Positions 1 to 33,323 of a stretch of 33,323 nucleotides of DNA are shown piece by piece. The first letter of the stretch is position 1, and every line of letters begins with the position of its first letter. A program made the position numbers and the translations under genes. Source of the DNA: Bacillus cereus (GTDB lineage Bacteria > Bacillota > Bacilli > Bacillales > Bacillaceae_G); NCBI RefSeq assembly GCF_002584535.1, contig NZ_NUOT01000060.1, positions 1 through 33,323 on the forward strand. The letters run 5' to 3'. The notes under the pieces are model-generated. The model was not told the DNA's origin, made no database searches, and worked only from the letters and a program-made list of their open reading frames with translations.

Positions 1-255
1 AATTTATCAGTCAATTTTCCAAAGAGAAACAGTCAAAAATTTAACTAATCACATTAAACTTTTGATTTTTATAGATAATCAGTGTAGTTAAATTGATATT
101 TGGGATACCGGTTATAAAATCTTATCCAAACAGAAACACTACTGACTAGAAATTTATATTAACAGCAAAATGATAACTGCGCTACAGGTTGAGTTTTTGT
201 AATTTAATAGAAATGATAATAAATTATGGGCTGTTTATATAACAAATTTTCAAGT

Positions 256-1524
256 TTAATTTAGAGAATTTTCAACTGATATTTTTAAATACTTTGCTGA
301 CATTTTATAAGCACGATTATCATAAAAATGGTTCCCTAGTTCAGTAGAAAGTTCTCGAACTAACGTATATTGTTTCTTTTCTAACCCCATTTCAATAGCT
401 TTTTGCATTTCTTTCTCATATCCATAATAATCACCACGTAATTTGAATATAGTCGCTTTGAAGCTATATAGCTGAACATGTGCGTAAGGGACATCTTGAA
501 CTGCTAAGATTTTAAATGCGTCATCCATAAGTCTATTAACCGTTTCCCAGTCTTTAAATTCTATGTAAATTTCTATTAAGCTACGTAATGTATAAACTTT
601 GTCTGCTTCGTTAGGAAGAAACTCGCTAAGTTGTAAGCTTTTTTCATAATATTTTATGGCATTGGTATAGTCTTTTAAACCTTGATATATTTTCGCATAA
701 TTATATAAAATTATAGGGAAATACATGGAATTATTAATAGCTTCCGCTCCAAGTTCTGCCTGTTTCAAAGTTTCAAGTGCTTTATCATGTAGCTTATCTA
801 AATGATATTGCAAGGCCAGAATTATTAGAACATCTATAACTCGGTCTTCCATATTTAATTTTTTATACAATTTGTATGCTTTGGTAGAGTACAAACGACT
901 AATATTTTGATCTTGATAAAGACGTTGTTTTATTATACTTAAATTATAATATACATCAGCGTGTTGTACACTTTCTTCTCCACCTAGTAAACTCTCTATT
1001 TGAACATAAATTTCTTGGGCTGTAATATTATCTTGTTTGTTATAGTAATAAAGACCACGGGCCATTAAGTAGTATATGAAATCATCATTATGTTTGGTTT
1101 CGACTTGATTGGGAATTAATTGTGAAGCCCGTTCTACAATAGATTCTATATATGTTAAGTTATTATTTCGAGCATGATAGTATATTAAAGTACCATAAGC
1201 CTTAAGCAGTAAGGGAATTGAGGTTGTTTCACGAACATAAAGTTCTAATAATGATAAATCTTTTTCAGATATAATTTTTTCATTTTTATACTTTTCACAT
1301 ATATGAAGAAGTTTAGGTTCTACATCCTCATGATCCGCATCTACAAGAAATTTATAATCAACATCTAGCTTTTGAGAAATCTTTTCTAAAAAAGAAGTTG
1401 AAGGTTTAATTTGTCCATTTTCAATTCTACTTAAATAAGTTATAGAACATATCCCTGATACTAATTCTCCCTGCGTGAATTTTTTATGTATACGTATTTG
1501 TCTAATACGTTCACCTATGTTCAT
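256..1524 (-). CDS. NprR-like RNPP-family transcriptional regulator (XRE HTH plus TPR)
   Basis: 422 residues from the chosen start. The N-terminus (MNIGERIRQIRIHKKFTQGE) is an XRE-type helix-turn-helix over residues 1-60. The rest is alpha-helical with TPR-like repeats, for example the AIKYYEKSLQLSEF segment. Fold order and length match peptide-responsive RNPP regulators, and NprR of the B. cereus group (about 423 residues) is the closest I recall. Such proteins bind DNA through the HTH and a short imported signalling peptide through the TPR groove. The reading frame extends 23 codons further upstream, but family starts align with the ATG at 1522-1524, and GAGGAG lies 13 bases before it. NprR-type genes usually have their peptide gene directly downstream. 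The 255 bases left of the stop contain no ATG-started peptide ORF on this strand, so the partner is unknown. Family call is confident; identity as NprR itself is not. Confidence 0.85.
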   Translation of the reverse strand: MNIGERIRQIRIHKKFTQGELVSGICSITYLSRIENGQIKPSTSFLEKISQKLDVDYKFLVDADHEDVEPKLLHICEKYKNEKIISEKDLSLLELYVRETTSIPLLLKAYGTLIYYHARNNNLTYIESIVERASQLIPNQVETKHNDDFIYYLMARGLYYYNKQDNITAQEIYVQIESLLGGEESVQHADVYYNLSIIKQRLYQDQNISRLYSTKAYKLYKKLNMEDRVIDVLIILALQYHLDKLHDKALETLKQAELGAEAINNSMYFPIILYNYAKIYQGLKDYTNAIKYYEKSLQLSEFLPNEADKVYTLRSLIEIYIEFKDWETVNRLMDDAFKILAVQDVPYAHVQLYSFKATIFKLRGDYYGYEKEMQKAIEMGLEKKQYTLVRELSTELGNHFYDNRAYKMSAKYLKISVENSLN

Positions 1525-2215
1525 ATCTATATCTTCACTCCTCTTTTCGCATAACCTGATCTGATTCTTTTCGGGCGCTATTATATGTGTCATTCATTAT
1601 AATATATGCAGTGTTTTATCTGCAGATAGAGAAATAACATTATATATTTCCTTATACTTATCAGTCTAACTATGAAGGAAAGCTTGAATACAACGCAACT
1701 GTAACTAATTACTTTAATTATTAATACCTATTTGAATGTATATAGAATTCACATGCCCTATTTACTACCATCATTTCTCTCCCCCACTCATATTACTATA
1801 TTATACCAATTTACTGATGCTCACGCCTAACAAAATTCATCTTCCACCAATCTAATTTTATATAATCATTGTTTTACTTGTTTAGGTTCTGTTGCAAAAT
1901 TCCTTAACATCAAACTAGACGAGGAATTTGTGACTAACTATTATGCAACTATAAATATTTTTTCAATTCATTTAGCATCCTAAAATCACAATAAAATGAA
2001 TAATAAATGAATAAAACTAATTTGTATTATATAAATTCATCGCAATATTCGACTTCACAAAGACCGCTTAAATGTTGATATACAATTAATGACGATACTC
2101 ATTCAATTTGTTAGTATATAGAGGACTTAACCATGGATAAATAATAAATAATCTCATTTTTGAATTTATATTCATAACTAAGTATATCTCAACTATTTTC
2201 AGGAGGTTTTTTCGA
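1525..2215. other. Divergent intergenic region, no convincing gene
   Basis: AT-rich stretch of about 690 bases between the divergently read NprR-like regulator and the LysM hydrolase. I found no credible coding frame on either strand. It carries an IS6-family-like terminal repeat at 1885-1900, treated separately, and an AT-rich stretch near 2020-2040 that may hold the hydrolase promoter but shows no clear -35/-10 pair. Confidence 0.5.
1885..1900 (+). repeat. Solitary IS6-family-like terminal inverted repeat
   Basis: GGTTCTGTTGCAAAAT. The first 14 bases equal the terminal inverted repeat I remember for IS431/IS257-type IS6 elements. No transposase frame follows and no inverted partner (ATTTTGCAACAGAACC) was seen nearby, so this is at most a relic of an element end. 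A chance match to 14 bases is possible. Confidence 0.35.
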
Positions 2216-3013
2216 ATGAAGTTACATACGGTGAAAAATTTGCTACCTATATCTGCTGCAACAATTACACTAGTATCTAATCAAGGAACGGCTGATGCCG
2301 CAACGATTTATACTGTTAAAAAAAATGACACTCTCTCGGATATTAGCATCCGCTATGGAGTTTCAGTTCAAGCAATTAAACAAGCTAATAATAAGATGAA
2401 TGATCAAATTTATATTGGTGAACATTTAACTATCCCAGTCTCATCTCCATCAAGCGAGCCTACACCTCAAAAAGAGTTAGCAGCTTCAAATCATTCAGCT
2501 CAAGCTGTTTATCAGGTTCAACGGGGGGATACATTAGAAGCTATCGCAAAACGATACAATGTATCCGTACAATCAATTAGACAAGCTAACAATACAAACG
2601 GTGACCGAATTTATGCGGGTCAACACTTAATCATTACAACGGGCATTTCAGAACAAGAAGTAGACTTAATGGCTCGTTTAGTGACTGCAGAAGCAGGAGG
2701 GGAACCTTACGCTGGAAAAGTTGCAGTAGCAAAAGTTGTATTAAATCGTGTTGGTGCCACAGGATTTCCAAATACAATTACAGATGTTATTTATGAACCA
2801 ATTAAATATGGCTATGCATTTACACCTGTTACAGATGGAAGAATTAATCAACCAGCAACTCACGAAGCGAAGATGGCGGTTGAAGAAGCAATTTCTACTA
2901 AAGGAACTAATTCTGATTGGCTTTATTTTTATAATCCAAAAACCTCTACTGATAAATGGATTACCACACGCCAAACTGTTGCAGTAATCGGTAATCATGT
3001 GTTTGCTAAATAA
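2216..3013 (+). CDS. Secreted LysM-LysM-SleB-type cell wall hydrolase
   Basis: 265 residues. A signal peptide (about residues 1-28, ending ADAA) is followed by two LysM domains: YTVKKNDTLSDISIRYGVS at about 32-75 and YQVQRGDTLEAIAKRYNVS at about 99-142. The C-terminus, from about residue 146 on, is a Hydrolase_2 domain as in spore-cortex hydrolases SleB/CwlJ: LMARLVTAEAGGEPYAGKVA, then VAKVVLNR. The expected activity is peptidoglycan cleavage (lytic transglycosylase type) outside the membrane, with LysM anchoring to glycan. AGGAGG lies 9 bases before the ATG. It is monocistronic and convergent with the collagenase. SleB proper carries a PG_binding_1 domain rather than LysM, so this is a relative, not SleB. 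Whether it acts in spores or growing cells cannot be told from sequence. Confidence 0.9.
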   Translation: MKLHTVKNLLPISAATITLVSNQGTADAATIYTVKKNDTLSDISIRYGVSVQAIKQANNKMNDQIYIGEHLTIPVSSPSSEPTPQKELAASNHSAQAVYQVQRGDTLEAIAKRYNVSVQSIRQANNTNGDRIYAGQHLIITTGISEQEVDLMARLVTAEAGGEPYAGKVAVAKVVLNRVGATGFPNTITDVIYEPIKYGYAFTPVTDGRINQPATHEAKMAVEEAISTKGTNSDWLYFYNPKTSTDKWITTRQTVAVIGNHVFAK

Positions 3014-3075
3014 AGAAATTTGTTTTTCTAGATTTGGCGTAACAAGTACATCATTTTAAAGAGGAAATAGAAACT

Positions 3076-3160
3076 TCGTGCTGTGCACGACCAACATTCA
3101 TCCCCTTCCTACCGCATGGACTATGTCCTGCACGCGCCCTAGGAAGGGGATTTCTGTTGG
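3076..3160. other. Structured inverted-repeat element, possibly a dispersed repeat or convergent terminator
   Basis: Three nested or adjacent hairpins in 85 bases between convergent genes. TCGTGC-TGT-GCACGA (3076-3090) is a perfect 6-bp stem. CCAACA (3091-3096) pairs with TGTTGG (3155-3160), and inside it TCCCCTTCCTA (3101-3111) pairs perfectly with TAGGAAGGGGA (3140-3150). The 28-base loop contains its own hairpin around GGAC-TAT-GTCC (3118-3128). It is GC-richer than its surroundings and has no long U-tract, so it is not an ordinary intrinsic terminator. The B. cereus group is known for bcr dispersed repeats. Membership of that set is a guess. Confidence 0.55.
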
Positions 3161-3172
3161 ATTTCTGTTAAA

Positions 3173-5809
3173 TTATTTTACCTCTACTGTATAATTCCCT
3201 GATCCACCGCCATATTTATATACACTTAAATAATATTTTCCTGGCTTCGCATTATAATTCCCGAGCAATTTATTTCCGTCACGTTTTGTTGGATAAGCGG
3301 CATAATTATTAAGATCTGACTCAGAATATAATACCCAGTTTAGCCCAATGTTTTGTTCATTCGTAACAGTAATCTGCAAGTCTTTCGGATCCTTTACATC
3401 AATAACAAACCGATCCGCTTGATCTTGATCACTTAGGCTACCTCGTAATACTGTGTTCAAAGATAGTGGATTCGCTGTATTAAATTCATTATTCGGTTCT
3501 TTTTCTACAGTAGTATCTTCTTCTGTATTCACTCCGCTAAACACAACGTCATATTCAAATTGTCCAGCGCTATTAACGCGGTAATTCACGAAATAAGCAG
3601 TCAATGTTTTGTATCCGCTCCACTCTTTTTCAGAAAGATGTTTCAGCATATCATTCGTTGCTTGATTCATCGTTTTCCAGTCCTCTATTTCTCCTTTTGA
3701 CGTACTTCCTGTATATGTTCCTTGCAGTGTAAATGTATTAAAGAATTGTGATTTATTCTTTGTTACCTTCACATCTTTTAACTTCGCTTCATTTGTGATA
3801 TCCGCTGTGACATCAGAAAGCGCTTTCGTTTTATGCTCCGCTAAATAATCATCTGATACTTGTGGAATTGTATACTTATCACGATTATCAATCAGCATTT
3901 GCATATAAGATTGGTAGTCTTCATTTAATTTACTATCTTTACTTAATGCAGAGCGGTACGCATCGTAATTTGTTACATCATTTGCACGAATTAAATCATG
4001 CACTTTATCGAACATCTCAGGGCGATTATTGTACATATAAGATTGCAATGCAAATGAATAGTTATAAAAATCCCATGTTCCATACTTCGCATTTAATGTT
4101 TGCTCTGCTGTGTATCGCTTAGCTGGATCATTAGATAATCCGCCAATTATACTTTTTCGTGGTACAACGCTATCTAATCGAGTTGAGCCTGCAAAGAACT
4201 CCGCATTTCCTTCTTCAAACCAAGTTAAGCGTTCATTTTGATACATATCACCTTGTCCCCATAATCCAGGAACTTCGTATCTTCCCTGTAAATAGTGTGT
4301 AAATTCATGACGGAATAATTCTTCTAAACTATAAATACTTTGCTGTGGTGTACGTTCATATGTAAAGAACGTTCCTGTTCCTTCAATGTAAATTCCACCA
4401 TTATTCGTTTCATAGCCGTACAATTGACGGTTAAATTGATATTCGTCCGGACTATTGTAAATGACCATCGTTAACACATCATCAGCATGTCCGTTTTCAA
4501 GCGGCTTATCACTACCAACTGTACGATAAAATTGAGAGCGTACTTCTTTTGCCGCCCAGTATAAACGTTTAATTTTCTCTTCACTAACTTTATCTCCCGC
4601 CTTAAAAACGATTGCCCCATCATCAAACGTATACGTTTTCGGTAAATATTTCTTCTTGCCATCTTCTCGAATTTGATCTAAATTTACTGTTTTTCCGTTC
4701 GCATCGACTCCGCCGTAATTTGTAGTAATTTGTTCTGCCGCAACAAAATATTGCTCCCCTAAATATGGATAAATCCGCATCGCTTCTGTAACAACTTGCT
4801 GTCCTTTTGCCTGTGTACTATGAAACTTTCCAAGCCGGCCAGCATAGTAAATTCCATTATTAATTAACCATCCGTTTTTGTCTGTTACCGTACCAATCAG
4901 TGCAAAGCGATTGATTTCATTAATAAAGTTATCGATGTTTCGATACCACATCGTATCTTTTGGTTCCTTGCCCGTAGCATACATATACGACTGAACTTCA
5001 TAATCAATCCCTTTCATCAACTCATATACAGCATCGCCTTTTGTTCTATCTTCAATGAAAGTTGTAAGATTATCGTTATATTGTTTGAAGATTTCACCCG
5101 CATATTGAATAACTTCAACATCAGCTGATGCATTTCCAATCAGCTTTCCATACGATGAAATAACTTTGTTTTGTTCTGGTGTACCAAGTTTAAAATTCGG
5201 ATTTTTTGCAATCGCTTTTAAAGCTGGTAAACATTTATCGTGATAGCTGCGCTCGTTTAGTTTGCTTAATTCATCATTATAAAAACCTAAATAAAATGCC
5301 GCACGTAGAGCTTCTGATAATGTCTCAATTCCTTTTGAATCATCTTTCGTATAAGCTTGTCCTTGTTCTGCTAGTTTATCAATGATCGCTTGCATCCGGC
5401 TATCATCTTGATAGAATTTCAAACTATCATTATTAAACTGAAATAATTCCGGAATTTGATACCATTTGATTGTCACAAGAAGGTCCGTTAATTCTTTGTT
5501 GCTTAATTGATTCAATTCAGCCATTGAATATTTTTTTTCTTCAACTAGTTGTTTAGCATTCTCTTTTGGCGCTGGCGGACGCTGCGATAAGTCTGCTGAC
5601 TTTAATCGTTTTGTGAAAGATGCATTTTCCTGTATGTTCGAAGGATGTGCCAACTCATCAACGGATTTCTGTATTCCTACCGGCTCCATTTGTAATACAT
5701 TCTTCATATTATTCTCTTTTGTTTCTGCTTGAATTTGCATTCCATTACAGGATATCGTAACAATCCCAACCCCAAGCATCAGTTTATAAAATTTCGAGTT
5801 TTTCGCCAT
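3173..5809 (-). CDS. colA: Secreted microbial collagenase (peptidase M9, ColA-type)
   Basis: 878 residues. The signal peptide is about residues 1-28. An N-terminal activator region (about 80-380, helical, M9N type) precedes the peptidase M9 catalytic domain. The zinc site is HEFTH at 501-505 with the third ligand expected at E533 in FEEGNAEFF, matching the roughly 32-residue spacing of clostridial collagenases. The C-terminus (about 765-878) is one pre-peptidase C-terminal (PPC) collagen-binding-like domain (EPNNEFNTANPL ... GNYTVEVK). I see no PKD domain, which larger clostridial and some Bacillus collagenases have. The role is extracellular degradation of native collagen. AAAGGGGG lies upstream of the ATG. 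In B. cereus colA is often PlcR-controlled, but I found no full PlcR box in the 550 bases upstream. Monocistronic. Confidence 0.95.
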   Translation of the reverse strand: MAKNSKFYKLMLGVGIVTISCNGMQIQAETKENNMKNVLQMEPVGIQKSVDELAHPSNIQENASFTKRLKSADLSQRPPAPKENAKQLVEEKKYSMAELNQLSNKELTDLLVTIKWYQIPELFQFNNDSLKFYQDDSRMQAIIDKLAEQGQAYTKDDSKGIETLSEALRAAFYLGFYNDELSKLNERSYHDKCLPALKAIAKNPNFKLGTPEQNKVISSYGKLIGNASADVEVIQYAGEIFKQYNDNLTTFIEDRTKGDAVYELMKGIDYEVQSYMYATGKEPKDTMWYRNIDNFINEINRFALIGTVTDKNGWLINNGIYYAGRLGKFHSTQAKGQQVVTEAMRIYPYLGEQYFVAAEQITTNYGGVDANGKTVNLDQIREDGKKKYLPKTYTFDDGAIVFKAGDKVSEEKIKRLYWAAKEVRSQFYRTVGSDKPLENGHADDVLTMVIYNSPDEYQFNRQLYGYETNNGGIYIEGTGTFFTYERTPQQSIYSLEELFRHEFTHYLQGRYEVPGLWGQGDMYQNERLTWFEEGNAEFFAGSTRLDSVVPRKSIIGGLSNDPAKRYTAEQTLNAKYGTWDFYNYSFALQSYMYNNRPEMFDKVHDLIRANDVTNYDAYRSALSKDSKLNEDYQSYMQMLIDNRDKYTIPQVSDDYLAEHKTKALSDVTADITNEAKLKDVKVTKNKSQFFNTFTLQGTYTGSTSKGEIEDWKTMNQATNDMLKHLSEKEWSGYKTLTAYFVNYRVNSAGQFEYDVVFSGVNTEEDTTVEKEPNNEFNTANPLSLNTVLRGSLSDQDQADRFVIDVKDPKDLQITVTNEQNIGLNWVLYSESDLNNYAAYPTKRDGNKLLGNYNAKPGKYYLSVYKYGGGSGNYTVEVK

Positions 5810-6168
5810 ACTATTGCCCCCTTTAATATTTTAAAAATTCAGTTTTTTTAGGATGAATCATTCAATCTGTCTATATTAAACAGTTTCCTATTAATACTAG
5901 TAAAAGTAGTGAGATAATGGTAAGTCACTTTTTTACTGTTAATAATACACCCTACTTATTTCTTAGAGCCCTTCCCCCTTCCTTACATTTAATACAAGCA
6001 AAAACTGTGCCAATGTTGTATCTTATGATTAAGAAACAATCCTTTATTAAGACTGTATAATAAATTATACACAAACAATTTAGTAATGTATAAATTGTTT
6101 GACATGAAATCCCCCTTTATAAGAACGCTTCTGATAAAAGATTCATTTTGTTTATATTCAAGTGAAAT
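5810..6168. other. Intergenic region upstream of the collagenase
   Basis: About 360 bases without a credible gene. It should contain the collagenase promoter, reading leftwards, but no strong -35/-10 pair stood out and no match to the PlcR palindrome TATGNAN4TNCATA was found. An 11-bp inverted repeat sits at 6072-6101. Confidence 0.5.
6072..6101. promoter_or_regulatory. 11-bp perfect inverted repeat, operator-like
   Basis: CAAACAATTTA (6072-6082) and TAAATTGTTTG (6091-6101) are exact reverse complements separated by 8 bases (GTAATGTA). The dyad lies about 260 bases upstream of the collagenase start. The arm length and spacer fit a dimeric repressor or activator site. No known regulator consensus was recognised. 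Confidence 0.4.
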
Positions 6169-6213
6169 AATAGTGAAAAGCAGCTCACAAATTGTAAGCC
6201 GCTTTTCACTATT
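6169..6213 (-). terminator. Intrinsic terminator after the lipoprotein/small membrane protein operon
   Basis: AATAGTGAAAAGC (6169-6181) pairs with GCTTTTCACTATT (6201-6213), with an inner stem around CTCACAAATTGTAAG. It overlaps the stop codon of the 53-residue gene. The 31-base core 6176-6206 differs at only two positions from the terminator at 8782-8812. Confidence 0.7.
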
Positions 6214-6370
6214 CCTTCATATTCCCGACTAAAAATCGGATCAATTCGTTATACTTCCCCTTGGATAGACTTCTTCTTTTAGAGGGCCTGCCTCTATTAA
6301 TTTGAATATAAATAACTCTATAGGGATATATCAAAAAGTAAGTGGTAATGAATCCTACAATAAAAATCAC
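6209..6370 (-). CDS. 53-residue hydrophobic small protein, coupled to the lipoprotein gene
   Basis: GTG start at 6368-6370 overlaps the lipoprotein stop (GTGA), and the frame stays open for 53 codons to TAG at 6209-6211. The translation begins MIFIVGFITTYFLIYPYRVI, one membrane span over about residues 1-22, then a basic stretch (NRGRPSKRRSLSKGKYN), then NELIRFLVGNMKE. A membrane span followed by a positive patch suggests the C-terminus is cytoplasmic. The intrinsic terminator begins at its stop codon, so the transcript appears to include it. A stop lies in frame just upstream, so GTG is the earliest start. The ribosome binding site is weak (AAGAG), consistent with translational coupling. No family recognised. 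It may be a real small protein or a lucky open frame; coupling and terminator position favour the former. Confidence 0.55.
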   Translation of the reverse strand: MIFIVGFITTYFLIYPYRVIYIQINRGRPSKRRSLSKGKYNELIRFLVGNMKE

Positions 6371-6714
6371 GCACTCTTATATTCTTCAACAATTTTATTT
6401 AGTTTTTCTATATCATTTATTAATTGATCTCTCAAGCCAGATTCCGCTGATTGCATAACGAGTTTTGATTGTACAGTTAGATCTTTTAATACTTCGCGGT
6501 CCTTTTCTTTTATGTTTTTGTTTCTGTATAATTCTTGTTTAATAGATTCCATTTTCTTATAGTATGCTTTCATACTATTAGATTCAGGAAACATTGAAGT
6601 AGCCTCTTTTAAAAGTCCTTGCATTTCAGCATCGAAAGCATTAATTTGTTTTGATGTTTTTGAACATCCAGTAACAAATAAAATAGTAAACATGATTAAC
6701 AATATTTTCTTCAT
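6367..6714 (-). CDS. Small lipoprotein of unknown function
   Basis: 115 residues. MKKILLIMFTILFVTGC is a type II signal peptide with lipobox FVTGC, so the mature protein should be lipid-anchored on the outer face of the membrane. The rest is helical and charged, likely coiled coil, without a recognised domain. An ATG two codons upstream has GGAGG only one base away. The ATG at 6712-6714 has it seven bases away and is preferred. The downstream 53-residue membrane protein overlaps its stop, suggesting a two-gene unit ending at the terminator at 6169-6213. Related small helical lipoproteins are common in Bacillus and mostly uncharacterised. Confidence 0.8.
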   Translation of the reverse strand: MKKILLIMFTILFVTGCSKTSKQINAFDAEMQGLLKEATSMFPESNSMKAYYKKMESIKQELYRNKNIKEKDREVLKDLTVQSKLVMQSAESGLRDQLINDIEKLNKIVEEYKSA

Positions 6715-6910
6715 TGTCATACCTCCGAAATTAACTAAAATAGTCTACTGTACCCTTTTTGAAGAAATCATCTTCCAGTAATATGAACGACTAGTATTTA
6801 GTTATTGTTTACTCTTAACTTATATAACATGTTAGAAAAGTTGATTTTATATAAAGTAGATGCGAAAAAATGACCTTTCCAATCTATTGTACAAATCATT
6901 ATGTTTGTTA

Positions 6911-7135
6911 TCATTTTTTATCTGTATGCATGTCGATTTTTTCATAGCAGCCATGCTTGACAACTTGACGAGATTCTATTTCTTCATATCCTTTAAGTTG
7001 CAAATCCTCTGAGATATCGACAATAATTGTATTGTTCAGAACACTAACTACATATCCAGTAAATTTTAAAGAAGCATCATCGCGATACGAAAAATGAACA
7101 AACTCCCCTTTTTTTACTGTTACTACTTTATCCAT
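6911..7135 (-). CDS. DUF2187 family protein (KOW/SH3-like small protein)
   Basis: 74 residues. The pattern KKGEFVHFSYRDD ... GYVVSVLNNTIIVDIS ... ESRQVVKHGCYEKI matches the DUF2187 small beta-barrel family of Bacillus as I remember it, where a G/V-rich core is followed by a conserved 'V.H..Y..I' end. Function is unknown for the family; the fold resembles KOW domains that touch nucleic acid. AAGGAGG lies upstream of the ATG. It stands alone between the lipoprotein and the AraC regulator, which reads away from it. Confidence 0.75.
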   Translation of the reverse strand: MDKVVTVKKGEFVHFSYRDDASLKFTGYVVSVLNNTIIVDISEDLQLKGYEEIESRQVVKHGCYEKIDMHTDKK

Positions 7136-7431
7136 AATAAAGCCTCCTTACTCCCCTTCATCTATTGCATTAACATGAATCGTTTCATTTGTTATGTTAT
7201 ATACTACATGAAACTTACTCATATCTTCTACTACAAAGCCCCACCAAATTACTCTAGTTCTTTTTGCTATTTTTACATAATAAAACTTCCATATAATAGC
7301 ACGTGAAAATTACTTTCCTGTAAGTATTATATTTTATTACTATAAAATTTATGGTATATTCTAAAGAAAAATAGTATTTTTAGAAAAAAATTCTATTTTT
7401 TAACTTTTATAAAAGAGGCGATCATTACAAT
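7136..7431. other. Divergent promoter region between DUF2187 gene and AraC regulator
   Basis: About 300 AT-rich bases between divergent genes. It must hold both promoters. Several TATAAA/TATATT-like -10 boxes lie at 7340-7365, but none has a convincing -35. No coding frame is supported. Confidence 0.4.
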
Positions 7432-8679
7432 ATGGCATTCACAAATCTAGTAGATTTAGAATATATTTGCAATCTTATTTTCAATCTATATGAATTATCC
7501 GTTTTATTTATAGATAGCAAAAAAAAGCTAAAATTAGAATTCTCCACAAATTCATTAAGTCATCCGCTTTATTCTAGGAAAGAAGAATTATTGAATCAAT
7601 TCTTCTCTGATCATGCTCCACACCAATTTCCAATTTTCCAAACCACAACTTCTCTGGAAAACTTCTTTTCAATAAACCTTTACACAGATAAGGGATTTAG
7701 CGGTGTAATCATTGTTGGTCCTTTCCTTTATTTCGAACTAACAGATAAATCAATTCATGGAATTCTTAATGACTTTAATATTTATAAAGGGCGAAACAAA
7801 ATCGTTCAATACTATCATTCTTTACCTGTAGTAAGTAGAGTGAAGATGATAAATATGAGTGCAATCTTTTATTACATGCTTTACCATCAAAAATTAGACA
7901 TAGTCGATATCCTACAACAAAATATATTACTTGTGGAAAGAAAAATTAGACTTGAATCACCTGATATACGTATATCAGAAACTCAAGAAAATGATGAAAA
8001 TAACGAAACGCCTGCTCCTCTTTTACTAGAAAAGACACTTCTGCAATTTATTAAGGAAGGAAAAAAGGATGAATTCCTAAAACATGCACAAGCATTATTT
8101 GAAACTGGAGAACTGAGAATACTATCTAAAACGAGTCAATTAAGAAGTCGAAAAAACCATGCTATCGCAGCTATAACACTTGGAACAAGAGCTGCTATAG
8201 AAGGTGGCATTTCTCCTGAAACTGCCTACACCCTCAGCAAGTTATATATTCAAAACCTTGAAGAGCTGAAAGAGAGCAAAGCTATTTATCAATTCATGAT
8301 CCAAGCTTTATGTGATCTAATAGAAGAAGTCGAAAAAGGGAATGAGCTCAAGTACTCAAAAACAATCAATGCTTGCCGAAACTATATTTTCACACATCTT
8401 TATGAGGAAATTACTCTCTCACAATTAGCAGAGTTCGTCTCTATGCATCCCAACTATTTATCCGTCCTTTTTAAAAAAGAAGTTGGAGTATCACTACGTG
8501 AATATATCCAGCGTGAAAAGATTGAAGAAGCAAAAAAGTTAATATTCTATACAAAACATTCCATGTCCGAAATCTATACCTTATTACATTTTTATGATCA
8601 AAGTTATTTTATAAAAGTATTCAAAAAGTTCACAGGCATGACACCGAGACAGTTTAAAAACAAGGGAGTTAAAATGTAG
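7432..8679 (+). CDS. AraC-family transcriptional regulator with uncharacterised N-terminal domain
   Basis: 415 residues. The C-terminal 100 residues are an AraC/XylS double helix-turn-helix: ITLSQLAEFVSMHPNYLSVLFKKEVGVSLREY is the first HTH, and HSMSEIYTLLHFYDQSYFIKVFKKFTGMTPRQFK is the second with the family signature. The first 300 residues are an unrecognised sensor-like region without membrane spans; GFSGVIIVGPF and similar segments suggest a PAS- or PocR-like fold, which is inference. Such regulators usually activate a nearby operon, but its neighbours read away or towards it and no target is evident. The ribosome site is modest (GAGG about 13 bases before ATG). The gene ends before the bidirectional terminator at 8782-8812. 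Confidence 0.85.
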   Translation: MAFTNLVDLEYICNLIFNLYELSVLFIDSKKKLKLEFSTNSLSHPLYSRKEELLNQFFSDHAPHQFPIFQTTTSLENFFSINLYTDKGFSGVIIVGPFLYFELTDKSIHGILNDFNIYKGRNKIVQYYHSLPVVSRVKMINMSAIFYYMLYHQKLDIVDILQQNILLVERKIRLESPDIRISETQENDENNETPAPLLLEKTLLQFIKEGKKDEFLKHAQALFETGELRILSKTSQLRSRKNHAIAAITLGTRAAIEGGISPETAYTLSKLYIQNLEELKESKAIYQFMIQALCDLIEEVEKGNELKYSKTINACRNYIFTHLYEEITLSQLAEFVSMHPNYLSVLFKKEVGVSLREYIQREKIEEAKKLIFYTKHSMSEIYTLLHFYDQSYFIKVFKKFTGMTPRQFKNKGVKM

Positions 8680-8781
8680 ACAAAACTTAAAATTCCTCAT
8701 ATTACAATATCCCACACAATTAGTCCATATAGACTGTAATAAGGTGCATATCCATTTCAAAAAAGAGAAACACATTTATTA

Positions 8782-8812
8782 AAAAGCGGCTCACAAGTTG
8801 TAAGCCGCTTTT
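8782..8812. terminator. Bidirectional intrinsic terminator between araC-type gene and asnO
   Basis: AAAAGCGGCT (8782-8791) pairs with AGCCGCTTTT (8803-8812), with inner ACAA-G-TTGT pairing. A/T tracts lie on both sides and convergent genes flank it. Near-duplicate of the terminator core at 6176-6206 (29/31 identical). Confidence 0.85.
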
Positions 8813-8815
8813 CCC

Positions 8816-10669
8816 CTATTCTTTAATATTTACCCCATATTCCTTAAACCACACATGAATTTGCGCTAAATGTGCCAATAGCTGCGGTCCCGTCATCAGC
8901 TGGCCAAACCATGGTGTTTGAAATGCACTACCTCCTGATTGAGTTAATCCTTGCAGTTGTTCTTTATCAAATAACTCATGTAAAATAGAATTTCTATCTG
9001 TTAGTAAATCCTCCAGCCACACAGTTATCGCTTTTGTATAATACGGGTTATGTGTTTTCGGATACGGACTTTTCTTTCGATATAATATGTCGTTTGGTAA
9101 GACTCCCTCTAACGCTTTACGCAATAGACCTTTTTCACGGTTTTTATACATTTTCATTTCCCAAGGAATATTCCACGCATATTCGACAAGACGGTGATCT
9201 GCAAATGGAACACGTACTTCTAGGCTCGCTCCCATACTCATCCGATCTTTTCTGTCTAATAATGTTGTCATAAACCAAACCATATTCAGATAAAATAATT
9301 GTCGTCTTTTTGCTTCAATTGCACTTTCTCCTTCTAAAATTGGTACTTCCTGTATAGACTCTTCATAGCGCTGCTGTACATATTCCCCTAGTTTCAACTT
9401 ATTACGCCATTCTTTCTTCAGAAGTTGTTCACGTGCCTCTGTCGAACGCATCCACGGAAATGCACTTGATTGCAAATCATCCTCTCGATAAAACCACGGA
9501 TAGCCGCCAAAGATTTCATCAGCACATTCGCCTGACAAACCAACGACGAAATCTTGTTTAATTTCTCGGCAAAACCATAATAATGAAGAGTCGATATCAG
9601 CCATACCAGGTAAATCGCGAACGAGTACCGCTTCTGTTAAATATTCTGCTAACTGTTCATTGGAAATTATACAACGGTGATGAATCGTACCAAATGTTTC
9701 TGTCATCAAATCAATAAACGGTGCATCTGAGTTTGGTTGAAATACATTTGCTTTAAAATATTTTTCATTATCTTCGTAATCAATCGAATACGTGTGTAGC
9801 TTCCCTTTTCCTTCTCTTTCATATGCTTTTGCTGCAAATGCGGTAATCGCGCTTGAATCTACCCCGCCCGACAAAAATGTACATAACGGTACATCCGAAA
9901 CCAATTGTCTTGTAATTGCATCCTTAAGCAAAAAACGCACTTGTTCTACTGTTTCTTCAAATGAGTGTTCATGTTTTTTACTCTCAACATTCCAATAGCG
10001 CCATATGCATAATCCATCTTTTGAAAATGTAAGAGCATGCCCCGGGCGAAGTTCTTGAATTCCCGCATAAATGCCATGCCCAGGCGTTCGAGATGGGCCT
10101 AATCCAAATACTTCTGACAGACCTTCTGTTGTTACTTCTGTCTTTACACCAGGATGGGCTAAAATAGCTTTTAACTCTGAAGCAAACAATAATCTTCCAT
10201 TATCATATTTATAAAATAATGGTTTTACACCTAAGCGATCTCGCGCAATAAACACTTGTTCTTTTTTCTCATCCCAAACCGCAAAAGCATATATCCCATT
10301 TAAATGATTGACACATTCTTCTTTCCATTCAATATAAGACGCTAACAGTACTTCCGTATCAGAATGTCCTTTAAATGTATAACCTCTTTGCAGTAATTCT
10401 TTACGAATATCTTCTGTATTATAGAGTTCCCCATTATAACAAATGGTGTAGTTCCCTTCCTCTTTCATACATGTACATGTCATTGGCTGTTTCCCGCCTT
10501 CAGGATCAACTACAATTAAGCGTTTATGTCCGAAAGCAACGTGCCTTTTCACCCAAACATTTGTATCATCTGGCCCCCTCTTTGCAAGCGTTTCTGCCAT
10601 CTTCGTAACCGTTTCTCTTTCATTTTCTAACGACCGCTTATAATCAATCCATCCTGTAATCCCGCACAT
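8816..10669 (-). CDS. asnO: Asparagine synthase (glutamine-hydrolysing), AsnO type
   Basis: 617 residues starting MCGITGWID, so Cys2 becomes the N-terminal nucleophile of the class II glutaminase domain (about 1-210; RLIVVDPEGGKQPM, CYNGELYN, RGPDDTN motifs). The synthetase domain follows with the ATP PP-loop LSGGVDSS at about 266-273. It makes asparagine from aspartate, ATP and glutamine-derived ammonia. The open frame runs 56 codons further up, but MCGITG must be the mature start, and AAGGATG precedes it. Length matches B. subtilis AsnO (614), the sporulation paralogue, and the neighbours yisN/yisL place it at the same locus. A SigE-like promoter at 10824-10850 supports mother-cell expression. 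Confidence 0.93.
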   Translation of the reverse strand: MCGITGWIDYKRSLENERETVTKMAETLAKRGPDDTNVWVKRHVAFGHKRLIVVDPEGGKQPMTCTCMKEEGNYTICYNGELYNTEDIRKELLQRGYTFKGHSDTEVLLASYIEWKEECVNHLNGIYAFAVWDEKKEQVFIARDRLGVKPLFYKYDNGRLLFASELKAILAHPGVKTEVTTEGLSEVFGLGPSRTPGHGIYAGIQELRPGHALTFSKDGLCIWRYWNVESKKHEHSFEETVEQVRFLLKDAITRQLVSDVPLCTFLSGGVDSSAITAFAAKAYEREGKGKLHTYSIDYEDNEKYFKANVFQPNSDAPFIDLMTETFGTIHHRCIISNEQLAEYLTEAVLVRDLPGMADIDSSLLWFCREIKQDFVVGLSGECADEIFGGYPWFYREDDLQSSAFPWMRSTEAREQLLKKEWRNKLKLGEYVQQRYEESIQEVPILEGESAIEAKRRQLFYLNMVWFMTTLLDRKDRMSMGASLEVRVPFADHRLVEYAWNIPWEMKMYKNREKGLLRKALEGVLPNDILYRKKSPYPKTHNPYYTKAITVWLEDLLTDRNSILHELFDKEQLQGLTQSGGSAFQTPWFGQLMTGPQLLAHLAQIHVWFKEYGVNIKE

Positions 10670-10823
10670 ACAAATCATCCTTCCTATCCTATATCCGTAT
10701 AACTTTACTCCGTTCAAAACCCAAATAGAACCAAAAAGGCTGAGCTGAAACAACTGCGCGTAAAATCCTAATTGGTGAGCGCTAACGATCCAGACAGTCT
10801 TTCTCCTTCGGGATAAAAAATTC

Positions 10824-10850
10824 ACTGTATGAAGCATGTGCTTATTCTAT
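10824..10850 (-). promoter_or_regulatory. Candidate SigE promoter for asnO
   Basis: On the minus strand, ATA (10848-10850) and CATACAGT (10824-10831) are separated by 16 bases, fitting the SigE pattern ATA-N16-18-CATACANT. It lies about 155 bases upstream of the asnO start. B. subtilis asnO is known to be sporulation-controlled. No T-box motif was seen in the leader. Confidence 0.45.
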
Positions 10851-10941
10851 GCCCAACTTTCTTTAGGTGTTCCATAGTTATAAAGAACGACTGAACTGTC
10901 CATAACAATAATAACCACTTTGATAAAAGGAGAGGTCACGA

Positions 10942-11496
10942 ATGAAACAACGCAAACATATTTTGTATAATCAACCACGTGCTCATACAATTGGGAATGT
11001 GGAATATATAAACAGTGAATGGGTATTCTTTGACGATGAAAATGATGAAGCATTTTTATTAGAGGATATCATTGAAGACGGATTTGAAGTTTTATATAAC
11101 AATAATTGGCTACCGGCAAGATTCTACGAACAAAATATATTACAAATTGCCGATGAACATCATCCACTTCAAAATGGTGAGATAATACGAATTCGTAAAA
11201 AATTGCTACTCAGTTATCATGAATGGTTAGAAGAACTACCTGATTCCGCTTTTGCATTCTTTGCGGAAACATTGCAGTCATTTAATTATTCTTTATATGA
11301 CTGTATCTATTGTCATAATTTCTTATCGTTCCAGCCGAAAGACGGGCCTTGTGAAGGCGTAAACCTTCTATTATTTGATAACGAAGAAATGATTTGCTCA
11401 TTGCACCATCATTATGTTCGTTTTTCTACTTGTAATAAAAATATATTTAAGTTTATAAAAGCAAATGGCGAAGAATTACATGTAGAATCTATGTGA
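10942..11496 (+). CDS. yisN: YisN-like protein (DUF2777)
   Basis: 184 residues, acidic, no signal peptide or membrane span. Segments such as RAHTIGNVEYINSEWVFFDDEND and a Cys/His-containing C-terminal half (CIYCHNF, CSLHHHYVRFSTCNKNIFKF) could bind metal. Placement between asnO and yisL and the general size match B. subtilis YisN (about 220 residues, DUF2777), whose function is unknown. AAAGGAGAGG precedes the ATG. The assignment rests more on position than on a motif I can prove. Confidence 0.75.
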   Translation: MKQRKHILYNQPRAHTIGNVEYINSEWVFFDDENDEAFLLEDIIEDGFEVLYNNNWLPARFYEQNILQIADEHHPLQNGEIIRIRKKLLLSYHEWLEELPDSAFAFFAETLQSFNYSLYDCIYCHNFLSFQPKDGPCEGVNLLLFDNEEMICSLHHHYVRFSTCNKNIFKFIKANGEELHVESM

Positions 11497-11509
11497 ATAC
11501 AAATAGAAA

Positions 11510-11544
11510 AGCCACCTTATTTTTACTAAAAAAATAAGGTGGCT
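11510..11544. terminator. Bidirectional intrinsic terminator between yisN and yisL
   Basis: AGCCACCTTATTTTT (11510-11524) pairs with the complementary AAATAAGGTGGCT ending at 11544. A- and T-rich flanks serve convergent genes on both strands. Confidence 0.85.
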
Positions 11545-11552
11545 TCTCTTTA

Positions 11553-11921
11553 CTAAAATAGGTCAAATCCCATCGGTAAACGTAATCCAAGATACAATAC
11601 AATAACAAGCGCAATAATGAATTGACCCCAAAACGCCCCTGCTGGTTTATTCTTGCTTGTTTTTACAAGAACCATTTCCATTGCAGCAATAACCCAAACA
11701 CCAACTAACATTTTTAGGCCATACCACATGTGAATGTTTCCTGTCGCAGTTTTCATAATGCTTTGATACAATAAGAAACCTGTTACAATAATGATAATAT
11801 ACACAAGACGAAGCCCCATATGTACGCCTTTACCTTTTCTTCCTGCCGTATACATGGAATACGCCACAAAGAATAAAATGAGCCCTAGTGCCCACGCTGT
11901 AATATGCATGTGTGTTGTCAT
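11553..11921 (-). CDS. yisL: YisL family integral membrane protein (DUF1516)
   Basis: 122 residues with four predicted membrane spans: [51 protein letters not shown] and [16 protein letters not shown]. The family is conserved in Bacillus and of unknown function. The open frame starts 16 codons earlier, but the ATG at 11919-11921 ([10 protein letters not shown]) sits behind a strong GAGGGGGG site and gives the family length. Convergent with yisN and divergent from rocD. Confidence 0.88.
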
Positions 11922-12012
11922 ATTATCCCCCCTCTTCTTTTCACACTTTTTCACTTTATATGATACCATGTCTATTTCTTTTCAGGAAATGTTTCGCTTT
12001 TCCCAATTTAAA

Positions 12013-12021
12013 TGATATAAT
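12013..12021 (+). promoter_or_regulatory. Candidate extended -10 promoter for rocD
   Basis: TGATATAAT is a perfect extended -10 (TGN-TATAAT) 49 bases before the rocD ATG. No good -35 accompanies it, as is usual for extended -10 promoters. No SigL-type TGGCAC/TTGCT pair was seen, unlike the SigL-controlled rocDEF operon of B. subtilis. Confidence 0.5.
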
Positions 12022-12069
12022 ATTTAGAGTATTTATAAACTTCTTGTAATAACAAAAGGGGGAACAATC

Positions 12070-13260
12070 ATGATTCAAACAAAAGATATTATCGAACTAA
12101 CAGACACATACGGTGCAAATAACTATCATCCACTTCCAATCGTTATTTCTAAAGCAGAAGGTGTTTGGGTAGAAGATCCTGAAGGAAATCGCTATATGGA
12201 CTTACTTAGTGCATATTCTGCGGTAAACCAGGGACATCGCCATCCGAAAATTATTAATGCGTTAATCGATCAAGCAAACCGTGTTACGTTAACTTCTCGT
12301 GCTTTCCATAGCGATCAATTAGGTCCTTGGTACGAAAAAGTTGCGAAATTAACACATAAAAATATGGTACTCCCAATGAATACAGGTGCGGAAGCTGTTG
12401 AGACTGCAATCAAAACAGCTCGTCGCTGGGCATATGACGTGAAAAAGGTAGAAGAAAATAGAGCTGAAATTATCGTTTGTGAAGATAACTTCCATGGTCG
12501 TACAATGGGTGCTGTTTCTATGTCATCCAACGAAGAATACAAACGTGGATTCGGACCAATGCTTCCTGGTATTGTTGTGATTCCTTACGGTGATTTAGAA
12601 GCATTAAAAGCAGCGATTACACCAAATACAGCTGCATTTATTTTAGAGCCAATTCAAGGAGAAGCAGGTATTAACATTCCACCAGCTGGATTCTTAGAAG
12701 AAGCTTACAATGTATGTAAAAAAGAAAACGTTTTATTTGTAGCTGATGAAATCCAAACTGGTTTAGGTCGTACAGGTAAATTATTTGCATGTGATTGGGA
12801 TAACGTAATTCCTGACATGTACATACTTGGTAAAGCACTTGGCGGCGGTGTATTCCCAATCTCTTGCGTTGCTGCAAACAGCGACATTTTAGGCGTATTC
12901 GAGCCAGGTTCTCACGGTTCTACGTTCGGTGGTAATCCACTTGCATGTGCTGTTTCTATCGCATCTCTTGATGTATTACTAGATGAGAAACTAACAGAGC
13001 GTTCTCTTCAATTAGGTGAAAAATTAGTAGGACAATTAAAAGAAATTGATAATCCGATGATCACAGAAATTCGAGGCAGAGGATTATTTATCGGAATCGA
13101 ATTGAACGAGCCTGCTCGTCCATATTGCGAAAAGTTAAAAGCAGCTGGCCTTTTATGTAAAGAAACACATGAAAATGTAATCCGTATTGCACCACCTCTT
13201 GTAATCTCTGAAGAAGATTTAGAGTGGGCATTCCAAAAAATTAAAGCGGTATTATCTTAA
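12070..13260 (+). CDS. rocD: Ornithine aminotransferase
   Basis: 396 residues, class III PLP-dependent aminotransferase. The start ([23 protein letters not shown]) is typical of ornithine-oxo-acid aminotransferase. The PLP lysine is K255 in [12 protein letters not shown], and D226 in [13 protein letters not shown] contacts the pyridine nitrogen. It converts ornithine plus 2-oxoglutarate to glutamate-5-semialdehyde and glutamate in arginine/ornithine breakdown or proline supply, in the cytoplasm. AAAGGGGG precedes the ATG. The gene is alone rather than in a rocDEF operon, and it interrupts the yisK-yisL stretch of the B. subtilis order, so it is local to this lineage. Confidence 0.95.
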
Positions 13261-13262
13261 TC

Positions 13263-13296
13263 AAAACAAGCTGCCTTTTACGAGGCAGCTTGTTTT
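13263..13296. terminator. Bidirectional terminator between rocD and the HXXEE gene
   Basis: AAAACAAGCTGCCT (13263-13276) pairs perfectly with AGGCAGCTTGTTTT (13283-13296) around a 6-base loop. It ends on the stop codon of the opposing gene. Confidence 0.9.
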
Positions 13297-13798
13297 ATGA
13301 AACAATCATTCTTGAGAAAAGTAATATCCCAACGATAACTGGAAATAGAAGCAACATACCTGCTATACAGGAGACAACCACATGTTTTAATTTCCACCAA
13401 TCACTTCTTATCCCTTTCCGAAACCAAAACAATGAAAACGGTATAATGAATATTACTGCCGTTACCAATCCTGGAACATATCTTTCTGCCAAGATTGTTC
13501 CGCCAATGTGAAACAATCCATTCATAAATATCATTGCTTGTATAACGAGCAATGTATAAAGCGTAAATTTCTTTCTAACTATCAAATGAGCATATGCACA
13601 TAAAAAAACAATACTTGTTAGTAAACATACTGCTATCAAAAAATGTTGTTTCTGCATCATATTTTCTTCCATATGAATCGGTTGGATATATTTCATTTCC
13701 GGGAAAAAATAATATTCCTCAGCATTATGAAATGCAAATAATATAGGGATGAGCCAAATGGATAAACGGCTATTTAACTTCGTTTTGAAGTGTTCCAA
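13295..13798 (-). CDS. HXXEE-domain membrane protein
   Basis: About 167 residues with roughly four to five membrane spans. LFAFHNAEEYYFFPE near the N-terminus is the HXXEE signature of a family of small integral membrane proteins of unknown function, whose conserved His and Glu residues suggest metal or substrate binding in the membrane. The best start is a TTG at 13796-13798 inside the end of yisK (29-base overlap), with no clear ribosome site, so translation probably depends on coupling to yisK. The next in-frame ATG would cut off the first span and the signature. Ends at the bidirectional terminator shared with rocD. Confidence 0.75.
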   Translation of the reverse strand: MEHFKTKLNSRLSIWLIPILFAFHNAEEYYFFPEMKYIQPIHMEENMMQKQHFLIAVCLLTSIVFLCAYAHLIVRKKFTLYTLLVIQAMIFMNGLFHIGGTILAERYVPGLVTAVIFIIPFSLFWFRKGIRSDWWKLKHVVVSCIAGMLLLFPVIVGILLFSRMIVS

Positions 13799-14669
13799 TA
13801 TGTTGTACTGTAACCGTTACTTCATCACCAGCATGTAAAAACTTGGGTGGTGTAAATCCCTTCCCAACTCCCGCTGGTGTTCCAGTCGCGATTATGTCCC
13901 CAGGCTCTAACGTCATCCCTTTACTTACAATAGAAATAATATCTTCTATTGTAAATATCATATTTACTGTATTTGAAATTTGGCGAAATTCCCCGTTCAC
14001 TTTTGTCTCAATGTTTAATTTGTTTGGATTTTCAATTGCATCCTTATGAACTAGATACGGCCCCATTGGGCAAAATGTATCAAAACTTTTCCCTAAGAAA
14101 AATTGTTTATGTTTTCTTTGAATATCTCGAGCAGTTACATCATTTACAATTGTATAACCAAAAACATGTTCAAGCGCCTTCTCTTTTGCGATTTGCTTTC
14201 CACGTTTTCCAATTACAATTGCTAGTTCCCCTTCATAATCTAGTTCATTCGTTGCATGCGGATGACTGTGGATCTTCTCTTCATTCCCAATAACCGTCGT
14301 CGGTGCCTTGGTAAAAATCATAATATCCTTTGGAACAGATTCCTCTCCGTCCATTTCTATCGCATGATCACGGTAATTTTTTCCGACGCAAAGAATATTT
14401 TTTCTCGGCCTTGGAATAGGTGCCAATAGCTTCACATCTTGTAGAGGGTAATACGCCGTTGTTTCATTCTCCTTTGCCCAGTTTACAATTTCTTTTACTT
14501 TTTTAATAAAAGCATTTCCCTTTTCGATACACTCTAACATTGTAATAGGAATTGTAATTTTTTCGCCTTTTTGCCGTTGCACTTCTCGAATATGCAGCAC
14601 TGTTTCTTCATGCTCATCCACAATACCAACAAATACCTTCTCTTCCTTCTTCACTGTAACAAACCGCAT
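13770..14669 (-). CDS. yisK: YisK, fumarylacetoacetate hydrolase superfamily enzyme
   Basis: 299 residues. The FAH catalytic fold spans about 75-295: LCVGKNYRDHAIEM, the acidic metal-ligand segment ELDYEGELAIVIGKRG, then GYTIVNDVTARDIQ and GDIIATGTPAGVG. B. subtilis YisK has been reported to decarboxylate oxaloacetate and to interact with the actin homologue Mbl; carrying that over is inference. A GTG three codons upstream has its GGAG only one base away, whereas the ATG at 14667-14669 is better placed and gives the family length of about 300. Followed by the HXXEE gene with overlap; divergent from yisI. Confidence 0.92.
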   Translation of the reverse strand: MRFVTVKKEEKVFVGIVDEHEETVLHIREVQRQKGEKITIPITMLECIEKGNAFIKKVKEIVNWAKENETTAYYPLQDVKLLAPIPRPRKNILCVGKNYRDHAIEMDGEESVPKDIMIFTKAPTTVIGNEEKIHSHPHATNELDYEGELAIVIGKRGKQIAKEKALEHVFGYTIVNDVTARDIQRKHKQFFLGKSFDTFCPMGPYLVHKDAIENPNKLNIETKVNGEFRQISNTVNMIFTIEDIISIVSKGMTLEPGDIIATGTPAGVGKGFTPPKFLHAGDEVTVTVQHIGTLQNEVK

Positions 14670-14831
14670 TATTTCCACTCTCCATCCTAAAACTCATACA
14701 ATGTAATTGTATTCGCATTCCTTTAAAAAAAACCTGCCAATACATTTTAATTTTTACAAAACTCCCTACTCTTCACACCGCTCAATGCTATTTTGGAATA
14801 AAATGTAGAATTTTTACCTTTTTTATCGAAG

Positions 14832-14862
14832 TTGTTTCTTTTTTATGGAATTTTTGTATAAT
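14832..14862 (+). promoter_or_regulatory. Weak candidate SigA promoter for yisI
   Basis: TTGTTT (14832-14837) and a perfect TATAAT (14857-14862), but with a 19-base spacer. It lies about 50 bases before the yisI start. The -10 is convincing; the -35 is not. Confidence 0.35.
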
Positions 14863-14910
14863 ATGTACTACATATATAGTCAAAATTTATAAAGAGATGG
14901 AGCCGATTCT

Positions 14911-15090
14911 ATGTTTGAGCAAGCGATTGAAAAAAAACGTGAAAAAATGATATACTTTGCTGAACGCTACGGAATAACTTCTCAAAAAACAGTGGATTGT
15001 AGCCAAGAACTGGACAGGCTCTTAAATGTTGTTTGGCTGATGAAAGTAGATTTCGTCCAAACGCATACTATAGACAGACACACACAATAA
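14911..15090 (+). CDS. yisI: Spo0E-like aspartyl-phosphate phosphatase (YisI type)
   Basis: 59 residues: MFEQAIEKKREKMIYFAERY, a short linker, then the helix carrying SQELDRLLNVV. The SQELD motif is the Spo0E-family signature; its Asp/Gln region removes phosphate from Spo0A~P and so delays sporulation. Two helices of this length are the whole family fold. Position between yisK and the gerP operon equals that of B. subtilis yisI. GGAG lies 8 bases before the ATG. The gene's own terminator overlaps the stop codon. Which response regulator it acts on is inferred from family. Confidence 0.88.
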   Translation: MFEQAIEKKREKMIYFAERYGITSQKTVDCSQELDRLLNVVWLMKVDFVQTHTIDRHTQ

Positions 15091-15104
15091 AGTGTGTGTC
15101 TTTT
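15076..15104 (+). terminator. Intrinsic terminator of yisI
   Basis: AGACACACAC (15076-15085) pairs with GTGTGTGTCT (15092-15101), followed by TTT. The left arm is inside the last codons of yisI. Confidence 0.85.
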
Positions 15105-15118
15105 GTTTGAAAAAAGAC

Positions 15119-15146
15119 ACATTTTAATGAAAACGCCCATACAATA
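15119..15146 (+). promoter_or_regulatory. Candidate SigK promoter of the gerP operon
   Basis: AC at 15119-15120, 17 bases, then CATACAATA (15138-15146) fits the SigK pattern AC-N16-17-CATANNNTA. It sits about 115 bases before gerPA. gerP operons are known to be expressed late in the mother cell under SigK. The leader between it and gerPA carries small dyads, for example CTGCC/GGCAG near 15166-15182. Confidence 0.6.
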
Positions 15147-15260
15147 ATAGAAAAGAATATTTATCCTGCCTTAAGGGGCAGTAAAACCTCCACCGATTAA
15201 AGTTTCACTTTATCGTTTCTTTAACAGCAAGAAAAATATTATCTATGAAAGGTGTTTGCT

Positions 15261-15482
15261 ATGCCAGCAATGGTTGGACATATTCATATCGTTAACATTG
15301 GATCGAGTGGTATTTTTCACATTGGAGATGTATTTGCAATCAGGCCGATTAGTTACTCTCGTGCTTTTGCAGGAGCTGGTTCTTTTAATGTAGGAGAAAG
15401 TATCTCTGTATACAATTATCAAAATACAACAACCGTCAATGATACTGACGTGATTGATCAAGCTATAATCGGATCCAACTAA
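15261..15482 (+). CDS. gerPA: GerPA spore germination protein
   Basis: 73 residues beginning MPAMVGHIHIVNIGSSGIFH, the conserved GerPA/GerPF family start: short beta-strands with IxIxNIGSSGIFHIGD and the later AGSFNVGESIS. GerP proteins are made in the mother cell and needed for germinants to cross the coat to the cortex receptors. A GTG three codons upstream is in frame, but AAAGGTG sits 7 bases before the ATG at 15261. First gene of a six-gene operon. Confidence 0.95.
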   Translation: MPAMVGHIHIVNIGSSGIFHIGDVFAIRPISYSRAFAGAGSFNVGESISVYNYQNTTTVNDTDVIDQAIIGSN

Positions 15483-15498
15483 AGGAGGCGATTCGTAA

Positions 15499-15690
15499 GT
15501 GAACTTTTATGTACAACAAAGTATTATCATTAACAAAATAAGAATTGATAGTATTACAACATCATCCGTTTTTCAAATTGGAAGTTCCGGTAGCATTAAA
15601 GCATTATCTAAATTTTCTAATACCGGCGGATTTACAGCGCCACTTCGTCCCTTGAAATCAAAAGGACAAATTCTTTCTATTAAACCATGA
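15499..15690 (+). CDS. gerPB: GerPB spore germination protein
   Basis: 63 residues starting with GTG at 15499, behind AAAGGAGGCG. MNFYVQQSIIINKIRIDSIT ... SSVFQIGSSGSIKALSKFSNTGGF matches GerPB. It shares the 'I..I....SVFQIGSSG' beta pattern with GerPD and GerPE. Sixteen bases separate it from gerPA. Role in coat permeability inferred from the operon. Confidence 0.93.
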   Translation: MNFYVQQSIIINKIRIDSITTSSVFQIGSSGSIKALSKFSNTGGFTAPLRPLKSKGQILSIKP

Positions 15691-15773
15691 TGGGTTCTTC
15701 TTAGGCTCTTTATGTCATAAACATATAGAGCAAGCATACACACCCCTCCCTATTGAAAAGGAGGTTTCATACA

Positions 15774-16388
15774 GTGAATCAAGATATATACATTTACCTA
15801 CAACAATTTCAACAAGTTCTTCAAAAACAACAAGAAACAATCCATGCATTAGAAGAACAAGTACGTAGACTAACAGAAGAACTTGATGAACTAAAAAGCC
15901 GGCCCTCCTCTTCTATAGGAAAAGTAGAATATAAATTCGATCAATTAAAAGTAGAAAACTTAAATGGTACGTTAAATATCGGCTTAAATCCATTCTCAAC
16001 CAAAGGACAACAAATTGAAGATTTTGAGGTAGATACAGAAACATTAAAAGTAAATCCAGAGACACAAACAAACCCTGATTTTTATCAAGGCATTATTCAA
16101 GAGATGCATCGCTATTTAGACGAAGAAGCATATAGCAGAATCCTTCATTTTGAACAAGAACAGCGGACGCCGCTCGATGATATGTATCGACAAATGATGA
16201 TTGATGATATAAAAAAGCAAATGGAACATCGCCTTCCTTATTATTTATCACAAGTACAGCCGTATGAGGACATTACATCAAACCCCGAGTATATGAAAGA
16301 CGTAATTATTCAGGCTATGAAGCAAGATATCGATAAAGCGTTCCTTTCCTTTATTCAGCACATACCGAATAATTTTCGAAAGGAGTAA
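15774..16388 (+). CDS. gerPC: GerPC spore germination protein
   Basis: 204 residues from a GTG at 15774 with AAAAGGAGG nine bases before it; the frame begins earlier, but only over that ribosome site. The N-terminal coiled coil (about residues 5-45, QQFQQVLQKQQETIHALEEQ) precedes the GKVEYKFDQLKVENLNGTLNIGLN strand region and a helical C-terminus. Length matches B. subtilis GerPC (205). It is the largest GerP protein. The 83-base gap after gerPB is the longest inside the operon and contains no recognisable terminator. Confidence 0.93.
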   Translation: MNQDIYIYLQQFQQVLQKQQETIHALEEQVRRLTEELDELKSRPSSSIGKVEYKFDQLKVENLNGTLNIGLNPFSTKGQQIEDFEVDTETLKVNPETQTNPDFYQGIIQEMHRYLDEEAYSRILHFEQEQRTPLDDMYRQMMIDDIKKQMEHRLPYYLSQVQPYEDITSNPEYMKDVIIQAMKQDIDKAFLSFIQHIPNNFRKE

Positions 16389-16394
16389 ATTCAT

Positions 16395-16589
16395 ATGAAT
16401 TTTACCGTTGTCAATCGTGAAATAAAAGTTGGGCAGGTTAAAACGAATGGGGTATCTTCAGCTGCACTTTTTTTAATCGGTGATGCGAGTCTCCTAATTC
16501 TCTCTTCTATTCTCGATACACCTTTCGAGTCAGTGACTGAAGGTCCATTTGTACCTCTCGTAACTGCCGTACCTTCTACTCCAGGTTAA
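16395..16589 (+). CDS. gerPD: GerPD spore germination protein
   Basis: 64 residues, MNFTVVNREIKVGQVKTNGV then SSAALFLIGDASLLILSS, the GerPD pattern related to GerPB and GerPE. The ribosome site AAAGGAG lies across the gerPC stop, six bases away. Small, hydrophobic in the middle, no signal peptide. Confidence 0.93.
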   Translation: MNFTVVNREIKVGQVKTNGVSSAALFLIGDASLLILSSILDTPFESVTEGPFVPLVTAVPSTPG

Positions 16590-16600
16590 GGAGGGGCTTC

Positions 16601-16987
16601 ATGCTTCGACACATTTCAATTGTTCATCAACCAAAAGTTATTTCTATGGGGAATGCTGGTATTTTTCAAGTTGGTGATGCGAACCAGATGGAATTAAAAA
16701 CCCGAGCTCTTATCGTACACCGTGAAATTCCTTACTATTTAAAAAGCGAAGGAAGATTCGAGGATTTTAAAATCTTTACAGATGAGTACATTACAATTCC
16801 CAAAAGATCGACAGATGTCAAAATGAATATTATAAATGAATGCCCCTTTATTGAAGTAAATGCTGTTACGATTCGTACTTTATTAAATTCTGGCTGCTTT
16901 CAAATCGGTTCAGTTGATTATGTATTTAGTAATTCACGTATTCACCAAATGCGCCAATATATTTCAGATGAACATTTCAACAAATAA
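16601..16987 (+). CDS. gerPE: GerPE spore germination protein
   Basis: 128 residues. MLRHISIVHQPKVISMGNAG then IFQVGDANQMELKTRALIV is the GerPE start, and a second similar strand motif (LLNSGCFQIGSVDYVFSNSR) lies near the end, suggesting an internal duplication of the 'GxFQxGx' unit. AAGGAGGGG precedes the ATG, 11 bases after gerPD. Spore coat permeability function by family. Confidence 0.93.
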   Translation: MLRHISIVHQPKVISMGNAGIFQVGDANQMELKTRALIVHREIPYYLKSEGRFEDFKIFTDEYITIPKRSTDVKMNIINECPFIEVNAVTIRTLLNSGCFQIGSVDYVFSNSRIHQMRQYISDEHFNK

Positions 16988-17032
16988 ATCATATAGTGAT
17001 GTTAAAGAAGACTGCTGAAGTAGGTGAATAAT

Positions 17033-17248
17033 ATGCCCTCTGTCGTTGGCAACCTCGTTGTTCAAAATAGTAATGGCTCTTTTAACTTAGGTGATTTCTA
17101 TAATGTATCTCCAAAAGAAAATACAAAGGCATATAACGGGTCAGGAGCATCAAACGTTGGTTTTGTAGTCAATACATTTAACGGTGTCAGTGCAACGAAT
17201 ACATTTGATTCAGATGTTGCGGATCAAGATCAAATTGGAACAGCTTAA
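17033..17248 (+). CDS. gerPF: GerPF spore germination protein
   Basis: 71 residues, MPSVVGNLVVQNSNGSFNLG ... GASNVGFVVNTFNGVSATNT ... DQDQIGTA. Paralogue of GerPA at the other end of the operon. A GTG three codons upstream is in frame, but AGGTG is correctly spaced for the ATG at 17033. Last gene; a strong terminator begins at its stop codon. Confidence 0.94.
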   Translation: MPSVVGNLVVQNSNGSFNLGDFYNVSPKENTKAYNGSGASNVGFVVNTFNGVSATNTFDSDVADQDQIGTA

Positions 17249-17279
17249 AAAAAGTAGGAGAAAAGTCTCCTACTTTTTT
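17248..17279. terminator. gerP operon terminator
   Basis: AAAAAAGTAGGAG (17248-17260) and CTCCTACTTTTTT (17267-17279) form a 13-bp stem with a U-tract. Also usable from the minus strand by the next gene. Confidence 0.92.
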
Positions 17280-17332
17280 CGTTCTTTTGCTTTTCATGTT
17301 CTCACTTCATTAAGTGTAATCATTCTTATTGT

Positions 17333-17626
17333 TTAGTCTTTGAATGATAATCCTTGTTCCTTCAAAGCAGTTCTAAGTTTAGGTAAAGATGCTGGTCCCA
17401 TACCGTGCAGTTGTAAAATCTCTTTCTCACTATATTTTGAGAGCCGCTGCAAAGAAGTTATTTCCTTGTGTTGGAGCGCTCTTCTCGCTGGTGCCGAGAG
17501 AAGTGAAAGAAATCCACTTTCTGGTTTTCGTTCCTTCTCACAGATTGGGCAAGAAGGACAGTCGCTACTTTTATAGTATTGATGTCCACTGTCACAAGTC
17601 CTTAAACTTTTTTTGGATGCTACCAT
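17333..17626 (-). CDS. Small protein with zinc-ribbon-like N-terminus and alpha-CTD/HhH-like C-terminus
   Basis: 97 residues. The N-terminus has a Cys/His cluster (TCDSGHQYYKSSDCPSCPIC) that looks like a zinc-binding ribbon. The C-terminal 60 residues (ARRALQHKEITSLQRLSKY, ILQLHGMGPASLPKLRTAL) match the helix-hairpin-helix fold of the RNA polymerase alpha C-terminal domain, which binds DNA and other proteins. Proteins with this layout are annotated as alpha-CTD-containing in Bacillus, without known function. AAAGGAG is 10 bases before the ATG. It is downstream of addA on the same strand with about 75 bases between, so it could be the third gene of the addBA transcript. Confidence 0.8.
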   Translation of the reverse strand: MVASKKSLRTCDSGHQYYKSSDCPSCPICEKERKPESGFLSLLSAPARRALQHKEITSLQRLSKYSEKEILQLHGMGPASLPKLRTALKEQGLSFKD

Positions 17627-17702
17627 TTTACATAGCTCCTTTCTAAAGTTACATCTTTCCTCTTTTCATATTTATACTTTGCTGTATATTTCACTCACTT
17701 TT

Positions 17703-20700
17703 TTAATCAACATGTACTATGTGATTCCCATCAAAGAAGTATAAATATTTCCCCTTCACAGGATGATGTAAGCTTTTCTCTAGCGCTTTCGCATATAGAT
17801 TAATTTGCACTTTATAACGGTCTTCTAAAATAGGTCGCGCTTGATCGTATCCACCCGGAAAACGCCCTTCAATTGTATCTGTTTTAAAATCAATTAATAC
17901 AATCCCATCTTCCTCTTCTATCATACAATCAATAACCCCTTGGACAAGTATAGATTCTTTGCTCTGACCTTCCCACTCTTGATATGCCTCTTTTGCTGAA
18001 AGCATCATCGTAAAGGGCACTTCACGCTCTACACTCTTCGCAGCTAACACACGTTTACCAAGATCCGTATCAAAAAATGCTACAATTCGATCAATCGCAA
18101 TTTCTTCTGCTTGCTCAAATGTTAGTAATTCTTTATTTACCATTTCCGCAATTTGTTCTTTGATTGTTTCTGGTGTAATCGTTTTTTGTAAATTAACATG
18201 CTGCATGACGGCGTGGACAGCTGTCCCTCGTTCAGCGTAGGTCAACCCCTTTTTCTCCATAAAGCGAGGTCGCGTTTTTATAGGAGCACGAAGTTTTTTA
18301 ATAAAAGCATGATCACTTCCATCTTCTGACTGATAATTCCGCTTTATTTCCGTAACAGATTGCTTCGCCCGGTGCATTGTTGCACCTTCATGCGCATACT
18401 CCCATGTTAAACGAGCATACACTTCTTCTTTTCGTTCACTTTCTAGCGGAACAGTTTTTTTCTCACGAAGTGCTTCTAACAATTCTTGCTTCTCTTCTTG
18501 TACTGGTTCAGGTGCAAGTAAAGTGCTACCATCAACGACTTCCACTTTCCAGCTCGCATCGTATTCATAAATTTCATTTGGTATATTTCCTTGTCCAAGT
18601 TCAAGAAGCATTTCACTATCACGATGTCTATATAGTGACGGCGCAATCCAATCTAAGTAACAAGATGCACCCGCACGAAGATAATCTGGTAATAACCAAT
18701 CTGTATGCTCTCTTGCATCAAGCCACTTTTCCATTTCTTTTGCTTTATCTTTCACTGTACCAATTAAAATTAACTTCTCTTTCGCACGCGTTAAAGCAAC
18801 ATATAATACGCGCATCTCTTCCGCAATAAGTTCCATCTTCATTTTACGTTTAATGGCCAATTGCGATAGCGTCGTATATTTAATTCGCTTACGAGGATCA
18901 ATAAACTGTGATCCAAAACCGAAATCCTTGTGTAATAAGAATCGTTTCATTAAATCTTGTGTATTAAAACGGCGTCCAAGTCCCGCTACAAATACAACCG
19001 GGAACTCTAACCCCTTACTTTTATGAATCGTCATAATTCGCACAACATCTTCTTGCTCGCCAAGCGCTCTCGCTGTTCCCATATCATCCCCGCGCTCTAA
19101 AATCCGCTCAATAAAGCGAAGGAAACGGAATAACCCGCGGAAAGATGTTGCTTCATACTGCCTTGCCCGGTCGTATAATACGCGTAAGTTAGCCTGGCGC
19201 TGTTTTCCTGCTGGAAGACCACCAACAAAGTCATAATAACCTGTCTCACGATATACTTTCCAAATCAAATCAGAAAGTGATTGCTGGCGTGCAAATTCAC
19301 GCCATCCTTGCAGAAGGTTATAGAACCATTGTAGTTTTCCGTGTAATTCCGCCTCTTCCTCAAGTGGCGCTCCTTGTAAGAAGGAACGCATCACTTCATA
19401 AAACGAACCTTTCTTTTCATGAGCACGAAGCATCGCAAGCTCCTCATCATGTAACCCAACAATTGGGGAACGTAGTACAGCGGCAAGCGGAATGTCTTGC
19501 ATCGGATTATCGATTACGCGAAATACATTCATCATAACGGTCACTTCTGTTGCTTCAAAATAACCCGTTGCAAGCTCAGCGTAAACAGGAATACCTTGCA
19601 ACTTTAATTCTTCCATAATTTGAGGAGCCCACGGCATCGAGCGAAGTAAAATAACAAAGTCACGATATTTCACCGGGCGCATGCTATCTGTTTTACGATC
19701 GTATACTTCATAACCCGAATCCACCATCGCTTTAATTCTCCCGGCCATTAAACGCGCTTCCAGCTGTGCTTTTTCTACTTCGACACCGTCTTCTCCCTCT
19801 GCCGATTCTTCACCCTCAGACTGATGAATACATAATAGCTCAGCCGCTACATCTTCCCCTTCTGGATACCTTGCACCTAACTTTAGTTCAGCATCGGCGT
19901 CATACTCAATTTCCCCGACCGTTTCGCCCATAATTTGTTTAAAAATAAAGTTCGTACCGGCTAACACTTCGTGACGACTACGGAAGTTTTTCGCTAAATC
20001 AATCTTCATACCGCCGTCTATTCCTTCAGCCGTAAAACGTTTATATTTCCCTAGGAAAAGGCTCGGTTCTGCTAGTCGGAATCGATAAATCGATTGTTTT
20101 ACGTCGCCAACCATAAACAGATTGCCTTCTTGCTCAGAGTCTTTCGTTACAAACTTAATAATCGACTCCTGGACAAAGTTTGTATCTTGATATTCGTCGA
20201 CAAGTACTTCAGTAAATTTATTGCGATATTGAAGCGCAACCGGTGACGGACGAAGCTCACCATTTTCTGTACGTTCACTTAAAATTTGTAAGCAAAAATG
20301 CTCTAAATCTGTGAAATCAACCATTCCTTTATCACGCTTGATCGCTTGGAATCGCTCCGTAAATACTTTTACAATCTGAACAAGCTTTTCTAGTACAGGA
20401 TGCATTTCCTTAAAATCACGTAAAAAACTTTCTGGTTTTCGGCTAAACAACTCTTCTTGTAACTTCTTCACTTCATCTTTTGCTTTATTTCGAAGTGAAT
20501 CTACTTGTTTTACAATCTCTTCATTGTAGTCACTCTTCTTAATACGCTTTAGCGTTTGCCACGAAACATTTTGCATCGCTTCATAGACACTTGTCCAAGA
20601 CTGATGTGCTGCACTAGATAACGTTCCGAGTAACACCAAATCTGCTTGTAATGTCTCCATGCGGGGGGCTGGCCCATCTGGAAGCATAGTAAGTTCAATT

Positions 20701-21428
20701 GCTTTTTGAACATGCTTTTCGGCAGTTTCTAGCTGAAACTTCACATCTTCTAATAAGTAAGAAGCATACGTTAAATCCTCAATTGATTTTCCTTCCACAT
20801 CATATGCTTCCACTAGCTTATCAAGCCATTTCTCTGGATCTGGATGTGCTCTTGATTCTGTATGAAGCGCTAAAATCATGCGCTGCAAGTCATCATCACT
20901 TCGGTCACTCGTATAGCGATCAACAAGCTCAAAGAAAATATCATTTCCCTCTGTGCCATATTCCTCTTCTAATATGTCATCTAATACTTCTTCTTTTAAT
21001 AATTCATTTTCTGTCTGGTTTGCAATGCGAAAACGGGGATCAACGTCGAGCATATAGTAGTACGTTCGAATAACTTGTAAACAGAACGAGTGAATCGTTG
21101 AAATCGATGCTTTATTCAATAAGCTGAGCTGCTTACGAATATGCCCTGATCCTGGATCATCAATTAATACTTTTTCTAACGCTTCGCCAATTCTGTTCTT
21201 CATCTCTTGCGCTGCTGCATTTGTAAATGTTACGACAAGCAGACGATCTACATCAACTGGATTCTCAGCATTAATAATTTTGCGAATCATTCTTTCTACA
21301 AGTACAGCTGTCTTTCCTGACCCAGCTGCCGCCGCCACTAAAATATCACGGCCATCTCTGACAACTGCCTTCCATTGATCATCTGTCCATTGACTACCAT
21401 CAGGTTTCTGTGGCCAATTCTCTATCAT
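17703..21428 (-). CDS. addA: AddA, helicase-nuclease subunit A
   Basis: 1241 residues. UvrD/RecB-like superfamily 1A helicase with Walker [10 protein letters not shown] at 32-40, further motifs [19 protein letters not shown] and [22 protein letters not shown], and the C-terminal RecB-type nuclease ([21 protein letters not shown]). With AddB it unwinds and resects double-strand breaks to the Chi site and loads RecA. Its ATG overlaps the addB stop as ATGA, giving coupled translation and matched subunit levels. In B. subtilis sbcDC follows addA; here the next genes are the small alpha-CTD-like protein and the gerP operon. Length matches the B. subtilis enzyme. Confidence 0.97.
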
Positions 21429-24400
21429 TCGCCAACCTCCTCTCTCATTTTCTCCATCGCTTCACTATCTTTCATATCTTTTAACGTACGGAACTCATTA
21501 TCTTCAAGCGATTCATCAAACTGACAAACAGAGCGGAAATTACAGAACGTACAAGCAGCCTTATTCCCCATTTTATACGGTGCAATATCAATCACACCTT
21601 CTGTAATGTCTTTCCCGATGTTTTCAAATGTATGATGCACATATTGCTGTAAAGTTGTAAATTCTTGTTCACTTGCAATGCTAGAACGCGCGCTAAAACT
21701 ACCATCTTTTTTCAGACCAGCAGAAATAATGTCTGAACTTCCCGTACTTAACTTATTGTCCATCAATCGAACAACATCCGCATCTCCTAACACGAGACCT
21801 TTCATTTTAAATTTCTTTAAAATTTCTTTTTCAATTTCTTCTTCCGAAGCATCGCCTTTCATTTCCACAATCGGGTTATGAATATGGAAATATAGAACAC
21901 CAGCAGGTGATGCCGCCTGTCCCTTTTTCATCCACGTATTTGCATTTGAAATGACCACGTCTAAATACGTTAACATTTGAAGTGCTAAACCATAATATAC
22001 TTCTGTTAAATCTAACGCTTTCGTGCTTGATTTATAATCAATAATCCGCAGGAACGTACCGTTTTCATCTTCCGCTTTATCTACGCGGTCAATCCGGCCA
22101 ACAACTTCCATTTTCACACCGTTTGCGAGTGTAAACTCCATCGGCGGAAGTGAACCTGTCCCGCCCATACCGAATGGAACCTCTAAGTCAACTGGCACGA
22201 ATCCACTAGACTTCGCATGTTCACGAAGGATAAGTGACGTACGGAAAATAATTTGCTGCAGTTTTTGTTTTAAATAATGATTCCGATTTGAACTTAATAA
22301 AATTTGCCTTTGCAGAAGCGGTGCGATTTCTTCAATTACTGCCGCAGACAAATGCTCACACTCTTTAATCGATAAATCAGCCCAAGTGCGATTTTCCCTA
22401 AGTAACTTATCTGCAATTTTCTTTAGTGCCGCATGGAATAATTCACCGATATCCGGTGCATCTAATTTGAAAATATCACGCTCTCTTAGTGATAATCCAT
22501 GCTGTGCAAAATGAGCATACGCGCAGCGATTAAATAGTTCCATACGAGAGACGCTTCCTTTAATTGTATCTCCGTATAGATTTCTACTTACAACTGGGCT
22601 GAGTTTCTGTGCACGGTTTCGATAAAATAAACTAGATAATACCCGACTACTTTTTTGTTTCCACTCGGGCGATGTAACATAGAAGTTATATACATCCCAC
22701 CAAAAATCAAGATTTCCTTCAAAACCGTATCGTTTCCAGTTTTGTAATTGTTGCGTCACATATGACAAGGTAACTTCTGGCGTTGCTACATACGAAATTT
22801 GCGCCTGACGAGACAAGTCATTCACATCATTCGTTACAAATACTTCTTTAATAGAAGGGAACATTCTTTTCACTTTCTTAATAAAGCTAGATGAAAGTAA
22901 CGTTTTTCCTTCTTCATCCGCGAGTGGACAAGAAATGTATAGCTTCTCAGAAGCACGAGTTACGGTTTGATAAATCACAAATTGCTCTTCTAATAAAGTC
23001 TGCCTTGTTGTCGGCGCTAATTCTACACCAGCTGTGGTGAGAAGCTCTCTTTCTTCATCTGATAACATGCCTTCATTTGAAGGGGCTGCTGGAATGATTC
23101 CTTCATTCGCACCAATTACAAAAGTTGCACGAACATTCGATAACCTTGATCGATCAATATTTGCAATAAGCACTTGGTCTAAAGAAGGCGGGATATTTGC
23201 AAATTGAAGTGCCTCAAGCCCAGTTGTCATTACATCGATAAACATCGAAAGAGACATCTTTTCTTCACCAAGCATCTCTACAAATGTATCAAGAAGGTTC
23301 ATGACTTCTTCCCAAACTTGATCATGGTCACTTGCAAATAAGAAATTCCCCTCTGCCTCAGCACGCATACGCAAATCTTCTAGTTTTTTAGGAACATCTA
23401 ATTCTTCTAAAAACAAATATACCGCTTCACACATCTGTACAATTGAACCGGAACGTTTTAAGCGTTTCTGCAAACGAATAATCGGTGTTCGTACCACATC
23501 ACGAAGGCGGTTTATTTTCTCTTCCATTTCACGTTCACTATCTGTTTGCGCTCCAAATGCCCCATCTAACGAACGATAACGGCGATATGTCCACGGTTCA
23601 TCTGCCGTCCATCTCTTTCCTTGTACGCCATATGCTAAACAGTAATTTTCAAACGCGTCCATTTCTTCACGCATTGATTCTTTTCTTACATCTAACGGAT
23701 ATAGCAGTTCCGTTTTTATACAGCGGAATATCGCATCATAACGCCAATTTCCGCTAATAATTTCTAGCGCAGAACGAATACATTCAATTAATGGATGATG
23801 TGACATCGGGCGCTTCTCATCGATAAAATGCGGAATATCATAATCCGTAAACAATGTTTTCATTACATCATAATAGCTTTCTCCGTTTCGAAGAAGAACC
23901 GCAATATCTCTGTAGCGATACTCCCCTTCTGCAACAAGTCTGCGAATTTCTCTAGCTACACCTTCAACTTCTGCTCGCAAATTTGCCGCTGTATATAATG
24001 TAATATCTGGTTCACCTTGAAACTTCTTAGCAGGACGAGATTCAAACTCAGCTTCTAAATGTGCTAGTGCTGGTGAGCAAAAACGCGGCTGTTCTCTCAG
24101 CGAAATCGTATTTTCAATTGCAATTTTCTCCTCACGTGCTAACTGTTTCACTTTTTCATACGTAAGCACGGTTTGATAAAACAAATCTAATTCACTTACT
24201 GGCTGTGCTAACGTTTTTTCATCTACTGTTAACGTAACTGTAATTCTTGCTCCGCAAAGCATAAGCCTTCTAATAATTTCTAATTCCCCAGGTGAAAAGG
24301 AATGGAACCCATCTATATAAATTTCTGCACCTTTTACATAGTCCGAACCAGGAAGCTTTTCTACAAGTAACTGTAAATAATCTTCTGAATCTAAATATTT

Positions 24401-24937
24401 ACCAATTAAAGCCCGTTCAAAATCATCATATAAAAGCTGAAGATCGTACATTTTATTTGCTAATAATTTTTGTTCATCACCACTTGAATGAGTATCTAAT
24501 TGTTGCCACATCTCATATACATTCGATGGCGTTACATTATAGCGTTTAAACTCGGAAATCATACTGCCTAAGTGCTCAAAAAAGCCATTTTGTTCTGCTG
24601 CTTTTTGAAACACATATAATCCTTCCTTACGCGATTCTACAATTTTGCGCAGTAGCATATGTACGCCTGCCTCATCAATATGAAGACGGCTTGCGCCACC
24701 AACTTCTTGCAGAACCTTCCATGCTAACCTTGAAAAACTAAACACTTGCGCCCTGATCGAGCCGCTAACTTCTTCATTTCCTATTAATGCTTGCTGCGTT
24801 TGGAACGTCATTTGTTCCGGTACAAGATATAAAATGGTTTCGCCTCTTGGACGCTGTCTTAATTCTTCTTGTACTTCGTGTAAACAAAATGTACTTTTTC
24901 CACTTCCAGCCCGTCCAATCACAAATCGTAGCGACAT
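21425..24937 (-). CDS. addB: AddB, ATP-dependent nuclease subunit B
   Basis: 1171 residues from [18 protein letters not shown] (Walker A at about 8-15). The frame extends eight codons higher, but GGAAGGTGGGG is well placed for the ATG at 24935-24937. The inactivated helicase body contains the Chi-recognition region. The C-terminal nuclease has RIIDYKSS and a 4Fe-4S cluster cysteine set: one in FNRCAYAHF and three in [13 protein letters not shown]. It partners AddA in double-strand break repair. First gene of the addBA operon. The leader carries an extended -10 promoter and a sequence close to a LexA box. Confidence 0.97.
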
Positions 24938-24963
24938 GTAATCCCCACCTTCCACTGACATAA

Positions 24964-24977
24964 CGAACGTTAGTTTG
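24964..24977. promoter_or_regulatory. LexA-box-like sequence in the addB leader
   Basis: CGAACGTTAGTTTG resembles the Bacillus SOS box (CGAACRNRYGTTYC), with the inverted GAAC/GTTT arms at the right 4-base spacing. It deviates in the second half (GTTTG) and centre. It lies between the -10 and the ribosome site, where a repressor would block transcription. Confidence 0.3.
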
Positions 24978-24990
24978 ATATCATCCTTGT

Positions 24991-24999
24991 ATTATAGCA
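24991..24999 (-). promoter_or_regulatory. Candidate extended -10 promoter of addBA
   Basis: On the minus strand TGCTATAAT (TGN-TATAAT) lies 54 bases upstream of the addB start. It abuts the T-tract of the preceding sipV terminator; the -35 is not obvious. Confidence 0.5.
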
Positions 25000-25000
25000 C

Positions 25001-25031
25001 AAAAAAAGACAAACACCCTTTGTTTGTCTTT
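25001..25031 (-). terminator. Intrinsic terminator of the yhjE-sipV unit
   Basis: AAAGACAAACA (25005-25015) pairs with TGTTTGTCTTT (25021-25031). On the minus strand it is followed by a run of seven T. Confidence 0.88.
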
Positions 25032-25059
25032 CACATTCCTTTCTTATAAAAACTTTCCA

Positions 25060-25623
25060 TTACCCCTTTGAAAAGTTCGTTTGTACTTCTTTAATTGGCC
25101 AATAGCGTAAATCTACTTTCCCGACCACAGTATCTGCTTTCACAAAGCCAAAATGTCTACTATCCCAGCTGCCGAGACGATTATCACCAATTACAAAAAT
25201 ATGCCCCTTTGGAACTACCTTTTCTCTCGTTAATTCTTCTAATTTAAAGTCACCCGTCAGCTGTCTTCCTTCCGCTTGCCTCTTATATGTTTCTAAATAA
25301 GGCTCATCAATAAATTGACCGTTTATATACAATTTGTCATGCTTATACTCGATGTGATCTCCTGGTAAACCGATAATTCGCTTTACATAGTCTTCTTTTT
25401 TATTCGCATGAAACACGACAACATCAAATCGGTTTAAATCCCCAACTTGATAGCTAACCTTATTCACAACAAGCATGTTCCCATCTTGAAGTGTCGGCAT
25501 CATTGACTTCCCCTCTACAACATACGTGGAAAAGAAAAACGTTCGAAAAAAAACTGCCAATAGCACACCTATAAAGATTGTTCTCATCCATTCTAGGCCT
25601 TCTTTTTTCAAAGCACGCTTCAT
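25060..25623 (-). CDS. sipV: Type I signal peptidase (SipV-like)
   Basis: 187 residues. One N-terminal membrane anchor (about 13-31, MRTIFIGVLLAVFFRTFFF) is followed by the S26 catalytic domain on the outer face: nucleophile S40 in EGKSMMPTL, general base K81 in YVKRIIGLPGDH, and the box E region GDNRLGSWDSRHFGFV. It removes signal peptides from exported proteins. Its position beside yhjE and near addB matches B. subtilis sipV, though it is longer (187 versus 168), with an insert around YKRQAEGRQLTGDFKLEEL more typical of SipS/SipT. Downstream of yhjE by 57 bases on the same strand. Confidence 0.9.
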   Translation of the reverse strand: MKRALKKEGLEWMRTIFIGVLLAVFFRTFFFSTYVVEGKSMMPTLQDGNMLVVNKVSYQVGDLNRFDVVVFHANKKEDYVKRIIGLPGDHIEYKHDKLYINGQFIDEPYLETYKRQAEGRQLTGDFKLEELTREKVVPKGHIFVIGDNRLGSWDSRHFGFVKADTVVGKVDLRYWPIKEVQTNFSKG

Positions 25624-25680
25624 CTGCCTCTCCCCTCACCCTTCTCTATAATAGAGCCTTACTCACAGCGAAGACTAGTC

Positions 25681-26274
25681 TCAATGTAGTTCAAGTTTTA
25701 CTTCAATTTTCTTACCGACATACCATAAAGTAAAAATGACACCTATGACAATAATTGTTTTTACAGGCTTATGGATAAAAGAAGTTAAATCAGATCCGAT
25801 ATAACTTAAAATAAAAATCATAACTAATTTTCCAAGCGCTAGCGCTAACACAAACTGTCTTATACTAATGCGGGATAAACCGGCCACAACATTAATCAGT
25901 GCAGACGGTGTAAAAGGAAAACAAAATAAGATAAAAATAGGTGCAAATCCTTTCCTTTCAATCCATCCCATCGCTTTGCGTACTTTCGGATGTTTATTCA
26001 CAAACGAGAAGAATCGACTCCTTCCAAAACGTCGAATAACCGAAAATACAATTAATGCACCAAGAACCGACCCAATCCATGAATACAAAAAACCAAACCA
26101 TAACCCGAAGGCAACTGCATTCGCCATCACAAACACAATAAGTGGCAATGCCGGGATCAGTGCCTCCACCATCGGCAGGCCAATACCAAGGAGCGGCCCA
26201 AATGCCCGATAACTTTCTACAAGTTGATTCATATTTTCCGCAGAAAAATACTCTTTGATTGTTTGAAAATCCAT
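25681..26274 (-). CDS. yhjE: TVP38/TMEM64 (VTT/SNARE-associated) family membrane protein, YhjE-like
   Basis: 197 residues with about five hydrophobic segments. The VTT (DedA-like) core contains FGPLLGIGLPMVEALIPALP and FCFPFTPSALINVVAGLSRI, the latter with the conserved F-P-x-x-P re-entrant loop. The family is implicated in lipid scrambling or flipping; the specific substrate here is unknown. GGGG about 10 bases before the ATG is a plausible ribosome site. First gene of a likely yhjE-sipV pair, as in B. subtilis. Confidence 0.88.
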   Translation of the reverse strand: MDFQTIKEYFSAENMNQLVESYRAFGPLLGIGLPMVEALIPALPLIVFVMANAVAFGLWFGFLYSWIGSVLGALIVFSVIRRFGRSRFFSFVNKHPKVRKAMGWIERKGFAPIFILFCFPFTPSALINVVAGLSRISIRQFVLALALGKLVMIFILSYIGSDLTSFIHKPVKTIIVIGVIFTLWYVGKKIEVKLELH

Positions 26275-26461
26275 TCTACAAATTACCCCTTTACTATATT
26301 CCTACCTCTACTTTATCATCGCTTATTGTAAAGAGGAAATGGTAGATACGACATATGGAGATGTATTTATTAAAGTTCCATAGTTTTATGTAAAAATCCT
26401 TCATTATTATTGTATGATAATCTATCAATATTTGACAGGATACTACATATTGAGAAATAAA

Positions 26462-26484
26462 AAAGGATGGTTGTCCCATCCTTT
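26462..26484 (-). terminator. Intrinsic terminator downstream of the 26499-27020 gene
   Basis: AAAGGATGG (26462-26470) pairs with CCATCCTTT (26476-26484) around a 5-base loop, with T-rich sequence beyond it on the minus strand. Confidence 0.8.
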
Positions 26485-26498
26485 CTGCTTATCAGTCA

Positions 26499-27020
26499 TT
26501 ATTCATTTATGTCCTCTTCTTTCACAAGATACGCTTGTTCATATGCAGGCTTTAATTTAGATTCATCTTCTTTATCCACTTGCTTAAAATGAAGCTTTCC
26601 TTGTTTATTCTTACGATCCTCGTACTCTGTTCGCAGCTTTGCAGTGCGATTTTGCTGATTCTCAAAACTGCTCCTTGACATTTCTAGTTTCACTGCGAAA
26701 CCGTTAATGAATCGAATAATTAAGTTACCATCTGCTGACTCTTTATTGTTTGCAATGTGAAAATGAGACAACCAGGCACATTCTTTTCTAGAATAAGAAT
26801 ACGTAGGAAAAAAGTAAAGCTGATCTGTTGGGCTAATTGCAATGGGTGCTTTATGCGTAATCTTTGTTAACTCTTTTGTACCGTCTTTTCTGCCGACAAA
26901 ACTCCTGTAATACATAAAAAAAATAAACATTGTATTACAAAAAAAACAAAAGAGCACAGCGTGTATAAGTAGTGCTGGTAACACTCTTATACCGTCAACC
27001 TGATTACGCCAGGTAAACAC
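26499..27020 (-). CDS. Unknown protein with one N-terminal membrane span
   Basis: Up to 173 residues from a GTG at 27018-27020. A hydrophobic span (ALLIHAVLFCFFCNTMFIFF, about 16-36) is followed by a charged C-terminal region rich in Lys, Glu and Gln (FENQQNRTAKLRTEYEDRKN). No domain recognised. The start is uncertain: no clear ribosome site before GTG, and two later ATGs (residues 31 and 36) are possible. Its own terminator at 26462-26484 supports a real transcript. It lies at the boundary between the yhjE-sipV-addBA backbone and the prophage, so it may be a host gene whose upstream part was altered by integration, or a prophage end gene. Confidence 0.55.
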   Translation of the reverse strand: MFTWRNQVDGIRVLPALLIHAVLFCFFCNTMFIFFMYYRSFVGRKDGTKELTKITHKAPIAISPTDQLYFFPTYSYSRKECAWLSHFHIANNKESADGNLIIRFINGFAVKLEMSRSSFENQQNRTAKLRTEYEDRKNKQGKLHFKQVDKEDESKLKPAYEQAYLVKEEDINE

Positions 27021-27050
27021 TTGCTATACTCTCATGTGTTATTTTACATT
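27021..27050 (+). promoter_or_regulatory. Candidate promoter for the winged-helix gene
   Basis: TTGCTA (27021-27026) and TACATT (27045-27050) with an 18-base spacer. The -10 is the left part of a perfect palindrome TACATTATGTA (27045-27055) that could be an operator. The transcript would run straight into the hairpin at 27065-27096. Confidence 0.35.
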
Positions 27051-27064
27051 ATGTAGGGTCTATT

Positions 27065-27100
27065 AAGCAACGTTTACCAAATTGGTGACGTTGCTTTTTT
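27065..27100 (+). terminator. Leader terminator or attenuator before the winged-helix gene
   Basis: AAGCAACGT (27065-27073) pairs with ACGTTGCTT (27088-27096), an inner ACCAA-A-TTGGT helix lies inside it, and a T-tract runs to 27100. It is oriented on the plus strand, yet no plus-strand gene lies to its left. It ends 25 bases before the next start codon, just ahead of the ribosome site AAAGGAG. Confidence 0.75.
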
Positions 27101-27124
27101 GTTTCCACAAAGGAGACATGTAAT

Positions 27125-27958
27125 ATGGAAAGAAAACGTATAGAGGTTATAGCAAGTGAAGAATCCTTCCACAACTTATCATCATTCACAGAAGTAGAAG
27201 CATTAAATAAAACTATTCGTACATACAGAGACACAATCCGTATGTCTATTAAACGTACCGATGTACAGTCTAAACTAATTGAATTACTTGAAATTTTAAA
27301 GCGCCATAGTTGTAAATATGTAGGTGTTAGTTTCCTATGCAAAAATACAATTGCTGACATGATGGAAGTGTCTTATAAAACTATACAACGTTTAATGAAG
27401 AAACTTGTAGAACTGAACATGATTAACCAAGTATCTATGAAACGTAAATCTGATATGTTGCAAACAGCTAATGCAATTATTATTCAACCTATTATGGAAG
27501 AAGTGTCCGACAAGGTACCAGGTAAAAGTCCTACAAAGTGTCCTACCATTAAAACAACACCTGTTTTCTTAAAACAAAATATAAAAGATATAAACAAACG
27601 TAATAATAATGATAATAGCAATACTACTGAAGAGAATATTAAACAAGTTGATTTTGTTGCTCATTGGGTACCAGAACGTTTTGCTTCTTTAACTAGCTCT
27701 TTTTATTCTGAATCTAAAACAATTCAAGAACTGTGGAAGGTCGTAAGACAATGTAATAGAATCGTTAACCATTTAACAGGAGATAAAGCATTTACTAAAG
27801 ACCAGGAACTTACTATTGGCTTAAAAGCTATCAAAGAGTTTGTTATGAAAATTAAATCTGGAACAAAAATGAAGAATGGTAAATTCGCTTATTTCAACGG
27901 GATTGTAAATAACTTAATGGACAAGTTCTATTTTGATAAGGAATTTATGGGAGCATAA
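27125..27958 (+). CDS. Phage winged-helix DNA-binding protein, possibly replication-related
   Basis: 277 residues. Residues about 45-120 form a helix-turn-helix of the HTH_36/MarR-like winged type (LIELLEILKRHSCKYVGVSF, TIADMMEVSYKTIQRLMKKL), followed by an Asn-rich linker (NNNDNSNTTEEN) and a helical C-terminal domain of about 110 residues ending KFYFDKEFMGA. This layout resembles plasmid or phage replication-initiator or DnaD-like proteins, but no signature proves it. AAAGGAG precedes the ATG. It is the first plus-strand gene, separated from its candidate promoter by the attenuator-like hairpin. Function is not known. Confidence 0.8.
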   Translation: MERKRIEVIASEESFHNLSSFTEVEALNKTIRTYRDTIRMSIKRTDVQSKLIELLEILKRHSCKYVGVSFLCKNTIADMMEVSYKTIQRLMKKLVELNMINQVSMKRKSDMLQTANAIIIQPIMEEVSDKVPGKSPTKCPTIKTTPVFLKQNIKDINKRNNNDNSNTTEENIKQVDFVAHWVPERFASLTSSFYSESKTIQELWKVVRQCNRIVNHLTGDKAFTKDQELTIGLKAIKEFVMKIKSGTKMKNGKFAYFNGIVNNLMDKFYFDKEFMGA

Positions 27959-27973
27959 TCCCTCTGAAAAACA

Positions 27974-27987
27974 CGAACAAACGTTTG
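27974..27987. promoter_or_regulatory. LexA/DinR SOS box
   Basis: CGAACAAACGTTTG matches the B. subtilis DinR box CGAACRNRYGTTYC at every position but the last, which is the dyad-symmetric base. It overlaps the -35 of the promoter at 27985-28013 in front of the LexA-like gene. Confidence 0.7.
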
Positions 27988-28013
27988 ATTAGTTCTCAAC
28001 AACTTGTTATTAT
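27985..28013 (+). promoter_or_regulatory. Candidate SigA promoter for the LexA-like gene
   Basis: TTGATT (27985-27990), a 17-base spacer and TATTAT (28008-28013). The -35 overlaps the SOS box, so LexA binding would block it. Confidence 0.5.
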
Positions 28014-28048
28014 ATTAGATATTCCATACATAAAGTGAGGTATACATT

Positions 28049-28297
28049 ATGAAACCATTAACCAATAGACAAGCTCAAATACTAACTTTCATCCAAGAAA
28101 AAGTCATAGAAAACGGATATCCTCCAACTGTTAGGGAAATTGGCAAAGCGACTGGTCTTGCTTCTAGCTCCACAGTGCATGGACATTTACTGCACCTAGA
28201 AGAGAAAGGATATATTCAGCGTGATCCATCCAAACCACGAACAATTAAAATTTTAATAGGAGGAAACATATATGATAACCAATCCAATAGCATTTGA
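28049..28297 (+). CDS. LexA-like winged-helix DNA-binding protein lacking the protease domain
   Basis: 82 residues. [20 protein letters not shown] ... [20 protein letters not shown] ... [20 protein letters not shown] is the LexA N-terminal DNA-binding domain almost residue for residue. Full LexA is about 205 residues with a C-terminal Ser/Lys self-cleaving and dimerising domain. Here the protein ends after about 70 LexA-like residues with an unrelated tail ([12 protein letters not shown]). So it could bind SOS-type operators but cannot be inactivated by RecA-stimulated self-cleavage. A near-consensus SOS box sits over its own -35. The next gene overlaps its end by 26 bases. It may be a complete short phage repressor rather than a broken gene, since the frame is clean and signals are good. 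Confidence 0.85.
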
Positions 28298-28520
28298 AAA
28301 AGACAAATTGATTAGAGATATTTATACGAACCAAAAACAAGTTGCTGAATTATTATTACTACAAGATGACCAACAAAAAATTGCACAACTTATTTATGAT
28401 TGGCATTCGCATAAAAACTTTTTTATACAAAATGCTGGCATAACAAAAATCTCTTTAGAAGAATTAAAAGAGAAACACACACAAATAATTGATTTACTTG
28501 AACGAGTTAAAGACCTCTAA
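28272..28520 (+). CDS. Small phage protein of unknown function
   Basis: 82 residues, soluble, mostly helical and charged ([20 protein letters not shown] ... [18 protein letters not shown]), no recognised domain. AGGAGG is correctly placed inside the end of the LexA-like gene, which it overlaps by 26 bases in another frame, so the two are a coupled pair under the SOS-boxed promoter. Could be an accessory or antirepressor-like partner; that is a guess from position only. Confidence 0.75.
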
Positions 28521-28527
28521 AGTAATA

Positions 28528-28557
28528 TTTACAGTTATTATGTAAAATTGGTATGAT
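28528..28557 (+). promoter_or_regulatory. Candidate promoter for the 111-residue membrane protein, with a dyad
   Basis: TTTACA (28528-28533), an 18-base spacer and TATGAT (28552-28557) preceded by TGG, giving an extended -10. TTTAC/GTAAA arms at 28528-28545 make a small dyad over the spacer. Confidence 0.45.
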
Positions 28558-28586
28558 TTAGGTATTAATTCAAGGAGGTTTTTTTC

Positions 28587-28922
28587 ATGAGTTATGATAC
28601 AGTCGGTTCGTTGCAACGTATGCAACAATTGGAACAAGCAGAAGCTGCAGCCGGAAATAGATTAGTTTTAAAAAGAGCTAACACAACTTTAGATACATGG
28701 TTGGCAGTTATTGCAGTTATTTTATTCATTCCTACTTTCACTTTTTCTTTAGTAGCATTAGTGATTTATTATTTTACAAAGGAATTTTTCGCTAAAACAT
28801 GCTTAGTAAAAAACATAGCAACTGGTGAAAAATTTCACGTTGATAAACAAGAATTTAAGAAGTACAAGAAGGATTTTAAAAAGAAGGAAAAACAAGTTAG
28901 AAGGATATCTGATTTGAAGTAA
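28587..28922 (+). CDS. Small membrane protein of unknown function
   Basis: 111 residues. The N-terminus is short and amphipathic with Gln and Ala (QRMQQLEQAEAAAGNRLVLK). Two hydrophobic stretches close together (WLAVIAVILFIPTFTFSLVA and LVIYYF, about 43-69) form one long or two tight spans. The Lys-rich C-terminus (KKYKKDFKKKEKQVRR) is probably cytoplasmic. AAGGAGG lies upstream. It has its own candidate promoter and ends at the terminator shared with the opposing AbiTii unit. No family recognised; small membrane proteins in prophage accessory positions often act in superinfection exclusion, which is speculation here. Confidence 0.75.
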   Translation: MSYDTVGSLQRMQQLEQAEAAAGNRLVLKRANTTLDTWLAVIAVILFIPTFTFSLVALVIYYFTKEFFAKTCLVKNIATGEKFHVDKQEFKKYKKDFKKKEKQVRRISDLK

Positions 28923-28929
28923 CTAAAAA

Positions 28930-28957
28930 AAAAGCCGACTTATATAAGTTGGCTTTT
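28930..28957. terminator. Bidirectional terminator between the 111-residue gene and the AbiTii unit
   Basis: AAAAGCCGACTTA (28930-28942) pairs with TAAGTTGGCTTTT (28945-28957), with one G-T pair. Convergent genes on both sides. Confidence 0.85.
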
Positions 28958-28962
28958 AAAAA

Positions 28963-29166
28963 TCAAAAAAGGTTTTCTATCCATTCTACAATAGGTTTCC
29001 AAAAAGAAAAAAGTAAAATAAATCCTACAACTATGGAAACTAAGAATGAAATAATAATAGGATGTCTTTCTGCAAAAGATTTTTTCTCGGGCGGCGTTGT
29101 AGCATTAAATTGATGACCAATAGAAGAATTTTTGATTTTGTTCTTATTGCCAAGTTTTATACTCAT
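28963..29166 (-). CDS. Single-span membrane protein sharing an N-terminal motif with the upstream AbiTii-like protein
   Basis: 67 residues from the ATG at 29164-29166, which has GGAGG seven bases before it; the frame extends six codons higher, but only over that site. Residues 2-20 (SIKLGNKNKIKNSSIGHQF) repeat the end of the AbiTii-like protein. A Pro/Lys linker (NATTPPEKKSFAERHP) and one membrane span (about 36-56, PIIISFLVSIVVGFILLFSF) follow, then a short tail with Trp and Glu (WKPIVEWIENLF). Its start overlaps the upstream stop as ATGA, so the two are translationally coupled. A beta-prone motif on a membrane anchor looks like an effector that is recruited or oligomerised by its partner. 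No known family. Confidence 0.8.
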   Translation of the reverse strand: MSIKLGNKNKIKNSSIGHQFNATTPPEKKSFAERHPIIISFLVSIVVGFILLFSFWKPIVEWIENLF

Positions 29167-29846
29167 TTTCGCCCTCCAAACCAATGACCCAATTTAGAAC
29201 CAGTAACTTTATTTTCATCTCCCATTTTTATGGATTCATCAAAAATTATATTTTCTATGTTGAAAATAACTTGTTCTTTTTTATTCTCATCCATTTCTAC
29301 CTGCGACTTTATATCTAGGTCATCCAGGTTTTCATATTGTTTTTCCAGTTCCAAAATTACATCTACGAGTTTAGATTTTACATTAGCAACTATTTTGCTT
29401 AGTACATTTGAAGAACATTTTATACTCATCCCAGCAATTTGCAATTCTTCTGTTGAGATAGCGTGACACAAAGCAGTTGGTACAACTTTTGCATAATTTA
29501 CGGCATCATCTTTGTCTATTACTTCCTGAAGCGTATTAATACTGTCATTTATGTACATTGTAGTAAGCTGATCAATCCGTTCTTGCGGTATCAATGCTTC
29601 TAATGGGACTTGAGCATTTGTATATTTAGTTGAATAGTTTACAAGAAATGTACCTACAGGTGCCCCTTTTATTATTCTATATGTAGGAATATCTTCCTTT
29701 GTATCAAATCCCTTTAACTCCCCTTGAATCCAATTCATAATTAATTCGTTATCAAGGTCTGATAGTATAACTTTTAACCTCAAGAGAATATTTTCAAGTG
29801 TTTCTTGACCATTAACCAAGTCTTTTAAAAGTTGACTTCTTGCCAT
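29163..29846 (-). CDS. AbiTii-like abortive infection protein
   Basis: 227 residues. The first 110 or so residues match the AbiTii domain as I know it: a helical start (SQLLKDLVNGQETLENILLR), then the LDNELIMNWIQGELKGFDTK signature, then the PTYRIIKGAPVGTF strand. A helical middle (about 120-195) follows. Residues 205-223 (SIKMGDENKVTGSKLGHWF) are a motif repeated at the N-terminus of the next gene. AbiTii takes its name from the two-gene AbiT phage-resistance system of Lactococcus lactis plasmids. Here it is in a prophage beside the endolysin, an accessory-gene position, with GGAG before ATG, a candidate promoter at 29879-29907 and terminators on both sides. Domain call is by eye. Anti-phage function is inference. 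Confidence 0.85.
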   Translation of the reverse strand: MARSQLLKDLVNGQETLENILLRLKVILSDLDNELIMNWIQGELKGFDTKEDIPTYRIIKGAPVGTFLVNYSTKYTNAQVPLEALIPQERIDQLTTMYINDSINTLQEVIDKDDAVNYAKVVPTALCHAISTEELQIAGMSIKCSSNVLSKIVANVKSKLVDVILELEKQYENLDDLDIKSQVEMDENKKEQVIFNIENIIFDESIKMGDENKVTGSKLGHWFGGRK

Positions 29847-29878
29847 ATTATCACTCCGTTACTATTAAATTACTTTTT

Positions 29879-29907
29879 AGTCTACTAGAATTAAAAATCA
29901 CACGCAA
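29879..29907 (-). promoter_or_regulatory. Candidate promoter of the AbiTii/membrane-protein unit
   Basis: On the minus strand, TTGCGT (29902-29907), 17 bases, TAGACT (29879-29884), about 30 bases before the AbiTii start. It sits just after the endolysin terminator, so the unit could be expressed in the lysogen independently of late genes. Confidence 0.4.
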
Positions 29908-29925
29908 TTAATTCAACATCTTAAA

Positions 29926-29956
29926 ATAAAAAAAGCCGACTCAATTAAGAGCCGGC
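29926..29956 (-). terminator. Endolysin/late operon terminator
   Basis: GCCGACTC (29935-29942) pairs with GAGCCGGC (29949-29956), with one G-T pair. On the minus strand it is followed by a T-rich tract (29926-29934). Confidence 0.8.
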
Positions 29957-29962
29957 ACTTTT

Positions 29963-30997
29963 TTATCGAATCCATTTAATATAAGACTCGTCGAAATAAA
30001 TCCAACCTTTATCTTTAATGTAAATCCAATCTTTATTTTCTCTTAGTTCAACTTCCCATTGTCCAATGCCAATACGACTCCTAACACCACTGTCAGCAAT
30101 GGAATAGTGGAAGCATTCTAATCCGTCTTTATTGTTCCAGATTACACCTTTAGTTTTACCATCTTTTTCGATTACGGCATCATGTTCTGTAATCCAATTG
30201 TTTTCAGCGATTTTAAACCAGAAACGTTTACCGTCCCAAGCATTTGCTAAATATTGATGACGAGAATCTTTATATACCTTTTTCACAACTTTTGAATTTT
30301 CATCTGGTTTTTCATATACCCATGATTCAGTTACATTAATTTTTAAATATCCAAGATTATCAATATTTTCTTCTGGTACTAAACTATTTTGCTTGTTAGT
30401 AAACCAAGATAAGGGCTTGTCTCCATTTAAAAGATTTAAATCAACTCTTCCGATTCCGTTTAAATATCCATTATCCGTGTATTGCCATAACTCACAAGGG
30501 AAATCTGGTTTAACTTGTGGTGTTCCATCATTCGTTCCATATCGAGGAATCCAAAGGAAATCAGCTTTTACATTTCTTAGATCATACATATTATACATAT
30601 GGTGCGATACATAAAAACCAACTTTCCAACCTGCTGCTTTACAAGTATCAATAAATGCTTGTGATGCTTTTGCTAAATCATTTAAGTTACCTTTGCTGTT
30701 CATAGATGCCACTGTATCATCTTCCACATCTAAAACAAGGAATTTCGCATTTTTATTTACACGTTTTAAAAAGTCATTCGCTTCTACAATTGCATCATTT
30801 ATACTTACATAACATCCATACGCATATGCAGCATGTGCAATACCTCTAGCTTCTAAATTTGATACATGTTGATTATATAATTCATCTACTACATTTGAAC
30901 CGTATTGCACTCGACAAATCGCTAACTCTAATTGTGGTGCCGCTACCTCCCAGTTAATATTGGCGTTCCATTTTGAAATATCTACAATTTGTCTCAT
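29963..30997 (-). CDS. Phage endolysin, GH25 muramidase with C-terminal SH3-like domains
   Basis: 344 residues. Residues 1-200 are a glycoside hydrolase 25 lysozyme: VDISKWNANINW with catalytic D6, FLVLDVEDD with D90/E92, and WQYTDNGYLNGIGRVDLNLL at the end of the barrel. The C-terminal 125 residues hold SH3b-like strands (INVTESWVYEKPDENSKVVK, then ENKDWIYIKDKGWIYFDESY) that would bind the cell wall. It cuts the N-acetylmuramic acid-beta-1,4-N-acetylglucosamine bond. No signal peptide, so export depends on the holin. GAAAGAGG precedes the ATG. It is last in the XhlA-holin-endolysin lysis cassette. Confidence 0.93.
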   Translation of the reverse strand: MRQIVDISKWNANINWEVAAPQLELAICRVQYGSNVVDELYNQHVSNLEARGIAHAAYAYGCYVSINDAIVEANDFLKRVNKNAKFLVLDVEDDTVASMNSKGNLNDLAKASQAFIDTCKAAGWKVGFYVSHHMYNMYDLRNVKADFLWIPRYGTNDGTPQVKPDFPCELWQYTDNGYLNGIGRVDLNLLNGDKPLSWFTNKQNSLVPEENIDNLGYLKINVTESWVYEKPDENSKVVKKVYKDSRHQYLANAWDGKRFWFKIAENNWITEHDAVIEKDGKTKGVIWNNKDGLECFHYSIADSGVRSRIGIGQWEVELRENKDWIYIKDKGWIYFDESYIKWIR

Positions 30998-31104
30998 ATT
31001 TTTTTACCTCTTTCGTGTTTTTTAGTTTATATAAAAAGAGCAACGTTCTCAACGTCACTCTCACGCTTGTACACCGTTTTTATTTGTCAGACGTACCATT
31101 TATT

Positions 31105-31308
31105 TTATTCAATATCTTCTTTTCCTTCTTCATGATCAGACCAAATACCAAGAGCGATACCAACAGACAACAGATATGGAGCTAATTCATCTAGGAAACT
31201 CTTAGCTTCAGGAACTCCAAACTTTGTAAACAGAAATCCAAGCAATGAAAAAACCGCAACCCATGTTTTCCAGTTACGGAATCGCTTTTTGATATTTTCT
31301 TTTGACAT
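31105..31308 (-). CDS. Phage holin
   Basis: 67 residues from the ATG at 31306-31308, eight bases after GGTGG; an ATG four codons higher is too close to it. Basic N-terminus (KENIKKRFRNWK), hydrophobic segments TWVAVFSLLGFLFTKFG and YLLSVGIALGIW, acidic C-terminus (SDHEEGKEDIE). Size, two spans, charge layout and position between xhlA and endolysin identify a holin that opens the membrane for endolysin release. The previous stop is one base away. Confidence 0.85.
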   Translation of the reverse strand: MSKENIKKRFRNWKTWVAVFSLLGFLFTKFGVPEAKSFLDELAPYLLSVGIALGIWSDHEEGKEDIE

Positions 31309-31309
31309 A

Positions 31310-31543
31310 CTACATTCCACCTTTCATTAGTAACCCCAGTAAACCCGCTACAATTGCACCAATGATAATCCGAAGAATCCAGGTAGTATTGGCACTAATT
31401 TTGTCCAACTGTTTGTTAATGTTAACAATGTCCTTTTCGTTACCTAAAGTCCGGTTTTCCAAATGACGGATATCTTCTTTTATATCTTTTTGATCTGATT
31501 TGATTTGTTGGATCTCTTGCTTTAAATCGATAATTTCTTGCAT
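31310..31543 (-). CDS. xhlA: XhlA-type haemolysin/lysis protein
   Basis: 77 residues. A coiled coil (EIIDLKQEIQQIKSDQKDIK, then LENRTLGNEKDIVNINKQLD) is followed by one C-terminal membrane span (TWILRIIIGAIVAGLLGLLM) and a short basic end. This is the XhlA layout of PBSX, where XhlA works with the holin XhlB and endolysin in cell lysis. GAAAGGAG lies before ATG. First gene of the lysis cassette. Confidence 0.9.
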   Translation of the reverse strand: MQEIIDLKQEIQQIKSDQKDIKEDIRHLENRTLGNEKDIVNINKQLDKISANTTWILRIIIGAIVAGLLGLLMKGGM

Positions 31544-31573
31544 TATTCCACTCCTTTCAAAATAAAAAGCCCA

Positions 31574-31720
31574 CTATTGTGCGCTATCCGTAATTAAATC
31601 TGCTCTTCCATTGTCGGTTAAGTATTTGTCAATTCTATCTTTATAAGCCTTCAGCTTTGTAATAACAACAATATACGTAAAAACTCCATCAATCACTCGC
31701 TGTGCCATGTACTCAGCCAT
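31574..31720 (-). CDS. 48-residue phage protein (CD1375-like)
   Basis: Open frame of 48 codons, MAEYMAQRVIDGVFTYIVVI then TKLKAYKDRIDKYLTDNGRA, ending DLITDSAQ. GGAGCTGG precedes the ATG, and the start overlaps the end of the 168-residue gene by eight bases. Very small proteins of this pattern (MAxxMAxxIIxGxxTYxxV ... KxxIDxYLxxxG) follow tail-fibre genes in many Firmicute phages and are annotated as CD1375 family, function unknown. Recognition is by memory of the pattern. Confidence 0.75.
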   Translation of the reverse strand: MAEYMAQRVIDGVFTYIVVITKLKAYKDRIDKYLTDNGRADLITDSAQ

Positions 31721-32219
31721 TTTGCGCCAGCTCCTTTTTATAAACATCGCTACCCATTATTAAATCGTCCAAAGCTTTCTCAGTTAGTTCCAGTTTCTTT
31801 TTAAGTTTTTCTATTTCTGAAGGTTCTTGTGGTTTCGGTTTGTTCATTTCTTCTAATTCTTCTTCTGTAATGGTTTCAATCCACTTTTCTCCATCCCAAA
31901 CAGGCTTGTAATAAGCTGGAACAGGAACTTCCGTATAGCATTCTGGATAGTTATAAATTTCGGTATAACCATTAGGAATTACCTCTTGATAATGCAATTC
32001 AACCGTTTGATATTGTAAGATGTCTTGGTCAACTTCTTTTTCTTGATACTCTTTGTTTTCGTCTAAAAACGTATGCAATACCTTAATTGTTACGATTTGA
32101 GGGATATCAACCATTCTTGTCCGATTTTCTAATTTATTTAGCGTTTTATATTCAGGAATTACTAGTTTTGTCCCTGTATAAGCCTTCGTTTCCTTGTCGT
32201 ACATGTATACTGTTTTCAT
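31713..32219 (-). CDS. Phage tail-associated protein of unknown function
   Basis: 168 residues, acidic. MKTVYMYDKETKAYTGTKLV at the start, YYKPVWDGEKWIETITEEEL in the middle, then a predicted coiled coil (EIEKLKKKLELTEKALDDLI). The 'KPVWDGEKWIE' type segment is common in small proteins downstream of phage tail fibres (XkdW/YorD-like or fibre-assembly proteins). The exact family is not certain. It lies 24 bases after the baseplate protein and overlaps the 48-residue gene, so it is in the late tail operon. Possible role in fibre assembly or attachment. Confidence 0.75.
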   Translation of the reverse strand: MKTVYMYDKETKAYTGTKLVIPEYKTLNKLENRTRMVDIPQIVTIKVLHTFLDENKEYQEKEVDQDILQYQTVELHYQEVIPNGYTEIYNYPECYTEVPVPAYYKPVWDGEKWIETITEEELEEMNKPKPQEPSEIEKLKKKLELTEKALDDLIMGSDVYKKELAQNG

Positions 32220-32243
32220 GTAAACTCTCCTATTCTTTTATTT

Positions 32244-33323
32244 TTAGATAATATAAGTAAATGTAAATGACCAATGTTTTAATGGATTTGTCCCCTCTGC
32301 AATCCATTCGCAATGTACAGACCCATCAGTTCGAAGTGTAACGAAACCTGTATTTGTATCTAAATTGTTTAAAACATAAGTTGCGGAGAAGGTTAAATCA
32401 CTTACAGGACGGAAATTTGCTGGAAGTGAAGCGATAATATGATTATTTTTCACACCTACTACATTCATATTGAGGCATACTGTATTTCCGCTGCGCTTTA
32501 TTTTTGATGTTTTACCAGATTGGTTTGTTACACCGTTGATTGGAGTGATATTTGTCCAATCTGTATCAGATGTTTGTTTAATGGTACCGTCAGGTTTAAT
32601 CCGAAATGCCTTAGTAAAATCCCAATCACTACCACCGACAGTTGTACTAGGTACAAATGAACATTCTCCGTTCGAAGATTGATACATTCGCCAACGCAGA
32701 CTTGATGTGCCGCCACCTTGTATAATACCTGACCCTAGCGAATCGAACATTGCAGACCCACTAGTTTTCAAATCTCCTGTCATCGTGTCGCCTAATTTAC
32801 TAATTACTTTCGAAGCATCTGCATGTTCTACCCAACCTAACCATTTACCGTTATCACAATAATTTGTCCATAATTTATTGTGGTAATCTTTTGCGATAAC
32901 ATAACCATAAGTAGGTGAGTTAATATAAGAAATGCCTCGCCAACTTATATTTTCAGGTATAGTACCCTGTACACCTCCAGCGCAGTAAATGGTATTCATT
33001 CCAAGCCCTTTTGCAACAATTTCGTCAAGAACGTTCTTTGTAGTATCGCTCACTGAAATTGACACGCCGCCTGTATCTGTTGTGATTTTTGGTACTTGAA
33101 CATTTTTTGCATTAATTAAATTTGTTATCTCTGTAATTTTTGCGGTCGTTGCATCAATTTCTTTTCGATAACCAGCTACAGCTTCAAGAGCTTTGTCGAA
33201 ATCGGAAATATAATGATTCAGTTCAATATTTCCTTGCTTCACATCACGACCTAGTACAATTTTTAAATCTTGTGTAGAAAATCGCTCCGTTGTACTTTTT
33301 TCGAACGCAAAATAAGCTGCCCA
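32244..33323 (-). CDS. BppU-like baseplate/receptor-binding tail protein, 5' end cut by the window
   Basis: The frame stays open through the right edge (at least 359 residues seen), so the apparent GTG start at 33242 is an internal Val. The first part (YFAFEKSTTERFSTQDLKIV, GNIELNHYISDFDKALEAVA) is the end of a DUF2479/BppU N-terminal baseplate domain and linker. A helix (EIDATTAKITEITNLINAKN) follows. Next comes a pyocin-knob-like segment (TIPENISWRGISYINSPTYG ... LWTNYCDNGKWLGWVEH), then a beta-rich C-terminal head (VNNHI-type strands, ASLPANFRPVSDLTFSATYV, HWSFTFTYII) expected to bind the host surface. Its role is adsorption. Confidence 0.85.
   Translation of the reverse strand, partial: WAAYFAFEKSTTERFSTQDLKIVLGRDVKQGNIELNHYISDFDKALEAVAGYRKEIDATTAKITEITNLINAKNVQVPKITTDTGGVSISVSDTTKNVLDEIVAKGLGMNTIYCAGGVQGTIPENISWRGISYINSPTYGYVIAKDYHNKLWTNYCDNGKWLGWVEHADASKVISKLGDTMTGDLKTSGSAMFDSLGSGIIQGGGTSSLRWRMYQSSNGECSFVPSTTVGGSDWDFTKAFRIKPDGTIKQTSDTDWTNITPINGVTNQSGKTSKIKRSGNTVCLNMNVVGVKNNHIIASLPANFRPVSDLTFSATYVLNNLDTNTGFVTLRTDGSVHCEWIAEGTNPLKHWSFTFTYII

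What the first reader, a model, noticed from the sequence alone, without database searches (positions are those of the whole stretch)
29107..29234. Shared 19-residue motif joins an AbiTii-like protein to its membrane-protein neighbour: possible amyloid-type signalling defence pair
Seen: AbiTii-like residues 205-223 are SIKMGDENKVTGSKLGHWF (29178-29234), and residues 2-20 of the next protein are SIKLGNKNKIKNSSIGHQF (29107-29163). Ten of 19 positions are identical, with conservative M/L, V/I and L/I changes. The DNA of the two copies differs enough that this is not a fresh duplication. The genes overlap by ATGA. Known: bacterial signalling pairs with amyloid motifs carry matching short beta motifs at the C-terminus of a sensor and the N-terminus of an adjacent effector, and AbiTii belongs to a phage-resistance system. 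Inference: the AbiTii protein senses infection and templates assembly of the membrane protein through the motif, damaging the membrane. This would be a compact two-gene prophage defence.
Basis: partly seen in the sequence, partly recalled or inferred. Interest (0 to 1): 0.85.

Follow-up and report, generated by a model that had tools for sequence, protein, structure and literature searches.

The report
Defence pair joined by shared motif
Two neighbouring genes in a bacterial prophage, a phage-resistance-type protein and a tiny membrane protein, carry the same short sequence at the ends that face each other, which suggests that the first may switch on the second by end-to-end stacking, as some cell-death proteins do in fungi and animals.

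Summary
An AbiTii-domain protein (29163-29846, minus) overlaps by ATGA a 67-aa single-pass membrane protein (28963-29166); each carries the 19-residue motif where stated. Twenty pairs from Bacilli genomes and viral contigs have both genes and both motifs. The motif starts where the predicted AbiTii fold ends and is predicted disordered. In 397 genomes a motif profile hit strongly only in such pairs, twice per genome. Motifs resemble their own partner's more than strangers' (0/50000 permutations; 1/50000 in 12 diverged lineages; tree-independent p=0.0195), only in exact register, without codon sharing that would mean recent duplication. One genome has the same effector behind a different protein, both carrying another shared motif (L103). 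This fits a sensor-effector pair linked by direct homotypic stacking. Several loci lie beside phage lysis genes or known defence genes. Fibrils, membrane damage and anti-phage activity are untested. It works like amyloid signalosomes but is not a member as defined: no NLR, no Bell-type bundle, RHIM glutamine mostly lost. New variant of a known kind.

The parts
29163..29846 (-). AbiTii-domain protein, 227 aa (proposed soluble sensor)
   Evidence: PF18864 E=3.7e-27; PADLOC AbiTii E=3.2e-28; AlphaFold model, 147 of 227 residues at pLDDT 90 or more
29178..29234 (-). C-terminal shared motif, AbiTii residues 205-223 SIKMGDENKVTGSKLGHWF
   Evidence: residues 205-227 are the only stretch with pLDDT under 50
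29235..29846 (-). folded alpha+beta domain, AbiTii residues 1-204
   Evidence: AlphaFold model m722a58b4cdce
28963..29166 (-). 67-aa single-pass membrane protein (proposed effector)
   Evidence: reading frame; homologues in alignment A6; no family over cut-off in Pfam, none in PADLOC or NCBIfam
29107..29163 (-). N-terminal shared motif, residues 2-20 SIKLGNKNKIKNSSIGHQF
   Evidence: mean column entropy 0.62 bit (residues 2-18) against 2.14 in the following linker
29002..29058 (-). transmembrane helix, residues 37-55 (mean hydropathy 2.89)
   Evidence: helix 36-54 in the model
28969..29001 (-). short C-terminal helix after the membrane segment, ending in the conserved IExLF
   Evidence: model helix 56-66; alignment A6
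29163..29166 (-). ATGA start/stop overlap joining the two genes; 4-nt overlap in 13 of 20 pairs
29963..30997 (-). GH25 endolysin directly upstream (prophage lysis genes; context)
   Evidence: Pfam Glyco_hydro_25 1.8e-24; phrog_291 endolysin 4.6e-58
31105..31320 (-). holin (context)
   Evidence: phrog_297 6.9e-12

Best explanation
The two genes form a compact sensor-effector module carried by prophages and other mobile or defence-rich regions. AbiTii is a soluble, folded sensor with a disordered C-terminal motif. The downstream protein is a minimal effector: an N-terminal copy of the motif on the cytosolic side, a variable linker, one transmembrane helix and a short C-terminal helix. When AbiTii senses infection it clusters. 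Its tails line up into a beta assembly, and this recruits the motifs of the membrane protein by in-register homotypic stacking. Clustering of the transmembrane helices then damages the membrane and aborts the infection. Shown here by sequence: the pair, the motif in both partners, its constraint, its predicted disorder as a monomer, in-register co-variation of partners, one relative with another upstream protein and another shared motif but the same effector, and defence or prophage neighbourhoods of several loci. Inferred: sensing, amyloid-like order of the assembly, membrane damage, cell death.
For: (1) 20 distinct pairs with both motifs. (2) Motif-only profile in 397 genomes: 12 places at E<2e-7, exactly two adjacent ones in each of six genomes (the profile includes these sequences, so the news is the absence of other strong hits). 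(3) Partner match above mismatch: 53.75 against 47.79, 0/50000 permutations; 12 lineages under 62% identical: 54.67 against 46.55, 1/50000; ten tree-independent contrasts 7 positive, 1 zero, 2 negative, exact one-sided p=0.0195. (4) Of 3720 segment pairings over 18 pairs the four best are all the motif register, 4.1-5.9 against a next best of 1.9; shifts of 1-6 residues give -1.1 to 1.0. (5) Codons at identical residues are shared as often within pairs (94/192) as across genomes (1571/3290), so no recent duplication. (6) The motif tail is the only stretch of AbiTii under pLDDT 50. (7) L103: same effector family (E=2.5e-8), different upstream protein, different shared motif (0/5000 shuffles). 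(8) Neighbours of several loci: lysis genes, AbiD, PDC-S05, HKD+Snf2, caspase domain, integrase.
Against: No experiment. Strict RHIM tetrad in only 3 of 40 motif copies. The match to the one BASS3 peptide tested is weak (4.2 bits, 20/2000 shuffles) and three other published peptides do not match (492, 628 and 1395 of 2000). The tree-independent test is only modestly significant, and on 18 pairs it was not (38/512); the contrasts window-L001 (-1) and L019-L020 (-7) go the other way. On the AbiTii side the motif (1.23 bits) is no more conserved than the domain (0.92, 1.49 and 1.17 bits in three thirds). L103 is a single case: no other relative of its upstream protein among 141 genomes, in plasmids or in viral contigs. 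In a published screen Lactococcus AbiTi and AbiTii were not toxic in E. coli (PMC3985639). The pair is rare: 7 of 397 genomes have the membrane protein above 40 bits, one of them decayed, and 50,697 phage records have neither protein. No model of the complex could be run.
Confidence: 0.5

Rival explanations
1. Constitutive complex rather than signalling: the motif is a docking site that holds AbiTii at the membrane, or AbiTii is an antitoxin that keeps the membrane toxin silent through the shared motif.
For: Overlapping genes and co-variation fit any direct contact. In the two-component AbiT system AbiTi of C. catus inhibited growth of E. coli (PMC3985639, passages read).
Against: In the same paper AbiTii of C. 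catus did not neutralise AbiTi, and Lactococcus AbiTi and AbiTii were not toxic. A like-to-like motif is unusual for an anchor or antitoxin (inference). The motif is predicted unstructured in either protein alone.
Confidence: 0.27
2. Both motifs are binding sites for a common third partner (a phage or host protein), so they resemble each other without touching.
For: Would explain the same consensus in both proteins and its disorder.
Against: A common ligand would conserve both copies but gives no plain reason for matched similarity that appears only in exact register. In L103 both copies differ from the usual motif together.
Confidence: 0.08
3. Lysis-timing or superinfection-exclusion gene of the prophage: the membrane protein is a holin or antiholin accessory and AbiTii regulates it.
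For: Directly beside lysis genes in the window, L001, L002 and L011 and, read by eye, in L113.
Against: Other copies have no lysis genes next to them and lie within 3 kb of defence genes, a caspase-domain gene or an integrase (L012, L014, L015, L016, L018). AbiTii is an abortive-infection domain.
Confidence: 0.08
4. Relic of a tandem duplication and gene split, kept without function.
For: The two motif copies abut across the stop/start junction, as a split tandem repeat would.
Against: Several residues are invariant while codons differ as much within pairs as across genomes; in the membrane protein the adjoining linker is unconserved (2.14 bits against 0.62).
Confidence: 0.04

Closest known systems
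Bacterial amyloid signalling sequences (BASS) linking NLRs and Bell-domain effectors
   Same: Adjacent or overlapping genes, a short shared motif at protein ends, and a membrane-targeting partner (PMC7889193, passages read)
   Different: No NLR and no Bell-type bundle found; the proposed sensor is AbiTii; the motif lies at the sensor C-terminus and the effector N-terminus, reversed from the published layout; found in Bacilli genomes and prophages
RHIM / fungal PP motifs (RIPK1-RIPK3, PNT1-HELLP)
   Same: Hydrophobic-x-hydrophobic-G core, with N three residues on as in the published BASS3 peptide; like-to-like assembly that activates membrane effectors (PMC7885112, PMC9444067, passages read)
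   Different: Central Q present in only 3 of 40 copies, mostly K or R instead on the membrane-protein side; no kinase or NLR
AbiT two-component abortive infection system of Lactococcus (AbiTi/AbiTii)
   Same: AbiTii domain in a two-gene system; the partner AbiTi of C. catus inhibits growth of E. coli, though the Lactococcus one does not (PMC3985639, passages read)
   Different: Partner here has no PADLOC match at E up to 1; no shared motif of this kind is described in the passages read; the 2002 paper was not held
AbiTii fused to HEPN domains (Ymh, c2405)
   Same: AbiTii joined to an effector (PMC3710099, passages read; L038 has Ymh)
   Different: There the link is covalent; here it is a short motif in two proteins

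Membership tests
AbiTii domain family (PF18864) | profile match over the curated cut-off | tested here: met
   96.2 bits against a cut-off of 27.6
AbiT two-component system | AbiTi homologue as partner | tested here: inconclusive
   No PADLOC match for the membrane protein at E up to 1; that an AbiTi model is in the library was not checked
NLR/BASS/Bell amyloid signalosome | adjacent genes sharing a short motif at protein termini | tested here: met
NLR/BASS/Bell amyloid signalosome | receptor with NB-ARC/NACHT and repeats | tested here: not met
   Only AbiTii above the cut-off; 227-aa protein with one folded region and a tail
NLR/BASS/Bell amyloid signalosome | Bell or HeLo-type helical-bundle effector | tested here: not met
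   67 aa with one transmembrane helix and short helices in the model, pTM 0.33; no Pfam family over cut-off. No Bell profile was at hand
NLR/BASS/Bell amyloid signalosome | motif belongs to BASS1-10 | tested here: inconclusive
   Only one BASS3 peptide could be compared: 4.2 bits, 20 of 2000 shuffles as good
NLR/BASS/Bell amyloid signalosome | motifs form amyloid and seed each other | not testable with these tools
   needs peptides
RHIM | core tetrad (V/I)Q(V/I/L/C)G | tested here: not met
   3 of 40 copies; 34 of 40 if the Q is ignored

The most novel reading that the evidence does not exclude
A modular class of minimal homotypic-motif signalosomes exists in unicellular Bacilli and their prophages. 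Interchangeable small sensors (AbiTii, and an unrelated 160-aa protein in L103) are wired to one family of small single-helix membrane effectors by co-evolving RHIM-like motifs that set partner specificity. This would be necroptosis-type wiring without NLRs, kinases or helical-bundle pore formers.
Probability: 0.42. Interest if true: 0.88.

Novelty: new variant of a known kind. Interest (0 to 1): 0.77.

Why it matters
Amyloid-type signalling in bacteria has been described mainly for NLR proteins of filamentous, multicellular species (PMC7889193, PMC7885112; passages read). A two-gene version of 294 residues in all, in single-celled Bacilli and in prophages, would be remarkably small. It would give AbiTii, whose mode of action was called largely enigmatic in 2013 (PMC3710099), a concrete testable output; I found no later mechanism. 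The matched-partner signal predicts which pairs should and should not work together.

Tried and rejected
Phage collection: no tblastn match for either protein at E 0.001 and 1. Plasmids: only distant AbiTii (17 records) and no membrane-protein relative (3 hits at E 6-8, chance). First genome-contig scan found nothing; the second found nine loci.

Of 27 membrane-profile rows, seven lie above 45 bits and 20 below 26. Two of the 20 (L065, L066) are the AbiTii-side motif of known pairs. The other 18 went through: 17 look like chance hydrophobic matches, and L049 printed nothing and was not judged. Weak motif hits at E 0.003-0.03 are fragments of 10-13 positions in unrelated frames. The idea that the two copies are a recent duplication was rejected by codon counts.

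Filing as a BASS or RHIM member was rejected on tested features. On 18 pairs the tree-independent contrast was 38/512; it reached 0.0195 only after adding L113 and L114, which were found with the membrane-protein profile. Without the last three motif columns the 20-pair test still gives 13/20000 and the 12-lineage test 124/20000. L033 was left out of all pair statistics because it is nearly identical to L013.

I first held L047 to be a lone effector remnant with no AbiTii; with exact protein queries a weak 13-residue match to an AbiTii tail lies just upstream of it (E=0.011), so it is a decayed pair rather than an exception.

Literature: no AbiTii or AbiT paper describing such a motif appeared in searches of open PMC text; the AbiT paper of Bouchard 2002 is not held.

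Full report
WHAT IS THERE. On the minus strand the window carries an AbiTii protein (29163-29846, 227 aa) and, overlapping it by ATGA, a 67-aa protein with one hydrophobic helix (28963-29166). AbiTii is recognised by Pfam (3.7e-27) and PADLOC (3.2e-28). The small protein matches no family over cut-off in Pfam and none in PADLOC or NCBIfam. Directly upstream lie a GH25 endolysin and a holin, and further on a minor tail protein. The pair therefore sits at the end of a prophage late region, a usual place for accessory genes (recalled).

THE PAIR IS CONSERVED. AbiTii-based searches found four viral contigs and nine genome loci from nine genera. All thirteen have the small membrane gene next to AbiTii and the motif in both. 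The Pfam profile in 398 genomes of the same class gave 14 places in 13 genomes. Six have the pair (L021, L022, L023, L033, L034, L035; the first three are loci already counted). Eight do not: three have a long C-terminal extension of their own (L030-L032), L036 has neither motif nor extension, L037 and L039 carry other C-terminal regions, L038 carries a Ymh domain, and L040 is a fragment. More pairs came from the membrane-protein profile (L045, L046, L113, L114) and so have the membrane gene by construction. This gives 20 distinct pairs for statistics; L033 was dropped as nearly identical to L013. AbiTii of these pairs is 41-64% identical to the window's.

THE MOTIF BELONGS TO THE PAIR. In 18 of 18 pairs the best ungapped match between the two complete proteins is tail motif against head motif. 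In 397 genomes of the order a 20-column motif profile gave 12 places at E<2e-7: two adjacent ones in each of six genomes. The next hit (2.9e-4) is a decayed relative, and the remaining five are fragments. The profile was built partly from these genomes, so the informative part is that nothing else scored. In viral contigs a strict DNA form of the motif hit nine contigs: four are known pairs, three carry one 87-90-aa phage protein with the motif at its N-terminus and no membrane helix, and two carry an unrelated 279-aa protein.

THE MOTIF LIES IN DISORDERED ENDS. AlphaFold gives AbiTii a confident fold to residue 204, and the only stretch under pLDDT 50 is 205-227, beginning exactly at the motif. 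In the membrane protein the motif and linker are low-confidence coil (block means 52-60) and the helices start at 31. Within the membrane protein the linker is the least conserved part (2.14 bits) and the motif the most conserved (0.62 bits). In AbiTii the motif (1.23 bits) is about as conserved as the domain (0.92-1.49) and more than the last six residues (1.72). Net charge over the 15 residues before the membrane helix is positive in 17 of 20 proteins and zero in 3, and exceeds that after the helix in 18 of 20. By the positive-inside rule (recalled) this puts the motif in the cytosol with AbiTii.

PARTNERS CO-VARY IN REGISTER. If two short segments stack like-to-like, each should resemble its own partner more than a stranger's. 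Over 20 pairs the mean score is 53.75 for true partners and 47.79 for strangers (0 of 50000 permutations as good). Over 12 lineages less than 62% identical in AbiTii it is 54.67 against 46.55 (1 of 50000). Ten tree-independent contrasts give 7 positive, 1 zero and 2 negative, exact one-sided p=0.0195. The window's own contrast, with L001, is -1. With 18 pairs the same test was only suggestive (38/512). A scan of all 3720 pairings of 17-column segments of the two proteins (18 pairs) has the motif register as its four best values, 4.1 to 5.9, the next being 1.9; sliding by one to six residues leaves -1.1 to 1.0. The strongest positions are 221/18 and 223/20. Dropping any one genome leaves at most 3 of 5000 permutations as good in the 12-lineage set and none in the 20-pair set. 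Copying of DNA between the two segments is not the cause: at identical residues the same codon is used in 94 of 192 cases within pairs and 1571 of 3290 across genomes.

A NATURAL SWAP. In one genome (G866, locus L103) a member of the same membrane-protein family (E=2.5e-8; membrane part alone 0 of 5000 shuffles) lies behind a 160-aa protein that is not recognised as AbiTii or as any other Pfam, NCBIfam or PADLOC family (one sub-threshold hexapeptide-repeat match over the motif, E=0.078). Its tail ISIGENTSIGNDNAIGDNAFV matches the head VKIERGTKIGDKNAIGDNASV of the effector (0 of 5000 shuffles). Upstream protein and both motif copies differ together while the effector is kept. This is one case; no other relative of that upstream protein was found among 141 genomes, in plasmids or in viral contigs.

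CONTEXT. Lysis genes lie directly beside the pair in the window, L001, L002 and L011 and, read by eye, in L113; L010 has two genes in between. Of the nine genome loci, five have within 3 kb AbiD and TnsD (L015), the PADLOC candidates PDC-S05 (L012) and HKD+Snf2 (L018), a caspase-domain gene (L014) or an integrase (L016). L017 has a protein-kinase gene; neighbours of L013 and L020 were not tested, and the one tested in L019 had no PHROGs match. This supports a defence role without proving it.

HOW IT MOST LIKELY WORKS. AbiTii senses infection and clusters, its tails align, the cytosolic heads of the membrane protein join in register, and clustering of the membrane helices kills or arrests the cell. 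The sequence evidence covers the linking step. Sensing, the amyloid nature of the assembly and the membrane damage are inferred. Other AbiTii proteins have different outputs: HEPN-type domains in the literature (PMC3710099), Ymh in L038, or another protein with an N-terminal hydrophobic stretch downstream in Enterococcus (L005). That fits AbiTii being the sensing part.

COMPARISON WITH KNOWN SYSTEMS. The plan is that of fungal and bacterial amyloid signalosomes: adjacent genes, shared end motif, membrane effector (PMC7889193, PMC7885112; passages read). The motif recalls RHIM: 34 of 40 copies fit (V/I)x(V/I/L/C)G, but only 3 have the glutamine (consensus from PMC9444067). Similarity to the one BASS3 peptide available is weak. 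With no NLR and no Bell-type bundle I do not file it as a member; it works like one. The closest experimental hint is that AbiTi, the partner of AbiTii, from C. catus inhibits growth of E. coli and is not neutralised by its AbiTii; the Lactococcus proteins were not toxic there (PMC3985639).

LIMITS. The host was not identified; the gene content resembles the Bacillus cereus group (recalled, not tested). No complex could be modelled. The paper searches covered open PMC text only, and all papers cited were seen as passages, except one section of PMC8086366 read whole.

Noticed in passing
L088:2653-2925, L089:2643-2906, L092:1736-1999 (viral contigs): A phage protein of 87-90 aa starts with MSIYIGNNNKIKNSIIGNN, a near-perfect copy of the effector-side motif, but has no membrane helix by eye and no AbiTii-like neighbour in the frames listed. 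It could be a decoy or another effector.
   Followed up: partly
L103 (G866 C2): Same membrane effector family behind an unrelated 160-aa protein with a different shared motif; the gene before these has sub-threshold MauJ and weak CARF matches.
   Followed up: partly
L004:1019-2379 (Lysinibacillus capsici plasmid): A TIR-domain gene (PDC-S66, ThsB-like) directly abuts an AbiTii gene that is cut short at 164 aa. Lactococcus plasmids L003 and L098 also have a TIR gene beside AbiTii, on the opposite strand.
   Followed up: partly
L005:2501-3698, L036:1489-2495: Enterococcus-type AbiTii without the motif is followed by a different protein; in L005 it has 192 aa with an N-terminal hydrophobic stretch.
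   Followed up: partly
L030, L031, L032: AbiTii proteins of 283-305 aa have a Q/N-rich stretch (such as IQIQQNTVHSTQ in L032) between the AbiTii domain and a C-terminal region, possibly another short assembly motif.
   Followed up: no
L047 (G501 C107): A decayed copy of the membrane protein with only a 13-residue, weakly matched AbiTii-tail remnant upstream.
   Followed up: yes
window 28587-28922: A convergent gene just beyond the pair encodes a protein of phrog_13363 with a hydrophobic segment, function unknown.
   Followed up: no
window 29169-29177: The AbiTii codons after the motif (GGA GGG CGA) look like the ribosome-binding site of the membrane gene, so the GGRK tail may partly reflect that signal (sequence; role read by eye).
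   Followed up: no
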